A stretch of DNA of 64,000 bases from Chloroflexota bacterium (GTDB taxonomy: Bacteria; Chloroflexota; Anaerolineae; Anaerolineales; Villigracilaceae), in contig JACPVF010000004.1 in the NCBI GenBank assembly GCA_016191845.1, forward strand, positions 1 through 64,000, read 5' to 3'. The notes beneath the pieces are model-generated. The model saw only the letters and a list, made by a program, of their open reading frames with translations. It was not told the origin of the DNA and did no database searches. Every line of letters starts with the position of its first letter. Within the stretch, counting starts at the first letter, position 1. A program made the position numbers and the translations under genes. Below, piece after piece: positions 1 to 64,000 of this stretch.

Positions 1-150
1 GGCAAAGCCGATGCGGTCCTTGACCGAATGGGCGGGGTTGTAGAACTCGAGCTTGGCGAGGACTTCCGCCTTGGCGCCCTCGGTAACGCGGTTGAGGCGC
101 ACCAGCGGGGTGTTGCCGATCAGTTCTGTGACATTGCTTGCAATTTTCAT
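1..150 (-). CDS. cysK: Cysteine synthase (O-acetylserine sulfhydrylase), N-terminal fragment
   Basis: Only the first 50 codons lie in the window; the gene runs off the left edge. The translation begins [19 protein letters not shown] and reaches [11 protein letters not shown], the two N-terminal signatures of the CysK/CysM family. The lysine of SVKDR is the PLP-binding residue in that family. The enzyme makes cysteine from O-acetylserine and sulfide. The ATG has a good ribosome site (GAGGAA, 6 bases upstream). It is the last visible gene of a leftward cluster with a cysteine desulfurase and an Fe-S protein, 24 bases after the latter, so a role in supplying cysteine sulfur to that cluster is inferred. 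CysM or cystathionine beta-synthase-like members cannot be excluded from this fragment. Confidence 0.9.
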
Positions 151-174
151 TGTGTTTCCTCTGAATGAAGGTTT

Positions 175-954
175 TTATCCGATCCACAACCCTTCCACGC
201 GGACCTGGTAGCCTGTGGCCGTGCGGTTGAGGAAGTTGACCAGTCCGCTGTGACGCCATTGCAGCATGCACATGCGCGGCTGGAAGAAGTAACGCATGCC
301 GATCTTGATCTCGCAGCGCGCGTCGTTGATCAGGCCTTCGTAGCCTTCGGCGATGTAATAACCCAGGTCCTTGAAGCCTTTCTGGCGCGGGTTGAGCGGA
401 CCCGTCACGCACCACACAATGACGCCCGTGCGCTTGTCCACGTCCACGGCCACGCCGCAGTGCGTGATGGGACATCCGCAGGACATGCCCAGCGGACGGC
501 CAATCAGGATGTCACCGACCTGGATGTCCATCTCTCGCGTGATCATCGGGTTATGCGGGATGATGATCTCGCGTGGACCTGGCTCCTCGGGGAAGTGTTC
601 GAGGTAGAAATCGAACTCGCGCCCTAGGCTGTCGCGCCAGGGATTGCTCATGCCAGGGATGAAGGAGGTCATCGTCGAAGACACGGCAGGAGCGCAGCCC
701 GCGCAGGAGGCCATCATGGGTTGAGGGCTGGCCGTTTGCATGATGGGGGCCACAGGCGCATTCAACGGGTTGGAGCGATTCTCGGTGGCGATCTCGCGCG
801 CTTCGTAGCGGTTATCCGAGAGGTAGATGCAGCGCTTGATCAGGTCGGGGTTGGTTTGCAGGCGGGTGGCCATTTCTTCGCAGCTGCGCAGGCCGCATAC
901 GCCGCAGTTCAAGCCAGGCAGATCATCAACAGAGTAGGTGGTGGGGAGTGACAT
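175..954 (-). CDS. Cys-rich Fe-S domain protein of unknown function
   Basis: A 259-residue protein. The ATG at 954 follows AGGAAA and starts 11 bases after the stop of the cysteine desulfurase. Near the N-terminus it has LNCGVCGLRSCEEMA followed by a fourth cysteine in KRCIYL, the pattern of the small 4Fe-4S 'FeS' domain also found in CO dehydrogenase/acetyl-CoA synthase-associated proteins. A second Cys pair (CAGC) follows a Pro/Met/Ser linker. A third Cys group (MSCGCPITHCG, then VWC) lies in a compact C-terminal domain that I do not recognise. There is no signal peptide or membrane helix. The context (NifS, P-loop NTPase, ABC ATPase, Rrf2 regulators) suggests a scaffold, carrier or target of cluster assembly. 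The exact function is unknown. Confidence 0.8.
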   Translation of the reverse strand: MSLPTTYSVDDLPGLNCGVCGLRSCEEMATRLQTNPDLIKRCIYLSDNRYEAREIATENRSNPLNAPVAPIMQTASPQPMMASCAGCAPAVSSTMTSFIPGMSNPWRDSLGREFDFYLEHFPEEPGPREIIIPHNPMITREMDIQVGDILIGRPLGMSCGCPITHCGVAVDVDKRTGVIVWCVTGPLNPRQKGFKDLGYYIAEGYEGLINDARCEIKIGMRYFFQPRMCMLQWRHSGLVNFLNRTATGYQVRVEGLWIG

Positions 955-965
955 TCGATTTCCTT

Positions 966-2144
966 TCATGCAACAGCAGCAAAGCTGCGAGAGGTGATAT
1001 GACGCAGGCTTTCCGTCAGACGCGGCAAAACCTGAAGGAGCGTATCCGCTTCGAGGTCCGTGTTGAAGCGGCCGAGGGTGATGCGCAGCGAGCCACGCGA
1101 ACGGACGGGGTCCATACCCATTGCCATCAGGATGTAGGAGGGCTGTCCGCCGTGTTGGGCGCTGCACGCGCTGCCCGTTGAGACGGCGATGCCTTCATCG
1201 TTGAGGGCCAGCATCAGGTGCATGGCTTCGCCTTCCTGGCCCGCAAAGCCGAGGCAGATGTGCCCAGGCAGACGCTTGTAGGGATGGCCGATCAGATAGG
1301 CGTTGGTGATTTGAGACTGGATGCCCGCGATGATGCGGTCGCGCAGGCTGACGAGTCGGCTGGCTTCGGCGCTCATCTCCGCACCGGCGATGGATGCCGC
1401 TTTCCCGAAGCCGACGATCCCCGCGACGTTTTCCGTGGCCGAGCGCAGGTTGCGCTCCTGCCCGCCGCCGTGGACCAGCGGCTCGATGACCGTGCCGCGG
1501 CGGATATACAGCGCGCCGATGCCCTTCGGTCCGTGCAGCTTGTGAGCCGACATGGAGATAAAGTCAACAGGCAGCGCATCCACGTGCAACGGGATCTTCC
1601 CCACCGCCTGGACGGCGTCCGTGTGGAAGAGCGCGCCGTGCTCCTTGGTGATGCGCGCCAGTTCGCCGATGGGCTGCAAGGTGCCGACCACGTTATTGGC
1701 GGTCATGACCGAGACCAGGCGCGTGTTGGGGTGCAAGGCCTGGCGCAGCGCCTGCGGCTCGACGATGCCCTCGGGCGTGACAGGCAGGTAGCTGATGGAA
1801 TATCCCAGCTTGTCGAGATACTTGCAGGTCTCCAGGATGGCAGGATGCTCGAAGGCGGACGTGATGATGTGGCAGTCCTTCGGCGGATAGCGCATCGCCA
1901 CACCCACCAGCACCATGTTGTCGGCTTCGGTGCCGCTGGCGGTGAAGACGATCTCGTCGGCGCCCGCATGGAACAGGTCTGCCACCTGACGGCGCCCCTC
2001 GACGATGGCCTGTTTGGCCTGCTGTCCTGCCCAGTGCAGGCTGGACGGATTACCGAAGTTCACGCTGTAAAAAGGCAGCATCGCTTCGACCACACGCGGG
2101 TCGAGTGGAGTGGTGGCGGAATGATCGAAATAGATTTGTTCCAT
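966..2144 (-). CDS. nifS: NifS/IscS-type cysteine desulfurase
   Basis: A 392-residue PLP enzyme that takes sulfur from cysteine and holds it as a persulfide for Fe-S or other sulfur cofactors. It starts MEQIYFDHSATTPLDP, has the family SGTEADN motif, the PLP lysine in SAHKLHGPKG (about K202) and the catalytic cysteine in STGSACSAQ (about C327). The length is normal for class I desulfurases. The ATG at 2144 was chosen because upstream sequence in this frame antiparallels the neighbouring NTPase gene and shows no homology. No NifU or IscU scaffold lies next to it; its partners are an ABC ATPase, a P-loop NTPase and a Cys-rich protein, so the acceptor may be unusual. NifS and IscS cannot be separated by eye. 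Confidence 0.93.
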   Translation of the reverse strand: MEQIYFDHSATTPLDPRVVEAMLPFYSVNFGNPSSLHWAGQQAKQAIVEGRRQVADLFHAGADEIVFTASGTEADNMVLVGVAMRYPPKDCHIITSAFEHPAILETCKYLDKLGYSISYLPVTPEGIVEPQALRQALHPNTRLVSVMTANNVVGTLQPIGELARITKEHGALFHTDAVQAVGKIPLHVDALPVDFISMSAHKLHGPKGIGALYIRRGTVIEPLVHGGGQERNLRSATENVAGIVGFGKAASIAGAEMSAEASRLVSLRDRIIAGIQSQITNAYLIGHPYKRLPGHICLGFAGQEGEAMHLMLALNDEGIAVSTGSACSAQHGGQPSYILMAMGMDPVRSRGSLRITLGRFNTDLEADTLLQVLPRLTESLRHITSRSFAAVA

Positions 2145-2160
2145 AGTTGTCCTTTCTGAT

Positions 2161-2238
2161 GTCATTGCGAGGAGGGTTGGTGGTCGAGTAGGGCGAGGGT
2201 TCTTCCCGCCCGTATCGAGACCCCGCCCTCGCAACGAC
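2161..2238. repeat. Intergenic palindromic element, copy 1
   Basis: The 101-base gap between the NTPase and the desulfurase holds GTCATTGCGAGG at the left end and the near-inverted CCTCGCAACGAC at the right end, with a GC-rich interior. A related unit (GCTCGCAATGAC) lies at 16329-16360 in the opposite orientation, also between genes. This looks like a short dispersed extragenic palindrome. It interrupts an otherwise compact operon. Confidence 0.5.
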
Positions 2239-2245
2239 AAGCACT

Positions 2246-2947
2246 TTACTCGCCGCGATAGAAATTCTGATTTTCGAGCGAGCGCACCACGCCGAAGTGC
2301 GCCTGCCAGCCAATCTCCTTCTTGCCGACGCAGATGGTGCAGGTGCCCACGGGCGGATTGCCGCGCAGCAGCATCTTGTCCCAGGTGTCGGCCTGGTTGT
2401 GGATGGCGTCCACCAGCGGGTCGATGCCAATGCCGTACAACGCGTTCACTTCGCGGACCTTCACGTTCGGTGCCACGTCCTGAATGCGTGAGCGGAACAC
2501 CTCGCGTTCGGCCTGCGAGACGCGGTCGATCTTGGTCACCACGGCCACGTCCGCCAGCGAAAGCATCGGCCCAATCTTGAACGGCAGGTTGGTGCCGCTG
2601 GTGGCTTCCACCACGATCATGCCCAGGCCGCCGTCCACGTAGGGAGAGCAGCGCAGGCACAGGCCCGCCGTCTCGACCAGCAGGATATTGGCTCCAGACC
2701 TTTCCGCCCATTGCAGGGCATCGCCCAGCACCATCACATTGCAGTGGTCGGGACACAGCTCACCCGAGTACACCTTGCGGGTCGGGATGCCAAATTCCCT
2801 GGCGAAAATCTCGTCCTCTTCAGCGAACTGCACATCGATCTTGAGGAAAGCGACCTGGTCGCCCGCATCCTGCAGCTTGCGGATCATGTGACGCAGCACC
2901 GAAGTTTTGCCCGTTGTGGCTGGGCCAGCACAGATAGCGAGTTTCAT
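2246..2947 (-). CDS. HypB/CobW-like P-loop NTPase, putative metallocofactor chaperone
   Basis: A 233-residue soluble protein with an N-terminal P-loop (GPATTGKTS, residues 8-16), a DVAVVTKIDR motif that fits the NKxD guanine-specificity position, and ETAG as a probable Walker B/switch region. This is the layout of the HypB/UreG/CobW SIMIBI class, which loads metals into enzymes. Two CxxC pairs (CLRC in the middle, CTIC near the end) could bind a metal or cluster. The ATG overlaps the stop of the ABC ATPase gene by four bases (ATGA), which implies translational coupling. The role in metal or cluster delivery is inferred from fold and neighbours; the metal is unknown. Confidence 0.8.
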   Translation of the reverse strand: MKLAICAGPATTGKTSVLRHMIRKLQDAGDQVAFLKIDVQFAEEDEIFAREFGIPTRKVYSGELCPDHCNVMVLGDALQWAERSGANILLVETAGLCLRCSPYVDGGLGMIVVEATSGTNLPFKIGPMLSLADVAVVTKIDRVSQAEREVFRSRIQDVAPNVKVREVNALYGIGIDPLVDAIHNQADTWDKMLLRGNPPVGTCTICVGKKEIGWQAHFGVVRSLENQNFYRGE

Positions 2948-3729
2948 GCCAATCCTTCCAGTTCATGAGTGGTGAGGCGTTCGCCAAAGCGGATCTTGTC
3001 GCGCATGGCGGAGAGCAGGTCATCGAGCTTGCTGACCTTATGCGAGAAGATGCGTTCCTCTTCGTTGGTGTACAGCACCTTCGTGATCGACCCGCCCTGC
3101 ATAACGATGCGGTAATCAGAAAGCAGCGCGATGCGCGGGTCGTGCGTCACGAAGATAAAGACCTTGCGATATTCACGCAACAGTTCCATGGCGCGCGTGC
3201 GGTTGATGCCCGCGTTCTCCACTTCATCGAGCAGCACGATGGGCGTGTTGCAGATGATGGTCGCGTCGGCGATCAACAGGGCGCGGGTCTGTCCGCCCGA
3301 AAGCTCGGTCATGCGGCTGGTCAGCACAATCGGCTCACCCGTCAGTTGGTTCGCAAAGTCGAGCGTCTTCTGGATCATCTCGTCGATCTGGGTTTTCTTC
3401 ACAGCGCGGATGCCCGCATGAGCGGTCAAAAAGTCCACCACGGGCAGGTCGGAGAGGAACGTGGTGTGCTGGGTAATGAGCGCGATCGGGTTCATGGCGG
3501 GGTTGTCGCGGTATTCCAACGGAGGGCGCTCGTCGTTGATCAGCACGCGCCGCCCCGTCTGGGTGTTGGCATCCGCGAACAGTTCCAGATCATTGATCAG
3601 GGTGGTCTTGCCCGAGCCTGTCGGCCCCACGATGCTGACGACGTCGCCCATCTTCAGGTCGATGCGCTCGACCGCTTCAGGGACGCCCGAGCGGCTTCGT
3701 CCGCCCAGGATGGTGATGGTATTGATCAT
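2944..3729 (-). CDS. Orphan soluble ABC-type ATPase
   Basis: A 261-residue single ABC nucleotide-binding domain: Walker A GPTGSGKTT (about residues 35-43), a Q-loop in LITQHTTF, signature LSGGQTRALL, Walker B IVLLDEVENAG and an H-loop in FVTHDPR. There are no membrane helices and no permease gene nearby, so it may act as a soluble energiser, as SufC does, rather than in transport. No SufB/SufD homologue is visible. The 40-residue tail after the H-loop is charged and specific to this protein. It is the first gene of the leftward operon, with a strong ribosome site (AAGGAG) before the ATG at 3729. The substrate is unknown. Confidence 0.85.
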   Translation of the reverse strand: MINTITILGGRSRSGVPEAVERIDLKMGDVVSIVGPTGSGKTTLINDLELFADANTQTGRRVLINDERPPLEYRDNPAMNPIALITQHTTFLSDLPVVDFLTAHAGIRAVKKTQIDEMIQKTLDFANQLTGEPIVLTSRMTELSGGQTRALLIADATIICNTPIVLLDEVENAGINRTRAMELLREYRKVFIFVTHDPRIALLSDYRIVMQGGSITKVLYTNEEERIFSHKVSKLDDLLSAMRDKIRFGERLTTHELEGLA

Positions 3730-3755
3730 TTTTTCTCCTTGAGGATTTTCTATTT

Positions 3756-3770
3756 AGTCTATTGACTTAG
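3756..3770. promoter_or_regulatory. Putative Rrf2 operator in the operon promoter
   Basis: AGTC-TATT-GACT forms an inverted repeat over the predicted transcription start. The plus-strand string CTATTGACTTAG (3759-3770) matches CTATTGAATAAG in the promoter of the adjacent Rrf2 gene (minus strand, 4191-4202) at 10 of 12 positions. Both copies sit just downstream of a -10 box, the usual place for a repressor. The assignment to Rrf2 is inference. Confidence 0.45.
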
Positions 3771-3771
3771 T

Positions 3772-3799
3772 ATGATATAAGCGTAAAAAATTTACGCAA
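3772..3799 (-). promoter_or_regulatory. Probable promoter of the ABC ATPase/NTPase/nifS operon
   Basis: On the minus strand a TTGCGT -35 (3794-3799) is separated by 16 bases from a TATCAT -10 (3772-3777). The start of transcription would fall near 3765, inside the operator-like sequence at 3756-3770. A perfect inverted repeat with 7-base arms (GCGTAAA/TTTACGC, 3781-3797) lies across the spacer and could be a second regulator site or a weak terminator of the upstream gene. Confidence 0.5.
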
Positions 3800-4178
3800 G
3801 ATCCGCGATGGTGACATTCTCCAACTGGCTGATGACCTGCTTCTGGATCTGCGAGAAGAGCCCGCTTAATTTGGGTTCGCTTTCCATGGGAGCGATCTCG
3901 TACCCCTTCACACTGACAGGTTCCAGTGGCGCCAGCGCCCCATCGAACAGGCGGATGATCTCCAGTACATTGATGCGGCTGGCAGGTTTCGCAAGCTGGA
4001 TTCCCCGTGTGGTTTTGATGTATCTTTCCTTCTTCAGGACAGACAAGGTTTCGTTCAATGTTTCTGCAGGGATATGACAGGCAGCAGAAATGGATTCCAG
4101 GGTCGGCGCTTCATGGCTAAAGCGGGCCAGATGGATCAGACACAGCAGAGCGTATTCACTACACAGGGAAAGTTTCAT
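3792..4178 (-). CDS. Rrf2-family transcription regulator (first of two)
   Basis: A 128-residue winged-helix protein that starts MKLSLCSEYALLCLIHLA, the typical Rrf2 N-terminus, with a wing (KTTRGIQLAK) and the conserved VLEIIRLFDGALAP segment. Family members such as IscR, NsrR and CymR sense Fe-S status, nitric oxide or cysteine supply. The three clustered cysteines that ligate the cluster in IscR and NsrR are not present in the C-terminal part; its cysteines are at the N-terminal helices instead. It lies directly upstream of the ABC ATPase operon, under a near-consensus promoter with an operator-like motif, so autoregulation and control of that operon are likely. Confidence 0.9.
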   Translation of the reverse strand: MKLSLCSEYALLCLIHLARFSHEAPTLESISAACHIPAETLNETLSVLKKERYIKTTRGIQLAKPASRINVLEIIRLFDGALAPLEPVSVKGYEIAPMESEPKLSGLFSQIQKQVISQLENVTIADLA

Positions 4179-4190
4179 AATGTTTTATGA

Positions 4191-4202
4191 CTTATTCAAT
4201 AG
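4191..4202 (-). promoter_or_regulatory. Operator-like motif in the Rrf2 gene leader
   Basis: Minus-strand CTATTGAATAAG lies 3 bases downstream of the TATAAT box and matches the motif in the ABC ATPase promoter at 10 of 12 positions. It is a candidate autoregulatory site. Confidence 0.4.
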
Positions 4203-4204
4203 GG

Positions 4205-4232
4205 ATTATAATCAAAAATCAATTCTTGTCAA
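4205..4232 (-). promoter_or_regulatory. Consensus sigma-70 promoter of the first Rrf2 gene
   Basis: Perfect TTGACA (4227-4232) and TATAAT (4205-4210) hexamers on the minus strand with a 16-base spacer, 26 bases upstream of the ATG at 4178. A promoter this strong next to two palindromes suggests repression as the main control. Confidence 0.8.
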
Positions 4233-4234
4233 TG

Positions 4235-4247
4235 TTCAGTCACTGAA
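4235..4247. promoter_or_regulatory. Perfect inverted repeat next to the -35 box
   Basis: TTCAGT-C-ACTGAA, six-base arms around one central base, two bases upstream of the -35 hexamer. The size and position suit a dimeric regulator. Its sequence differs from the CTATTGA motif, so a second regulator (perhaps the second Rrf2 protein) is possible. Confidence 0.4.
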
Positions 4248-4290
4248 TTATGACATTCGACCAAAGCCCAAAGGATATAACTCATTGAAA

Positions 4291-4317
4291 TAAAAAACCG
4301 CCCTTCGTCAGGGCGGT
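4291..4317 (-). terminator. Rho-independent terminator after the second Rrf2 gene
   Basis: An 8-base-pair stem (ACCGCCCT/AGGGCGGT) with a 5-base loop, followed on the minus strand by TTTTTTA. It ends the transcript from the gene at 4335-4742 and separates the two regulators into different transcripts. Confidence 0.85.
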
Positions 4318-4334
4318 CGTGTGGATCGTTATCC

Positions 4335-4742
4335 TTATTTCATCACGTCAGCGATAGTGGTCTTTTCCAGCTTTTGCGAAACATAATCGCGGATGTCCTT
4401 GAAGACTCGCGTCAGCTTCTTCTCTTTCTCGATGGGCGTGGACTCGTAGAAGTTCTCGCTCACTGACTCGGTCGGGGCCAGCGCCCCATCGAACAGGCGG
4501 ATGACCTCAGCCAGGGTGATCTCGCTCGGGTCTTTTGCCAGAGCGTAGCCGCCATGTTGTCCCTTGGTGCTGCGCAGGAAATGCGCACGCTTGAGGGCCA
4601 ACATCAACTGTTCCAGAAATTTAGGCGGGATGCCCTGCGCCTTGGCAATGGTCTCAATTGAAATATAACCCTCGGCCTGCTGATTGCGGGCCAGGTATAC
4701 CAATGCCAGAAGGGCGTATTCGCTGCGAGTGGTGAGTTTCAT
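4335..4742 (-). CDS. Rrf2-family transcription regulator (second of two), cysteine-free
   Basis: A 135-residue protein starting MKLTTRSEYALLALVYLA, with the Rrf2 helix-turn-helix, a GGYALAKDP wing and LAEVIRLFDGALAP. It has no cysteine at all, so it cannot bind an Fe-S cluster through the IscR/NsrR thiol ligands. It could act as an apo-regulator, sense a metabolite as CymR does by partner binding, or heterodimerise with the neighbouring Rrf2 protein. The two share the FDGALAP block and closely similar C-termini (TIADLA versus TIADVMK), which suggests a tandem duplication. It has its own promoter and terminator. Confidence 0.9.
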   Translation of the reverse strand: MKLTTRSEYALLALVYLARNQQAEGYISIETIAKAQGIPPKFLEQLMLALKRAHFLRSTKGQHGGYALAKDPSEITLAEVIRLFDGALAPTESVSENFYESTPIEKEKKLTRVFKDIRDYVSQKLEKTTIADVMK

Positions 4743-4773
4743 ATAACCTACTGTTCGGATATTTCCTATCGGA

Positions 4774-4801
4774 AGTATAGTGTAAAAAGGGAGAATGTCA
4801 A
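4774..4801 (-). promoter_or_regulatory. Promoter of the second Rrf2 gene with overlapping palindrome
   Basis: Minus-strand TTGACA (4796-4801), a 16-base spacer and TATACT (4774-4779). Directly downstream is TTCC-TATC-GGAA with flanking CGGATA/TATCGG repeats (about 4756-4776), a plausible operator that differs from the CTATTGA motif of the other Rrf2 gene. Confidence 0.7.
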
Positions 4802-4854
4802 GTTTTTTCGCCGCTTACAGGCTCAGCCCCACGCACAGGAGGATCGCCCCCCCA

Positions 4855-4863
4855 TGATATACT
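4855..4863 (+). promoter_or_regulatory. Extended -10 promoter of the epimerase gene
   Basis: TGATATACT (TGn plus TATACT) lies 23 bases upstream of the ATG at 4887. No good -35 box is seen, as expected for extended -10 promoters. Confidence 0.45.
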
Positions 4864-4886
4864 CCCCATCCACAGGAGACCTCATC

Positions 4887-5870
4887 ATGAAATATCTCGT
4901 CACAGGCGCAACAGGGTTCATCGGGAGTGAAGTCGTCAGGCAGTTGCTGCTGGCGGAACACCATGTGCATGCCATCGTGCGGAATCCATCCAAGGCCAGG
5001 GGGCTGGAGGAAAAAGGCGTTCAGATTTTCAAGGGCGATGTCACGGACAAGGAGTCCATGCGTACGGCCATGCAGGGCGTGGACGGCGTCTTCCACATTG
5101 CGGGCTGGTATAAGGTCGGCTCATACGACAAGAGCGGCGGCAAGCGCATCAACGTACAGGGTACGCGCAACGTCCTGGAATTAATGAAGGAACTCAATAT
5201 CGCCAAGGGCGTGTACACCAGCACCGTGGCCGTCAACTCGGATACCCACGGTCAACTCGTGGACGAGAGCTATCATTTCACGGGTGAACATATCAGCGAA
5301 TATGACCGCACCAAGGCGGCAGCGCATGAGATCGCGCTTCAAAAGATCGCCGAGGGACTGCCGCTGGTCATCGTCAGCCCAGGCCTGGTGTACGGACCTG
5401 GCGACACGAGCAGCGTCCGCATCAGCATGCTGGATTACCTGCAAGGCAGGCTGCCCCTCCTCCCCCGCAAGACGGCCCTGTGCTGGGCACACGTCGAGGA
5501 CATCGCCCGCGGGCATTTGCTCGCCATGGAAAAGGGCAAGGTCGGCGAGACCTATTTCCTGACGGGCGAACCGTACGGCCTGTACGACGCCTACCACCTG
5601 GCCCAGGAGATCACGGGCATCCACGCCCCGCTGCCTGTCCCGCCGCAGTTGCCCAAGGTTTTATCTGTGCTCGCCAGGCCATTCGACCGTTTCCTGCCCG
5701 AGAGTTACACCTCCGAAGGCTTGCGCATCATCGCGGGTGTGACCTATATCGGCGACAATGCCAAGGCTCGCCGCGAACTGGGCTTCGATCCGCGCCCGTT
5801 GCGCGTGGGCTGGGCAGAGACCCTCAAGCACGAAATGGCGATTCTGGGCAAGAAGGCGCGCAAGGCGTAA
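4887..5870 (+). CDS. NAD(P)-dependent epimerase/dehydratase (extended SDR)
   Basis: A 327-residue extended short-chain dehydrogenase. It has the nucleotide-binding TGATGFIG loop at residues 7-14, the catalytic serine region YTSTVAV and the YDRTK (YxxxK) pair. It resembles dihydroflavonol-4-reductase/hopanoid-associated sugar epimerase-like members. The substrate cannot be read from sequence. The ATG at 4887 follows AGGAG by 8 bases; an earlier start at 4854 would overlap the predicted promoter. The gene stands alone between the Rrf2 genes and the ECF sigma gene. Confidence 0.9.
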   Translation: MKYLVTGATGFIGSEVVRQLLLAEHHVHAIVRNPSKARGLEEKGVQIFKGDVTDKESMRTAMQGVDGVFHIAGWYKVGSYDKSGGKRINVQGTRNVLELMKELNIAKGVYTSTVAVNSDTHGQLVDESYHFTGEHISEYDRTKAAAHEIALQKIAEGLPLVIVSPGLVYGPGDTSSVRISMLDYLQGRLPLLPRKTALCWAHVEDIARGHLLAMEKGKVGETYFLTGEPYGLYDAYHLAQEITGIHAPLPVPPQLPKVLSVLARPFDRFLPESYTSEGLRIIAGVTYIGDNAKARRELGFDPRPLRVGWAETLKHEMAILGKKARKA

Positions 5871-5990
5871 ATCTATTTCCAGTTTTCCTATAATAGCATG
5901 AACTATCAGATTGGTTATACGCAAATCAGATCTTTTCCTTGGGGAAAAATGAAGGTTTTCCGTTCGGCCCGCGTTTTAATTTAAGAAACG
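5871..5990. other. Intergenic region upstream of the ECF sigma gene
   Basis: 120 AT-richer bases. A TATAAT is at 5889-5894 without a good -35. GGAAAA/TTTTCC elements around 5934-5962 (for example GGAAAAATGAAGGTTTTCC) form small inverted repeats that may be the sigma factor's own control region. No strong ribosome site precedes the ATG at 5991. Confidence 0.3.
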
Positions 5991-6557
5991 ATGAGCACCA
6001 CAGGCACCGAACCATCGTCCACATTGCTCGCTGGCTGCCTGGCTGGCGATGAAGCATGCATTGAGGCCTTGGTTCGGCAGTTCGAGGACGGCGTCTTCAG
6101 GCTGGCGCTGTCGGTGCTGGGCGACTCCGTCGAGGCACGGGAGATCGCCCAGGAGACCTTCATCGCGGCCTTGAGGTCTCTGCGCTCCTATCGGAATCAG
6201 ACCTCCTTCAAGGCCTGGCTGTTCACCATCGCCCTCAACCTCAGCCGCAGCCGATTGCGCAAACACAGGAGCCTGGACCGCCTCAAGCAGACGCTGACCT
6301 CCCTCCTCCGCATGGACGCGCAGCGGCCCCTGCCCGAGGAGATCGTCATCCAGAATGAGAAGGAACGCTTCATCTGGCAGGCCGTCTCGGCCATGGACGA
6401 CAAGCACCGCATCCCGCTCGTCCTGCGCTACTACAACGACCTGTCGGTGGCGGAAATTGCAGAGATGCTCAGTGTGAACGAAGGCACGATCCATTCGCGC
6501 CTGCACACCGCCCGTGAACGATTGCGAGTCGAATTGAGGAAACTTGCTGGAGAATGA
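5991..6557 (+). CDS. ECF-type RNA polymerase sigma factor
   Basis: A 188-residue protein with sigma region 2 (about residues 25-90, including VEAREIAQETFIAALRSL and the promoter-melting/-10 segment SFKAWLFTIALNLSRSRLR) and region 4 (about 125-180, LVLRYYNDLSVAEIAEMLS, then GTIHSRLHTARERLR, the -35 helix-turn-helix). Region 3 is replaced by a short linker, as in RpoE-like ECF factors. It lies 4 bases before an anti-sigma gene with a periplasmic domain, so it probably reports a cell-envelope signal. The target promoters are unknown. Confidence 0.95.
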   Translation: MSTTGTEPSSTLLAGCLAGDEACIEALVRQFEDGVFRLALSVLGDSVEAREIAQETFIAALRSLRSYRNQTSFKAWLFTIALNLSRSRLRKHRSLDRLKQTLTSLLRMDAQRPLPEEIVIQNEKERFIWQAVSAMDDKHRIPLVLRYYNDLSVAEIAEMLSVNEGTIHSRLHTARERLRVELRKLAGE

Positions 6558-6561
6558 CCCC

Positions 6562-7230
6562 ATGAATCCCATCAGCCATTTGCAGGCCCGCGCCTGGCTG
6601 GATTCCGCCGTGGACCTGGCCCTGTCCCCCGAGCAGCGTACCGCGCTGGAGGGTCACCTCGCGGGCTGCGACGAGTGCCGCCGTTACGAGGCCGAACTGG
6701 CGGACCTGGAGGGAACACTGCGACAAAGCCTGCAAGCTCACCTCCCCTCATCCCATGCGGCGCTTTCGCTGGAGGAGGTCTTGCAACGGGTCAAGGCCAG
6801 CCAGCCAGCTACCTCACTTGCCAACCGCTGGGTCGCGGCCCCTGTTCTACTGGTCGTCCTGCTGACAATCATCTTTACATTGGGGTTCCCGCGCGGGGCA
6901 GGCGGCGGGACTCATCCCACCCAGGTACTGACAGCCACTGCCCTGCTCGTGCCCACCCCGTCCGCGCCGATCACATCCACGCTGCTGAGCCTGCCTGAGT
7001 GTGAGTCGATCCGCTACCAGGTCCAGGCGGGTGATACGTTGGACGCCATTGCACGGCAATTCTCCATCTCCAAAGACGTCCTGATGGCCTACAACCACTT
7101 GACGGCGGAGTCCCTGCCCGCCGAGCTATCGATCCCGATGTGTTCTGTCACCCCGCTAGTTGGTTCGCAGACTCCCTCCTCCACGGTCACGATGACCCCA
7201 CAGGCGGAATATACGATGAGCGCACCGTAG
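6562..7230 (+). CDS. Membrane anti-sigma factor with zinc finger and LysM-like outer domain
   Basis: A 222-residue partner of the upstream ECF sigma factor. The N-terminal domain has the zinc anti-sigma motif H32-x3-C36-x2-C39. One membrane helix is at about 90-110. The outer part ends in a LysM-like segment (about 152-193: YQVQAGDTLDAIARQFSIS, then a conserved Asn in YNHL). LysM binds N-acetylglucosamine polymers such as peptidoglycan, so wall sensing is a reasonable inference. The ATG at 6562 has GGAG upstream; a TTG at 6544 would overlap the sigma gene and lacks a ribosome site. The short C-terminal tail is Thr/Ser/Pro-rich. Confidence 0.88.
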   Translation: MNPISHLQARAWLDSAVDLALSPEQRTALEGHLAGCDECRRYEAELADLEGTLRQSLQAHLPSSHAALSLEEVLQRVKASQPATSLANRWVAAPVLLVVLLTIIFTLGFPRGAGGGTHPTQVLTATALLVPTPSAPITSTLLSLPECESIRYQVQAGDTLDAIARQFSISKDVLMAYNHLTAESLPAELSIPMCSVTPLVGSQTPSSTVTMTPQAEYTMSAP

Positions 7231-7247
7231 GGGGCCGATTCGGCAAC

Positions 7248-7276
7248 TTGTCAGAACCCCAAGAGTGAAGTATAAG
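7248..7276 (+). promoter_or_regulatory. Promoter of the giant glycosyltransferase gene
   Basis: TTGTCA (7248-7253), 17-base spacer, TATAAG (7271-7276), 31 bases before the ATG at 7308. Confidence 0.55.
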
Positions 7277-7307
7277 TCACCAATTCAACCCTTCGATAAG
7301 AGAATTT

Positions 7308-10300
7308 ATGATCAACGAAAAACGTCCCTGGCTTGAACGTTCCATTCATCCCGCCCTGCCTGCCGTCACCAACGAGGTTTTGCTGTTTGGGCTGGTCATC
7401 CTGCTGGCCATCGCCACGCGCTTCTACATGCTCGAACCGCGCGTGATGAGTCACGATGAAAGCCTGCACACCTATTTCTCCTGGTTGCTCTATCGCGGAC
7501 AGGGCTACCAGCACAGCCCCATGATGCATGGGCCGTTCCAGTTCCACATCATCGCCCTGACCTACTTCCTGTTCGGCGTGAGTGACTTCACGGCCCGCAT
7601 CCCTGCTGCCCTGTTCGGCATCGCCACGGTCTGGATGATCTGGTACTGGCGCGATTATCTCGGCAAGGCGGGTGCGATCATCGCAGGTTTCCTGATGGTC
7701 ATCTCGCCCTACATGCTGTACTACTCGCGCTACGTCCGCAACGAGTCCTTCGTGGCCTTCTCGGGCGTGGTGATGTTGTACGCCACCCTGCGCTACCTCG
7801 AAACCGCCAAGCCAAAATACTTGTATTTCTTCGCCGCCGCACTCTGCCTGCACTTTACCTCCAAAGAGACTTCCTACATCTATGCGGCGCAGATTTTGCT
7901 CTACCTAGCGATCTACTTCATCGCCCGTGTCACCCATCGTCCGTGGACTCATAATCCCTCCGATTACCGCGCCTTTGTCGTCACTCTGGTCATCGGACTG
8001 GTATTGGGTGGACTGACCGTCTTTGCGCAGGTGTACACCCACCAGAGCGCGACTCTCACTGGGACGGAAACCGCCGCTCCTGCCGCACCAGGCCAGACGG
8101 TCCCGACCCCGCTGGCAGCGGAAGGATCATCCCCCGTTTCGATTCCCATCATCCTGGCGGTGTTTGCTTTTGCGGCCTTCGTCGCAGCCGCCTTCTATCT
8201 TATCCGCGGCTTCGGCTGGAAGCGCATCCTCAAGGAGCGTTCCTTTGACCTGTTGATGGTTTCAGGGACCTTGGTCCTGCCTCTGCTGACGGCCTTCCTG
8301 ATCGAAGTCCTGAAGAAGTGGCTGAACGTGATCATCCCCACCGACGCGGCCTCGGTCCAAACACTGACCGTCGATGCCGTGATCAAAGTGGCGCTCCTGC
8401 TCCTGGCTACCTTCGGTGTTTCCATTTTCATCGGCCTGCTCTGGAACCGTCGCCTGTGGTGGAAACTGGCGCTCACCTTCTGGGTGCCGTTTGTCGTGCT
8501 ATACACCACTTTCTTTACCAACAGCGATGGTTTCTTCACGGGTACGATTGGCTCGCTGGGGTACTGGATCGTCCAACAAGGCGTGCAGCGTGGCAGCCAA
8601 CCCTGGTACTACTATCTGCTCGTGCAGATTCCCATCTATGAATTTTTACCTGCCCTCGGCCTGCTGCTGGCCATCTTCCTCGGCGCACGCCTGTGGATCA
8701 GGCGCGCCAGGCAGAATGAAGAAGTCGAACTTCCCGAGCCAGGTGTCCTCCATACCGAGCAGACTCGCACCGAGGCGACCTTCCTGCGCTGCGGATATTG
8801 CGGGACCAGCAACCCCGTCCAGTCGACTTCCTGCATGGCTTGCGATGCACCGCTCGACGAGAACGACCTGGTTACCGTCCGCGTGCCCGCCGCAGGTTTT
8901 GACGAAGAAACCGACGAACCCGCCCCCACCGATAACTTCACCAACATGTTCAGCCTGCTGGTCTGGTGGAGCGTCATCAGCGTGGTGGCCTTTTCCTACG
9001 CGGGCGAACGCATGCCCTGGCTGACCGTCCACATGGCCTGGCCGATGATCCTGATCACGGGTTGGGGACTCGGTCACCTCTTCGAGACCCTCGACTGGGA
9101 AAGCCTGCGTGAGAAACGCGTGTGGGTCTCGCTCGGCGTTGTGGTGGTCTTCGTGGCCAGTTTCTTCAACGCCGTCCTGTCCTGGAATCTCAATCCACCC
9201 TTCCAGGGCAAGGAATTGGCCCAACTCGAAGCCACCAGTGCCTTCCTGCTGCCTGCCCTGGTCGCGATAGCCAGCGGCGTGGGAGCGGCCTTCCTGCTGA
9301 TGAAGTGGAATGCCAACCAGGTCAAGCGGGTCTTTGCATTGACCTTCTTTGCGCTGCTGGCAGCGCTGACCATGCGCGCCTCCTTCCACGCCTCATACAT
9401 CAACTATGATGACGCCACCGAGTTCCTTGTCTATGCCCACGGTGCGACGGGCATCAAGCAGATCATGGCCCAGGCCAAGGAGATCTCCGAGCGTACCGCA
9501 GGCGGATATAACCTGGCCATTGCCTACGACGCCTCCGCGCCTGACACAGGTGTTTCCTGGCCGTTCGTGTGGTACCTGCGCGATTACACCAACCAGCGCT
9601 CCTTCGACGCCCCCACCCGCTCCCTGCGCGACGCCGTGGTGGTGGTCGTGGATCAGAAGAATTTCGATAAGATCGAGCCCGCCCTCGGCACCAACTACTA
9701 TCGTGTGGATTACATCCGCATGTGGTGGCCGATGCAGGATTACTTCGGCCTGGTGAATCCGCGCCCTGACTCCAGCATCCCATTTGACGACACCTATTCC
9801 TGCAAGGGTCCGCTCGGGTTCCTGCGTTGGTTCCCGAAAAACGACTACTCGCGCGTCTGCTCTGCCCTGCTCGACCCGCAGATCCGCGCGGGCCTCGTCA
9901 AGATCTGGCTCGACCGCGATTACACCACCTACGCCCAGGCCCTGGGTCGCAGCGACTTGACCCTCTCCACCTGGCAGCCTGCCGACCAGATGCGTATGTA
10001 TGTCCGCAAGGACGTGGCCGCCCAGATGTGGAATTACGGCGTCGGCCCTGTGGCACAGCAGCCTGAACAGGATCCCACCGAAGGCAAGGCGATCACCCTT
10101 CCCGCCGATCTGGTGCTGGATGCCGCCCAGGCAAATCCCGTCATGTTGAACGCGCCGCGCTCCCTGGCCTTCGCCAAGGATGGCACCTTCTACGTGGCCG
10201 ACTCGCTCAATCATCGCATCCTGCACCTGAACGCGGAAGGCGTCACCCTGAACGAGTGGGGTTCCTTCGAGCAAAGCCCCGACCCATCCCAGGGTCCGCC

Positions 10301-11000
10301 CGCGCCGTTGGGCAAGTTCAGCGAACCGTGGGGCGTGGCGGTCGGCCCCGACGGATCGGTGTACGTCTCCGACACGTGGAACCACCGCATCCAGAAGTTC
10401 TCGTCGACGGGAATCCCGCTCACCTCCTGGGGTGAGTTCGGGCAGGGTGATACCCTGCTCAAGCTCTACGGTCCGCGCGGAATCGCGGTGGACAGCCAGG
10501 GCCGCGTCTATGTGGCCGACACGGGCAACAAGCGCATCGTCGTCTACGAATCAGACGGTACGCCCATCACTCAGATCGGCTCGGGCGGCCTGGAGCCTGG
10601 CATGTTCGACGAACCCGTCGGCGTGGCCGTGGACGCGCAGGACCGCATCTACGTCTCCGATACGTGGAACCAGCGCGTGCAGACCTTCCTGCCCTCTGAG
10701 GACGGGATGAGCTTCTACCCCGAAAAGCAATGGGACGTGTACGGCTGGTTCAGTCAGTCGCTCGATAACAAGCCCTTCATCGCAGTGGACCAGCAGGGTC
10801 ATGTCTTCATCACCGACCCCGAAGGCTTCCGCGTGATGGAATTCTCAAGCGACGGCGAACTACTCAAGGTCTGGGGCGATTACGGGGATACCTCTACAGG
10901 TTTCGGCCTGCCCTCGGGCATCGCCGTGGACCCCGAGGGTCGCGTCTGGGTAACCGACTCCGCCTTCCAGCGCATCTTGCGCTTCACGGTCCCGCAGTAA
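7308..11000 (+). CDS. Agl23/TIGR03663-type membrane glycosyltransferase fused to a zinc ribbon and NHL repeats
   Basis: A 1230-residue protein. The first part (about 20-470) is a multi-helix GT-C type glycosyltransferase domain with the DE motif in the first loop (MSHDESLHTYFSWLL) and the YYSRYVRNESF loop typical of the family called 'flippase activity-associated protein Agl23' (TIGR03663). A four-Cys zinc ribbon (CGYCG, then CMAC) interrupts it at about 494-517, then more helices follow to about 690. Residues 945-1230 hold NHL beta-propeller repeats (VADSLNHRI, VSDTWNHRI, VADTGNKRI, VSDTWNQRV). The likely donor is polyprenyl-phosphate sugar and the acceptor unknown; the propeller may bind protein or glycan outside the membrane. 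It is followed by a strong terminator and appears monocistronic. Confidence 0.88.
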   Translation: MINEKRPWLERSIHPALPAVTNEVLLFGLVILLAIATRFYMLEPRVMSHDESLHTYFSWLLYRGQGYQHSPMMHGPFQFHIIALTYFLFGVSDFTARIPAALFGIATVWMIWYWRDYLGKAGAIIAGFLMVISPYMLYYSRYVRNESFVAFSGVVMLYATLRYLETAKPKYLYFFAAALCLHFTSKETSYIYAAQILLYLAIYFIARVTHRPWTHNPSDYRAFVVTLVIGLVLGGLTVFAQVYTHQSATLTGTETAAPAAPGQTVPTPLAAEGSSPVSIPIILAVFAFAAFVAAAFYLIRGFGWKRILKERSFDLLMVSGTLVLPLLTAFLIEVLKKWLNVIIPTDAASVQTLTVDAVIKVALLLLATFGVSIFIGLLWNRRLWWKLALTFWVPFVVLYTTFFTNSDGFFTGTIGSLGYWIVQQGVQRGSQPWYYYLLVQIPIYEFLPALGLLLAIFLGARLWIRRARQNEEVELPEPGVLHTEQTRTEATFLRCGYCGTSNPVQSTSCMACDAPLDENDLVTVRVPAAGFDEETDEPAPTDNFTNMFSLLVWWSVISVVAFSYAGERMPWLTVHMAWPMILITGWGLGHLFETLDWESLREKRVWVSLGVVVVFVASFFNAVLSWNLNPPFQGKELAQLEATSAFLLPALVAIASGVGAAFLLMKWNANQVKRVFALTFFALLAALTMRASFHASYINYDDATEFLVYAHGATGIKQIMAQAKEISERTAGGYNLAIAYDASAPDTGVSWPFVWYLRDYTNQRSFDAPTRSLRDAVVVVVDQKNFDKIEPALGTNYYRVDYIRMWWPMQDYFGLVNPRPDSSIPFDDTYSCKGPLGFLRWFPKNDYSRVCSALLDPQIRAGLVKIWLDRDYTTYAQALGRSDLTLSTWQPADQMRMYVRKDVAAQMWNYGVGPVAQQPEQDPTEGKAITLPADLVLDAAQANPVMLNAPRSLAFAKDGTFYVADSLNHRILHLNAEGVTLNEWGSFEQSPDPSQGPPAPLGKFSEPWGVAVGPDGSVYVSDTWNHRIQKFSSTGIPLTSWGEFGQGDTLLKLYGPRGIAVDSQGRVYVADTGNKRIVVYESDGTPITQIGSGGLEPGMFDEPVGVAVDAQDRIYVSDTWNQRVQTFLPSEDGMSFYPEKQWDVYGWFSQSLDNKPFIAVDQQGHVFITDPEGFRVMEFSSDGELLKVWGDYGDTSTGFGLPSGIAVDPEGRVWVTDSAFQRILRFTVPQ

Positions 11001-11015
11001 ACGTAATGAGTTTCA

Positions 11016-11048
11016 AAAAGGAGCAACCGTTTGGTTGCTCCTTTTTTT
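11016..11048 (+). terminator. Rho-independent terminator after the glycosyltransferase gene
   Basis: 9-base-pair stem GGAGCAACC/GGTTGCTCC, 4-base loop, then seven T residues. Confidence 0.9.
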
Positions 11049-11084
11049 ATTGGTGGAATGCCGCAAAAGGGGAAAAATTCCCAG

Positions 11085-11093
11085 TGGTATAAT
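11085..11093 (+). promoter_or_regulatory. Extended -10 promoter of sucCD
   Basis: TGGTATAAT (TGn plus a perfect TATAAT at 11088-11093), 44 bases upstream of the sucC ATG. No clear -35 box. Confidence 0.6.
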
Positions 11094-11137
11094 CGCGCTG
11101 TACGTACCCCGGGCACACGCCTGACACAGAGGATGCG

Positions 11138-12274
11138 ATGAAACTTCACGAATACCAATCAAAACAAATTTTTTCAAAGTTCGGAATTCCCATCCCCAAG
11201 GGACGGGTCGCGGCAACCGCAAGCGAAGCAAGACAGATTGCAGAAGAGCTCGGTGGCCGCGTTGTCATTAAATCGCAGGTGCTCGTCGGCGGGCGCGGCA
11301 AGGCGGGTGGGGTAAAACTCGCCAAGGACCCGCAGGAAGCCGAACAGCTCGCTACTCAGATCCTGGGCATGGAGATCAAGGGTCTCCCTGTCCGCAAGGT
11401 GTTGGTGGACGAAGCCGCCGCCATCGACCAGGAAATCTATTTCGCCATTACCAACGATCGTGCCGCCAAGAAACCCGTCATCATGGCCTCCGCCGCGGGC
11501 GGCGTGGACATCGAAGAAGTGGCCGCCACCCATCCCGAGAAGATCATCAAGGTCCACATCGATCCGCTGCTGGGACTGCGCGACTATCAGGCCCGCGACA
11601 TCGCCGCCTCGATGGACCTCCCCCGCGAATACTGGAAGGACTTCGGCACCATCGCCAACGGTTTGTGGAAGGCTTACAGCAGCACGGATGCCACCCTGGC
11701 TGAGATCAACCCGTTGGTCATCACCAAGGACAAACGCTTGGTCGCTCTCGACGGCAAGATGATGATCGACGACAACGCCCTCTTCCGTCATTCGGACCTG
11801 AGCGAGATGCGCGACATCGACGAGGAAGCCCCCGCCGAGACCGAAGCCCGCAAGTACGGCCTGTCCTTCATCAAGCTGGACGGCAATATCGGTTGCATGG
11901 TCAACGGTGCAGGCCTGGCCATGACCAGCATGGACATCGTCAAACTCTTTGGCGGCGAGCCCGCCAACTTCCTGGATATCGGCGGCGGCGCAGGCTCAGA
12001 AAAAGTGGCCGCGGCAATGCGCATCATCCTGTCTGACCCAAACGTCAAGGCCGTGCTGTTCAACATCTTCGGCGGCATCACCCGCTGCGATGAAGTGGCC
12101 AAGGGCATCCTGGCCGCCATGGCCGAGGTCAAGCCCAAAGTGCCGATGGTCGTCCGCCTGGTGGGCACCAACGCTGAAGAAGGACGCCAACTGCTGGCCG
12201 ACGCCAAAATGATCACCGCTGAAACTCTCGCCGACGCCGCCAAGAAGGCCGTCGCCGCCGCGAAGGGAGCCTAA
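11138..12274 (+). CDS. sucC: Succinyl-CoA synthetase (ADP-forming) subunit beta
   Basis: A 378-residue protein of normal family length. It starts [20 protein letters not shown], has the ATP-grasp nucleotide segment ([19 protein letters not shown]), the EINPLV metal-binding motif and the C-terminal [17 protein letters not shown] block that contacts CoA and the phosphohistidine loop. With SucD it converts succinyl-CoA, ADP and phosphate to succinate, CoA and ATP in the TCA cycle. GAGG precedes the ATG. sucD follows after 3 bases. Confidence 0.97.
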
Positions 12275-12277
12275 TCC

Positions 12278-13138
12278 ATGAGCATCTTAGTCGACAAGAA
12301 TACCCGCCTGCTGGTGCAGGGCATCACAGGCTCGGAAGGCCTCTTCCATACCACCCAGATGGTTAATTACGGCACCAATGTCGTCGCAGGCGTGACGCCT
12401 GGCAAGGGCGGTGAATGGGTGCTGGACAAGGTCCCCGTGTTCGACTCGGTCAAGCTGGCCGTCGAAGCCACGGGCGCCAACGCCTCCATCATCTTCGTCC
12501 CTGCGCGCTTCGCTCCCGACGCCATGTTCGAGGCCGCGGATGCGGGCATCCCGCTCGTCATCTGCATCACCGAGGGTGTGGCCGTGCAGGACATGATGCG
12601 CGTGCGTAACTACCTGGATCAAAAGAACGTGCGCCTGATCGGCCCCAACTGCCCAGGCCTGCTGACCCCTGGTGAAGCCAAGGTCGGCATCATCCCTGGC
12701 AACATCGCCATCCCTGGCAACGTGGGCGTGGTCTCCCGCTCGGGCACGCTGACTTATGAAGTGCTGTACGCGCTCAAGCAGGTTGGCATGGGCTCGTCCA
12801 CCTGCGTGGGCATCGGCGGCGACCCCGTCAACGGCACCAACTTCATCGATGTGCTGGATATGTTCGAGCACGATCCCAAGACCGAGAAGGTCGTGATGAT
12901 CGGCGAGATCGGCGGCACCGATGAGGAGAAAGCGGCCGAGTTTATCTCCTCCAAGATGACCAAGCCCGTGGTCTCCTTCATTGCAGGCCAGACCGCTCCT
13001 CCAGGCAAACGCATGGGACATGCGGGCGCCATCATCGAAGGCGGCGCAGGCACCGCAGCGGACAAGGTCCGTGCGCTCGAATCCGCGGGCGTGCGCGTGG
13101 CCAAGCACCCTGAGGAAATCCCCTCGCTGTTGAAGTAG
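12278..13138 (+). CDS. sucD: Succinyl-CoA synthetase subunit alpha
   Basis: A 286-residue protein. It begins [21 protein letters not shown] (the CoA-binding Rossmann domain) and has the [10 protein letters not shown] segment and GHAGAII, whose histidine is phosphorylated during catalysis. It forms the enzyme with SucC from the same operon. A strong terminator follows the stop codon, so sucCD is a two-gene transcript. Confidence 0.97.
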
Positions 13139-13146
13139 CCGTTCCT

Positions 13147-13184
13147 AAACTCCCTAATTTCTGCGAAATTAGGGAGTTTTTATT
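13147..13184 (+). terminator. Rho-independent terminator after sucD
   Basis: 14-base-pair perfect stem (AAACTCCCTAATTT and its complement) with loop CTGCG, followed by TTTATT. Confidence 0.9.
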
Positions 13185-13191
13185 CATAACC

Positions 13192-13225
13192 CCTCCCCCA
13201 TTTTCGCTCTCGAAAATGGGGGAGG
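13192..13225. repeat. Long perfect intergenic palindrome
   Basis: 15-base arms CCTCCCCCATTTTCG / CGAAAATGGGGGAGG around a CTCT loop, 7 bases after the sucD terminator. It has no T-tract on either side, so it is not a simple terminator. It could be a dispersed repeat unit or a protein site. Confidence 0.6.
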
Positions 13226-13269
13226 ACGGGAGGGGGCAAATGACTCTCAAATCCCTCTCTTAAACGCAT

Positions 13270-13294
13270 GGAGCCGCCTTCAATGGGCGGCTCC
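13270..13294 (-). terminator. Probable terminator of acpP
   Basis: 9-base-pair stem GGAGCCGCC/GGCGGCTCC with a 7-base loop, 24 bases downstream of the acpP stop. The following T-run is poor (ATGCGTTT), so termination may be partial. Confidence 0.5.
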
Positions 13295-13317
13295 ACGGTT
13301 ATAATCGCAACAAGGAT

Positions 13318-13551
13318 TTACTTGTGGCCGTCGATATAAGAGACAGCCTCGCCCACGGTGGTGATCTTCTGGGCGTCTTCGTCCGAGATCTCGGCGCCGA
13401 ACTTGTCCTCGAAGGCCATGATGAGTTCCACCAGGTCGAGCGAATCGGCTTCGAGCTCCTCGCGGAAACGGGCATCGGCCGTCACCTTGGCTTCATCCAC
13501 GCCAAGCAGATCCACAACGATCTTCTTGACTTCTTCATACGTGTCAGACAT
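13318..13551 (-). CDS. acpP: Acyl carrier protein
   Basis: A 77-residue acidic protein with the phosphopantetheine site in [11 protein letters not shown] (Ser37 by count from this start). It carries acyl chains in fatty-acid synthesis. The ATG at 13551 is preceded by GGAGG at 5 bases; the TTG four codons upstream is part of the ribosome site and is rejected. It has its own promoter and probably forms a single-gene transcript. No fatty-acid synthesis enzymes flank it, which is unusual compared with the common fabD-fabG-acpP-fabF order. Confidence 0.95.
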
Positions 13552-13590
13552 TTGATCCTCCAAATTGGTATGTACAAGATAGGCTGGCTT

Positions 13591-13618
13591 ATTGTAATCT
13601 TTTCAATTGCACTGTCAA
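13591..13618 (-). promoter_or_regulatory. Promoter of acpP
   Basis: Minus strand TTGACA (13613-13618), 16-base spacer, TACAAT (13591-13596), 39 bases upstream of the ATG. Confidence 0.75.
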
Positions 13619-13667
13619 GCCAGCACTCGTCCCTTTAGGGGATGTTCAAAGACAGGAACACTACCTT

Positions 13668-14696
13668 ATGTCAAAAGTTGCGCCGATCGACCAGAGAAAA
13701 GCCGACCATATCAAGATCAACCTCGAGCAGGATGTCCGCTCCGCGCTGACGACGGGACTCGAGAACTACCGCTTCATCCACGAGGCCCTGCCCGAAGTGG
13801 ACCTCAACCATGTGGACCCCAGCCTGGTCCTGTTTGGACGGCGGCTCTCCGCCCCGATCCTGGTCAGCTCGATGACGGGCGGCACCTCCGATGCGGGCAC
13901 AATCAACTTGCGGCTGGCGGAAGCCGCCCAGGAGGTCCGCGTGGCGATGGGGGTTGGCTCCCAGCGCGCCGCATTGGAACATCCCGAACAGGCCGCCACC
14001 TTCCAGGTGCGCAAGGTCGCACCCGACATCCTGCTCTTCGCCAACCTGGGCGCAGTCCAATTCAATTACGGCTACGGCGTGGACGAATGCCGCCGCGCCG
14101 TGGACATGATCCAGGCCGACGCGCTCTACCTGCACCTCAACCCACTGCAGGAGGCCGTGCAGGATGCAGGCGACACCAACTGGGCGGGCATCGCCAAAAA
14201 GATAGAAGAGGTCTGCGCCAAACTGCCCATCCCCGTCATCGCCAAGGAGGTCGGCTGGGGCATCTCCGAGCGGACGGCGAAATTGCTGGCCGAGTGCGGC
14301 ATCTCCGCCATCGACGTGGCGGGCGCGGGCGGCACGAGCTGGTCGCAGGTCGAGATGCACCGCGCGCCCGACGAGTTCACCCGTCGACTGGCGGCCACCT
14401 TCGTCGGCTGGGGCATCCCCACCGCCGAGTCGATCCTCAATGTCCGCCGCGCCACGCCCGACATGCCCATCTTCGCCTCGGGCGGACTCAAAGACGGCCT
14501 CGATATCGCCAAATGTGTGTCCCTCGGCGCGACCCTGGGCGGCATGGCAGGCCAGTTCCTCAAGGCCGCCGCCGTCTCGACCGAGAACGTGGTCGAGATG
14601 ATGAACCTGACCAAACGTCAGATCGAGGTCACGATGTTTGCGTGCGGGGCGGGAAGGTTGGATGAATTGAAAGTCGGAAAACTGACATCAAAGTGA
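13668..14696 (+). CDS. fni: Type 2 isopentenyl-diphosphate delta-isomerase
   Basis: A 342-residue FMN-dependent enzyme that interconverts isopentenyl and dimethylallyl diphosphate. The start [17 protein letters not shown], the [11 protein letters not shown] flavin segment, [10 protein letters not shown], the family signature [11 protein letters not shown] and the glycine-rich phosphate site ([19 protein letters not shown]) all fit IDI-2. The length is typical. It supplies the allylic primer for the polyprenyl synthase encoded at 16378 in the same direction. A frame-shifted open frame of similar length over the same DNA is a shadow. Confidence 0.96.
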
Positions 14697-14744
14697 GGGA
14701 TGCCAGTCAGGTAATCAACTCGCCGCTCGAATCTTCTTATCCAT

Positions 14745-15629
14745 ATGAACCATCCCCTTTCCCGCAGAGACTTCTTCAAAATCATCCGTTCCTTCGTCAT
14801 CCCAACCGCCGCGTTGGGATTTTTGGGGTACGGCTATAGTACCGAGGTGGAAATGAACTGGATCGAGGTCAAGAACCTGACCCTGAAATTACCCCGTCTC
14901 GATCCCGTCTTTCGCGGTGTCAGGCTGGCCCAGGTCAGCGACTTTCATTTGGGGCAATGGATCAACCAGGAACGGCTGGACCGCATCATCCAGTTGACTC
15001 TGGAGCAGAAGCCCGATTTCATTGCCCTGACGGGAGACTACGTTGAATATCGTCCCTACGGCAGGCCGAACGAGTGGGCCACCTACACAAACAGCCTCGA
15101 CATCGTCCGCGGCTCTTTTCCCACGCTGGCCGCGTATTGTCCGACTTTAGCCATCCTTGGCAATCACGATCATCGCGTCAACGCGGGATGGGTCGAGCAG
15201 GCACTGACCGAGGCGGGGGTCACGGTCATGCGTAATTCGGTGCAGACTTTCACACGAGGCAATGCCAGCTTCCACATCGCGGCCGTGGACGACATCATCT
15301 ACAAGATGGACCGTCTCGACCAGGTGCTCGCATCCCTGCCAGCGGATGGCGCCGCCGTCCTGCTGGCCCACGAACCCGATTTCGCGGACACCAGCGCGGC
15401 GGCAGGCCGCTTCGACCTGCAGATCTCAGGCCATACCCACGGCGGTCAGATCAACATCCCGCTGATCGGTCCGCCCATCCTGCCAGAAATGGGACAAAAA
15501 TACCCGAGCGGCCTGTATAATATCGGGGATATGCTACTCTACACCAATCGCGGCGTCGGCGTGACCACCGTCAACGCGCGATTCAACTGCAGGCCCGAGA
15601 TCACGGTCTTCACCCTCGAGCCAGTCTGA
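14745..15629 (+). CDS. Tat-exported calcineurin-like metallophosphoesterase
   Basis: A 294-residue protein. The N-terminus holds the twin-arginine motif SRRDFFKI followed by a hydrophobic stretch, so export in folded form is likely. The di-metal motifs are all present: DFH (QVSDFHLG), ALTGDYVE, LGNHDHR, LLAHEPD and SGHTHGGQI. It belongs to the YkuE/YaeI-like group, some members of which hydrolyse UDP-diacylglucosamine or other phosphodiesters; the substrate here is unknown. It follows fni by 48 bases and precedes a HAD hydrolase by 27, so a shared transcript is possible. Confidence 0.92.
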   Translation: MNHPLSRRDFFKIIRSFVIPTAALGFLGYGYSTEVEMNWIEVKNLTLKLPRLDPVFRGVRLAQVSDFHLGQWINQERLDRIIQLTLEQKPDFIALTGDYVEYRPYGRPNEWATYTNSLDIVRGSFPTLAAYCPTLAILGNHDHRVNAGWVEQALTEAGVTVMRNSVQTFTRGNASFHIAAVDDIIYKMDRLDQVLASLPADGAAVLLAHEPDFADTSAAAGRFDLQISGHTHGGQINIPLIGPPILPEMGQKYPSGLYNIGDMLLYTNRGVGVTTVNARFNCRPEITVFTLEPV

Positions 15630-15656
15630 CATCCTCTCATCCATTCTGGAAAGGCC

Positions 15657-16262
15657 ATGAACATCACTGCTGTCATCTTTGACTTTGGCGGGGTCCTGAT
15701 CGAGTGGGACCCGCGCAACCTGTACCGCCGCTACTTCGACGACGCCGAAAGCATGGAACGCTTCCTCGAAGAGATCGACTTCATGGAATGGAACCTGCTG
15801 CAAGACAAGGGCCGCCCGTTCGCCGAGGGCGTGGCCGACCTCACAGCCAGGTTCCCACAACACGCGGATCTGATCCGCGCCTATCACGAGCATTGGGAAG
15901 AGTCCATCGGCGAGCCGATCACGCCCGTCATCGAGATTCTGAAACGCGTCAAGGCGGCAGGCTGGCCCGTCTACGGCCTGAGCAACTGGTCGATGGAGAC
16001 CTTCCCCATCACGCGCGAGAAGCATCACTTCTTCGACCTGCTGGACGATTATCTGCTCTCGGGCGAGGTCAAGCTGGTCAAGCCTGACCCTGCCATCTTC
16101 CAGCACATGCTCGATAAGATCGGCCGCAAACCCGAGGAATGCGTCTTCATCGACGACAATCCCGCCAACGTGGTCGCCGCGCGCGCGTTGAATATCGTCA
16201 CCATCCAATATCAATCGCCCGAACAACTGGAGCGCGAACTCCAGCAACTTGGAATTTTATAA
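15657..16262 (+). CDS. HAD-superfamily (subfamily IA) phosphatase, YihX-like
   Basis: A 201-residue protein with motif I FDFGGVL (nucleophile Asp, but Gly in place of the usual second Asp two residues on), motif II LSNWS, the lysine in KLVKPDP and motif IV FIDDNPANV. This combination is seen in YihX and the N-terminal domain of soluble epoxide hydrolase. Small sugar phosphates are likely substrates. The cap is helical and inserted after motif I. No signal peptide. Confidence 0.9.
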   Translation: MNITAVIFDFGGVLIEWDPRNLYRRYFDDAESMERFLEEIDFMEWNLLQDKGRPFAEGVADLTARFPQHADLIRAYHEHWEESIGEPITPVIEILKRVKAAGWPVYGLSNWSMETFPITREKHHFFDLLDDYLLSGEVKLVKPDPAIFQHMLDKIGRKPEECVFIDDNPANVVAARALNIVTIQYQSPEQLERELQQLGIL

Positions 16263-16279
16263 TTCGCGCTGAGCGGAGG

Positions 16280-16360
16280 GTCGAGATGCGGCAGCGTCGA
16301 GACCCGAAGCACCCCCTAATTCTGCATAGAGATTGCTTCGCGCTACGCGCTCGCAATGAC
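16280..16360. repeat. Intergenic palindromic element, copy 2
   Basis: The 115-base gap between the HAD and polyprenyl synthase genes contains GTCGAGA repeats and, at 16329-16360, a GAGATTGC...GCGCTACGCGC...GCAATGAC unit. Its end (CTCGCAATGAC) is the complement of GTCATTGCGAG at 2161-2171, so the two gaps share a dispersed repeat. Confidence 0.5.
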
Positions 16361-16377
16361 GTGATAAAAAGGTGTCC

Positions 16378-17376
16378 ATGATCTCTGACCTGCTCCCCTC
16401 CATCGAAAGCGAACTCCAGCGACAGGTGGCGCGCCTCGACCAGCCGCGCACCCGCGCCTTCCACGAGATGCTCACCTATCACATGGGCTGGACGGGCGAA
16501 GGCGCAGGCCCCGAAGCCACGGGCAAGCGCATCCGTCCGCTGATGGTACTGTTGACGGCCGCCGCCTGTGGCGCAGACTGGAAGCGGGCCCTGCCCGCCG
16601 CCGCTGCTGTGGAACTGGTCCACAACTTCAGCCTGGTCCACGACGACATCCAGGACAACTCCCCCAAGCGGCGCGGACGTCCCACCGCGTGGGTGCGCTG
16701 GGGTGCGCCGATGGCCATCAACGTGGGCGACGCGCTCTTCGTCATCTCGAACCAGGCCCTGATCGACCTGCTTGAATTTCACCCCGCTGACCGCGTGGTG
16801 CGCGCCTCGTCGATCCTGCACGACACCTGTCTCGACCTGACCCGTGGTCAGTTTCTTGATATGTCGTACGAAGAGCGCCACGACCTGAGCGTGGACGATT
16901 ATTGGCCGATGGTCGGTGGCAAGACAGCCGCGCTGCTGGCGGCTTGCTGTCACATCGGCGCGCTGCTTGGCGGTGCAGACGAGACGCGGCAGGAATCCTA
17001 CCGTGCCTTCGGCTTTGACCTCGGGCTGGCCTTCCAGGTGCAGGACGACATCCTCGGCATCTGGGGCGACGAGGCTGTGACAGGCAAGTCCGCGGCCAGC
17101 GACCTGGTGGAGGGCAAGAATTCCCTGCCCGTATTGTATGGCCTCAGCCAGGGTGGGAAATTTTCCGAGCGCTGGAAGCAAGGGCCGATTCAGCCCGAAG
17201 AAGTGGCGCAGGTAGCCCAATGGCTGGTCGATGCGGGCGGATATGAATATGCCCAATCCCAAGCCAAACAATGGACCGATAAGGCCCTGCAAAGCCTCGA
17301 GTCCGCTGCGCCCCAGGGTCAGGCAGGCGAAACCCTGATCGGGCTGGCGCATAAACTTCTGAAACGGGAACAGTGA
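16378..17376 (+). CDS. Polyprenyl (geranylgeranyl-type) diphosphate synthase
   Basis: A 332-residue trans-prenyltransferase. It has GKRIRPLMVLL, the first Asp-rich motif in LVHDDIQDNS (DDIQD), the RRGRPTAW segment, and the second Asp-rich motif in VQDDILGIWGD. It condenses isopentenyl diphosphate with allylic primers to give C15-C30 products; the chain length cannot be set with confidence. The ATG at 16378 has AAAGG 5 bases upstream; a GTG two codons earlier is less likely. fni, four genes upstream, provides its substrates. Confidence 0.93.
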   Translation: MISDLLPSIESELQRQVARLDQPRTRAFHEMLTYHMGWTGEGAGPEATGKRIRPLMVLLTAAACGADWKRALPAAAAVELVHNFSLVHDDIQDNSPKRRGRPTAWVRWGAPMAINVGDALFVISNQALIDLLEFHPADRVVRASSILHDTCLDLTRGQFLDMSYEERHDLSVDDYWPMVGGKTAALLAACCHIGALLGGADETRQESYRAFGFDLGLAFQVQDDILGIWGDEAVTGKSAASDLVEGKNSLPVLYGLSQGGKFSERWKQGPIQPEEVAQVAQWLVDAGGYEYAQSQAKQWTDKALQSLESAAPQGQAGETLIGLAHKLLKREQ

Positions 17377-17410
17377 GCGGGTCCAGAAAAAAGGCATGAT
17401 GCGCCGTCAC

Positions 17411-17439
17411 TTGACACCACCCCAACGGCTGGCTATAAT
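17411..17439 (+). promoter_or_regulatory. Consensus promoter of tRNA-Gly
   Basis: TTGACA (17411-17416), 17-base spacer, TATAAT (17434-17439); predicted start about 7 bases before the tRNA 5' end. Confidence 0.9.
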
Positions 17440-17453
17440 CCCCATTCGCACTT

Positions 17454-17525
17454 GCGGGTGTAGTTCAGTGGTAGAACGCTTGCTTCCCAAGCAAGATATC
17501 GTGGGTTCGAGTCCCATCACCCGCT
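17454..17525 (+). tRNA. tRNA-Gly (anticodon CCC)
   Basis: A cloverleaf can be drawn: acceptor GCGGGTG/CACCCGC, D arm GTTCAGTGGTAGAAC, anticodon stem CTTGC/GCAAG with loop TTCCCAA (anticodon CCC, reads GGG), and T arm with GGTTCGAGTCC. CCA is not encoded. The discriminator is T at 17525. Confidence 0.95.
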
Positions 17526-17528
17526 CTC

Positions 17529-17559
17529 AGTCGAGGAGGATTTCCTTCTCGACTTTTTT
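17529..17559 (+). terminator. Terminator of tRNA-Gly
   Basis: 12-base-pair stem with one mismatch (AGTCGAGGAGGA against TCCTTCTCGACT), then a run of six T. It insulates the downstream 27-kb sensory operon from the strong tRNA promoter. Confidence 0.85.
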
Positions 17560-17609
17560 GTTAATTGATTTGTAAGGTTGCTGTTATGTAGTGGTTTTTT
17601 GCGCGCATG

Positions 17610-17615
17610 TAGAAT
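17610..17615 (+). promoter_or_regulatory. Weak candidate -10 box for the 27-kb sensory operon
   Basis: TAGAAT preceded directly by TG, 18 bases before the ATG at 17634; no acceptable -35 is seen. If this is the operon promoter it is weak or activator-dependent. Confidence 0.3.
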
Positions 17616-17633
17616 CGAATACGGAGACCCGAA

Positions 17634-18017
17634 ATGTCCGATAAGAAGACCATTCTCTACGTTGAAGATAACTCCGACAACCGCAGCCTGGTCCGCCGTG
17701 TATTGGAGGCGGAGGGGTACCAGTTGATGGAAGCACCCAACGCCGACGCGGCTTTGAAGCTGCTTGAAAAAGGCAACCCAGATTTGATCCTGATGGACAT
17801 CAACATGCCCGACATGGACGGTTACACCCTGACCGCCAAGATCCGTGCCATGCCCGCTCACACCCGCGTGCCCATCGTGGCAGTGACAGCCAACGTCATG
17901 CGCGGTGACCGCGAGAAATCCCTCGAAGCAGGTTGCGACGGCTACATCCAGAAACCAATCGATATCGACAATCTGCCCCACCAGATCGAACGTTTTATGA
18001 GGAATACGAATGGTTAA
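17634..18017 (+). CDS. Single-domain response regulator (CheY/DivK-like)
   Basis: A 127-residue receiver with no output domain. It has the acidic pair (YVEDNSDNRSL), the phosphorylated Asp in LILMDINMPDMDG, Thr in AVTAN and Lys in IQKPID, so it should be phosphorylatable. It resembles DivK-type receivers that act by protein binding. It opens the 14-gene operon; GGAG lies upstream of the ATG. The likely phosphodonor is the hybrid kinase encoded at 39417. It overlaps the next receiver gene by 8 bases. Confidence 0.95.
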   Translation: MSDKKTILYVEDNSDNRSLVRRVLEAEGYQLMEAPNADAALKLLEKGNPDLILMDINMPDMDGYTLTAKIRAMPAHTRVPIVAVTANVMRGDREKSLEAGCDGYIQKPIDIDNLPHQIERFMRNTNG

Positions 18018-18456
18018 TCCAGCTTCGATGGAAGCCCAACCTGTCCGTAAGCCAGGCATCCCCAAAGACACAACCGTGTTGGTGGTCGAGGACAACGTGT
18101 CCAATTTCGTATTGATCGCCCGCATGTTGGGGTACCTTGGCATTCACTGTGAATGGAAGACCTCGGGATATGAGGTGGTGGAGTATGCCGACACCCTGCC
18201 CCGCCTGGACCTGATCCTGATGGATATCCGCCTGCCCTACGAAGATGGGTACGGGGCACTGAAGAAGATCCGCGCCTCGGAGCGTCTCAAGGCCATCCCG
18301 ATCATCGCCGTGACAGCCGAAGCGAGCCAGGAGCAGATGAACAAAGCCCGCACTTCGGGCTTTGATGGCTTCTTGGGCAAGCCGCTCGATCCCGATCGTT
18401 TTCCTGATCAGATCCGACGCATCTTAAGCGGGGAACAAGTTTGGGAATTCACATAA
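18010..18456 (+). CDS. Single-domain response regulator, second of the pair
   Basis: A 148-residue receiver with a 20-residue N-terminal extension. It has VVEDNVSNF, the phosphorylated Asp in LILMDIRLPYEDG, Thr in AVTAEA and Lys in LGKPLD. There is no DNA-binding domain. The start overlaps the previous stop by 8 bases, which implies coupled translation. It is clearly paralogous to the first receiver. The pair could serve as a phosphate relay or as competing outputs of one kinase. Confidence 0.93.
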   Translation: MVNPASMEAQPVRKPGIPKDTTVLVVEDNVSNFVLIARMLGYLGIHCEWKTSGYEVVEYADTLPRLDLILMDIRLPYEDGYGALKKIRASERLKAIPIIAVTAEASQEQMNKARTSGFDGFLGKPLDPDRFPDQIRRILSGEQVWEFT

Positions 18457-18459
18457 ACC

Positions 18460-21400
18460 ATGTCATCCTTCGACGGTCGCCCCGTGCAGAACACGAACAC
18501 AGGTGAATTTAGAGGCAGTCTGAGGCGCACGCTCGTTCAGTGGCTGGTCGGCCTGACGCTGATCCCGCTGCTGGTCATGGCCGTGAGTGCCTATTTGCGC
18601 TCCTGGAACCTGCTGCAAGAGCAGGCTGTGACGCAGATGCAGACGCTGCTGAACGGGCAGACGGATGACGTCATCCTGTTGCTCAAGACCAAGAACATCC
18701 GTCTGGAGCGGCTGACCAACCGCGAGGACCTGGCCTCCCTCCTCCAGCAAGCCCTGCACTCGAACCGCAAGAGTACTACTTTTAACTCGCTGCGCGGGAA
18801 GGTCCTGGACCAGATCCATACGATGAACGCGGACGAGGCCAACCCCACCTTCGACCAGGTGTTCCTCGTGCGTCCAAACGGCACGATCCAGATGGCGACT
18901 CGTCCAGAATGGGAGAGCACCTCCGTCGCCGAAACAGCCATGTATGGAAGCCTCCGCGCGGGGCAGCCCGTCACGATCACAGTTTACGATTTCCGCCCAT
19001 ACTATCCCAACCAGCTGGTCATGCTCACCATTCAACCATACCGCACCGAGTCGGGCTCGGTGCTGGGAGCGTTGGTGGGGGTGACCGAACCGCAAAGTCT
19101 GTCACGCATCCTCGACCCGTTGGTACGGCTCAGCCCGTCAGCCTCGGCCTATTTCGTCACCACAGATGGGGTGCTGATCGGAGCCGACCCCTATACGGGT
19201 GATCTGCTTCGCATTACACCCTCTCAAGGGCAAAAGACCTCGCTTGATGCGGCGTTCGCGCGGATGATGGGCCAAACCGAGGAATCACCGCCACCCGCCT
19301 CACTTACTTTCGACACAAGCGATGACCACACCGTCATCGCACAAGCAAAATGGTTGCCCGGCATGAATGCCGGCGTTGTGCTTGAAATTCAAAGAGATAT
19401 CGTGCTCAATCAGGTCAACAGCCTGGCACCGTTCACGGGTGGTATCTTCCTGGGCGCAATGGTCTTGGCGGCCATCGCCATCAGCGGCGGCATCAACCGT
19501 CTGATCAACCCCGTCATCCTGCTGACGGGGGTCACACGTCGCTTTGCCGAAGGCAACCTCGACCAACGGGCCGAGGTTAAGCGGCAGGATGAGATCGGCC
19601 AGTTGGCTCACTCGTTCAACCAGATGGCCGACGAGTTGAGCAGTCTGACACGTTCGCTCGAACAAAAAGTCGAGGAACGCACACGTCAGATCCGCACGGC
19701 AGGCGAAGTGGCCAAAGGCATCACCGCTGCCACCGATCTGCCCGACCTGATGAACACTACCACGCGCCTGATCGTCGAACGCTTTGGGTATTATCACTCG
19801 TCCATTTTCATGCTCGACCGCGCGGGCAAGTACGCGATCATCCGCGCAGCCTACAGTCCGGTGGCGCGCGAACTGCTCGAGCGCGGACACAGCCTCGAGG
19901 TCGGCTCGGCTTCCCTCGTGGGTTGGGTGTCGGCCAATAACCAGCCACGCGTCGCCTCCGACACGGTAGAGGATCCGCTCCACTTCAAGAACACCCTGTT
20001 GGTTAACACGCGCGCCGAGGCCGCCATCCCGATCTCCTCAGGTGATCTGGTCTATGGTGTGCTCGATGTGCAAAGCACCGAGCCGAATGCCTTCGACTCG
20101 GAGGCCATTCTGGTGTTGCAAACGCTGGCCAACCAGATCGCGGCCGCCATCCAAAATGCCAGCCTGGTTGAGTCGACCCAGATCAACTTCCAGGAACTCG
20201 AACGTATGTACCGCTCCAGCCGCCAGATCGCCCAGGCGCAGAGCGAGTCGGAAGCGCTGGGAATCGTCAGTGCGGCGCTCAGGGACGCGCCCTACGCGAC
20301 AGGCATCTTCCGCCCACGCAACAATCAACTCGAGTTGGACTTTATCAATGACACGCGCAATCCATCCGTCAACACGGTGCCGCGCGACATCAAACTAACT
20401 CCCGCGGAAACGGTCCGCCAACTGGCGGGCGAATCCATCTACGACCTGACGGCCAGTCCCACCATCAACGCGCTGACCGCCATCCCGGTTGCGCTGGGAT
20501 TCCAGTCTGTAGCCTTCCTGCCGATCATGCGCGGTGAAAACCTGGATGCCCTGCTGATGATCGGCTCGCGCACCGTCAAACTAAATCGCTCGGCCTTGCA
20601 ACCCTATATCAGTCTGGCCGACCTGACCTCGATCACGCTCGAAAAGATCCAGGCCGCCGACACCACCGAAGAGCGCATGCGTGAGTTGAACGCGCTGACC
20701 TCCATCGGCCAGATCGTGTCCACCGCCACCGACACCGGTGACCTGTTCACCACCCTGCACAAGCAGGTCCAGAATATCATCGGTGACCATAGCTTCATTG
20801 TGGCGCTGTATGAATCGAAATCCAACACGATCCGCGTCCCATACGCTTATGACGAGGGACGCATCACCCAGGTCGATCCGTTCCCGTTGGGCGAAGGCTT
20901 GACCTCGATCCTGATCCATTCCCAGAAGCCGCTCCTGCTGGTGGAAAACACCGAAAAACGCGCGGCAGCCATGGGCGCCAAGATCACTGGCCGCCCGGCC
21001 AAGTCGTGGATGGGCGCCCCCATGATCCTCAATGGTGAGGCCATTGGTGCCTTGATCGTGCAAGACACTGAGAATGAAGGCGCTTTCACTGAGAACAACC
21101 TGAGATTCATCTCGGCCCTTTCAGCCCAGGTAGCGGGTGTGATCTACAACGTCCGCTTGTTGGAAGATAGCCGTGAACGCGCCGTGCAGCTTGAGACCGC
21201 AGCTGAGATTGCCCGTGAGGTCAGCCGTTCCTTCAACGTAGACGAACTGCTGGCCAAGGCTGTGAACCTGATCCGCGAACGCTTCAACTTCTATCATGCC
21301 TCCGTCTTCCTGCTTGATTTGCCCGGGGAATACGCGGTCATCCGCGAAGCGACCGGCGAGGCGGGTCAGCAACTGAAGCGCGCCGGACACAAGCTCGGTG

Positions 21401-22353
21401 TCGGCTCCAAGTCCATCGTGGGGTATGTCTCCGGGCGTGGCGAGATGCTGGTCATCAACGACGCTGCCAAAGATCCCACCTACTATGCCAATCCGCTCCT
21501 GCCCGAGACGAGGAGCGAGGCCGCCATCCCGCTCAAAGTCAGCGACCGCATCCTGGGTGTGCTGGATGTGCAAAGCACGCAGGTCTTTGCCTTCAATGAC
21601 GATAACCTGCGCACTCTGCAGATCCTGGCCGACCAGATGGCAGTGGCCGTCGCCAACAGCGAGTTGTTCTCCGAAACACAAGAACACCTTTCCCAGCACC
21701 GCCTGCTGCACCACATCACCACCACGGCGGCTTCCGGGACCACGCTGGAAGAAGCCCTCACCAGCGCGGTGAACGGGCTCCAGGTCACCCTTGGCGGCGA
21801 CCGCGTGACGATCCTCCTGCTCGATCGCGACCGCAAGGAATTGCAGGTCAAGGCTTCGGTCGGTTACTCGGAAGAGGTTGCCCAGATTCGAATCTCGTTG
21901 GGCAGCGGCGTGACGGGCTGGGTGGCGGCACATCGCCGTCCCCTGCGCGTGGATGACATCACTGAGGAGCCACGCTATATCCAGATCAGCTCCAATACGC
22001 GTTCCGAACTGGCTGTCCCGCTGATTTACCGCAACGAACTCCTAGGCGTGCTGAATGTGGAAAGCGAGCAGCAAGCCGCCTACAGCGAAGGCGACGAGGA
22101 AATGCTCGGCACGTTGGGCGGCAGCCTGGCAGCCGTCATCGCGAACGCCCGCCTGCTGGAGCAGATCCGCACCCAGGCTGAGCGCGAACGCCAACTCTTC
22201 GAAGTGACCAGCAAGATCCGTCGCTCCACCGACATCCGCACCATTCTGGAAACCACCGGTAATGAGTTGATGAAGGTCGTCGGAGCGCGTCATGCGCGTA
22301 TCACCGTCAATCCTGCTGTTCCACAAAATGGCAACCGGGAGGGATCGAAATGA
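18460..22353 (+). CDS. Receptor 1: dCache-like/HAMP/five-GAF membrane sensor without output domain
   Basis: A 1297-residue protein. TM1 is at about 25-46, a periplasmic dCache-like domain at 47-324, TM2 at 325-345 and HAMP at 346-400 (DEIGQLAHSFNQMADEL). Then come five GAF or GAF-like domains at about 427-570, 594-735 (degenerate), 741-903, 910-1073 and 1082-1236. The first and fourth carry the FGYYHSSIF/FNFYHASVF core shared by this operon. The protein ends in a 60-residue tail (EVTSKIRRSTDIRTILETT) that resembles the first helix and strand of another GAF. No kinase, cyclase, phosphodiesterase or chemotaxis signalling domain is present. It lies 3 bases after a receiver gene and overlaps the next receptor by 4, so it must work through a partner, probably the hybrid kinase. 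Confidence 0.92.
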   Translation: MSSFDGRPVQNTNTGEFRGSLRRTLVQWLVGLTLIPLLVMAVSAYLRSWNLLQEQAVTQMQTLLNGQTDDVILLLKTKNIRLERLTNREDLASLLQQALHSNRKSTTFNSLRGKVLDQIHTMNADEANPTFDQVFLVRPNGTIQMATRPEWESTSVAETAMYGSLRAGQPVTITVYDFRPYYPNQLVMLTIQPYRTESGSVLGALVGVTEPQSLSRILDPLVRLSPSASAYFVTTDGVLIGADPYTGDLLRITPSQGQKTSLDAAFARMMGQTEESPPPASLTFDTSDDHTVIAQAKWLPGMNAGVVLEIQRDIVLNQVNSLAPFTGGIFLGAMVLAAIAISGGINRLINPVILLTGVTRRFAEGNLDQRAEVKRQDEIGQLAHSFNQMADELSSLTRSLEQKVEERTRQIRTAGEVAKGITAATDLPDLMNTTTRLIVERFGYYHSSIFMLDRAGKYAIIRAAYSPVARELLERGHSLEVGSASLVGWVSANNQPRVASDTVEDPLHFKNTLLVNTRAEAAIPISSGDLVYGVLDVQSTEPNAFDSEAILVLQTLANQIAAAIQNASLVESTQINFQELERMYRSSRQIAQAQSESEALGIVSAALRDAPYATGIFRPRNNQLELDFINDTRNPSVNTVPRDIKLTPAETVRQLAGESIYDLTASPTINALTAIPVALGFQSVAFLPIMRGENLDALLMIGSRTVKLNRSALQPYISLADLTSITLEKIQAADTTEERMRELNALTSIGQIVSTATDTGDLFTTLHKQVQNIIGDHSFIVALYESKSNTIRVPYAYDEGRITQVDPFPLGEGLTSILIHSQKPLLLVENTEKRAAAMGAKITGRPAKSWMGAPMILNGEAIGALIVQDTENEGAFTENNLRFISALSAQVAGVIYNVRLLEDSRERAVQLETAAEIAREVSRSFNVDELLAKAVNLIRERFNFYHASVFLLDLPGEYAVIREATGEAGQQLKRAGHKLGVGSKSIVGYVSGRGEMLVINDAAKDPTYYANPLLPETRSEAAIPLKVSDRILGVLDVQSTQVFAFNDDNLRTLQILADQMAVAVANSELFSETQEHLSQHRLLHHITTTAASGTTLEEALTSAVNGLQVTLGGDRVTILLLDRDRKELQVKASVGYSEEVAQIRISLGSGVTGWVAAHRRPLRVDDITEEPRYIQISSNTRSELAVPLIYRNELLGVLNVESEQQAAYSEGDEEMLGTLGGSLAAVIANARLLEQIRTQAERERQLFEVTSKIRRSTDIRTILETTGNELMKVVGARHARITVNPAVPQNGNREGSK

Positions 22354-24266
22354 AGTTCGACCTTACCCCCTTCCTGCAAAACGCATTGAAACGACTGGGC
22401 GGTTGGTACCTGCCTGCCGCCGTGTTGGCAGTGCAATTGATCGCCTTCCTCAGCACCGCTGTGGCTACCTACCTTGTGCAAAATAATGCCCGATTCTCAG
22501 CGGACCAGATCGCGATGACCATCCGCATCACCTGGGTCCTGGTCCCGATCGGGAATGTCATTATGGCGAGTTGGGCGTATTACACCAGCCAGAATGCCTT
22601 CTTGCGGCTGAACCTGTGGAGTCAGGGAAGACCCCTCCCAAGTGGAGAAAAGACGGAAAGCGCCGCGTGGCGGGAGGTCAACTCTCTGCCCCTGCGCTTC
22701 ATTCTGACCACCTTCCTGGTCGCGCTGATTGGTGAAACGATCCCTCTGCTGGTGTTTCTGTATTTCTATCACGGTATCACGGCCGAGCAATTCCAATATG
22801 GGATCATGGGTGGGCTGGTGGCCTCCTTTGGCGGCTCCGCCCTCGCTTCTCACATCCTGGACTACCTCATGCGTCCAGTCCGCAAGGTCCTGCTCCCCGA
22901 CGCAATCGAAGTCCAGTTGAAATATGTGAGCAGTTTCGGCCTCTCGAACAAGATCATCGGTTCTGCGGTGACTCTGATTGTCATCGGCATCCTGGTGATG
23001 GGACCGATTGGTTACCACCATGTTATTCAAGCCACCAGCGGTGGGGCCAGTGGCGCGGAGGTGGTGAACAGCTTCCGTGTCGAGGCGATTGCGGCCAGTT
23101 TCATCAACCTCGTGTTGGGGCTGGTTCTCTCGATCCTGATCTTGCGCACCCTGCTGACCCCGATGCGCAACCTGATCCAGGCCATGCAAGCATTGGAACA
23201 AGGCAACCTGACCAAGCGCGTAGATGTAATCGCCTCCGATGAAATCGGTGAAGTTTCCATTTACTTCAACCATATGGCCAGGCGCTTGAACGTCCTTCAA
23301 GACACGCTCGAGACCCAGGTCAAGGAGCGCACCGCTCAGTTGCGAGCCACCGTTCAGGTCAGCCGTGCCATCAGCGCCATCCTCGACGCGGACGAGTTGA
23401 CCGAGCGCCTCGTGAACTTGATCGCCGAAGAATTCGGCTATTACTACGTAGCCCTGTTCCTGCTGGACCCATCCGAACACTGGGCCGAGCTGCGGAATGC
23501 CACCGGTGACGCAGGCCGCGTGCTGCGCGAGAACAAACACCGTCTGGAAGTGGACGGCAAGAACATGGTGGGAACCGCCATCCGCGAACACCAACCCCAG
23601 GTGGTGATGGACACTGTCGGGAACCATGTCCGCTTCGACAACCCCCTGCTCCCGTACACCCGTTCCGAGATCGCGCTCCCGCTCATCGTGGGTGACCGAG
23701 TTCTCGGGGCGCTGGATGCCCAGTCCACCAAGGAGAGCGCCTTCGGCGAAGAGGATATCGAGACCCTCCAGACCATGGCCAACCAGATCGCCATCGCGCT
23801 CGAGAATGCACGCCTGTTCCAGGAAGCACAACAAAACCTGCGGGATATGCACGCCATCCAGCAACAGTACTTGCTCAACACCTGGAAGCGTGTCACCGAC
23901 GAGCAGCCAAACTTATCCTATGAAAACGGCGAATTGGAACCGCATGAGACGGTGCGGCAGATCGAAATCCCCCTGTCGCTGCGTGACCAGATCATCGGTC
24001 AGATCAACCTGACAGGCGACAACGACTGGACTCCCGAAGAGCGGAGCATGATCGAGGCCATCGCTTCCCAGGCCGCGCTTGCACTGGAAAATGCCCGCCT
24101 CGTGGAAGACAGCCAGTCCACCGCCCGCCGTGAACGTATGGTGGCCGAGATCACCAGCAAGATCTGGTCTTCCAGCACCATCGACGGCATCATGCAGACC
24201 GCCGCCAGGGAAATGGGCCGCGCCTTAGATACCGACGAAGTTACCATCGAGTTGAAGGCAGACTAG
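22350..24266 (+). CDS. Receptor 2: six-helix/HAMP/GAF sensor without output domain
   Basis: A 638-residue protein with six predicted membrane helices (about 19-43, 53-77, 114-136, 150-171, 201-221, 244-267), HAMP at 268-320, coiled coil, a full GAF at 340-493 (FGYYYVALFLLD, RSEIALPLIVGDRVLGALDAQS), a short GAF-like half module at 500-583 and the common C-terminal tail (VAEITSKIWSSSTIDGIMQ). The ATG overlaps the previous stop (ATGA), so translation is coupled. The membrane part probably senses a membrane-soluble or redox signal. No enzymatic output domain was found. Confidence 0.9.
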   Translation: MKFDLTPFLQNALKRLGGWYLPAAVLAVQLIAFLSTAVATYLVQNNARFSADQIAMTIRITWVLVPIGNVIMASWAYYTSQNAFLRLNLWSQGRPLPSGEKTESAAWREVNSLPLRFILTTFLVALIGETIPLLVFLYFYHGITAEQFQYGIMGGLVASFGGSALASHILDYLMRPVRKVLLPDAIEVQLKYVSSFGLSNKIIGSAVTLIVIGILVMGPIGYHHVIQATSGGASGAEVVNSFRVEAIAASFINLVLGLVLSILILRTLLTPMRNLIQAMQALEQGNLTKRVDVIASDEIGEVSIYFNHMARRLNVLQDTLETQVKERTAQLRATVQVSRAISAILDADELTERLVNLIAEEFGYYYVALFLLDPSEHWAELRNATGDAGRVLRENKHRLEVDGKNMVGTAIREHQPQVVMDTVGNHVRFDNPLLPYTRSEIALPLIVGDRVLGALDAQSTKESAFGEEDIETLQTMANQIAIALENARLFQEAQQNLRDMHAIQQQYLLNTWKRVTDEQPNLSYENGELEPHETVRQIEIPLSLRDQIIGQINLTGDNDWTPEERSMIEAIASQAALALENARLVEDSQSTARRERMVAEITSKIWSSSTIDGIMQTAAREMGRALDTDEVTIELKAD

Positions 24267-24269
24267 CCC

Positions 24270-25958
24270 ATGACCACGAATACGGTTCGAGACACCTCTC
24301 ATACACTGCAAGTTTGGCGTGAAAATTTCCTGCGTGTGATTTTGCGTGTGACGTTGGTCTTTGCATTCCTTGCCTTGATGCCTTCGCTCATTTCATGGAA
24401 TGATCCCTTCACCCCGCTTGTCAACATTGCCGCATACATCCTGCTGGTTGTAATCACCTTTGCCCCTATACCATATGTGATGCGGGCCGTGACCTTCATC
24501 CTTCTTCCCTTTGCGTTGGGCGCTGTGGGCCTGATCGACACGGGCATTTGGGGCGATTCACGTCTGTTCCTGTTTGCCACGGTTGTGTTCACCGCCATGC
24601 TGCTCTCGACCCGCGCAGCAGTGGTCACGGCAATACTCTCATTGGGCGCGACCGCTGTAGCAGGCTGGGCATTGATCAATGGACAGATCCAGCCACTTAA
24701 TCAGGAACTGATCATCGGCTCTGCGGGGATCTGGCTCAATAGTACTGTGGCCTTGTTGATGCTCGATGTCATTGCCATCCTTGGCCTGGCCCTGCTTCAG
24801 CGCGAGTTCGAGGTCGCCCAAGCCGAGGCGCGCTCCTCATTGAGCGCACTCGAAAAGGAACGTTCTCTGCTCGAAAAACGCGTGGAAGAACGCACCACCG
24901 AAATCACCGAAAAGACCATCCAACTCGAAGCCGCCTCGTCAGTGGCCCGCAGAATTGCCGAGGTCCGTGATCTGCAGGCGTTGCTGAACAGTGTGGTATC
25001 CAATATCGCCGAACAATTCGGGTTCTATCACGTCGGCATCTTTCTTCTGGATGACAGGGAACAGTATGCCGTACTCCAGGCTGCTTCCTCAGAGGGCGGC
25101 AGGGAAATGCTGAAACTCGGTCACCGTCTGGCCGTCGGGCAGACAGGCATCGTGGGCTATGTTACAGCACGTGCCCGTCCACGAGTGGCGCTCGACACGG
25201 GCGCGGACGCCGTCTTCTTCGACAATCCCCACCTGCCGCTCACCCACTCCGAGATGGCCCTGCCCCTGATCATACGCGGACACGTGATCGGTGCGCTGGA
25301 TATCCAGTCCGAAAAGGCCAACGCCTTCAGCGAGGACGACGTGGAGATCATGCGCACAGTGGCCGACCAACTGGCCATCGCCATTGAGAACACCCGCCTC
25401 TTCACCGAAAGCGAAGCCATCATCGGCCAGTTCCAGGCCCTCACCGCCCTGCAAACTCGTGATGCCTGGGTGAATTACCTTAGGCGCCGTGCCCCAGCCT
25501 ACCAGTACACTCACTTGGGGGTGCGCCCGTTGACTGATGTACGCCCTGCCGAGTCCCAGCCCACGGAGAGTGGCTGGACTCTGCGTGTGCCCATCGAACT
25601 GCGTGGCCAGGAGATCGGCGTAATCAACCTGCGTCGCAAGCAGAGTTCCCCGCCCTGGAACCAGCGCGAACAGGAATTGGCGGCAGAGATCGCCGCCCAG
25701 GTGGCTCTCGCCCTCGATACCTCCCGTCTGTTGGAGGAGACTCAAAAGAACGCCGCCCGTGACCAGATGATCGCCAGTGTGTCCAACCGCATCCGCCAGA
25801 CATTGGACATGGAGACCGTACTTCAGACTGCTGCCGACGAACTCCGCAATGCCTTCGGCTTGACAGAGGCCGAAGTGCGCTTCAATACGCCACCGTCCCC
25901 CGAGGCAAACGAGCACCCAAATGGGAAGCGCCCAGGCGCGCAAAAGGGCCAGGACTGA
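24270..25958 (+). CDS. Receptor 3: multi-helix/GAF sensor without output domain
   Basis: A 562-residue protein with about six N-terminal membrane helices (20-176) of a MASE-like layout and no HAMP. A long coiled coil (178-225, ERTTEITEKTIQLEAASS) leads to a full GAF at about 228-380 (FGFYHVGIFLLDDREQYAV), then a half-GAF module (390-490) and the common tail (IASVSNRIRQTLDMETVLQT). Its input region is most like that of receptor 6. It starts 3 bases after receptor 2. Confidence 0.9.
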   Translation: MTTNTVRDTSHTLQVWRENFLRVILRVTLVFAFLALMPSLISWNDPFTPLVNIAAYILLVVITFAPIPYVMRAVTFILLPFALGAVGLIDTGIWGDSRLFLFATVVFTAMLLSTRAAVVTAILSLGATAVAGWALINGQIQPLNQELIIGSAGIWLNSTVALLMLDVIAILGLALLQREFEVAQAEARSSLSALEKERSLLEKRVEERTTEITEKTIQLEAASSVARRIAEVRDLQALLNSVVSNIAEQFGFYHVGIFLLDDREQYAVLQAASSEGGREMLKLGHRLAVGQTGIVGYVTARARPRVALDTGADAVFFDNPHLPLTHSEMALPLIIRGHVIGALDIQSEKANAFSEDDVEIMRTVADQLAIAIENTRLFTESEAIIGQFQALTALQTRDAWVNYLRRRAPAYQYTHLGVRPLTDVRPAESQPTESGWTLRVPIELRGQEIGVINLRRKQSSPPWNQREQELAAEIAAQVALALDTSRLLEETQKNAARDQMIASVSNRIRQTLDMETVLQTAADELRNAFGLTEAEVRFNTPPSPEANEHPNGKRPGAQKGQD

Positions 25959-25959
25959 C

Positions 25960-27984
25960 ATGAGCACTCCTGAAATCTACTTCCCTGCCATGAGCCGTGA
26001 ACAACGCAATGCAGTCTTCTCTGCCATTGCAGTTCTGGCCATCGCATTCCTCAACATTTCCCCGCTTGTCTCGAGCCTTCAGGCCTTCAACCTGACGATG
26101 GCTCTGGAGATGACAGCCATCCTTGGTGTGATGATCGTGTCCGTCATCAGCTTGATTCGCGCGCTTCATGGTCAGGTGGAGCAATCGGTCTGGATGCTGT
26201 TGATCGCGATCATCGCTGTTGCGGCAATCCGTTCCGCATTGAGACAGGACCTCGGCCTGCCCTTTGGCATTCTGGCAGCCATCCTGGTCTCGATCATCAG
26301 CACGTTGACCCTGCCTCTCAACAAGGCGGATATCGCCCTGCTCGTCGGCTACGTCTCCGGCAGCCTGATCGTGGTCTTCGATGCGTTTGCTGGTAATCTC
26401 TATACACGTCTGGCCACGCCTACCGACATCATTCGTGCGGCAGGCTTCCTTGCGGCATTTGCGTTTGTTTTCCAAATCCTGCTGCTCGTGTTCCAGGCGC
26501 GCAGTATCGGTCTCGGATCCAAGATCGCCAATGCCATCGCCACCATCACCCTGATCGTGGCGCTCCTGCTCGGCGCGATGAGCATCACCATCATCCGCAA
26601 CACGTTGACCGAAGAGGGCATCCTCTCCACCGCCCCCTTTGCCCTTTATGAGTTGATCGAGACCATGCGACTGGCCACCATCGTGATGGGCGCAACCGTC
26701 ACAGTTTTCGGAAGCATCCTGGGCGTGATTATCGCCCGCGCCCTGGCCAGGCCGCTGACCCTTGTGGCCGACACCGCCAGCGAAATCAGCCGCGGAAACC
26801 TGTCGGCGCGTGTGACCCTCAACCGCGAAGACGAGATCGGCCAGTTGGGACAGGTTTTCAACAGCATGGCCGACGAGCTAAGCGGCATGGTGGGTCAATT
26901 GGAAAGCCGCGTGGCTGACCGCACCCGCGACCTGGAACGGCGCGCTTTGCAGATTCAGACCGCCGCCGAAATCGGGAGCGTGGCCGCCAAATTGCGCGAC
27001 TTGAATCCCCTGCTTGCACAAGTAACCCAGTTGATCAGTGAGCGCTTCGGCTTCTACCACACAGGCATTTTCCTGTTGGATGATCGCAAGGAATACGCCG
27101 TCCTGCGTGCCGCCAACAGCACGGGTGGACAGCGTATGCTCACCCGTGGTCACCGTCTAAAGGTCGGCGAGGTGGGCATCGTGGGCTACGTCACGGGCAC
27201 GGGTAATCCGCGCATCGCGTTGGACGTGGGTGCGGATGCCACCTTCTTCGATAACCCCGATCTTCCCAATACCCGCTCTGAGATGGCCCTGCCACTGGTG
27301 GCGGGTGGACAGATCCTGGGTGCGCTGGACGTACAAAGCACGGAGTCCAACGCCTTCACTCAGGATGACGTCAATGTGTTGCAGGTGCTGGCCGACCAGG
27401 TGGCTGTGGCCATCGAGAATGCCCGCCTGTTCGAGGAAAATCAGGGCGCGCTCGAAACCATCCGACGCGCGTATGGCGACATCAGCCAGGCTGCCTGGCA
27501 AAGGATGCAAAAACTGACCGATACGCTCGGTTTCATGAGCACATCGCAGGGCAACTTCGTCCGCATCACACGCGGCAACGCCAAGGATCAACCCGTGCTC
27601 GAGCACCCAGTCACTTCTGATGAAGGGTTGACTCTTTTGGTACCGTTGAAGGTACGCGGACAAAACATCGGTTCGGTGCGATTAAGCAAACCCAGAAATT
27701 CCCCGCCCTGGTCGGCGGAGGAAATCAACGTGGTGGGCACCCTGGCTGACCAGGTGAGCGGCACGCTCGAAAGCGCCCGCCTGTATCAGGAGGCTCAACT
27801 TCGCGCAGCCACCGAGCGGCAGACGGCCAGCATCGTCAACCAAATCCGTAGTTCCACGGCCATGGATGGCATTCTACAAAACACCATCCGCGAGTTGGGC
27901 AAAGCCTTCAATGCCAGCCGCACATTCATTACCATCAACGTACCCGAAAGTGACGTTGAAGAGACAGGCGAGGGACAGTCATGA
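25960..27984 (+). CDS. Receptor 4: multi-helix/HAMP/GAF sensor without output domain
   Basis: A 674-residue protein. Seven or eight membrane helices fill residues 16-256, HAMP is at 257-308 (DEIGQLGQVFNSMADEL), a full GAF at 330-493 (FGFYHTGIFLLDDRKEYAV, TRSEMALPLVAGGQILGAL), then a half-GAF module and the common tail (SIVNQIRSSTAMDGILQNT). The ATG at 25960 lies 1 base after the stop of receptor 3; an ATG at 25921 would overlap that gene by 38 bases with no better ribosome site and is rejected. No output enzyme. Confidence 0.9.
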   Translation: MSTPEIYFPAMSREQRNAVFSAIAVLAIAFLNISPLVSSLQAFNLTMALEMTAILGVMIVSVISLIRALHGQVEQSVWMLLIAIIAVAAIRSALRQDLGLPFGILAAILVSIISTLTLPLNKADIALLVGYVSGSLIVVFDAFAGNLYTRLATPTDIIRAAGFLAAFAFVFQILLLVFQARSIGLGSKIANAIATITLIVALLLGAMSITIIRNTLTEEGILSTAPFALYELIETMRLATIVMGATVTVFGSILGVIIARALARPLTLVADTASEISRGNLSARVTLNREDEIGQLGQVFNSMADELSGMVGQLESRVADRTRDLERRALQIQTAAEIGSVAAKLRDLNPLLAQVTQLISERFGFYHTGIFLLDDRKEYAVLRAANSTGGQRMLTRGHRLKVGEVGIVGYVTGTGNPRIALDVGADATFFDNPDLPNTRSEMALPLVAGGQILGALDVQSTESNAFTQDDVNVLQVLADQVAVAIENARLFEENQGALETIRRAYGDISQAAWQRMQKLTDTLGFMSTSQGNFVRITRGNAKDQPVLEHPVTSDEGLTLLVPLKVRGQNIGSVRLSKPRNSPPWSAEEINVVGTLADQVSGTLESARLYQEAQLRAATERQTASIVNQIRSSTAMDGILQNTIRELGKAFNASRTFITINVPESDVEETGEGQS

Positions 27985-30170
27985 AACTCTCGCAAAGGAT
28001 CCTCTTCCCCACCCTGGCCGCTTTCATTGTGGCCATTGCGGGCCTGTTCGTTTACAGTTACCTGATCAATCAGGCAACCAACCGCGAACGCGAACGCATC
28101 GATGACACACAGCTCGAAGCTGCCTTCCATGCCAAAGTGGAAAGCCAGGGCAACCTGGCCCTTGGTCTGGCGTTTGAAGCCGCCAACGACCCAAGCATTC
28201 AGGATGCCTTCGCACGCCGTGATCGCCAGGCTCTGACTGAGTTGACCCTGAAGAGCTACCAAGTCCTCAACCAGCAGCTTGATCTGCCGCAGTATCAGTA
28301 TCACATTCCGCCCGCCATTTCCTTCCTGCGTCTGCATGATCTCGGAAATTTCGGCGACGATCTCTCCACCTTCCGTCAGACGGTGGTCCAGGCCAACGAG
28401 ACGAAGTTGCCCGTCGTGGGTTTGGAGGTGGGTCGCGGCGGCCTGGGACTTCGAGGCGTGGTCCCCGTCTTCTACCAGGACCAGCCTATTGGTTCGGTGG
28501 AATTCGGCTCGAACGTGGATGATACCTTCCTTAATGCCCTCAAGACGGAATACGGCCATGATTGGCGTATCCTGCTTACACGCCAATCACTTGAGCTCGC
28601 CACCCTGCAAGATTTTACCAACTTCGAGCCTGGTCCCACCCTGGATCTATTCTTACTTGCCACAACCAATTCCTCCCTGCCTTATGCGGGTTCCGATTAC
28701 TATGACAATCTGGTCAAGGGCAATAAGACCAGTGTGTCGATCCGAACCACAGACAACAAGAATTACCGTATCTACGGTTTCCCTTTGGTGGATTTCTCGG
28801 GACAAACCGTCGGCACCGTGGAGGTCTTCACAGACCTGGAACCCGCCATCGCACAACAGACCTCGCGCATTTTATTCGGCGTGATTGCAGTGGTCCTGGC
28901 GATGGTCATCGGCGCCTTGGTGCTGTTCCTTACCACCCGCCGCGTCCTAAGTCCGCTTAGCGACCTGACTCGCTCGGCGCTTTCGATCTCCAACGGCGAC
29001 CTGAGTCAGAATATCAAGGTCCTGAACGAAGATGACGAGATCGGCCAGCTTGGTACGGCCTTCAATCAGATGACCCAACAATTGCGCAGCGTGATCGGGA
29101 ACCTGGAACAAAACGTCAAGGAACGCACCCAGGATCTGGACCGACGCAGTCGTGAACTGGAAACGGCCTCGCGCATCGCCCGAGAAATCACGTCCGAGCA
29201 GCACATGGATCAGCTTCTGACCAATGCGGCCAACCTGATCCGTGATGAATTCGGCTTCTATCATGCAGGCATCTTCCTTGTGGATGATCGACGCGAATAT
29301 GCTGTCCTGCGCGCCGCCACAGGTGATGCAGGCCGCCAACTGCTGGCCCTGAACCATCGCCTTAAAATCGGCGAGGTGGGCATCGTCGGCTTCGTTACCC
29401 AGACGGGACGCCCACGCGTAGCCCTCAATGTAGGCGCAGACGTGACCCATTTCCGCAACCCGCTGCTCCCCGAGACCCGCTCCGAGATGGCCCTGCCCCT
29501 CACCTATGGCGGTGAAATCATCGGCGCCCTCGACGTGCAGTCCAAGCAGGAATCGGCCTTCGACGACAATGACGTCAAGATCATGCAAACTGTCGCCGAC
29601 CAGTTGGCCATCGCCATCAACAATGCCCGTCTGGCGGAGCGTACGCGTGAAAACCTGCGTGAACTTGGTCTCCTTTATCAGAGACAGGTCCGCAATGCAT
29701 GGAAACAGGTCTCCCAAGAGAAACCGTCCGAGTTCGAATACGATGGTTTGAACGTATCCCCTGTCAGACAGGATCTTCCAGCAGACCAGGTCAAGCGACT
29801 GTCCGAAGGCAAGACCATTATCTTGCGCGGCGAAAAGGGCAGCACTCTGCTCATTCCGCTTGCATTGCAAGGGCAGTTGATCGGCACCGTAGGCATCGAG
29901 AAGGATGACCCGGCCTACGAATGGAACAGGGACGAACTGTCCATTGCGGAGAACGCTGCCACTCAGGCCAGCCTGGCATTGGAAAATGCCCGCCTACTCG
30001 AAGAAACGCAAAGACTGGCCGCCAAGGAACGCACCATCGGCGAGATCTCGGCGCGCATCGGCGGTCTGGTGGACATCGAGAAGATTCTCCAGACCACCGT
30101 CCAGGAACTTAGCCAGACCCTGCCCGATGCGGAAGTGGCGATCCAGTTCCAAGGCAAGGATCAGGAATGA
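27981..30170 (+). CDS. Receptor 5: periplasmic-sensor/HAMP/GAF protein without output domain
   Basis: A 729-residue protein with TM1 at about 8-30, a 265-residue periplasmic domain of Cache type (including VVPVFYQDQPIGSVEFGSN, typical of the last strands of a Cache fold), TM2 at 297-317, HAMP at 318-370, a full GAF at 393-553 (FGFYHAGIFLVDDRREYAV), a half-GAF module to about 675 and the tail (GEISARIGGLVDIEKILQTT). It overlaps both neighbours by 4 bases (ATGA), so it sits in the coupled core of the operon. Confidence 0.9.
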   Translation: MKLSQRILFPTLAAFIVAIAGLFVYSYLINQATNRERERIDDTQLEAAFHAKVESQGNLALGLAFEAANDPSIQDAFARRDRQALTELTLKSYQVLNQQLDLPQYQYHIPPAISFLRLHDLGNFGDDLSTFRQTVVQANETKLPVVGLEVGRGGLGLRGVVPVFYQDQPIGSVEFGSNVDDTFLNALKTEYGHDWRILLTRQSLELATLQDFTNFEPGPTLDLFLLATTNSSLPYAGSDYYDNLVKGNKTSVSIRTTDNKNYRIYGFPLVDFSGQTVGTVEVFTDLEPAIAQQTSRILFGVIAVVLAMVIGALVLFLTTRRVLSPLSDLTRSALSISNGDLSQNIKVLNEDDEIGQLGTAFNQMTQQLRSVIGNLEQNVKERTQDLDRRSRELETASRIAREITSEQHMDQLLTNAANLIRDEFGFYHAGIFLVDDRREYAVLRAATGDAGRQLLALNHRLKIGEVGIVGFVTQTGRPRVALNVGADVTHFRNPLLPETRSEMALPLTYGGEIIGALDVQSKQESAFDDNDVKIMQTVADQLAIAINNARLAERTRENLRELGLLYQRQVRNAWKQVSQEKPSEFEYDGLNVSPVRQDLPADQVKRLSEGKTIILRGEKGSTLLIPLALQGQLIGTVGIEKDDPAYEWNRDELSIAENAATQASLALENARLLEETQRLAAKERTIGEISARIGGLVDIEKILQTTVQELSQTLPDAEVAIQFQGKDQE

Positions 30171-31912
30171 ACAAAAACAGCGATCCCACACTGACCAGCC
30201 TCTTGCACCCAGAGCAATCCGCTGCCAATTCGGCAACACGGAACTGGCGCGCAAGTTTCATCCGCCCTATGTTGGGAATCGGGCTGTTGTTCGGCCTCAT
30301 TCCGTTGATCACGGGCATTCTCGCCGCGCAAAACCTCATCACCACGGTCATCTTTGCCCTGGGTTACCTGCTGGCGCTGGCCATCACCATCCTGCCCTTC
30401 TCATACACGGGCCGCGTGCTGGTGTTGCTGGTGGCCGTGTTCGGTGTGGCCCTCAACGAACTTTCTTATTACGGCATTCTCGGTGATACGACCCTGTTCT
30501 TTTTCGCTACCGTCGTAATTGCCACCCTGATGCTTTCACCCCGCGCGGGTTGGATTGCCACCGCCCTTTCGCTGGCAGCAATCACCTTTGGCGGGATCGT
30601 GTACCTGAACGGATATGCCCCCGTGCCAGTGACTGTGTCAGGCAACCTGAACGTGATGAATTGGTTCAGCACTGCAGGCATGTTCCTGGTCTTCAGCGGC
30701 ATCATCGTTCTCGGTCTGCAGCGTCTGGAAAGCGAGATCATACAGGAAGCCCGCCAGACCCGCCTGGCCTTGCAGGAATTGGAACAGAACCGTCTGCACC
30801 TTGAGGAGCGTATTCAGGAACGCACTGCCGACTTGGAATCCGCCCGTCTTAAGAGCGAGCGCCGCGCAGTTCAGTTTGAGGCCATCACCCAAGTGGCGCG
30901 AGTCATTGCGTCCGTCCAGGAGTTGGAAGCACTCCTGCCGCGCATCACGCATGTCATCAGCCAATACTTCGGCTTTTATCACACAGGCATTTTCCTGTTG
31001 GATGATGTCCGCGAGTACGCCGTCTTGAAAGCGGCCAACACCGAAGGCGGACAAAAAATGCTCGCACGCGGACACAGGCTCAAGGTCGGGCAGGTGGGTA
31101 TCGTGGGATACGTGGCAGGCACGGGTAATCCTCGCGTCGCCATGAATGCGGGTGAGGATGTGGTCTTTTTTAACAACCCTGACCTGCCCAACACCCGTTC
31201 CGAAATGGCCCTGCCATTACGGGTGGGCCGCGAATTGATCGGTGTACTGGACGTGCAAAGCACCGAACCGAACGCCTTTAAACAGGAAGATGTGGAGGCA
31301 CTTACCACGCTGGCCGACCAGGTGGCCATCGCCATCCAGAATGCCAACTCCTTTGTGGAGGCGCATGCCCTGCTTGAAGAAGCCCAACGCGCCACCAGTG
31401 GATATATTGCCCAGGCATGGAAGATCCTGCGTCCTTCCGCGGCCGTCACGGGCTATCACACATCAACCGCAGGTGTCCGTCCGTTGGAGAAGCCGCTCGA
31501 AGGCGAACATATCATGCAAGCCTTGAACAGCAATAGAACTGTCCAGCAGGCCAACACGCTGACCGTACCCATCCGCCTGCGCGGACAGGTCATCGGCGTC
31601 ATCAATATGCGTGTCTCGCAGGATAAATCCTTGAACCGTGATGACGTGGATATCACCGAGGCGGTAGCCGATCGTCTGTCGCTGGCGCTCGAAACATCCA
31701 CCCTGTTGCGCGCCACTCAACACCGCGCCGACATTGAACGCGTCACAGCCGAGATTACCGGTAGATTGAGCTCCTCCATCCGCATGGAGTCCATCATCCA
31801 GACGGCGGCTGAAGAGTTAAGCCGCGCCCTGGGCGGGTCGGATGTCACCGTGCAGATCCAGCCTCCCGAACTAGAGGCGGTGGAAATGTCCGACACGCAA
31901 GGAGAAGCATGA
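30167..31912 (+). CDS. Receptor 6: multi-helix/GAF sensor without output domain
   Basis: A 581-residue protein with about six membrane helices (30-185), a coiled coil, a full GAF at 234-398 (FGFYHTGIFLLDDVREYAV, FFNNPDLPNTRSEMALPLR), a half-GAF module to about 516 and the common tail (AEITGRLSSSIRMESIIQTA). There is no HAMP. It is the closest relative of receptor 3 in layout. It overlaps both neighbours by 4 bases. Confidence 0.9.
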   Translation: MNKNSDPTLTSLLHPEQSAANSATRNWRASFIRPMLGIGLLFGLIPLITGILAAQNLITTVIFALGYLLALAITILPFSYTGRVLVLLVAVFGVALNELSYYGILGDTTLFFFATVVIATLMLSPRAGWIATALSLAAITFGGIVYLNGYAPVPVTVSGNLNVMNWFSTAGMFLVFSGIIVLGLQRLESEIIQEARQTRLALQELEQNRLHLEERIQERTADLESARLKSERRAVQFEAITQVARVIASVQELEALLPRITHVISQYFGFYHTGIFLLDDVREYAVLKAANTEGGQKMLARGHRLKVGQVGIVGYVAGTGNPRVAMNAGEDVVFFNNPDLPNTRSEMALPLRVGRELIGVLDVQSTEPNAFKQEDVEALTTLADQVAIAIQNANSFVEAHALLEEAQRATSGYIAQAWKILRPSAAVTGYHTSTAGVRPLEKPLEGEHIMQALNSNRTVQQANTLTVPIRLRGQVIGVINMRVSQDKSLNRDDVDITEAVADRLSLALETSTLLRATQHRADIERVTAEITGRLSSSIRMESIIQTAAEELSRALGGSDVTVQIQPPELEAVEMSDTQGEA

Positions 31913-32886
31913 TGACCCGTTTCTGGTGGAAATTTGCTGCCGCCATCTGCATCCTGTCGATGCTTGCCTCTTGCAGCACGGCTCAAACCGCCCAGGTAAA
32001 CCGCGAACCTTTACGCGTCGAGTTTACCCAATGGTGGGGCGACTATACCCTGATCATTGCCCAGGAGCGCGGGCTGTTCGAAAAGTACGGCGTGGATGTG
32101 GAACCTGTGTATTACAAGGTGTACTATGACAGCCTGCCTGATCTGGCATCGGGTCAGATCGATGGTGCTTTGCTCAACGTCGGCGACGCTTTGAACGTTT
32201 CGGTCCATACCGAGGTCAGCATCCCCGCCGCTTATGATGACGGCGGTCCAAACACGATCGTGGTCACTCCTTCAATCAAGAGTGTATACGACCTCAAGGG
32301 AAAGAAACTGGGAGTTCCTCTGGGATCCTCCGGTGAGTTCTTTGTCACACAAATGTTGCAGGTCGGCGGATTAAAACCGTCAGATGTATCCATGTTGGAC
32401 TATGATCCTTCAGAGGTACCTGACGCGCTGGGCACGGACATCGATGCGGGTCTCACCTGGGAGCCGTACACGAGCATATCCGAACAGAAGGGCAATCACG
32501 TGCTGGTCAATTCGGCCATCGGCACGATGCTCTATCCGAGCGTCATCGTTTTCCGCAAGGATGTCGTGGAAAGCCGCCCCGAGGATATTCGTGCCTTCCT
32601 CAAAGCCTGGTTCGAAGCCGTAAGGTTCCGTCAGCAAAATCCGCAGGCCGCCCGCCAGATCATTGCCAATTACCTTGGGATTCCGCTCGACAATGTGGAA
32701 TTGACTTCGTCTGTAAAACTACTGGGACAGGCCGACAACCAAACACTGTTTGCGGCTGGTCTCAACGGCCGTGCGTCCACCCTTCAAAATATCGCCTTGC
32801 TCAATGTCAATTTCCTCGTGCGCATCGGCACCTTGACCCAGCGCCCTGACCTTACCCTTATGTTCGATGGAAGATACCTGCGGTAG
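31909..32886 (+). CDS. Orphan ABC-type substrate-binding lipoprotein (SsuA/ThiY/NMT1-like)
   Basis: A 325-residue lipoprotein. It has a signal peptide and a lipobox (SMLASC). The mature part follows the NMT1/SsuA/ThiY pattern: an early Trp-rich segment (VEFTQWWGDYTLIIAQERG), a GQIDGALLNVGDAL loop, LKGKKLGVPLGSSGEFF, and later TWEPY. Relatives bind aliphatic sulfonates, pyrimidine thiamin precursors, taurine or bicarbonate. No permease or ATPase gene is nearby; it overlaps receptor 6 by 4 bases and is followed after 8 by receptor 7. That position suggests it presents a ligand to a receptor, not to a transporter. The ligand is unknown. Confidence 0.9.
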   Translation: MMTRFWWKFAAAICILSMLASCSTAQTAQVNREPLRVEFTQWWGDYTLIIAQERGLFEKYGVDVEPVYYKVYYDSLPDLASGQIDGALLNVGDALNVSVHTEVSIPAAYDDGGPNTIVVTPSIKSVYDLKGKKLGVPLGSSGEFFVTQMLQVGGLKPSDVSMLDYDPSEVPDALGTDIDAGLTWEPYTSISEQKGNHVLVNSAIGTMLYPSVIVFRKDVVESRPEDIRAFLKAWFEAVRFRQQNPQAARQIIANYLGIPLDNVELTSSVKLLGQADNQTLFAAGLNGRASTLQNIALLNVNFLVRIGTLTQRPDLTLMFDGRYLR

Positions 32887-32894
32887 GCCCTGCC

Positions 32895-35783
32895 ATGAGA
32901 CAATCCAAGACACCTTCAACTCCACTAGTAAATACGCCTGAACCAGGGCAGGATCCTGCTCGCCGCAGGAGGAATGCACTTTGGATCAGTGCGATTACGG
33001 TCGTCGTCATGACGACCATCACGATCTTTGTCCTTGTCGTCATCCAACGCGAACAGACTAACAACTACACCATCCCTTATCTGACGGGCCTGCTGGTTCT
33101 GGCTGCCCTGGTCAGTTTTTGGTTGAGTTATCGTAACCAGACCAGCGCCGGCATCGGGACCCTGATCGGCGGGATGATGCTGTTGACCATCCTGTTGCCC
33201 TACCTGGCTCCAGGTCAGGCTATTGCACCTGCGCTGGCCAGCATTATCATGGTCACCACGATTGCTTCGGCCACCCTTCCAACGACAGGAGCACTGCGCG
33301 CCAGTATTGTTGCAGTCGTCCTCGCCCTGGCGGTGGTGGTGCTGGATCAATTCCTGCCGGCGGGCTTCGGTATTCAATCCTCGTCCACGGGGAACCTGCC
33401 CATTTCGGCGGGGCTGGTGACAATCTACGCCATCATTGTTCTATGGCGCTACAGAACCTATAACCTGCGAGCCAAGATCCTGATCGCTTTTATCTTCGTG
33501 GCATTTATCCCGTTGGCCAGCCTTGGAACATACAATACGTACTTTGGACGGCTCGAGCTTGAACAACGGGGACAACAGAACCTTTCGGAACTTTCGCAAA
33601 CTGCGGCTGCCCAGGTGGACACCTACATTAATAACCAGCTCAACGTGCTCCGTGTGGAGTCACAGCAGCCCAGCATTGCCGAGTTTATAAACCTGCCCGC
33701 TTCTCAACGTGCAGGAAGCCAGCAAGAGGCAAATGCCCTGCGCACACTTAATGCCTATGTCCACAAGGATCCGCTTTTCATCTACTCTTACGCTCTGTTA
33801 GATCTGAGTGGCCGTGACATCCTAGACACTGACCAGACGCAGATCAGTCGCAATGAAGGCAATCTTGATTACTTCACAACGCCCATCGCTACCGGCTTGC
33901 CCTACGTTTCGAACCTGACCTTCGAAGCAAATAATAAAGCCAATATCCATTTCAGTGCGCCTGTTCGAAGCATTGAAGGCAACATCATTGGCGTAATCCG
34001 CGCCGAATACAACCCAGCCATCTTCCAAACTCTCCTGCGTCCCCTGATTCAGGGTGGCGGACACGAGGGAGAATTACTGGCTTTGGTTGACGAAGAGACG
34101 TTTGTGCGCGTGGCCTATACAGGTGAACGCAACCATCTCTACAAGTCCTTTTTCAATTACGGGCCGATGGATATGGCCATCCTGCAATCCAAGGGACGCC
34201 TCTTGCCAGGTACAGCCGATGACGCCATCTTTTCCTCTGCTGCCGATGTGACCGGCATCCAAAACCTTGATGTGGTCCCGTTCTATACGGTAAACGCGCC
34301 CACCCTGGGAGGTAATGCAGTAACCACGGGCGCACCTCTCAGCTCACAAAAATGGGTTGCCATTGCACGGCAGTCGGAAGCCATTCTATATGAGCCCATC
34401 CGTCAGCAAAGTCGCAACATTGTATTGATCTCCGTGAGTTTGCTGCTGCTTGCAGCATTGGCAGCCCTGGTGGCATCCCAAATCATCTCGACGCCGCTGC
34501 TCGGGTTGACGGGTACCGCTGAAAAACTGGCCGCAGGCGACCTGAATGCCCAGGCTGTCATCAGCACGAACGATGAAATTGGCCAATTGGCAGCCACATT
34601 CAACCGCATGTCTGACCAGATCAAGCAGACTCTGCAAAACCTTGAATTACGCGTGGTTGAACGTACCAGCGAACTTGACGCCGCCCGCCGCCAAAGCGAG
34701 GCCCGCGCCCACGATCTCGAAGTCATCAGCGATGTGGCGCGCATCATCTCAAGCGAGCAAAAACTCGACTCCCTGTTGCCGCTCATTACCAACCTTGTCA
34801 CAGAAAAGTTCGGCTATTATCACACGGGCATCTTCCTGCTCGACTCCAGCCGACAGTTTGCCATCCTGCAGGCCGCCAGTAGTGAAGGTGGCAAACAGAT
34901 GTTGAAACGTGGTCACCGCCTGGAGGTGGGCCAGACCGGTATCGTGGGCTATGTGGCCCAGACAGGTCAACCCCGCATCGCTCTCGATGTGGGCGCGGAT
35001 GCCGTTTTCTTCAATAATCCTGACCTGCCCAACACCCGCTCTGAGATCGCGCTGCCCCTCAATGCACGCGGACAAACCATCGGCGTGCTGGACATGCAAA
35101 GTATTGACGCGGGTGTGTTCACAGTCGAGAACCTGAGTACCCTCACCGTTCTGGCAGACCAAGTGGCCATTGCCATCGACAATGCCCGCCTGTTCGGCCA
35201 GACCGAGACAGCCCTGGCCGAGGTGCAGTCAGTGTACCGCCAATATATCATCCAGGAGTGGACGGGCTTTGCCCGCCGCAATCAGAACCTGGGATATCGA
35301 CAGACTCTCCAAGGTGGAACTCGGCTGGAGGTCTGGGATTACCCCGACGAGGCGCGCGCCGCTCTGGAACGAGGCGAAGTGATTCTCAATCCCGCGCGCG
35401 ATGGCAGCGAGAACACCGACCTGTCCATGCCGGTCAAACTCCGCAATCAAGTGATCGGCATCATCAATGTCCAATCAAGCCAGCAGGGCCATGAATGGAG
35501 CACTGATGAGATCGGTCTGGTACAGGCTGTCAGCGACCGCATGGCCCTCGCTTTGGAGAACGCCCGTCTGTTCGAGGAGTCGACCCGCCGTGCCGAACTG
35601 GAACGTCTCTCAGCCGATCTGGCAGGCAAAATCGGGTCCTCCATCCGCCTTGAGTCCATCCTGCAGATCACCGCGCAGGAATTGAGTCAGGCCCTGGGCG
35701 GCGGCACCGAGGTATTGGTCCAGGTTCAGCCCATTCCATCGACTGGTACCAATCTTGAGAATCCGCAACCCGCTCGCAAGTGA
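32895..35783 (+). CDS. Receptor 7: multi-helix plus dCache/HAMP/GAF sensor without output domain
   Basis: A 962-residue protein. About six helices lie at 30-188, then TM7 at 193-213, a periplasmic dCache domain at 214-507 (DPLFIYSYALLDLSGRDIL; FSAPVRSIEGNIIGVIRAEY), TM8 at 508-531, HAMP at 532-585, a full GAF at 607-768 (FGYYHTGIFLLDSSRQFAI), a half-GAF module to 895 and the tail (SADLAGKIGSSIRLESILQ). Two membrane input modules are thus combined in one chain. It follows the binding lipoprotein by 8 bases, so its Cache domain is a candidate docking site for that protein. Confidence 0.92.
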   Translation: MRQSKTPSTPLVNTPEPGQDPARRRRNALWISAITVVVMTTITIFVLVVIQREQTNNYTIPYLTGLLVLAALVSFWLSYRNQTSAGIGTLIGGMMLLTILLPYLAPGQAIAPALASIIMVTTIASATLPTTGALRASIVAVVLALAVVVLDQFLPAGFGIQSSSTGNLPISAGLVTIYAIIVLWRYRTYNLRAKILIAFIFVAFIPLASLGTYNTYFGRLELEQRGQQNLSELSQTAAAQVDTYINNQLNVLRVESQQPSIAEFINLPASQRAGSQQEANALRTLNAYVHKDPLFIYSYALLDLSGRDILDTDQTQISRNEGNLDYFTTPIATGLPYVSNLTFEANNKANIHFSAPVRSIEGNIIGVIRAEYNPAIFQTLLRPLIQGGGHEGELLALVDEETFVRVAYTGERNHLYKSFFNYGPMDMAILQSKGRLLPGTADDAIFSSAADVTGIQNLDVVPFYTVNAPTLGGNAVTTGAPLSSQKWVAIARQSEAILYEPIRQQSRNIVLISVSLLLLAALAALVASQIISTPLLGLTGTAEKLAAGDLNAQAVISTNDEIGQLAATFNRMSDQIKQTLQNLELRVVERTSELDAARRQSEARAHDLEVISDVARIISSEQKLDSLLPLITNLVTEKFGYYHTGIFLLDSSRQFAILQAASSEGGKQMLKRGHRLEVGQTGIVGYVAQTGQPRIALDVGADAVFFNNPDLPNTRSEIALPLNARGQTIGVLDMQSIDAGVFTVENLSTLTVLADQVAIAIDNARLFGQTETALAEVQSVYRQYIIQEWTGFARRNQNLGYRQTLQGGTRLEVWDYPDEARAALERGEVILNPARDGSENTDLSMPVKLRNQVIGIINVQSSQQGHEWSTDEIGLVQAVSDRMALALENARLFEESTRRAELERLSADLAGKIGSSIRLESILQITAQELSQALGGGTEVLVQVQPIPSTGTNLENPQPARK

Positions 35784-35806
35784 TGCCTTTACCGTGAGAG
35801 AATCCT

Positions 35807-38650
35807 ATGCAACCCTCTGAACCCACTCAAGAACCAAGACGGACCGACAAGCAAACCCTCCAATACCGCACCCTGTTGACCTTCGGTGTGGCAGGCATAA
35901 TTGCCGTGATCCTGGTTGAGGTCTTCTACTTCAGCCTGATACGACAGAGCAATAATGCCTGGCAGTATTACGGATTGCTCATCAATAACGCCGTCCTGGG
36001 GCTGGCTATCCTGGTGGGCACCCTTCTGTTATGGCGGACTAAAAATATCTCACTGACAGCCTGGATATTCATCGGCATTGTCAACCTGACCTTTACGGTT
36101 GCCACGATCTTTGTTTCGGGTTTGGGCATCACTTTCGCTTTAGGGGCGGTAGCCTTTACAGCCCTTTTTGCCCTGCAAGCGTTGTCCAGGCGCAGTGTGC
36201 AAGTTGCCCTGGTACTCGGCGGAATGTTCAGCATTATCATGCTTGTCCTCGAATACGGCCTGCACTTCACCGAACGATTGCCGATCGAGTCGCAGATCCA
36301 GCAAGGCGTCATTATCGTGATAGGCGCAGTAGTGTTGTTCTTTGGTATTCATCTTGCCAGCAGCCAGATCGAGTTCAAGTCGCTGCGCACCCAACTCAAT
36401 GCGACTTATCTCATCACTCTGATTGTACCGGTGTTGATGATCGGCGTCCCCGCTCTGTTGAGCACACAGGATATTCTCACTCAGAAATCCAGACAGGGTT
36501 TGCAGGACGCTGCACAACAGGCATCCCAGGAAGTGGAAAGCTTCCTCCAGAGCACACTGAACAATGTGCAGGCAGATGCCTCGCTGCCCAGTTTGATCGG
36601 CTTCCTCAAGGGTGAGGAGACTGCTGAAGAATTGCAGGGTACCCTGTTGGCGCTCGGTTCGGCACAAAGGGAGATCAAGACTTATCTAATCCTCGATGCC
36701 CATGGAAAAAGTCTATTTGATAGCAGCGAGGAACAGGGGCACGTCGCCACGGACGAGTCGAACACTCCATATTATCAGAATGTTATCCTGCACCAACAGG
36801 CCTATGTCTCAGATGTGCTGTTCGATCCACAGACAGGTGCAGCAGAACTATACTTCAGCGCCCCCATTTCAGATGAAGACGGCACCTTGTTGGGCGTGCT
36901 GGTAGTCGAGTTTGATGCGGTCGTTCTGCAAAACCTGATTGCCCAGAACAACGTAACAAACACAGCCTCTTATATCGTTCTGATGGACGAGAACCACACT
37001 ATTCTAGCAGATGGAAGGAACGAGGGGTGGCTGTACAAGACCACCTCCCCGATCAGCACGGCACAGGTCACTGCTTTGCAGAATGCTCGAAGGCTCCCGC
37101 CTGGTCCACAGGAAAAATACCTGTTGAATCTCCCCAACCTGGAGGCTGGCCTGGCAAATTCCAATTCGAATTTCTTCTCTGTGGAGTTGGAAACGAGCGA
37201 TGCATCCCCCAGTGATGACCAAGCCAGCCTGATGCGCATGCAGCTCAAACCATGGACGGTAATTGCTGTGGAGCCTGGTGAGGTCTTCTTGCAACCTTTG
37301 TACGCTCAGTTGGGTGCAGGTGCAGCGCTGTTAGTGTTCCTTTTTATCGGTGCTTTTCTGTTAGCCAATCTATCGTCAAGGATGCTGGTGGCCCCGGTTC
37401 AGTCGCTGACCAAGACTGCGGAACGTATCCAGGCGGGTGACCTCACGGCCCATACCGACATACAACGCTCGGATGAGCTCGGCACCCTGGCCAATGTGTT
37501 GAATCAGACCGCAAGTCAGCTTTCCAATACCCTGAAAAGCCTGGAACGCAGCGTGGCCGAACGCACATATGACCTGGAGATCTCGCGCCTGCAAAGCGAG
37601 GAACGCTCCAGAAATCTGGAAACCATCAGCGAAGTCTCAAAAGCCATTTCTGCCGAGCAGCGCATGGACTTGCTGCTTCCGCTCATCACGCGTACTGTGA
37701 GTGAGAAGTTCGGCTTCTATCACACGGGCATCTTCCTGCTTGACCCGACCCGCACCTATGCCGTTCTGCAAGCAGCCAACAGCGAAGGCGGACAGCGCAT
37801 GCTGGCGCGCGGTCACCGGCTGCAAGTGGGTCAGACAGGTATCGTGGGCTATGTAGCCAACGCAGGGGAACCGCGCATCGCCCTCAACGTGGGTGCAGAC
37901 TCGGCTTTCTTCAACAACCCTGACCTGCCCAATACCCACTCCGAAATGGCCCTGCCGCTGGTTGTGCGCGGCGAAGTGATCGGCGTGCTGGATGTGCAAA
38001 GCGAGAAGCATGGTGCATTCACCGACAACGATGCCAACGTGCTGAGCACCCTGGCCGACCAGGTGGCCATTGCCATCGAAAATGCCCGCCTGTTCGAACG
38101 CACCCAACAGGCTCTCGAAGAAGTACAGAGCATGTACAGCCAGTACCTGCGACAGGAGTGGAAGGGCTTCGCGCAGCAGAACGCCAACATCGGCTATTAC
38201 CATTCGATCAACGGCGGCAGGTTGATCAACAAGCCCGTCCAGAATGAGACCATGCAACAGGCCCTGGAACGCGGCGAAGTAGTCGTAATCGATGGCGGAG
38301 CCACAAGCCAGCCGTCCATCGTCATGCCCGTCAAATTGCGCGGTGAATTGCTCGGCGTGCTGAACGTGATGTCACTGCAAAAGGATCGTCAGTGGGCTAA
38401 GGAGGAAGTAGCGCTGGTGCAGACCGCGTCCGACCGTCTGGCGCTGGCGCTCGAAAATGCCCGTCTGCTTCAGGACTCCCTGCGACGCGCCGAACGTGAA
38501 CGCAAGGTATCTGAGATTACCTCGACCATCCGTTCGACCAACGACCCGAACGAGATGATCCGCCTGGCGGTGCAGGAGTTGAAGAACGCCCTGGGCGTCA
38601 ACCGTATCGAAGTCCTGCCGCAATCCGTTTCGGAGCGGCCCGAATCCTAG
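35807..38650 (+). CDS. Receptor 8: multi-helix plus dCache/HAMP/GAF sensor without output domain
   Basis: A 947-residue paralogue of receptor 7: about six helices at 20-185, TM7 at 197-218, dCache at 219-501 (REIKTYLILDAHGKSLFDSS; FSAPISDEDGTLLGVLVVEF), TM8 at 502-522, HAMP at 523-580, a full GAF at 603-764 (FGFYHTGIFLLDPTRTYAV), a half-GAF module to 888 and the tail (SEITSTIRSTNDPNEMIRLA). The periplasmic domains of receptors 7 and 8 have diverged much more than the GAF parts, which suggests different ligands. The ATG is 23 bases after receptor 7. Confidence 0.92.
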   Translation: MQPSEPTQEPRRTDKQTLQYRTLLTFGVAGIIAVILVEVFYFSLIRQSNNAWQYYGLLINNAVLGLAILVGTLLLWRTKNISLTAWIFIGIVNLTFTVATIFVSGLGITFALGAVAFTALFALQALSRRSVQVALVLGGMFSIIMLVLEYGLHFTERLPIESQIQQGVIIVIGAVVLFFGIHLASSQIEFKSLRTQLNATYLITLIVPVLMIGVPALLSTQDILTQKSRQGLQDAAQQASQEVESFLQSTLNNVQADASLPSLIGFLKGEETAEELQGTLLALGSAQREIKTYLILDAHGKSLFDSSEEQGHVATDESNTPYYQNVILHQQAYVSDVLFDPQTGAAELYFSAPISDEDGTLLGVLVVEFDAVVLQNLIAQNNVTNTASYIVLMDENHTILADGRNEGWLYKTTSPISTAQVTALQNARRLPPGPQEKYLLNLPNLEAGLANSNSNFFSVELETSDASPSDDQASLMRMQLKPWTVIAVEPGEVFLQPLYAQLGAGAALLVFLFIGAFLLANLSSRMLVAPVQSLTKTAERIQAGDLTAHTDIQRSDELGTLANVLNQTASQLSNTLKSLERSVAERTYDLEISRLQSEERSRNLETISEVSKAISAEQRMDLLLPLITRTVSEKFGFYHTGIFLLDPTRTYAVLQAANSEGGQRMLARGHRLQVGQTGIVGYVANAGEPRIALNVGADSAFFNNPDLPNTHSEMALPLVVRGEVIGVLDVQSEKHGAFTDNDANVLSTLADQVAIAIENARLFERTQQALEEVQSMYSQYLRQEWKGFAQQNANIGYYHSINGGRLINKPVQNETMQQALERGEVVVIDGGATSQPSIVMPVKLRGELLGVLNVMSLQKDRQWAKEEVALVQTASDRLALALENARLLQDSLRRAERERKVSEITSTIRSTNDPNEMIRLAVQELKNALGVNRIEVLPQSVSERPES

Positions 38651-38656
38651 TGAGAG

Positions 38657-39454
38657 ATGACCATGACCAAAACAATCGCTATTTCAAATGAAAAGGGTGG
38701 GGTGGCCAAAACCACCACCACGCTCTCGCTTGGGGCCGCCCTGGCGGAATTGGGGCACAAGGTGCTGTTGATCGACCTCGACCCGCAAGCCAACCTGTCG
38801 CTGGCGCTGGGCATCGAGATCGGTGAGAGTGAATACACGTCGAGTAATGTGCTGATCGAGGCTACCCCACTGATGACAGCCGTGCGAACGACGGAGATCA
38901 ACAACCTCGATTTGATACCCTGCAACTCGCGTATCGAGAGCGCCGAACATTTCCTGCCCGTGCGGACGGGGTATATTTCCACCCTGCGCCGTTCGATCCA
39001 AAGCGCTGGCAACATGAAATACGAGTACATCCTGATGGACTGTCCCCCCGCGTTGGGCGCCATCACCATGAATGCACTCAGCGCCGCCAACCTGCTGGTG
39101 ATTCCCACCCAGGCGGAATACTTCTCGGCTTACGCCCTGCGCAACATGATGAACCTCATCCGCCGCATCCGCATGGAAAGCAACGCCGATCTGGCCTATC
39201 GCATCCTGGTGACGATGTTCGACCGCCGCAACCGCACGCATCGCAATATCAACGAGCAGTTGCGCAGCACCTTTGGCGAGGGCGTCTTCAAGACCGTCAT
39301 CGAAGTGGATACCAAACTGCGCGAAAGCCCCATCGCAGGCCTTCCCATTACACAATACCGACCCAACACCCGCGGCTCTGTCCAATATCGTGACCTGGCC
39401 CAGGAACTGGTGGAATATGCCAAAGAAGAAACAGAAAATCGACAAGCGTATTGA
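38657..39454 (+). CDS. ParA/Soj/MinD-type partitioning ATPase
   Basis: A 265-residue protein with the deviant Walker A motif KGGVAKTTTT, IDLDPQANLS and DCPPALGAITMNAL. It has no DNA-binding N-terminal domain and no ParB or parS-like partner next to it, so it is not a chromosome-partition pair. It sits between receptor 8 and the hybrid kinase and overlaps the kinase gene by 38 bases. ParA-like proteins encoded in chemotaxis operons (ParC of Vibrio, PpfA of Rhodobacter) place receptor arrays in the cell; the same job here is inferred. An ATG two codons downstream (38663) is an alternative start. Confidence 0.93.
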   Translation: MTMTKTIAISNEKGGVAKTTTTLSLGAALAELGHKVLLIDLDPQANLSLALGIEIGESEYTSSNVLIEATPLMTAVRTTEINNLDLIPCNSRIESAEHFLPVRTGYISTLRRSIQSAGNMKYEYILMDCPPALGAITMNALSAANLLVIPTQAEYFSAYALRNMMNLIRRIRMESNADLAYRILVTMFDRRNRTHRNINEQLRSTFGEGVFKTVIEVDTKLRESPIAGLPITQYRPNTRGSVQYRDLAQELVEYAKEETENRQAY

Positions 39455-42400
39455 TACGCTCTTTGACGGGATCCAGCCTGAAGAGGCGCCGTCGAAGCCA
39501 AAACGAGGCCAGGCCAAGGGTTCGCGCGAAGCGGGTGGCAGGCAGGTCGCTGACTCGAAATCGATCGTGTCAGCCCGCCCTGCGTCGCGTCAGCCCCTGG
39601 CCTCCACGGGGATCCTCACCCAGCGGGTCGATTCCCTTGTCGTGGATAATGGCAACGACATGGGCGTACCGCCCAGCATCTCCATTGGCTTCCAGACGGA
39701 CCAGACCAACTGGGCCACCCTGCATGTGGTGGACGAGGAACGCACCCGTACCTGGAGTTCCGACGACCAGATGCTCGTCAAGCAGGTGACGGACCAGCTC
39801 TCACTGGCCCTCGAGAATGCACGTCTGTTCCAGAAGGTGAGCGCCAGCGAAGCCCAGTTGAGTGAGGCATTGCGCATTGCACGCCTGGCCAACTGGGAAT
39901 ACGATTTCCTGGCCGACACCTTCACATTCAACGACCAGTTCTACAATGTGATGCGTACCAACGCCGAGCGTGAGGGCGGCTACACCATGAATGCCGCACG
40001 CTATGCGGAACGTTTCGTGCACCCTGACGATGCGCCGCTGGTGGGCATGGAGATCCAGAAGTCGGTCGAGACCACCGACCCGAACTTCAGCGCCAGCCTC
40101 GAACACCGCGTCACCTTTGGGGATGGAACGCTGGGCTATATAGCCGTGCGCTTCCGCATCCAGAAGGATGCGCAGGGACGCACAGTCCGTTCGTTCGGTG
40201 CGAACCAGGATGTCACCGAGAGCAAGATCGGTCAATTGGTGCAGAATGCCACGGCCCAAATCACGGAAGCCGCGCTGAATGCCGCCAGCCTGACGGACCT
40301 GTTGCGCGCCGTCCATGACGCGGCCCAACGGCTGGTTCCCGCCGACAATTTCTACATTGCCTTATACGATCCTTCCGAGGAAGTCATCAACTTCCCGTAT
40401 TTCGTGGACGAAAAGGATCCACCCCCGCCGCCGATGAAGTATGGGCTGGGTCTGACCAGCTACGTCATCCGTACGGCGGCCCCCCTGCTGGTGACGCCCG
40501 AGATGTACGAGCAACTCCAACAGGAAGGTCAGGTCACCCCCGACGGCGCACCCGGCGTGGACTGGTTGGGCATCCCTCTGCGTTCGGCAAAGGGCGTGCG
40601 TGGTGTCATGACCATTCAGACCTATGACCCGAAAATCCGCCTGAACGAGGGTCACATCCAGGGGCTGGTACCGCTGGCCGCCCAGGTGACAGCCGCCATC
40701 GAGCGTTTCGAAGCCCGCGATGCGCTGGCCAGATCCGAAGCAGACCTGCGCACCCTGTTCTCCTCGATGGAAGACGTGGTGTTGGTGGTGGATGGCGAGG
40801 GACGTTACACGCGCATCGCACCGACCAGCCCAGACCTGCTCGTCCGCCCGCCCGGAGAATTGCTCGGCAAACTCATGCATGAAGTGTTGCCGCGCGAGAC
40901 AGCAGACCGCTTCGTTTCCCTCATCCGCCAGACCCTGGAAACAGGCGACAGAATCCAGTTCGAATACGATCTGCCCATCGGAACCACGGTCTACTGGTTC
41001 CTGGCGACTCTCTCGAAATTGAACGAGAATGAAGTCTTCTGGGTGGCTCGTGACATCACCGAGCGAAAACTGGCAGAGGAAAGCCTGAAGCGCCGCAACA
41101 CCTATCTGGCCGCTTCGTCCGACATCGCCCGCCTGGTGACCTCCACCCTCGACCTGAACACCCTGTTCAACCGTACGGTCAACCTGGTACGTGAGCGCTT
41201 CGGTTTCTACCACGCTTCGATCTTCATCATCGAAGAGACCGGTTTCACCGCACACTTGCAAGAAGCCACGGGCGAGGCGGGTGCGGCCATGAAGGCACAA
41301 AGGCACAGCCTGCAGGTGGGTTCGCAGTCCATCGTGGGCCAGGTGACCCAGTCGGGCGTGCCCATCATCGTCAATGACACCGGGGCCAGCACGATGCACA
41401 AGTTCAATCCGCTGCTGCCCGATACCCGCGCTGAGGCGGCCATCCCGCTGCGGGTGGGCAACCGCGTCATCGGCGCATTGGACATCCAGTCCACGCAAAC
41501 GGAGGCCTTCAGCGAGGACGATGTGGCCGTGCTGCAGACCCTGGCCGATCAGGTGGCCATCGCCATCGACAACGCGCGCTCCTACGAGCTCTCGATCGAA
41601 GCCGTGAAGGAAATGCGCGAGATCGACCGCCTGAAGACCACCTTCCTGGCGAACATGAGTCACGAGCTGCGCACGCCGCTCAACTCGATCATCGGCTTCT
41701 CGCGCGTGATCCTCAAGGGCATCGACGGTCCGATCACTGACCTGCAACAAAGCGACCTGACTGCCATCTACAACTCGGGCCAGCACCTGCTCGGTCTGAT
41801 CAACGACATCCTCGATTTGTCCAAGATCGAGGCAGGCAAGATGGAACTGGCCTTCGAGGAAGTCAACATGAACGATATCATTACCAGCGTCATGTCCACA
41901 GTGACAGGCCTGGTCAAGGATAAGCAGATCCGCCTGCTCAAGAACGTTCCCGCTGACCTGCCTCATGCACATGCTGATCCGATCCGCCTGCGTCAGGTGT
42001 TGATCAACCTATTCTCCAACGCGGCCAAGTTCACAGACGAGGGTTCCATCACAGTCGACGCCTACATCCAGAATAATTCCTCGGGCCAGCCCGAGATCTA
42101 TGTGGGCGTGACCGATACAGGTCCTGGCATCGCTGAAAAGGATCAGGTCAAACTCTTCCAGCCCTTCTCTCAGGTAGACGATGCTCCCACCCGCAAGACA
42201 GGCGGCTCGGGCCTGGGCCTCTCGATCAGTCAGCGCCTGATTCACATGCATGGTGGCGAGATCGGCCTCAAGAGCGAAGTCGGCAAAGGCAGCACCTTCT
42301 TCTTCACGCTGCCCATCTACCGCGAACCCAAAGCTGCCGATGATGGTGGAAAGTTGGTCCTGGCCATCGACGACGACCCGCAGGTCATCAGCCTGTACGA

Positions 42401-43097
42401 GCGCTATCTACAATCCTCGGGATACCAGGTCATCCCGCTCAGCGATCCATCGCAGGCAGTCAAACGCGTGGCCGAACTCAAGCCCTTCGCCGTTACGCTC
42501 GACATCATGATGCCCGGAATCGACGGCTGGCAGGTCTTAACTGAGTTAAAATCGAACCCCGAGACCCGCGACATCCCCGTGATGATCTGCTCCATCATCG
42601 AGGAACAGGAGCGCGGATTCAGTCTGGGCGCATCCGACTACCTCGTCAAGCCCATCCTGGAAGAGGATTTGGTCCAGGCGCTCAACCGCATCAATCCTGA
42701 CGGATCCATCCGTGAAGTGTTGGTCATTGACGACAATCCCAATGACTTGAGCCTGATGGGCAAAATGCTCACCGACAATGGCAACTACAAGCCGCTCCTG
42801 GCTCAGGGTGGAGCCAAGGGCTGGGAGATGATCCTCAACCAGGCACCCCAGGCCGTCATCCTCGACCTGTTCATGCCCGATATGGATGGCTTCAAAATCC
42901 TTGAGAAGATGCGCACCAGCAAGGGCCTGAGCGAGATCCCCATCATCGTCGTCAGCAGCGGCGACCTGACGCCCGAGCAACGCAAGCAGCTCGAAGACTA
43001 CGGACAACAATTCGTCCACAAGAGCGGATTGAGCGAGAAGGAACTTATCACCAGCCTCGAACATGCCCTTCAGCGTGTCAAATCAGGCTCGGCTTAG
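39417..43097 (+). CDS. Soluble hybrid histidine kinase: half-GAF/PAS/GAF/PAS/GAF/HisKA/HATPase/REC/REC
   Basis: A 1226-residue cytoplasmic kinase with no membrane helix. A basic start (MPKKKQKIDKR) leads to a truncated GAF (about 87-140, ending LSLALENARLFQKV). Then PAS at 146-268, GAF at 271-431, PAS at 436-551, GAF at 563-721, HisKA with His in SHELRTPLNS (about 747), HATPase with DTGPGIAEKD and GGSGLGLSIS, and two receivers (TLDIMMPGIDG at 979-1091; ILDLFMPDMDG at 1099-1222). The ATG at 39417 is chosen because upstream sequence in this frame only overlaps parA; the overlap is 38 bases. It is the only kinase in the operon, so it is the probable common target of the eight receptors. Confidence 0.93.
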   Translation: MPKKKQKIDKRIDTLFDGIQPEEAPSKPKRGQAKGSREAGGRQVADSKSIVSARPASRQPLASTGILTQRVDSLVVDNGNDMGVPPSISIGFQTDQTNWATLHVVDEERTRTWSSDDQMLVKQVTDQLSLALENARLFQKVSASEAQLSEALRIARLANWEYDFLADTFTFNDQFYNVMRTNAEREGGYTMNAARYAERFVHPDDAPLVGMEIQKSVETTDPNFSASLEHRVTFGDGTLGYIAVRFRIQKDAQGRTVRSFGANQDVTESKIGQLVQNATAQITEAALNAASLTDLLRAVHDAAQRLVPADNFYIALYDPSEEVINFPYFVDEKDPPPPPMKYGLGLTSYVIRTAAPLLVTPEMYEQLQQEGQVTPDGAPGVDWLGIPLRSAKGVRGVMTIQTYDPKIRLNEGHIQGLVPLAAQVTAAIERFEARDALARSEADLRTLFSSMEDVVLVVDGEGRYTRIAPTSPDLLVRPPGELLGKLMHEVLPRETADRFVSLIRQTLETGDRIQFEYDLPIGTTVYWFLATLSKLNENEVFWVARDITERKLAEESLKRRNTYLAASSDIARLVTSTLDLNTLFNRTVNLVRERFGFYHASIFIIEETGFTAHLQEATGEAGAAMKAQRHSLQVGSQSIVGQVTQSGVPIIVNDTGASTMHKFNPLLPDTRAEAAIPLRVGNRVIGALDIQSTQTEAFSEDDVAVLQTLADQVAIAIDNARSYELSIEAVKEMREIDRLKTTFLANMSHELRTPLNSIIGFSRVILKGIDGPITDLQQSDLTAIYNSGQHLLGLINDILDLSKIEAGKMELAFEEVNMNDIITSVMSTVTGLVKDKQIRLLKNVPADLPHAHADPIRLRQVLINLFSNAAKFTDEGSITVDAYIQNNSSGQPEIYVGVTDTGPGIAEKDQVKLFQPFSQVDDAPTRKTGGSGLGLSISQRLIHMHGGEIGLKSEVGKGSTFFFTLPIYREPKAADDGGKLVLAIDDDPQVISLYERYLQSSGYQVIPLSDPSQAVKRVAELKPFAVTLDIMMPGIDGWQVLTELKSNPETRDIPVMICSIIEEQERGFSLGASDYLVKPILEEDLVQALNRINPDGSIREVLVIDDNPNDLSLMGKMLTDNGNYKPLLAQGGAKGWEMILNQAPQAVILDLFMPDMDGFKILEKMRTSKGLSEIPIIVVSSGDLTPEQRKQLEDYGQQFVHKSGLSEKELITSLEHALQRVKSGSA

Positions 43098-43111
43098 GAG
43101 AAACACACTCT

Positions 43112-44782
43112 GTGACCTTTACCATCAAGTGCATGGACTGCGGCTATGTCGCAGAATACCATCCCAGTTCCATCCACTGTCCGCGTTGTAATAGCCAGTG
43201 GCGTGAAGCGGATTACGATTACAAGAACATCGCCGAAAATTTCACTCACCTGATCGCGAACCGCCCCTTCGACCTGTGGCGCTATCGCGAACTCCTCCCC
43301 ATCCGCAACCCCATCCCAAGCCTGCGGTTGGGTGAAGGTGGCACGCCGCTCATCCAGGCCGTCAATCTGGGCATGATGTTGGGCTGCCCCAACCTGTACA
43401 TCAAAGACGAGCGCCAGGGTCCGACGGGCTCCTTCAAGGACCGCCAGGCAGCGGTTACGATTGCAGCCCTCAAGGAGGCCGGCATCACCGAAATGGTGGC
43501 GGCGTCCACGGGCAATGTGGCCATTGCCTACTCGGCCTATGCATCACGCGCCAGTATCAAGCTATGGGCCTTCGTCACCAGCCTAGTGCCCGCCGTCAAG
43601 ATGCGCGAGATCGCGCTGTATGGCAGCCAGGTCATCAAGGTGACAGGGTCCTACGACCAGGTCAAGCAGATGGCAGCCGAGTTCGCCCGTCAGCGCAACC
43701 TGTACCTCGACATGGGTGCGCGCACCATCACCTCCATCGAGGCGATGAAGACCATCGCTTTCGAGATCGCCGAACAGCTGACCGCCCTGCTGGGTCCGCC
43801 TGCGTCCGTCAATGGGAACCAGCCCCCCGTGTGGCGCACGCCCGATTGGTACATCCAGGCCATCAGCGGCGGGATGGGCCCCATCGGCGTCTACAAGGGT
43901 TTCCACGAGCTGAATGAGATGGGCCTGACCGACCGCATGCCTGCCATGGCCCCCATCCAGGCCGACGGCTGCGCGCCGATGGTCAGCAGTTGGAAACGTG
44001 GGCTGGAAAATGCCGAGCCTGTCACCTCGCCCCGCACGCGCATCGAAACCCTGGCTACGGGCGACCCAGGCCGTGCATATAACATCCTGAGCAAACACGT
44101 CAACTTAACCCAGGGCGCTTTCGAGAGCGTCACGGATGAGGAAGCCTACCGCGCCATGCATGTGCTGGCAAAAATGGAAGGCATCTCCGCCGAACCCGCT
44201 GCCGCCGTGGCATTCGCGGGTCTGTTCAAACTCATTCGCGCGGGCATCATCAAGCCGACCGATGTGGTGGTGGTCAATGCCACGGGACACACCATGCCCG
44301 CTGAGCAATTCGTGTTGGGCGAGAACTGGTCGCGTAACATCGTCCTACCGCCCAAGGAGGAGACTCCCGAGGACGGCCTATTGGCCGCGCTCAACAATGT
44401 GGCCCCCGACCGCTTCCCGCGCGTGGCCATTGTGGACGATACTGCCGAGGCCCGCCGCCTTATCCGTCGCATCCTGCAATCGCAGGGCAATTACACCATC
44501 AGCGAAGCCACCAACGGCAGAGAGGGCCTGGAACTGATCCAGCGCGAACTGCCCGACCTGGTCATTCTCGATCTGATGATGCCCGAAATGGACGGCTTCG
44601 CCGTGATGGACGCCCTGCGCGCCCGCCCCGAAACCGCCAACATTCCCGTGATCGTGTCCACCGCCAAGGAACTGACCCCGCAGGAGAAGAACCTGCTTAG
44701 CGGACAGATCCAGGCGTTGATGCAAAAGGGCGATTTCCTCAACGACGAGTTCCTCGAAGAGGTGCGTTCGCTGATCAAATAG
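43112..44782 (+). CDS. thrC: Threonine synthase-like PLP enzyme fused to a receiver domain
   Basis: A 556-residue protein. The N-terminus is a zinc ribbon (C7, C10, C23, C26), as in many threonine synthases. The PLP fold type II domain has the cofactor lysine in PTGSFKDR (about K109), ASTGNVA and the glycine-rich SGGMGPIGV loop. From about 437 to the end it is a complete receiver: VAIVDDTAEA, phosphorylated Asp487 in LVILDLMMPEMDG, Ser/Thr in IVSTAKE and Lys in MQKGD. The GTG start at 43112 follows TTAGGAG by 11 bases and lies 14 bases after the hybrid kinase gene. Threonine synthase makes threonine from O-phosphohomoserine; a fused receiver would let the kinase control that activity or use the enzyme as an amino-acid sensor. 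Confidence 0.9.
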   Translation: MTFTIKCMDCGYVAEYHPSSIHCPRCNSQWREADYDYKNIAENFTHLIANRPFDLWRYRELLPIRNPIPSLRLGEGGTPLIQAVNLGMMLGCPNLYIKDERQGPTGSFKDRQAAVTIAALKEAGITEMVAASTGNVAIAYSAYASRASIKLWAFVTSLVPAVKMREIALYGSQVIKVTGSYDQVKQMAAEFARQRNLYLDMGARTITSIEAMKTIAFEIAEQLTALLGPPASVNGNQPPVWRTPDWYIQAISGGMGPIGVYKGFHELNEMGLTDRMPAMAPIQADGCAPMVSSWKRGLENAEPVTSPRTRIETLATGDPGRAYNILSKHVNLTQGAFESVTDEEAYRAMHVLAKMEGISAEPAAAVAFAGLFKLIRAGIIKPTDVVVVNATGHTMPAEQFVLGENWSRNIVLPPKEETPEDGLLAALNNVAPDRFPRVAIVDDTAEARRLIRRILQSQGNYTISEATNGREGLELIQRELPDLVILDLMMPEMDGFAVMDALRARPETANIPVIVSTAKELTPQEKNLLSGQIQALMQKGDFLNDEFLEEVRSLIK

Positions 44783-44944
44783 TCTATCGCTTTGAGCGGC
44801 GCGAACGAGAAGAGCGGGATGACCTCTCGCTCTCTCGTTGCCTGTTGCCGAACAAGACACGAAGGCTTCAAACGAAAGTGGGGCGATTCTGGCGTCATGG
44901 CATTCCCTTCGTGAGCTATTGTTTTTTCTACCTGGGAGATTTGT
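44783..44944. other. Intergenic region after the sensory operon
   Basis: 162 bases with no convincing gene. AACGAGA...TCTCGCTCTCTCGTT (about 44807-44838) can form an imperfect hairpin downstream of the operon but lacks a T-tract, so it may be a weak terminator or a processing site. No clear promoter for the transporter gene is seen; GGGAGA precedes its start. Confidence 0.3.
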
Positions 44945-45886
44945 TTGGTCAATAAAAAGACGGCAGGAATCATTGCTGCGCTGGGATCGGCCCTGTTCCT
45001 AGGGGTCTCGCCGGTCTTCGGTAAGCTGGCCATCACCCAAGGGTTGAGTCCCCTGGCCGTGGTAGCTTTGCGTACCAGCCTGGCCGCAGCCCTGCTCTTC
45101 CTGATCGTTGCCCTGTTCGGTCGTCAATATCTTTACATTTTCCCTGTTGGTTTGATTGGGTGTGTGTTGGCGGGCGTCATCAACGGCCTCGGCTCCCTGC
45201 TCTATTACATGGCGCTCGACCGCCTGCCCGCCAGCCTCGGTCAGATGCTCTACTCGCTCTACCCACTTTTCCTTGCCGTCTGGATGATTCTCGACCGACA
45301 GACCCTCAGCCGTTTGACGCTGATTCGCATTGGGCTGGCCTCCGTGGCGGTCATCCTGCTCACCGACCTTTCCACCAACTCCATCGACTTGACCGGCATG
45401 CTGATGATGATTGGCGCAGCCATGCTCTACGCCCTGCACCTGCCCATCAACCAGCGTGTGCTATATGAAGTACCCGCGCAAACCGTCACGCTATACACTT
45501 TGCTTTCGATGAGCGCAGTGGTTGTGCCTGCCTATTTCCTCTTCGACCGCTCCTGGCCTGCCCAAAATATCCCCTGGGAACCCGTGCTTGGGTTAACGCT
45601 GGCCACTTTCCTCTCACGCCTGGCGCTGTTCCTAGGCGTCAAGCGCATCGGCGGGATGCAAACCGCGCTGCTGGGGTTGGGAGAATTGTTGGTGACTCTG
45701 CTGTTTAGTTATTACTGGCTACACGAAAATCTATCTCCACTTCAATGGATGGGGGCAGCTGGACTTGGCCTCAGCCTGCTCCTGGTCCGATTCGAGAAGA
45801 CCGCCCCCGAAAAACACGCCGAAGGCTGGCTCTCGTGGATCCGTCCACCCGACCCACCCAAGGAAATCTGGCCACCCTACCAATAA
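44945..45886 (+). CDS. EamA/DMT-family transporter
   Basis: A 313-residue integral membrane protein with about ten helices arranged as two EamA repeats (residues about 5-140 and 150-285). Family members export amino acids, nucleosides or other small metabolites, or act as permeases. It starts with TTG at 44945, supported by GGGAGA 7 bases upstream; no usable in-frame ATG occurs near the N-terminus. Its place after an operon that ends in a threonine synthase-like gene makes an amino-acid exporter possible, but the substrate cannot be read from sequence. A bidirectional terminator follows. Confidence 0.88.
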   Translation: MVNKKTAGIIAALGSALFLGVSPVFGKLAITQGLSPLAVVALRTSLAAALLFLIVALFGRQYLYIFPVGLIGCVLAGVINGLGSLLYYMALDRLPASLGQMLYSLYPLFLAVWMILDRQTLSRLTLIRIGLASVAVILLTDLSTNSIDLTGMLMMIGAAMLYALHLPINQRVLYEVPAQTVTLYTLLSMSAVVVPAYFLFDRSWPAQNIPWEPVLGLTLATFLSRLALFLGVKRIGGMQTALLGLGELLVTLLFSYYWLHENLSPLQWMGAAGLGLSLLLVRFEKTAPEKHAEGWLSWIRPPDPPKEIWPPYQ

Positions 45887-45901
45887 CACACTGACAATAA
45901 A

Positions 45902-45937
45902 AAAACAGCCAACTTGGATAAGTTGGCTGTTTTGGTT
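45902..45937. terminator. Bidirectional terminator between convergent genes
   Basis: Stem AAAACAGCCAACTT/AAGTTGGCTGTTTT with a GGAT loop. T-rich tracts follow on both strands, so it can end both the transporter transcript and the leftward regulator operon. Confidence 0.85.
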
Positions 45938-46675
45938 TTATTCCTCGTTCTCGTACACGTACCCCGTTCCACGCACGCTGACCACACGGTTATTCAGCAT
46001 GGGGAATATCTCCAGTTTATGACGCAGGCGGCTGACCAGCGGCCGCAGGATTTCGGGGGCCTCGCGCTGGGAGGCATCGTAGCCTTGCACCAACAGGACC
46101 AGCTCACGGTGTGAAAAGACCTTGCCCGGGTTCTCCATCAGGATGCGCAGCAGGCGTCCCTCGGCGGGCGTGAGGTGTTCGAGCTTGTCCTTCATGCGGA
46201 TCTGGCGGCGGGAGAGGTCCACCACTGTGCCGTCCTTGAGGCTGAACTGCGCGGAGGGTTCCTCCACGTCCATTTCGCCTCCTGCCCCGCTGCGCACGCG
46301 CAACCGTGACGAGCGGCGAGCCAGTCCCTTCTTGACGCTGGCCATCACCTGTGAGGGCGAGGCAGGCTTGAGCAGGTAATCATGGATTCGCAATCGCAGG
46401 GCCTGGATAGCTGTTTCTGTGGAGCCGAACGCCGTAAGCAGGATGACCTCGGTCTCGGGGGAGATCTGATTGACCACCTGTACCACTTCCAACCCGTCCA
46501 TACCTGGCATGCGCAGATCCACGATCATCAGGTCCACGGGGTGGGTGCGGACGTGTTCCACGGCCGCATGCCCGTTGGGAGCCGAGGCCACGCTGTACCC
46601 CTCAAGCTTGAGGATGTCGGTCAGGGATTGGCGGGCAACAGGTTCATCGTCCACGACCAGGATGTTTGACTTCAT
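45938..46675 (-). CDS. OmpR/PhoB-type response regulator
   Basis: A 245-residue protein. The receiver (about 4-120) has VVDDEPVARQ, the phosphorylated Asp in IVDLRMPGMDG, Thr in LLTAFGS and Lys in LLKPAS. The C-terminal winged helix (about 150-242) has LTPAEGRLLRILMENPG, REAPEILRPLVSRLRHKL and the wing VRGTGYVYE. It should bind DNA when phosphorylated. Its ATG overlaps the stop of the upstream REC-GAF kinase by 4 bases, so the kinase is its likely partner. It is the last gene of the leftward operon. Confidence 0.95.
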   Translation of the reverse strand: MKSNILVVDDEPVARQSLTDILKLEGYSVASAPNGHAAVEHVRTHPVDLMIVDLRMPGMDGLEVVQVVNQISPETEVILLTAFGSTETAIQALRLRIHDYLLKPASPSQVMASVKKGLARRSSRLRVRSGAGGEMDVEEPSAQFSLKDGTVVDLSRRQIRMKDKLEHLTPAEGRLLRILMENPGKVFSHRELVLLVQGYDASQREAPEILRPLVSRLRHKLEIFPMLNNRVVSVRGTGYVYENEE

Positions 46676-48249
46676 CGCTTACCTCCAGTGGGCAAAAAGA
46701 CTCGGAAGCATGCACCTGGGCCGCGATCGGGGAGCAGTTCCAGGGTGCCTCCATGCGCTGTGATGATATTGTAACTTACGGTCAAACCCAGCCCCGTGCC
46801 GCCGTCCTTGGTGCTGAAGAACGGCTCAAAGATATTGGCCTGTTTTTCAGACGGGACACCCGGACCGCTATCTTGAAACAGGATCTCCACCCCTCCACGC
46901 ACGGCCCGCGCAGAAATCCACAAGTGCCCACCCTCGGGCAGTACGTCAGCGGCATTGAGGATCAGGTTAATGAAGACCTGCTGGACCTGACTTCCAACCG
47001 CTTGAATGGGCGGAAGGGAATCAGGGATCTCAAAATCCACGACCACGCTGCGCTCAGACAACTGCTTGGCCATCAGGTGCAACACATGATCGAAGATCTC
47101 GGACAGATTAAGTTTTTCGCTCGAGGCAGGGCCCGGGCGGTAGAAGTCAAGCATGCGCCTGACCGTGACGGTGAGTCGGTCGAGTTCGGTACGGGCCAGG
47201 TCGAAATATTCCTGGCGTTTCTCGGGCGGCAGGTCCTCGCGAGCGGCAAGGTGCAGACAGTTCTGTACAGCCTGCAATGGATTGTTGACCTCATGCGCGA
47301 TGGATGCGCTCAAGCGTCCCGCCGTAGCCATCTTCTCCACCTGAAGCAGGGCCTTCTGGGATTCCTCCACCTTGCGGACGTATTCCAACTGGGCAGCGTA
47401 CAGGCGGGCATTTTCCAGCGCGGCGGCCGCCTGGCGCGCCAGGATCTGGAACATCTCGAAATCGGATTCCTGAAAAGGCGGCTCCTGCGGGTCGCGCGCG
47501 GCGTACAGTACGCTGCGGAAGCTGGGGCGCTGGACGGGAATCAACATGGCGGAGCCCAGCCCGAGGTCCAGTAATTGGCGCTTGAATTTGGCGGCGCGCG
47601 GCCCCTTGGACAAAATCAGGCTGGGGGCATTGGCTTCATCCACTTGAGTCACAACCGAGTCCAGCTTGCCTTCGAAGGCACGGCCACGTTCTTCCATCAA
47701 CTGCAACGACTCGCTGCCTGTGGTCAGGAAATAGCCCGCATGCGGACAACGCAGGTAACCGCAGATGGCGCTGGAGATGAGGTCGAGCAGGCGGTCGGGC
47801 TGGGTTTCAGAAAGCAGGGACTCAGTGACCGAGAAGAGTGGACGCAAGGCACGGGTACGCGAAGCGTCGCGCTTCTGCTGGTTATCGGCCAGAGCCTGCT
47901 GCACAGCCTTGATGAGTTCGTCGCCATGATCGAAGGGTTTGAGCAGGAGGCCGTCCACCCCCTGGCGCAGGGCGCGGATGGCGGTCTCGACCGTACCGTA
48001 GCCCGTCATCACCAGGACGGCGATATCGGGCTGGATGCGCTGGGCGTGAGCGATGACCTCGAAGCCATCCACATCAGGCATGCGGATATCGACCAGCAGC
48101 AGGTCAACCGTGTTGTTGAGCATGAAGTCCACAGCCAGGCGCGAATCGGTCAGCGTGGAGACATGGAAACCCGCGCGCGTGAGCAGGCGCTTGCACAACA
48201 TGGCAATGCCTGGTTCGTCATCGATGACAAGAACAGAGATCGCGTCCAT
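46672..48249 (-). CDS. Histidine kinase with N-terminal receiver and GAF domain
   Basis: A 525-residue soluble protein. The receiver is at 4-122 (DDEP; Asp in LLVDIRMPDVDG; Thr in VMTGYGT; KPF), GAF at about 135-290, HisKA with His in SIAHEVNNPLQ (about 315) and HATPase at about 415-525 with DSGPGVPSEKQ and GGTGLGLTVS. The N-terminal receiver suggests it is itself a target of another kinase, most simply the one encoded just upstream, making a two-kinase relay to the OmpR-type regulator. The ATG shares one base with the previous stop (TAATG). A TTG five codons upstream is less likely. Confidence 0.93.
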   Translation of the reverse strand: MDAISVLVIDDEPGIAMLCKRLLTRAGFHVSTLTDSRLAVDFMLNNTVDLLLVDIRMPDVDGFEVIAHAQRIQPDIAVLVMTGYGTVETAIRALRQGVDGLLLKPFDHGDELIKAVQQALADNQQKRDASRTRALRPLFSVTESLLSETQPDRLLDLISSAICGYLRCPHAGYFLTTGSESLQLMEERGRAFEGKLDSVVTQVDEANAPSLILSKGPRAAKFKRQLLDLGLGSAMLIPVQRPSFRSVLYAARDPQEPPFQESDFEMFQILARQAAAALENARLYAAQLEYVRKVEESQKALLQVEKMATAGRLSASIAHEVNNPLQAVQNCLHLAAREDLPPEKRQEYFDLARTELDRLTVTVRRMLDFYRPGPASSEKLNLSEIFDHVLHLMAKQLSERSVVVDFEIPDSLPPIQAVGSQVQQVFINLILNAADVLPEGGHLWISARAVRGGVEILFQDSGPGVPSEKQANIFEPFFSTKDGGTGLGLTVSYNIITAHGGTLELLPDRGPGACFRVFLPTGGKR

Positions 48250-50846
48250 TAGAGCGGCAACCAAACCGTGAAGATGGATCCGACATCGGGCGTGCTGGCC
48301 ACATCGATCAGGCCACCGTGGTCGGTGATAATGCCGTACGTGACGGACAAGCCCAAGCCCGTCCCGCCGCGTTCCCCCTTGGTAGTGAAGAACGGCTCGA
48401 AGACGCGCTCGAGATCCTGGGGCGGGATGCCCACCCCCGTATCCTGCACCGAGAGAGTCACCCAGGAGCGCGTATCACGGTCAGACGCCGAGGTGGCGAT
48501 TTGCAGGGTTCCACCGTTGGGCATGGCCTGCAAAGCATTGTGGATCAGGTTGAGCAGGACCTGCTTCATCTGATTACGATCCACCGAGACCCAGGGCAGG
48601 TCGCCTGCCAGGTCGAGGATCAACTGCACGCCGCTGGTGTGGATGAGATGATGCGTGAGGGCCACCACGTCCTCGACAACCTCGTTCAGGTCGGCACGGG
48701 TGCGGGTGCGCTCGCCCTGACGCGAGAAATCCAGCAGGCGGCGGACCACGTCGGTGGCGCGTTTGGCCTCGCGCTGGACCATCTCCAGTTCAGTGCGATA
48801 CTGGGCCTCGAGCGGCAGGTCCTCGAGGATCAACTCGGTGAAACCTGTGACCGTGGTGAGCGGATTGTTCAACTCGTGTGCGATGCCCGCCGCCATCTCA
48901 CCCACAGCGGCCAGCTTGGCGGCCTGGATGAGGCGGTTCTCGGCGGCGCGCTGGGCGTCCATGCGGGCCTTGAGTTCCACCTGCGTCTGCCGCAACTGGC
49001 GGACGGTGGATTGCAGACGGCGGTACTGATCCGAATTGGAGATGACCGCCGAGAGGATGCCCGCCAGCGATTCGATGGCCAGCAGGTCGTTGGTGGTAAA
49101 GGCATTGGGTTGGGAGCTTTCGATATCGATGATGCCGAAGACGCGCTCCAGATCACGCAGGGGCACACAGATCTCCGAGGCGGCACTCCAACCAGGCAGG
49201 GCCTGATAATTCGGGTCCTGACGGGTATCGTTGACCAACGTGCTTTCCCCCGTGGTGAAGACGTGTCCCGTAATGCCCGAGAAGATGGCCAAGTCGCGTT
49301 CCCCGACGATCTTGCGGATGGTATCGCCGTGCTTGCCGCCGAAACCGCGGATGAGTTCATTCTGCTCGCGATCCTCGAAGACCACGGCAGCCAGTTCATA
49401 GCCAAAGTATTGCGCCAACAGGTCGGCGGTAATCTGTGCCATCTCCTGCAGATCATGCAGGCCGATCACCTGTTGGACCATCTCATGGATCAATCCCAGG
49501 CTGCGGGCGCGACCCTCGGCTTCCTCGCGTAAACGTCCGTACTCAGCCAACCCCGCCAGGTGGCTGGCAACCACCACCATGAAATTCTCATCGTATTGGC
49601 TGAAGGCTTCGGGACGCGGACTCTCGATGTGGATCGAGCCGATCACCTGTCCGCGGTATCGGAGCGGCACGGCCATGACCGAGCGCGCGCTTTCGTGAAG
49701 GATGGGCAATCCGCTGGCGAAGGTATCCGCACGCACGAGGCGGGCCTTCTTCAGAAACGGCGCAATGGGATGATTCGCAAGCGGTTTCATGCGCGCCGCC
49801 AGTCTGCGTTCGCGGCTGCGGAACTCGCGCACCATACGCCCGTCGATGGAAAGCAGAAAGAGCGTGACCATCTCGGTGCCAAAGGTGCGCGCCAGCAGGT
49901 CGAACACACGGCGGGCGATCTGGTCCAGGTTCTGGGCTGAGGAGATGGTCAGTGCAAAATCGTTCAACATGCCGAGGCGGCGCAAGTGGGCGCTCATCTC
50001 GGAGAAGGTGGCCGCCACTTCCACTGAGGAGGCCAGGTAGGCCGCCAGTTCGCGCAGGGTCTGCCACTCAACGGGGGTCAGGGCAAGGGTCCGCCCCATC
50101 ATCACCACCCCGATCAAACGCTGACCAATCACCAGCGGCAGGCAGACCCAGGCGCGCATGCCGCGCTTGCGAACTGCTGGGGGGATCAAATCCCATTCGG
50201 GTTGGCCCTGGATGGCCACCTGCTCCGAACGCGTGCGGACAAGTCGGCGCAGGAGTTCATTCGACTCGACCTGAAAGGACTCGCCGCTCAAATTGACGTC
50301 ATTCCATGCAGCCAGAACCTCGAACGTTTCGCCGCGACGAATGGCCAGCGCTGCGTTCTGACAGGGCACGGCCTGTGTGAAAGCTTTGAGGATGCGCTCC
50401 AATGAACCAGACAGGTCATAAGGCAGGCTGGCCAACACCTCTTCATGCAGGGTCGGCTGGTCGAGGTAGGCAGGCGTGTGACCAGGCAACAGCGACGCCA
50501 GCAATCGCCATAGGCGGCCGTCGGCGGGATTCTGTCCGTCGGCGGCAACCAGCAGGATGCGCGTGGAATTGGGCACGGGGAAGGCGAACAACCGCGCCGC
50601 ACCCAACCCCGAAGGTAAGGCCTGGGATGAACGCCCGCTCCCGCCGCTCAACATGCCATCCAGCCAGGCGGTCATGGCGGGATCTTCCAGCAGGTGCAAC
50701 AACTGTCCCTGCATGGAGCGGGTCAGTCGCTGGAAGGCCAGCAGATTCCATTTGCCGCCCTCATAGTCAGCCAGGGCCACCCAGCGCGCGGAGGTCAGGC
50801 CGAGGGCTTCTTTGAGGTAATAGTTGAGGTCCGAGGAGGCGACCAT
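48249..50846 (-). CDS. Multi-GAF sensor histidine kinase
   Basis: An 865-residue soluble kinase. It has three or four GAF-like domains over about 30-600 (the last with [20 protein letters not shown] and [19 protein letters not shown]), a coiled coil, HisKA with His in [16 protein letters not shown] (about 651) and HATPase with [20 protein letters not shown] and [12 protein letters not shown]. No membrane helix. The ATG at 50846 was chosen because a TATAAT box lies at 50856-50861; starts farther upstream would lie within or before the promoter. It heads a three-gene operon with a REC-GAF kinase and an OmpR-type regulator. Confidence 0.93.
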
Positions 50847-50855
50847 ACGGTATAA

Positions 50856-50861
50856 ATTATA
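50856..50861 (-). promoter_or_regulatory. -10 box of the kinase operon, almost leaderless
   Basis: Perfect TATAAT on the minus strand ending 9 bases before the ATG at 50846, so the transcript would start 0-3 bases before the coding region. No ribosome site is seen. No good -35 box. Confidence 0.6.
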
Positions 50862-50877
50862 CAGCAGACCCCGATGG

Positions 50878-50883
50878 TACAAT
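50878..50883 (+). promoter_or_regulatory. -10 box of trmFO, leaderless start
   Basis: TACAAT ending 7 bases before the ATG at 50891, divergent from and 16 bases away from the -10 of the kinase operon. Transcription would begin at or next to the start codon. Confidence 0.55.
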
Positions 50884-50890
50884 ACATTTT

Positions 50891-52231
50891 ATGGTTGATC
50901 TCATCGTCATCGGCGGCGGATTGGCTGGCAGCGAGGCCGCCTATCAAGCCGCCCAACGTGGACTGAAAGTCCGACTCTACGAAATGCGTCCCGCTTCGCC
51001 CACAGGCGCACATCAAACAGGCGACCTGGCAGAATTGGTCTGCTCGAATTCGCTCGGCTCGAATCTGCCCGACCGCGCCTCAGGCGTTCTCAAAAACGAG
51101 TTGCGCCGTCTCGGCTCGCTGCTATTGGAGTGCGCGGAAGAGGCCGCCCTGCCCGCAGGCGGAGCCCTGGCCGTGGATCGTGAGGGTTTTGCGCGCCTGG
51201 TTACCGCGCGCATTGAAGCGAATCCCAACATCGAACTGGTGCGCGAGGAGGTGAAGGAGATTCCCTCCACGCCCGTCATCGTGGCCAGCGGACCGCTGAC
51301 CTCGGACAGCCTGTCCAAGTCGATTGCAGCACTGAGCGGCGAGGAGCATTTGTTCTTCTTCGATGCCATCGCGCCCGTCATCGCCGCCGACTCGATCAAC
51401 ATGGATATCGCCTTCCGCGCCTCACGCTATGGCGCGGGTGAGCAGGACGAGGGCGATTACATCAACTGTCCGTTCAACAAGGAAGAATATCTGGCCTTCG
51501 TTGAGGCGCTGCAAACTGCCGAGCGCATCGAACTGCGCTCCTTCGAGGAAGCCATTCGCGAAGGCGTCAAAGCAGGTCATTTCTTCGAGGGCTGCCTGCC
51601 CGTTGAAATCATCGCCGCACGCGGACGCGACTCGCTGGCCTTTGGCCCGATGCGCCCCGTGGGTCTGACCGATCCACGCACGGGACACCGCCCGTGGGCC
51701 GTGGTCCAGTTGCGGCAGGACAACCTGGCGGGCAGCTTGTACAACATGGTTGGCTTTCAGACCAACCTGAAGTTCCCCGAACAGCGTCGCGTGCTGCGCA
51801 TGATTCCAGGGTTGGAAAATGCGGAATTCGTCCGTTATGGGCAGATGCACCGCAATACCTTCATCGCTTCCCCGAAGCTGCTGCGTCCCACCCTGCAGCA
51901 TATCCAGCGCGAGGATCTGTTCTTCGCGGGTCAGATCACGGGCGTGGAAGGTTACATGGGCAACATTGCCACAGGCGCGCTGGCGGGCGTCAATGCCGCG
52001 CGGTTGTTGAAGGGGCAGGTTCCGCTGACCTTGCCTGAGACCACCATGCTGGGCGCGCTGTGTCACTACGTCACCCACGCGGACCTGAAGGACTTCCAGC
52101 CAATGAAGGCTAACTTTGGAATCCTGCCGCCACTCGTCCTGACGGGCAAGCACGGCAAACGTGAACGAGGAGCGGCACATGCCGAGCGCGCCCTGCGTGA
52201 CCTGGATACTTACCTTTCCCAACATGAATAA
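50891..52231 (+). CDS. trmFO: tRNA (uracil-5-)-methyltransferase, folate/FAD-dependent
   Basis: A 446-residue flavoprotein of normal length. The N-terminal dinucleotide motif [14 protein letters not shown], the [15 protein letters not shown]-like block ([16 protein letters not shown]), the family string [16 protein letters not shown] and [14 protein letters not shown] are diagnostic for TrmFO. It makes 5-methyluridine-54 in tRNA from methylenetetrahydrofolate. A promoter lies so close to the start that the message should be leaderless. It overlaps the M28 peptidase gene by 8 bases. Confidence 0.97.
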
Positions 52232-53129
52232 ACGCAGCCAAATCTACATTCTCGTCATCGCTGCCCTGCTGGTCGTTGTCATCAGCTGGTATGGCTATTC
52301 CTTCTGGCTGGACTCCGTCACCCCTGACCCGTTCAGCGGGGAGCGCGCCCTGGCCGACGTGCAGACGCAGGTCGCTTTCGGGCCGCGCACGCCTGGGTCC
52401 GAGGGCCACGCCCAGGTCCAGACTTGGATCGTGTCCGAGTTGGAGGCGGCGGGCTGGATCGTCGAGATCCAATCCAGCGAGAGGATGGGGCATCCCATCG
52501 AGAACATCGTCGCCCGCCGCGATGACGAAGCACCACAAATCCTCCTTGGCGCACACTACGACACCCGCTTCTTCGCCGACAACGACCCCGCCCCGAAGAA
52601 TCACGATCAGCCTGTACCAGGCGCGAACGACGGCGCCTCGGGTGTGGCCGTGCTGCTCGAGATGGCGCGCGCCCTGCCCAAGGAAAGCGTCCCCACCTGG
52701 CTGGTGTTCTTCGACGCCGAGGACAACGGCCGCATCGATGGCTGGGACTGGATTCTTGGATCGCGTGCCTTTGTTCAGCAGAACCCGAGCCTTGCTCCGC
52801 GCGCCGTGGTCATCGTGGACATGGTGGGCGATGCAGACTTGAACTTGTACAAGGAACGCAATTCCACGCCCGCCATCCGCGACGAGATCTGGGCCGTGGC
52901 TGCCGACCTCGGCTACGGAAATGTCTTCATCGACCAGGAAAAATACAGCATGGAGGACGACCATACGCCCTTCCTCGAAGCAGGCCTGCCTGCCGTGGAC
53001 ATCATCGACTTTGACTACCCCTACTGGCACACTCTCGAAGACACACCCGACAAGGTATCGGCGACCAGTCTGCAAGCGGTCGGCGCGACCCTGCTGGAGT
53101 GGATTGCCCAACAAAATCGTCAACGATAG
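52224..53129 (+). CDS. M28-family zinc peptidase / glutaminyl-cyclase-like protein, membrane anchored
   Basis: A 301-residue protein with a single N-terminal signal anchor (about residues 8-31) and an outward catalytic domain. The zinc site residues of family M28 are visible: His/Asp in LGAHYDTR, Asp in PGANDGASG, Glu/Asp in FFDAEDNG and a C-terminal His in YWHTLEDTP. The spacing is closer to glutaminyl-peptide cyclotransferases than to long M28 aminopeptidases. It could trim or cyclise exported peptides. The ATG at 52224 overlaps the end of trmFO by 8 bases; an upstream start would add 21 residues without homology. Confidence 0.9.
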
Positions 53130-53171
53130 TATCATGTTCAAACTGACAAAGTCGGCGTAAACTTGAGAGAA

Positions 53172-54419
53172 ATGATCGTTCCCGAACTCCTTACCCAGGT
53201 CCGTGAGCCCTGGATTCAACGTGTCTCTCAAGCCCTGGCCCGCGGGACCGGGGTGCGCGAGAGCTTTGTCGCCGAACTCGGACGTTTCTATGATCTGATG
53301 GTTCAGGCGGTCATTACTGGCGACTCGGCCTGGCTGGAGCCGATCCTGTACGACTGGGCGCGCTCTCCCACCGAGACCGATCTCGACCAGGGCCAGTATC
53401 ACGTGGCTTTCGTGATGAACCGCATTCTGAGTCTTACCATCGAAGTGGCTCGCGAGGCCTTGAGCGAACAGGATGCACTCGACTACATCGCCACGGTCAT
53501 CCCCGTCTTTAGCTACGGTCTGGAAGTCGTCTCGCGCTACGAGATGGAGACCCGTCTGACACACATCTCCACCGAGATGTCGGATGTGCAGAAAAAGATG
53601 GAACAGCTTGACCGCAGCAAGTCGGGTTTCATCGCGGTGGCAGCCCACGAGTTGAAGACCCCGCTGACTTTGATCGAGGGCTACGCCTCGATGATCCGCG
53701 ACCTGGCAGCCTCCCTCCAGCAAAAGACCATCGACAATCTGCTGGAAGGTATGAACGGCGGCATCAACCGCTTGCGCCAGATCGTGGACGATATGATCGA
53801 CGTCTCGTTGATCGACAATCACCTGCTCTCGCTGAATTTGCAGCCCGTCCAGGTTGGCCAACTACTGGATCTGCTCCGCAACGAGTTGGTCCCCATCATC
53901 CTCGAACGCCAGCAAACCCTGGACCTGAGGAAGTTCAGCGGCAGCGACACCTGGATCTTCGCCGACCCTGAACGCCTGTACCAGGCTCTGCGCAACATCC
54001 TGAGCAATGCCATCAAATTCACGCCTGACAAAGGTTCCATCTTCATCAACGGCCGCACCCTGCCAGGTTTCATCGAGATCACCATCGAAGACACAGGCAT
54101 CGGCATCTCACCCGAGAATCAGGCCTTGATCTTCGAAAAGTTCGGCCAGTTGGGTCGCGTGGATCTGCACTCCAGTGGCAAGACCAAGTTCAAGGGCGGC
54201 GGCCCAGGCCTGGGGCTGGCCATCGCGCGTGGTATCGTAGAGGCGCATGGTGGCACCATTTGGGTCGAATCGGAAGGTTACGATGAAAAGAAAATGCCCG
54301 GCTCCACATTCCATGTCCTGATCCCCGCGCGCACCGATGCCATCGATCCGCGCCTGACCAAACTCTTCGATAGTTTAGATTCAAACCGTACACAACCCGA
54401 TGCCCAAGAAACAACCTGA
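53172..54419 (+). CDS. Sensor histidine kinase with all-helical N-terminal domain
   Basis: A 415-residue soluble kinase. Residues 1-125 are helical and resemble the RsbR-like/globin-like sensor helices (FYDLMVQAVITGDSAWLEPI) without a clear heme histidine assignment. A coiled coil leads to HisKA with His in VAAHELKTPLTLIEGYAS (about residue 158) and HATPase (about 270-390) with NAIKFTPD, DTGIGISPEN and GGPGLGLAIA. It has no receiver and no regulator gene beside it, so it is an orphan kinase. A TTG three codons upstream (53163) is an alternative start. It overlaps hflX by 20 bases. Confidence 0.9.
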   Translation: MIVPELLTQVREPWIQRVSQALARGTGVRESFVAELGRFYDLMVQAVITGDSAWLEPILYDWARSPTETDLDQGQYHVAFVMNRILSLTIEVAREALSEQDALDYIATVIPVFSYGLEVVSRYEMETRLTHISTEMSDVQKKMEQLDRSKSGFIAVAAHELKTPLTLIEGYASMIRDLAASLQQKTIDNLLEGMNGGINRLRQIVDDMIDVSLIDNHLLSLNLQPVQVGQLLDLLRNELVPIILERQQTLDLRKFSGSDTWIFADPERLYQALRNILSNAIKFTPDKGSIFINGRTLPGFIEITIEDTGIGISPENQALIFEKFGQLGRVDLHSSGKTKFKGGGPGLGLAIARGIVEAHGGTIWVESEGYDEKKMPGSTFHVLIPARTDAIDPRLTKLFDSLDSNRTQPDAQETT

Positions 54420-55806
54420 ACCCACGATCCCGCCGCGCGAACGTGCCTTCCTCGTCGGCGTGGATATTTTTCAACAGAAGCAACTTCTCCCCCTGGAAGA
54501 TTCACTAACCGAACTCGCCCTGCTGGCTGATACAGCTGGCTTGGAAGTCGTCGGCGAACTGACCCAAAAGCTGGATCATCCTCACGTCGAGACCTATATC
54601 GGTCCAGGCAAGGTGGAAGAGTTAAAGGCCCTCGTCGAAGAGACTCTCTCACAAGTGGTTATCTTCGACGATGAGTTAAATCCGCGCCATCAGCGCGAAT
54701 TGGAAAAGGCGCTCGGCGAGAAGGTCCGCATCCTCGACCGCACCGCCCTGATTCTCGACATCTTCGCCCAGCACGCTCATACCCGAGAGGGCATGTTACA
54801 GGTGGAACTCGCACAATACGAATACTTCCTGCCACGCCTCACTCGCCAGTGGACCCACCTCGCCCGCCAGGCAGGCGGCGGCGGTGGACGCACAGGCTCA
54901 GCAGGCGGAGTCGGCCTGCGCGGCCCGGGCGAAACCCAACTCGAAGTCGACCGCCGCGCCATCCGCACGCGCATCGCCCACCTCAAGCGCGAACTGGAAA
55001 AGGTCCGTGCGCATCGCATGCGGTACCGCGCCCAGCGTAAGCGCTCGCGCATCCCGACCGTGGCCCTGGTCGGCTACACCAACGCAGGCAAATCCACGCT
55101 GTTGAATCGTCTCGCCCGCGCGGACGTGTACGCCGCCGATCAACTCTTCGCCACGCTCGATCCCACCACCCGCCGCGTAGAACTGCCAGGCGGCTACCAG
55201 GCGCTGATGACCGATACGGTTGGCTTCATCCAGAAGCTGCCCACCACCCTGGTGGCGGCCTTCCAGGCTACGCTCGAAGAGATCGCTGAAGCGGACCTGT
55301 TGCTGCACGTGGTGGATATTTCGCACCCCAACGCGCTCAATCAATACCAGGCTGTGCAGGAAACGCTGGATGAGATCGAGGCGGCCCACATCCCCATGGT
55401 GACGGCGCTCAACAAGGTGGATAATCTCAAAGACCCTGAGGCGGCGCGAGAGATCGTCCGCCATTACCCGAAGGCCGTGGCAGTCTCGGGCCTGAAAGGC
55501 GTCGGTGTTTCTGACCTGCTGCGTTTGGTGCAGGAGGAACTGTATGAGGCATACTCACCCGTCCATGTGCGGCTGCCGTATCAGCAGGGTGCGCTTATTT
55601 CACTGTTCCACGAGGCAGGACAAGTCGAGCTCATCGAACACGAACGTGGTGGCGTCGTCATGCAGGGACGTGTACCCGGGCGACTCGTGGCCCAGTTCAC
55701 GCCCTGGCTGATTGGCGCGGCCCAGCCTGCGGTGCTGGAAGATGAAGAAGATGAACTGATGGACGACGAGTTCGATGACGAACCCGAAGAAGAGGATGAA
55801 GTCTAA
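54400..55806 (+). CDS. hflX: Ribosome-associated GTPase HflX
   Basis: A 468-residue protein with the HflX N-terminal domain (HVETYIGPGKVEEL, IFDDELNPRHQRELE), the glycine-rich RQAGGGGGRTGSAGGVGLRG linker region, then a G domain: P-loop GYTNAGKSTLLN, DTVGFI (G3), NKVD (G4). In other bacteria it splits stalled 70S ribosomes and rescues heat-damaged ones. The C-terminus ends in a very acidic tail of about 25 residues (Asp/Glu). It overlaps the upstream kinase gene and the small membrane protein gene. Confidence 0.95.
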   Translation: MPKKQPEPTIPPRERAFLVGVDIFQQKQLLPLEDSLTELALLADTAGLEVVGELTQKLDHPHVETYIGPGKVEELKALVEETLSQVVIFDDELNPRHQRELEKALGEKVRILDRTALILDIFAQHAHTREGMLQVELAQYEYFLPRLTRQWTHLARQAGGGGGRTGSAGGVGLRGPGETQLEVDRRAIRTRIAHLKRELEKVRAHRMRYRAQRKRSRIPTVALVGYTNAGKSTLLNRLARADVYAADQLFATLDPTTRRVELPGGYQALMTDTVGFIQKLPTTLVAAFQATLEEIAEADLLLHVVDISHPNALNQYQAVQETLDEIEAAHIPMVTALNKVDNLKDPEAAREIVRHYPKAVAVSGLKGVGVSDLLRLVQEELYEAYSPVHVRLPYQQGALISLFHEAGQVELIEHERGGVVMQGRVPGRLVAQFTPWLIGAAQPAVLEDEEDELMDDEFDDEPEEEDEV

Positions 55807-56009
55807 TGTCGAAACTGCTTGATTTACTATCCGAGTTTCTGGCCCACCGCAAGGGACTCCTGCCGCTGATCGGTATCGGGCTCATCCTGTTGAATCTGTT
55901 GCTGCAATTCCTGCTGCCCGCAGGGAACATCCTGCTGACCACCAACCTATTCCTGCACATCGGACTGGTGGTTGCCCTCTTTGGTCTGATGCTGGCCTGG
56001 GCGCTCTGA
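55806..56009 (+). CDS. Small two-helix membrane protein
   Basis: A 67-residue hydrophobic protein with two predicted helices (about 18-39 and 44-66) and a basic loop (LAHRKG) near the N-terminus. The ATG shares one base with the hflX stop (TAATG), which strongly suggests translation. I do not recognise a family. By position it may be co-made with HflX, but no functional link is known. Confidence 0.65.
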   Translation: MSKLLDLLSEFLAHRKGLLPLIGIGLILLNLLLQFLLPAGNILLTTNLFLHIGLVVALFGLMLAWAL

Positions 56010-56019
56010 TATTTTTGCG

Positions 56020-56048
56020 TTGACAGCCCCGCCAAATTCTGATAATAT
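56020..56048 (+). promoter_or_regulatory. Promoter of the A-type Fe-S carrier gene
   Basis: TTGACA (56020-56025), 17-base spacer, TAATAT (56043-56048), 34 bases before the ATG at 56083. It rules out the in-frame upstream start at 56020. Confidence 0.75.
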
Positions 56049-56082
56049 CCGTCCACTTATCCCTGACCACCAGGAGAATTCA

Positions 56083-56460
56083 ATGTTACAGGAAATCGAA
56101 ACCCAAACCCTGACCATCACAACTTCAGCCGCCCAGGCTGTCCAAGACATCATGAACGAGCGCAAGCTCGAAGGCTATGCCCTGCGCGTGTATGTGGCGG
56201 GCGGCGGATGTTGCAGCGTGAACTTTGGCATGGCGCTCGACAATAACTTCCGCGATGTGGACACGACCTTTGACAGCAACGGCATCAAAGTGGTCGTGGA
56301 CAACGTCTCCATCGACTATCTGCGCGGCGCCACCGTGGACTTTGTCAATGACCCGACCCACGGCGCGGGTTTCCTCGTGGACAGCCCGTCTGCCAAGAAG
56401 GGCCACGACCATGGCGAGGAAAGCTGCGGTTGCGGCGGTTCCTGCTCCTGCCAGAACTAA
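56083..56460 (+). CDS. A-type Fe-S cluster carrier (HesB/IscA/ErpA family) with His/Cys-rich tail
   Basis: A 125-residue protein. It has ITTSAAQAVQDIM, the first cysteine in VAGGGCCSVNFG, the LRGATVDFV and GAGFLVDSP blocks, and the C-terminal CGCGG that supplies the other ligands. It passes Fe-S clusters from scaffolds to target proteins. The region before the last cysteines is extended with HDHGEES and the end is CGCGGSCSCQN, more Cys than the usual CGCGxSF. The ATG follows AGGAG by 7 bases. It has its own promoter and terminator, so it is made apart from the NifS cluster. Confidence 0.9.
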   Translation: MLQEIETQTLTITTSAAQAVQDIMNERKLEGYALRVYVAGGGCCSVNFGMALDNNFRDVDTTFDSNGIKVVVDNVSIDYLRGATVDFVNDPTHGAGFLVDSPSAKKGHDHGEESCGCGGSCSCQN

Positions 56461-56478
56461 CCGATTTTCGAAAACAAA

Positions 56479-56506
56479 AAAAAGACCGACATTCGTCGGT
56501 CTTTTT
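56479..56506. terminator. Bidirectional terminator
   Basis: 12-base-pair stem AAAAAGACCGAC/GTCGGTCTTTTT with an ATTC loop. T or A runs on both sides serve the Fe-S carrier gene and the convergent SH3 protein gene. Confidence 0.9.
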
Positions 56507-56518
56507 GATTCTGCGTGG

Positions 56519-57142
56519 TTAGCGTCCGCCGCGGACGAAGGAGATGACCAGCCCCAATGCGCCGATGAAACCGAGGCCAAAGATCAACAGACCCATCGGG
56601 ATACCCCCTGGCGCAGAAGTGGTGTCCGTGAAGGTGGGGATGGCCAACGGCGCGGGCGGCGTATAGGTGGGCATGCGGGTGGCAGCTTCGGGGGTGATGA
56701 AGGCAGCCTGCAGCGTGGGATCGATGGTCGGGGTCGAGACCGGGGTGGGCGTGGGCGGCGGCTCGACGATGGGCAGGTTCGCACCGGGTGAGATCTTCAC
56801 CAGCGGAGCATAGACCCATCCCACCGAGCCAGGCACGCCCGGGTAGACGATCTGAATCCAGTCGCCGCCGGGTGAGCGTCCCACCGCCGGGACCTGCTGC
56901 CCCGCGAGGAGCACGCCGATGGGCGGATACAGGTACGTGGACGGGCCGCCGCGCACGTTGATCTGCTCCTGGTCGGAGTTGACGATGATGTAGGCCGCCA
57001 CCGGCGTGCCGGTCACCGTGGGGACCGAGCCGGTCGGCTGCTGGGCGCGGGCAATGATCTGACCGGGGGCGGTCAGCACCAGTCCGAAAACAGCAACAAA
57101 AATAAACAGCCCAAGGAGGGGTTGAAACCAGTTTCTCTTCAT
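56519..57142 (-). CDS. Exported SH3-like domain protein with C-terminal membrane anchor
   Basis: A 207-residue protein. A signal peptide (about 1-33, FIFVAVFGLVLTAPG) is followed by a bacterial SH3-like domain at about 45-120 (INVRGGPSTYLYPPIGVLLAG; GWVYAPLVKIS), a Pro/Thr-rich linker and a C-terminal helix (IPMGLLIFGLGFIGALGLV) ending RGGR. It should sit on the outer face of the membrane and may bind wall or surface polymer. The start lacks a ribosome site. The next gene is divergent from it. Confidence 0.8.
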   Translation of the reverse strand: MKRNWFQPLLGLFIFVAVFGLVLTAPGQIIARAQQPTGSVPTVTGTPVAAYIIVNSDQEQINVRGGPSTYLYPPIGVLLAGQQVPAVGRSPGGDWIQIVYPGVPGSVGWVYAPLVKISPGANLPIVEPPPTPTPVSTPTIDPTLQAAFITPEAATRMPTYTPPAPLAIPTFTDTTSAPGGIPMGLLIFGLGFIGALGLVISFVRGGR

Positions 57143-57180
57143 ATTCGTAGGTATGGGTTAAGGAGAATCGCAAAGGCGAT

Positions 57181-57186
57181 TATAAT
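57181..57186 (+). promoter_or_regulatory. -10 box of the zinc-ribbon gene, leaderless start
   Basis: Perfect TATAAT ending 7 bases before the ATG at 57194. The predicted transcript begins at the start codon. The -35 (TTAAGG, 17-base spacing) is poor. Confidence 0.6.
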
Positions 57187-57193
57187 CGAAAAC

Positions 57194-57778
57194 ATGGACC
57201 GAAAAGTTTTTCACGGCGACATCACCCCGGCAGAAGTGGCGCAGGCTCTTCTGGCGGAGTTCAACCGCGGCAACCTGCGCGCCCAGACCCTTGGCAACGG
57301 CGATAAGATGATTGTACAGATCAGCACCCGCCCCGGGGCGGCCTCGGGCGGCGACACCGCCATGACAGTCTCGATCCAGAAGTTCGAAGATGGGGTCGTG
57401 ACTGAGATCGGCCAGCAGGCCTGGTTCGGCGTGGCCGCCAGCCTGGGGACCACCGCCCTCTCCGCCCTGCGGAATCCCTTCGCCCTGCTGGGCCGCCTGG
57501 ACGACCTGGCCCAGGACATCGAAAACCTGACCCTCAGCGACCGCGTCTGGCAGGTGATCGCCTCCAGCGCCCAGGCCCGTGGCGCCTCGAAGAAACTCTC
57601 CGAGCGCCTGCGCCGCATGGAATGTGAATACTGCGGCACGGCCAACCCGGTCGGAGAGCCGTCGTGCATTGCATGCGGTGCCCCGCTGGGCAAGGTCCAG
57701 CCAGGGACCTGCCCCAACTGCGGGTTCGTGGTCAAGACGGGCGAGAAAAAATGCCCAAACTGCGGAAACAGCCTGTAA
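57194..57778 (+). CDS. Protein with C-terminal double zinc ribbon
   Basis: A 194-residue protein. The first 140 residues form an alpha/beta domain with no recognised family; a hydrophobic segment (FGVAASLGTTALSALRNPFALLG) may be amphipathic. Two zinc ribbons follow: CEYCGTANPVGEPSCIACG and CPNCGFVVKTGEKKCPNCG, which fit the double zinc ribbon family. Its first ribbon is very like the one inserted in the giant glycosyltransferase at 7308 (CGYCGTSNPV and C-x2-C). The start at 57194 is set by the adjacent -10 box. A short hairpin terminator follows. Confidence 0.8.
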   Translation: MDRKVFHGDITPAEVAQALLAEFNRGNLRAQTLGNGDKMIVQISTRPGAASGGDTAMTVSIQKFEDGVVTEIGQQAWFGVAASLGTTALSALRNPFALLGRLDDLAQDIENLTLSDRVWQVIASSAQARGASKKLSERLRRMECEYCGTANPVGEPSCIACGAPLGKVQPGTCPNCGFVVKTGEKKCPNCGNSL

Positions 57779-57783
57779 ATTCC

Positions 57784-57808
57784 ACTCCCTCCGCGCGGGG
57801 GAGTTTTT
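57784..57808 (+). terminator. Terminator after the zinc-ribbon gene
   Basis: ACTCCC/GGGAGT stem with a GC-rich inner CCGCGCGG, followed by TTTTT. Confidence 0.65.
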
Positions 57809-57876
57809 CATCCCCGTCCCACTCGACTAGGAGTAGCGGGCTAAAGACAAGGCTTGCAGAATCCCCTTTGACCTTC

Positions 57877-57882
57877 TATAAT
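57877..57882 (+). promoter_or_regulatory. -10 box of the FHA gene pair, near-leaderless
   Basis: Perfect TATAAT, 10 bases before the ATG at 57893, so the leader would be about 3 bases. The -35 (TTGCAG at 57854-57859, spacing 17) is partial. The box excludes the upstream in-frame ATG at 57881. Confidence 0.6.
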
Positions 57883-57892
57883 GCTTCTACTT

Positions 57893-58717
57893 ATGAATCT
57901 CAATGATTTGGAAGCCCGCCTGCAAAACCTTATTGAAGTCCGTTTAATGAGCGTCCTGCCGGGCCAGAGCGTGGAGTCCCGTGTGGCCCAAAAACTGGCG
58001 GCTGCGATGCAGGGTACCCTCGTACGGCAGGCGGAGGGCGTCGACCTGGCGCCGAATGTATATACCATTATCGTAAATCCCGAGGACGCAACCCGCTGGC
58101 AGGACCCACGCCTGCTGGAGGCTCTGATTGAGGCCCTCAAGTCGGCGGGACAGGAGGCTGGCCTTCAGTTTGCCTCCTCGCCCGAGATCACCATCTCGAC
58201 CAATCCATCCCATCCCCAGAACGATGCCAGCGTGCTGGCCTCTCACCGTGTGGAATCTATGGCTGAAACAAAAGGCATGCCCAACGAAAATTCCCAGGCG
58301 CCGAAGGAAGCGGACCATATCCCCGAGAATGCCTTCCTGATCATCGAAGGCGTCAAGGTCTATCCGCTGACGGCCAGCGTCATCAACATCGGACGCCGCA
58401 TGGACAACCAACTGGTCATTGACGATCCGCGCATCTCACGCAACCACGCCCAACTGCGCGCCATCAACGGTCGCTTCGTGTTGTTCGACCTGAACTCGAC
58501 GGGTGGTACCTTCGTCAACGGACAACGCACCAGCCAGTCGGTGCTGTACCCGGGCGACGTCATCTCGCTGGCGGGGGTGGCGCTCATCTTCGGGCAGGAT
58601 AATCCGCCCCAGCGCCCGGACCTGGTGGATACCGCCCCGCTCAACCCCGCCGCGTCGGATCGCCCGACGGCGATCCTCAAAGACCGTTCCACCGCTAAAT
58701 TCACCAAACCGAAATGA
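57893..58717 (+). CDS. FhaA-like protein: DUF3662 domain plus FHA domain
   Basis: A 274-residue cytoplasmic protein. The N-terminal part (about 1-110, VAQKLAAAMQGTLV, VYTIIVNPED) matches the DUF3662/FhaA N-terminal domain. The C-terminal FHA domain (about 155-240) has the phosphothreonine-binding pattern NIGRRMDNQLVIDDPRISR-NHA and LNSTGGTFVNG. In actinobacteria FhaA sits with FhaB, RodA, PbpA and Ser/Thr kinases and controls wall synthesis. Here FhaB-like and FtsW-PBP genes follow, but no kinase or phosphatase is visible. It overlaps the next gene by 4 bases. Confidence 0.9.
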   Translation: MNLNDLEARLQNLIEVRLMSVLPGQSVESRVAQKLAAAMQGTLVRQAEGVDLAPNVYTIIVNPEDATRWQDPRLLEALIEALKSAGQEAGLQFASSPEITISTNPSHPQNDASVLASHRVESMAETKGMPNENSQAPKEADHIPENAFLIIEGVKVYPLTASVINIGRRMDNQLVIDDPRISRNHAQLRAINGRFVLFDLNSTGGTFVNGQRTSQSVLYPGDVISLAGVALIFGQDNPPQRPDLVDTAPLNPAASDRPTAILKDRSTAKFTKPK

Positions 58718-59187
58718 GCGGCCCCATCGTCCTGGCCCTGCGCCTTCTGTTGGCCCTGGCCCTGTACGGTTTTCTGGCCTGGGCCTTGTTCGCCTTCTGG
58801 CGGGACGTTCGCCGCGAGGCTGTGGGGCTGGTCAACCGACGGGCGGCGGGCATCAGTCTAACGGTCCGCGCGGGGGGAGAGACCATTGCCGTGAAGCATT
58901 TCATCCAGCCTGAGATCACGCTCGGGCGCGATCCTGTCTGCGACATCCCCATCTTCGAAGAAACCGTCTCTGCGCGCCATGCGCGCTTTTCCTATCATCA
59001 TGGACAGTGGTGGGTGGAAGACCTCGGCTCGACCAACGGAACCCGCCTTAACCAGGAGATGCTCACCCAGCCCACAGTGCTGACCTCGGGCGACGAGGTC
59101 AGCGTGGGAGGGGCCAGCCTGCTGGTCAATTTGGCGGCTGAGGCGTTGGTCTCACCCACCTTGCGACTTGGGAGCAAAGATGACTGA
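58714..59187 (+). CDS. FhaB-like membrane-anchored FHA protein
   Basis: A 157-residue protein with one N-terminal helix (about 5-29, RLLLALALYGFLAWALFAF) and a C-terminal FHA domain (about 65-140: ITLGRDPVCDIPIFEETVS, SARHARF, DLGSTNGTRLN). The architecture is that of actinobacterial FhaB. It should recruit phosphothreonine proteins to the membrane. The start overlaps the FhaA-like gene (ATGA) and the end overlaps mtnP by 8 bases. Confidence 0.92.
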   Translation: MSGPIVLALRLLLALALYGFLAWALFAFWRDVRREAVGLVNRRAAGISLTVRAGGETIAVKHFIQPEITLGRDPVCDIPIFEETVSARHARFSYHHGQWWVEDLGSTNGTRLNQEMLTQPTVLTSGDEVSVGGASLLVNLAAEALVSPTLRLGSKDD

Positions 59188-60046
59188 AACCGTTTCGTTC
59201 GCTGTGATTGGCGGCTCGGGCCTGTACGGCATGGGCGGCCTAAAAGACACAAAAGAGTACGACCTTGACACACCCTTTGGGAAACCGAGTGCGCCCATCG
59301 TGGTGGGGACGCTCGAGGGACAGCGCGTGGCCTTCCTGGCCCGTCACGGGCTGGGACACCACATCACACCCAGCGAGGTCAACTACCGCGCCAACATCCA
59401 CGCCCTCAAGTCGCTCGGCACGAAACAGATTATCAGCGTGAGCGCCTGCGGTTCCCTGCGTGACGATTACGCGCCCGGACACATCGTCATCCCCGACCAG
59501 ATTTTCGACAATACCAAGGGCCGCGAGCGGACCTTCTTCGGCGAAGGGTTGGTAGCACATGTCAGCATCGCCGATCCGTTCTGCAAGACCCTCTCCGACC
59601 AGCTTGAGTCGGTCACCCGCGAGGCGGGCGCGACTACCCATCGCGGGGGGACCTTCATCACCATCGAGGGACCGCGCTTCTCGACCAAGGCTGAGTCCAC
59701 CACCTACCGCTCGTGGGGTATGTCACTGATCGGCATGACCACCTCGCCCGAGGCCTTCCTGGCTCGCGAGGCCGAGATGTGCTACGCCGTGATGGCCCAC
59801 ATCACCGACTACGACGTGTGGCACGTCAGTGCCGCGCCCGTCACGGTGGAAATGGTCATCCAGACCCTTAACAAGAACACCGAGATCGCGCAGGAGGCCA
59901 TTCGCCTGCTGGCGCGTGACTTCACCCCCGAACGGGATTGCGCCTGTCAGCACGCCCTGGCCGACGCACTCATCACCCGCCCCGACCGCATCCCGCCTGC
60001 CACCCGACAAAAACTGGACCTGCTGGTTGGAAAATACCTCAAGTAA
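59180..60046 (+). CDS. mtnP: S-methyl-5'-thioadenosine phosphorylase
   Basis: A 288-residue enzyme that cleaves methylthioadenosine to adenine and methylthioribose-1-phosphate in methionine salvage. Features are the start VIGGSGLYGMGGL, the phosphate site ARHGLGHHITPSEVNYRANI, the nucleoside-site segment MTTSPEAFLAREAEMCYAV and TDYDVW, whose aspartates favour 6-amino purines over purine nucleoside phosphorylase substrates. The ATG at 59180 has GGGAG 5 bases upstream; a TTG at 59168 is rejected. It is inserted between FhaB-like and FtsW-PBP genes. Confidence 0.95.
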   Translation: MTETVSFAVIGGSGLYGMGGLKDTKEYDLDTPFGKPSAPIVVGTLEGQRVAFLARHGLGHHITPSEVNYRANIHALKSLGTKQIISVSACGSLRDDYAPGHIVIPDQIFDNTKGRERTFFGEGLVAHVSIADPFCKTLSDQLESVTREAGATTHRGGTFITIEGPRFSTKAESTTYRSWGMSLIGMTTSPEAFLAREAEMCYAVMAHITDYDVWHVSAAPVTVEMVIQTLNKNTEIAQEAIRLLARDFTPERDCACQHALADALITRPDRIPPATRQKLDLLVGKYLK

Positions 60047-60051
60047 CCTCC

Positions 60052-62463
60052 ATGCCTGACGTCCTCCAAAACCGTCTGCTCCGTTGGGCGGCGGTTTTCC
60101 TTTTTTTGTACTCGGCCATCCTCACGCTCTCGCCCGCGGTGCGTGAGCATACTTTTGCCACGGACCTGCGCTGGTCGCATTGGCTGGGATTCGCGGTCTG
60201 GACGGCCCTGGCCTTCGCGGCAGATGCCGTCACCCGCCGCGCCCTGCCTGACCGTGATTCCTACCTGCTGCCTACCGCCCTGCTCCTGAGTGGCTGGGGC
60301 ATGCTCACCATCTGGCGCCTGGATTCAGGTTTTGGCATGCGTCAGTTGATCTGGCTGGCACTCAGCGTGGTGGTGTTTCTGCTCGGCCTGCGTCTGCCTC
60401 ACGACCTGCAATTTTTACGCCGTTACAAATATGTCCTCCTCAGCAGCGGATTGCTGCTGACCGCCCTGACCCTGATCTTCGGCACCAACCCGGGCGGCGC
60501 GGGGCCGCGCTTATGGTTGGGATGTTGCGGCATCTACCTGCAACCGTCTGAGCCGCTCAAACTGCTGCTAATCATCTACCTGGCAGCCTACCTCGCCGAC
60601 CGCACGCCCGTCCGCCTGAGCACCTTCCCGCTGATCCTGCCCACCCTGTTCGTCACGGGCCTGTCGCTGCTCATCCTGCTCGTCCAGCGCGACCTGGGCA
60701 CAGCCTCCATCTTCATCCTGCTTTACACCGTCATCCTCTTCCTCGCCACCGACCATCGCCGCGTACTGATTGCCACCACGCTTGGCCTGGCTCTGGCGGG
60801 GCTGGTCGGCTATTTCTTCATCCCCATCGTGCAGGTACGCGTGAACGCCTGGCTCGACCCGTGGGCTGACCCCAGTGGGCGCTCCTACCAGATCATCCAA
60901 TCCCTGCTGGCGGTGGCCAATGGCGGGACTCTCGGCCGCGGACCGGGGCTGGGAAGCCCGGGCCTGGTCCCCGTGGCCATCTCGGACTTCATCTTTGCAG
61001 CCATCAGCGAGGAAACAGGCCTGGTCGGGACCTTAGGCCTGCTCGGCCTCCTCGGCTTGGTCCTGGCTCGCGGCATGACCGCCTCCCTGCGCGCCTCCGA
61101 CCGCTTCCGCCGTTTCCTGGCAGCGGGCCTGACCGCCTACCTTGGAATCCAGAGCCTGCTCATCATCGGCGGTAATCTGCGGCTCCTGCCGCTGACGGGC
61201 GTGACCCTGCCCTTCGTCTCGTACGGCGGCTCGTCGCTGCTGACCTCCTTCCTCGCACTGCTGTTCCTCCTGCGCATCGGCGCACACCCCGAACGCGAAC
61301 CCGCTCCCCTGCCCTCTGCGCGGCCCTACACGCTACTGGCAGGCCTGCTCAGCCTGGGACTGCTGGCCGCCGCGCTGGCGGCCTCCTGGTGGGCTGTGGT
61401 GCGCAGTCCAGACCTGCTGACCCGCACCGACAATCCGCGCCGCGCCATTGCCGACCGCTACGTGCCGCGCGGCGACCTGATCGACCGCCGCGATGAACCG
61501 CTCAACATCACCACCGGGGAAAGCGGCTCCTACGTCCGCCAATATTTGTATCCCGACCTCGGCCCTGTGATTGGATACACGCAACCTACCTTCGGTCAGG
61601 CAGGCCTTGAAGCCAGCCTCGACGATTATTTGCGCGGCCTGCAGGGCAACCCCGCCAGCCTGGTCTGGTGGGACCATCTGTTGTACGGCATGCCCCCGCC
61701 CGGGCTGGATGTACGCCTAAGCCTGGAGACACGTTTACAGCGCGCAGCGGATCAGTCGCTTGGAAAGCATCGCGGCGCGGCAGTGCTGATGAACGCACAG
61801 AGTGGCGAGATCCTGGTGATGGCCTCACATCCCACCTTCGACCCGAACCTGATCGAGGCCGAAGGCGGCGACCTGCTCAAGAATGAGAGTGCGCCGCTGG
61901 TCAATCGCGCGGTGCAGGGGACTTATCCGCTGGGGACGGCGGGGACGCCCTTTCTTTCCACGCTGAAGCAGCCCAGCGCGGAGCAATCGTCGGCGCTGTT
62001 CGAGGGGCTGGGATTCTTCTCCACGCCGCAGATCCGTCTGGCGGTGGCCGCCGCCTCATCCCAAAACGGGACCAACCCGCTGCGCGTCAGCCCGTTGCAG
62101 ATGGCCATCGCAGCCTCGGCCCTGTCAAACCACGGTACGCGTCCCGCTCCACGCATCGCCCTGGCTGTGGACACGCCTCAGCAGGGCTGGGTGATCCTCC
62201 CGCCCATGAGCGAACCCGTTACCGCGATCCCTGCCTCAGCGGCGGACCAAGCGGCGGAAGCCTTTCTCGTACAAGGCAACGCCTTCTGGGAATTCGTCGG
62301 GCAGGCACGGCAGAACGATGTGACCATCACCTGGTATCTCGGCGGAACCCTGCCCAACTGGCAGGGCACGCCGCTGGCGGTGGTCATCGCGCTGGAGGAG
62401 GATGATCCCGCGCTGGCGCGTCAAGCGGGACGGGAATTGCTGAATGCGGCTATGACGCCATAA
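60052..62463 (+). CDS. FtsW/RodA glycosyltransferase fused to a degenerate penicillin-binding domain
   Basis: An 803-residue protein. Residues about 10-410 form a SEDS protein with ten or so helices (LGCCGIYLQPSEPLKLLLI, LVQRDLGTASI, AISEETGLVGTLGLLGL, PFVSYGGSSLLTSF), the lipid II polymerase family. Residues about 430-803 resemble a class B PBP (VPRGDLIDRRDEPL, GLEASLDDYLRG, LETRLQRAADQSL, LRVSPLQMAIAASALSNHG). The catalytic SxxK is missing: where PGSTFK is expected the sequence reads GTYPLGTAGTPFLS (about 621-634). No KTG box is seen before the FVGQA segment. Glycan polymerisation is probably retained and transpeptidation lost. The ATG at 60052 lies 5 bases after mtnP. Confidence 0.92.
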   Translation: MPDVLQNRLLRWAAVFLFLYSAILTLSPAVREHTFATDLRWSHWLGFAVWTALAFAADAVTRRALPDRDSYLLPTALLLSGWGMLTIWRLDSGFGMRQLIWLALSVVVFLLGLRLPHDLQFLRRYKYVLLSSGLLLTALTLIFGTNPGGAGPRLWLGCCGIYLQPSEPLKLLLIIYLAAYLADRTPVRLSTFPLILPTLFVTGLSLLILLVQRDLGTASIFILLYTVILFLATDHRRVLIATTLGLALAGLVGYFFIPIVQVRVNAWLDPWADPSGRSYQIIQSLLAVANGGTLGRGPGLGSPGLVPVAISDFIFAAISEETGLVGTLGLLGLLGLVLARGMTASLRASDRFRRFLAAGLTAYLGIQSLLIIGGNLRLLPLTGVTLPFVSYGGSSLLTSFLALLFLLRIGAHPEREPAPLPSARPYTLLAGLLSLGLLAAALAASWWAVVRSPDLLTRTDNPRRAIADRYVPRGDLIDRRDEPLNITTGESGSYVRQYLYPDLGPVIGYTQPTFGQAGLEASLDDYLRGLQGNPASLVWWDHLLYGMPPPGLDVRLSLETRLQRAADQSLGKHRGAAVLMNAQSGEILVMASHPTFDPNLIEAEGGDLLKNESAPLVNRAVQGTYPLGTAGTPFLSTLKQPSAEQSSALFEGLGFFSTPQIRLAVAAASSQNGTNPLRVSPLQMAIAASALSNHGTRPAPRIALAVDTPQQGWVILPPMSEPVTAIPASAADQAAEAFLVQGNAFWEFVGQARQNDVTITWYLGGTLPNWQGTPLAVVIALEEDDPALARQAGRELLNAAMTP

Positions 62464-62466
62464 GCA

Positions 62467-62495
62467 AAACGGACGGCGAATGCCATCCGTTTTTT
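62467..62495 (+). terminator. Terminator after the FtsW-PBP gene
   Basis: AACGGACGGC/GCCATCCGTT stem with one mismatch, GAAT loop, then a run of T. Confidence 0.75.
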
Positions 62496-62512
62496 GTTGC
62501 CTGCTTGCAAGG

Positions 62513-63226
62513 TTATGGACACGAGTAGGTGTTGGGGATGCCGTCGGTGCGGATGTCGATGGTCTGGCCTTCGAACAGGGTGGCCTCCATGACGGTCGGC
62601 TCGCCCGCCACGTTGGTATCCTTGATCTCATAATCGCCCGGGTTGAACTGGACTTTGTTCTGCGGCGACTCGTTTACCGGCGGGACGGTGATCCCCACAG
62701 GCTTGACCAGCATGGGGTGGAAAGTGCAGTTGCGGAAGTAGGCAGGCTTGGGCGGGTCCACGCTCATCACGGGCAGAGACTGCACGTCACCGCTGACGGT
62801 GGAAAACTTGGTGAGGATCGAGACCCAACCCGGCTTCGACGAGGCCAGGCTGATATAGAGCCATTCGCCATTGGCATCGCGGGCGGTGGCGGTGGCCGTC
62901 TCACCTTTGAGCAGGCCGCCGATGGGGTTGTAGCCCACCCCGGGTCCGCGGCGGACGTTGAGGTTGCCCGTGGCGCTGACAGTGACGGGCGCGGCCGTAG
63001 GCGGCGTGGTGGTCGTCCATGACGGGGCCAGGCTGGGGGTTGGGGCAGGAGGCAGACTTTCAGTCGGCGGGAGCGGGGTTGGCAGGCCAGGGGAGGTTGG
63101 GCTGGCGGGCAGGGCCGTCGCCGCCTGAGTGGGAAGCAGGGTGGGCGTGGCAGCAGCTGGCAGGTTACAGGCGGTGATCAAAAGCAAAAAGGCCAGGGCA
63201 AATTGGATCAAGCGAGGGCGGGACAT
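62513..63226 (-). CDS. SH3-like domain lipoprotein
   Basis: A 237-residue lipoprotein with a signal peptide and lipobox (LLITAC). A long Pro/Thr/Ser-rich stretch (about 25-80) is followed by a bacterial SH3-like domain at about 80-145 (LNVRRGPGVGYNPIGGLLKG; GWVSIL) and an unrecognised C-terminal domain of about 90 residues with two cysteines. It resembles the SH3 protein at 56519 in design, but it is anchored by lipid and has no C-terminal helix. AGGAG precedes the ATG. Confidence 0.82.
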   Translation of the reverse strand: MSRPRLIQFALAFLLLITACNLPAAATPTLLPTQAATALPASPTSPGLPTPLPPTESLPPAPTPSLAPSWTTTTPPTAAPVTVSATGNLNVRRGPGVGYNPIGGLLKGETATATARDANGEWLYISLASSKPGWVSILTKFSTVSGDVQSLPVMSVDPPKPAYFRNCTFHPMLVKPVGITVPPVNESPQNKVQFNPGDYEIKDTNVAGEPTVMEATLFEGQTIDIRTDGIPNTYSCP

Positions 63227-63276
63227 TGGTCAACTCCTTTGGCGTGGAATCTTATCCATCATTTTCGCACAGTCCA

Positions 63277-63308
63277 ACAAAAAAAGGCCAGGCAATTGCC
63301 TGGCCTTT
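63277..63308 (-). terminator. Terminator after the ferredoxin gene
   Basis: A 26-base perfect palindrome (arms AAAGGCCAGGCAA/TTGCCTGGCCTTT) followed on the minus strand by seven T residues. It may also act as a leader-side barrier for the lipoprotein gene downstream. Confidence 0.85.
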
Positions 63309-63322
63309 AAGTACTGAACCGA

Positions 63323-63736
63323 TCAGGAACCCGTGTCCTGGTCCTTGGCGCCGTAGCCCGGGCCGCTCTTGAAGAACTCGTAGTTGGGCTTGATGTCGAG
63401 GGTCAGGTCCACAACCTCGCCAGCGGCGAGCTGCTTGGTGGTCTCGAGGACCACCTGCTTGCCGTGGTGGTTGGTGCCTTCGTAGTGGCCCGCGAGGCCG
63501 ATCTTGCTGATAAATTCACCGCCCTTGGCGGTATAGGCCGAGGGGACTTCGTCCTCGGGGAAGATGGCGGCATACGGGCACTCGGGCACGCAGGCGCCGC
63601 AGTCGATGCAGGTGTCGGGATCGATGTACATCCACGGCCATTCGGCCACAGGCTGGCCAGGGACGATGCACTCCACCGGGCAAACTTCGATGCAGCCGCG
63701 ATCACGAACGCACAAACTGGTAATGATGTGGGTCAT
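63323..63736 (-). CDS. 7Fe-type ferredoxin with C-terminal extension
   Basis: A 137-residue protein. The first 65 residues match FdxA-type ferredoxins: cysteines 9, 15, 19 and 23 (SLCVRDRGCIEVCPVEC) and a second motif CIDCGACVPECPYAAIFPED. The first motif lacks the Cys at x2, as expected for a 3Fe-4S site. The last 60-70 residues (KGGEFISKIGLAGHYEG and onward) are not cysteine-containing and are longer than in usual FdxA proteins. It carries electrons at low potential. A strong GGAGG lies 6 bases before the ATG. Confidence 0.92.
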   Translation of the reverse strand: MTHIITSLCVRDRGCIEVCPVECIVPGQPVAEWPWMYIDPDTCIDCGACVPECPYAAIFPEDEVPSAYTAKGGEFISKIGLAGHYEGTNHHGKQVVLETTKQLAAGEVVDLTLDIKPNYEFFKSGPGYGAKDQDTGS

Positions 63737-63774
63737 GCAGAACCTCCTTGGGGATTGGAAAACGTGATAACGGC

Positions 63775-63780
63775 ATTATA
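63775..63780 (-). promoter_or_regulatory. -10 box of the ferredoxin gene
   Basis: Perfect TATAAT on the minus strand, 38 bases upstream of the ATG; the -35 (TTGCCT, 18-base spacing) is partial. Confidence 0.6.
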
Positions 63781-63815
63781 TCGTGCTTCACGAGGCAAAG
63801 GCAAGAGAAATTCGG

Positions 63816-63844
63816 TTGACGATTTGCAAGGGACGATTTACGAT
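63816..63844 (+). promoter_or_regulatory. Promoter of the acyltransferase gene, leaderless start
   Basis: TTGACG (63816-63821), 17-base spacer, TACGAT (63839-63844), ending 7 bases before the ATG at 63852. Transcription would start at the initiation codon. Confidence 0.6.
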
Positions 63845-63851
63845 TGGGCCC

Positions 63852-64000
63852 ATGCGAACTTTTCTGCGTTGGATCATCCGCTCCGTCGTCCGTCTCGTCG
63901 CCCGCGTGGACATCTCGGGCTACGAGAATCTGCCCGCCACGGGCGCGTACGTCATCGCCACCAACCACCTTGGCATCCTCGACTCGGCCATGCTGTACCT
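63852..64000 (+). CDS. PlsC-type 1-acylglycerol-3-phosphate acyltransferase, N-terminal fragment
   Basis: The first 49 codons are present before the window ends. After a basic, hydrophobic start (MRTFLRWIIRSVVRLVARVD) comes ENLPATGAYVIATNHLGILD, with the catalytic NHxxxxD-type motif (NHLGILD) of lysophosphatidic acid acyltransferases. It would add the second acyl chain in phospholipid synthesis. The gene continues past the right edge. The start is set by the adjacent promoter. Confidence 0.85.
   Translation, partial: MRTFLRWIIRSVVRLVARVDISGYENLPATGAYVIATNHLGILDSAMLY

Follow-up and report, generated by a model that had tools for sequence, protein, structure and literature searches.

The window analysed here, 64,000 nucleotides of a contig from a Chloroflexota bacterium, carries at 43112..44782 on the forward strand a gene for a 556-residue protein that begins with GTG and joins a PALP enzyme domain to a C-terminal receiver (REC). 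Its frame is open throughout, and homologues were found. A probable ribosome binding site, AGGAGA at 43096..43101 (+; read from sequence), lies 10 nt 5' of the GTG and overlaps the stop codon of the preceding gene. That gene encodes a hybrid histidine kinase (39273..43097, +) with PAS, GAF, HisKA and HATPase_c domains and two C-terminal receivers; its stop ends at 43097, leaving a gap of 14 nt to the fusion, as the first-pass annotation had also read from the sequence. The kinase coordinates are those of the longest open reading frame (ORF), and the true start is uncertain because the preceding ParA-like ATPase gene (38657..39454, +; Pfam AAA_31) overlaps the start region, an overlap that recurs in relatives and typically spans 32-65 nt when longest ORFs are compared. 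Further upstream lies a dCache-HAMP-GAF sensor protein identified by Pfam (35807..38650, +), and a related ORF sits upstream in many loci of the group that we call A below. On the 3' side, the fusion is followed by an EamA-family (DMT) transporter (44945..45886, +; Pfam EamA), which matches the carboxylate/amino acid/amine transporter model TIGR00950 weakly, at 56.3 of 230.2 bits and thus far under the cut-off. Beyond it, in convergent orientation on the reverse strand (45938-50882), stand the genes of an OmpR-type response regulator and of two histidine kinases with a GAF or GAF-like domain; this cluster adjoins the fusion locus in many relatives.

The fusion protein opens with a zinc ribbon at residues 7-26 (43130..43189, +), whose four cysteines, C7, C10, C23 and C26, are present in 100 of 100 fusions compared. 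The PALP domain follows at residues 72-392 (43325..44287, +; Pfam PF00291, 209.4 bits, E 9.3e-62), with the PLP lysine K109 in an SFKDR motif (43436..43438, +) and a phosphate-loop signature, S252-G-G-M-G-P257 (43865..43882, +). A linker of residues 393-436 (44288..44419, +), which includes a conserved [E/D]421-G-L-x-x-A-L helix, leads to the receiver at residues 437-556 (44420..44779, +; Pfam PF00072, 73.9 bits), where the Response_reg match itself spans residues 438-539 at E 1.5e-20. The receiver holds the acidic pair D442/D443, the predicted phospho-acceptor D487 (44570..44572, +), T517 and K539. The initial description of a fold-type II PLP enzyme with a zinc ribbon and SFKDR lysine, continued in frame by a receiver with its full set of key residues, is therefore borne out by Pfam and by a single ORF. 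The proposed likeness of this receiver to the kinase's second receiver holds as well: of four further receivers encoded nearby and compared with it, that one scores highest at 74.7 bits (33% identity), ahead of 53.1, 47.8 and 40.4 bits for the rest.

A frameshift or an assembly join between two genes would have undone such a reading, and the source genome is indeed a draft of 18 contigs. Even so, we regard a frameshift, a chimaeric assembly or a chance ORF fusion as vanishingly unlikely. Of 61 genomes of relatives (own genome included), 50 have a match at E<1e-120, and the same fusion appears in about 32 family codes and in named public MAG records (L039-L054: Anaerolineales, Thermoflexales and others). 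Compared with a same-genus copy (L010), differences fall mostly at codon position 3, alike in PALP, linker and REC, with dN/dS values of 0.057/0.763, 0.015/0.441 and 0.045/0.624, respectively. All three parts are under purifying selection. Homologues of this strength, together with third-position bias across all three parts in one continuous frame, exclude a frameshift or the joining of dead fragments. Short PALP fragments do occur at contig ends in this assembly: near both ends of contig C2 in opposite orientation (window 10-132 and G000:C2:76033-76155), and in the first 167 bases of contigs C6 and C10. Probably the assembly broke at a repeated gene in these places.

The fusion spans the class and reaches beyond it, occurring in a large group of Chloroflexota. 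In a class-wide sample, E<1e-120 matches were found in 143 of 396 genomes (154 when every match at E<=1e-62 is counted), the covered range having been seen among the matches listed, which are all but roughly ten; in a phylum-wide sample the figures were 34 of 301 and 36. Across the samples of relatives, class and phylum, the matches carry 32 family codes. Outside Chloroflexota, the strongest matches at E<=1e-62 are stand-alone PALPs (L219-L222), found in 4 of the 244 genomes of cyanobacteria. At the same threshold, none was found in the phyla of L110 (Armatimonadota, 0/151 genomes), L095 (Acidobacteria, 0/247), L057 (Luteimonas, 0/299) or L070 (Cohnella, 0/149), though few candidates were scored per genome, and these zero counts show little, as no genome was positive and a PALP-REC fusion that arose independently and is less similar would escape.

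Conservation was assessed by aligning 100 different fusion proteins with 20 selected stand-alone PALPs, near-duplicates and one stand-alone from the source genome (L001) being excluded. Loss of PLP-site residues had been named at the outset as something that would refute the reading; instead, K109, S132-T-G-N135 and the S252-G-G-x-G-P257 loop are present in all 100 fusions, and K109 in 20 of 20 stand-alones as well. The receiver is held just as strictly, with D443 and D487 in 100 of 100, D or E at position 442 in 100 of 100, and T/S517 and K539 in 99, the remaining row ending at a contig end. Within the linker, G422 and L423 are each conserved in 95 fusions, A426 in 92 and L427 in 95. S252 and P257, by comparison, occur in 0 of 20 stand-alones, and 26 diagnostic positions have one residue in at least 97% of fusions and in at most 10% of stand-alones. 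In a quick likelihood tree of 67 rows, a branch with support of 100 separates the 47 fused rows from the rest, and they still group together, with support of 98, when four cyanobacterial rows are added. A single fusion event would fit this tree, which is unrooted and in which stand-alones have long branches. Identities of PALP and REC correlate over 4950 pairs (r 0.94; means 0.62 and 0.56), as is expected under co-inheritance.

Several variants of the architecture accompany the form seen in the window. We distinguish groups A and B by an E-value threshold; 4 of 14 B rows sit among A rows in the tree. Eight fusions (L171, L172, L174, L175, L177, L178, L179 and L180; ORFs of 693-812 aa) carry two tandem receivers behind the PALP domain, with Pfam confirmation for two of them. 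The source genome itself encodes a second PALP-REC paralogue, L006 (G000:C8:276733-278334; L167:6974-8617), of 49% identity; its gene follows that of a kinase for which no receiver was found, and a stand-alone ThrC gene, L005, is close by.

The association with a histidine kinase is conserved. Counting as kinase-like any ORF that scores 200 bits or more against the kinase of the window and ends between -320 and +600 nt from the fusion start, we found an adjacent upstream kinase in 92 of 99 loci: 71 of 76 in group A, 15 of 15 in group B and 6 of 8 with two-receiver fusions. The H-box pattern is present in 83 of the 92; the nine that lack it are ORFs of at most 489 aa, and at least most of these are pieces cut by short loci. 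The kinase is absent beside the fusion in seven loci, two of which (L149 and L150) belong to a duplicated group-A lineage with peptide deformylase, ZIP transporter and Mrp-like genes as neighbours. Receivers on the kinases were counted with a home-made receiver profile. Of the 71 group-A kinases, 63 carry two, 5 carry one and 3 carry none; in group B, 4 of 15 kinases have two and 11 have none, and in two-receiver-fusion loci none was recognised in 6 of 6. Where no receiver is recognisable on the kinase, in those 11 group-B and 6 two-receiver loci, the fused REC is an obvious phosphoryl acceptor. For example, one group-B lineage (L168) encodes a 1877-aa kinase without a receiver by Pfam, then the fusion, then a free receiver. 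That receivers are carried by either kinase or enzyme is as expected of one relay whose parts have been shuffled. No HPt gene was recognised among the typed neighbours.

Together, these features point to a response regulator with a PLP enzyme as its output. The sequence hallmarks of a response regulator are there—acidic pair, phospho-Asp, Ser/Thr, Lys, and a histidine kinase encoded next door—and the receiver is covalently joined to an intact enzyme domain. We consider it reasonably probable, on the strength of these sequence comparisons, that the adjacent kinase switches the PALP domain, and that the latter belongs to a distinct subfamily and not to housekeeping ThrC. The kinase would autophosphorylate on its HisKA histidine and pass the phosphoryl group to D487 of the C-terminal receiver, either directly or via its own receivers. 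The conserved linker helix may then relay the change to the PALP domain, switching its activity; as an active fold-type II enzyme, the latter would carry out a PLP-dependent reaction on an amino-acid-like substrate. A helix at residues 423-430 appears with moderate confidence in a predicted model of the protein, which was built from 17 sequences with a mean pLDDT of 68 and 103 residues below 50; at this mean pLDDT the PALP-REC interface is not readable from the model.

The direction of control could conceivably be the reverse, with the PALP domain serving as a sensor: by binding an amino acid or PLP adduct, it would gate uptake or drain of phosphoryl groups from the kinase by the receiver, making the protein a metabolite-gated phosphate sink. 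The two receivers already present on the kinase in 63 of 71 group-A loci lend this idea some appeal, since an additional fused receiver could act as such a sink, as do the stand-alone receivers that lie 3' of the fusion in several group-B and two-receiver loci. Yet all catalytic residues are invariant, beyond what ligand binding alone would need, and the cyanobacterial relatives that lack a receiver retain much of the fusion's signature, which suggests a catalytic role; we therefore judge the sensor arrangement decidedly improbable. Those relatives (L219-L222) are 49-51% identical to the fusion protein over residues 3 to about 398, and 19 of the 26 signature residues are retained by all four. 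They differ from it in that the three complete ORFs (398-420 aa) show no receiver; the L219 ORF runs off its contig. Nothing kinase-like turned up in the flanking stretches that were retrieved, and their surroundings are mixed and unlike those of fusion loci, including a GH3-family protein, MFS and Mg-chelatase-like genes.

Alternatively, the receiver might merely tether the enzyme to a kinase cluster, phosphorylation having no effect on activity. ParA-like proteins can position signalling clusters, and 21 of 37 group-A loci encode a ParA-like ATPase upstream (1 of 12 in group B and 0 of 8 with two-receiver fusions). Plain tethering, however, does not require the invariant or nearly invariant D487, D443, T/S517 and K539, and we find this account very unlikely compared with a phosphorylation-switched enzyme.

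What a switched enzyme would make is a separate matter. Of 37 group-A loci, 27 have an EamA transporter gene 3' of the fusion, co-directional and no more than 2.5 kb away (23 of them within 300 nt); the counts are 1 of 12 in group B and 0 of 8 with two-receiver fusions. One might imagine from this arrangement a locus that senses, synthesises and releases its own signal, in which the kinase-switched PLP enzyme would make an amino-acid-like compound for export by EamA with no transcription factor in the path; this we offer as a long shot. No hint of a substrate emerged among the neighbours of copies lacking a receiver or kinase (L149, L150, L159, L160, L172-L178 and the cyanobacterial PALPs); those of L159, L160 and L172-L178 were mixed or of no family, and the cyanobacterial ones mixed. 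For three L159 queries, as for L177:9057-10640 and L160:3144-3983, the strand was taken from the oriented table, and the three from L159 gave no match, possibly because the wrong strand was read.

The first-pass annotation had called the protein threonine synthase-like and treated it as an amino-acid biosynthetic enzyme. The nearest families and folds are indeed threonine synthases: in a fold search with the predicted model of moderate confidence, true threonine synthases come out on top (E 7.9e-24, TM 0.79-0.81 to target), and a viral fold library returned only generic PALP and REC matches. Like ThrC (PDB 6NMX, 6CGQ, 2D1F, 1UIM, 2ZSJ; PRK08197, TIGR00260), the fusion is a fold-type II PALP with the SFKDR lysine and STGN motif, and its N-terminal Cys4 ribbon is common to many stand-alone relatives. 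It departs from ThrC in its C-terminal receiver and in an active-site signature specific to its clade, where SGGxGP and N-[C/A..]-[T/S]-G-H-T replace the stand-alone loop and TGxGLK. Among the 25 families listed, six are NCBIfam threonine-synthase models, and the window protein falls below the cut-off of each (246.2/303, 188.2/421, 150.4/167.1, 137.1/358, 128.9/266 and 122.3/301 bits against cut-off). The paralogue L006, on the other hand, exceeds the TIGR00260 cut-off by 4.6 bits (171.7 vs 167.1).

Residues around the substrate phosphate also set the fusions apart. Ser155 and Arg160 of Thermus thermophilus ThrC, which we take to be substrate-phosphate-binding residues, have no counterparts here: with numbering counted on the enzyme chain and a local alignment that is uncertain, the Ser155 equivalent is Gly in 100 of 100 fusions, and each of the 100 has S, A, G, C, P, V or T at the Arg160 equivalent, although Arg itself is present in only 11 of 20 stand-alones. 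Neighbouring Arg or Lys residues, such as R at 204 (68 of 100) or R at 209 (22 of 100), could take over phosphate binding. Asn188 is also missing from the fusions; since it is absent from all 20 stand-alones too (G in 11, D in 7, S in 2), it has no discriminating value.

The source genome, moreover, has threonine synthase genes elsewhere. Whether a stand-alone thrC exists had been proposed as a check, and two clear ones were found: L005, at 571.2 bits (cut-off 303), and L001, at 294.1 bits (cut-off 167.1). The latter is directly adjoined by thrB (242 bits, cut-off 168.25); the L001 ORF has a long N-terminal stretch that overlies thrB on the opposite strand and is probably spurious. A third stand-alone, L002 (424 aa), passes TIGR00260 by 0.1 bit (167.2 vs 167.1) and is not counted as a clear ThrC. 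A housekeeping ThrC identity is thus set back by the missed cut-offs, the two separate ThrC genes and the replaced Ser155 and Arg160. The fusion might still be a true threonine synthase isoenzyme, one that responds to phosphorylation and tunes threonine flux, in keeping with its conserved PLP residues, its nearest relatives, the passing score of L006, and the proximity of group-B fusions to stand-alone ThrC in the f1 family (L167, L181, L182, L183, L205 and L206). Weighed against the window protein's scores, the two residue replacements, the clade-specific signature and the ThrC gene beside thrB, we think such an isoenzyme rather unlikely. The PALP domain is probably not a threonine synthase; it forms a clade of its own, probably a subfamily that descends from the threonine-synthase branch.

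DNA binding or second messengers are what most receivers control, and response regulators with enzymatic output are familiar from CheB and PleD. Direct phospho-control of a biosynthetic enzyme was initially thought very unusual, a view that is borne out only in part. According to section 14 of PMC5847659, receivers on standard metabolic enzymes have been seen several times in bacteria, and archaeal cases of narrow distribution include KaiC-like and BcsA-like proteins, thioredoxin reductase and pyruvate phosphate dikinase. These share with the fusion the principle of a metabolic enzyme under environmental control; that section names no PALP, and its archaeal cases are phyletically narrow whereas the fusion is class-wide. 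PorX, as described in PMC11320123, likewise joins a receiver to an enzyme domain, but there the receiver is N-terminal and the output an alkaline-phosphatase-superfamily phosphodiesterase; the fusion has its receiver at the C terminus and a PLP enzyme as output. Elsewhere in the PALP family, PMC12172450 describes a cyanobacterial ThrC with added threonine-deaminase activity. No PALP-REC protein was found in the literature searched, which did not extend to two response-regulator censuses (PMC3086695 and 10.1128/JB.01887-05) where a mention is possible. The idea of a receiver on a metabolic enzyme is already published.

Read from sequence, then, the locus encodes one intact protein with conserved catalytic and receiver residues, linked to a kinase in a genome with separate ThrC genes; from these attributes we infer phosphotransfer, coupling between PALP and REC, catalytic activity and a substrate different from that of threonine synthase. 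A histidine kinase is seemingly wired straight to a PLP enzyme, and across a bacterial class this arrangement persists, in versions with one or two receivers. If true, a metabolic reaction is switched directly and not via gene expression, which would offer a test case for control of small-molecule metabolism by Asp phosphorylation without transcription. It also marks a subfamily of PLP enzymes that is likely misannotated as threonine synthase.
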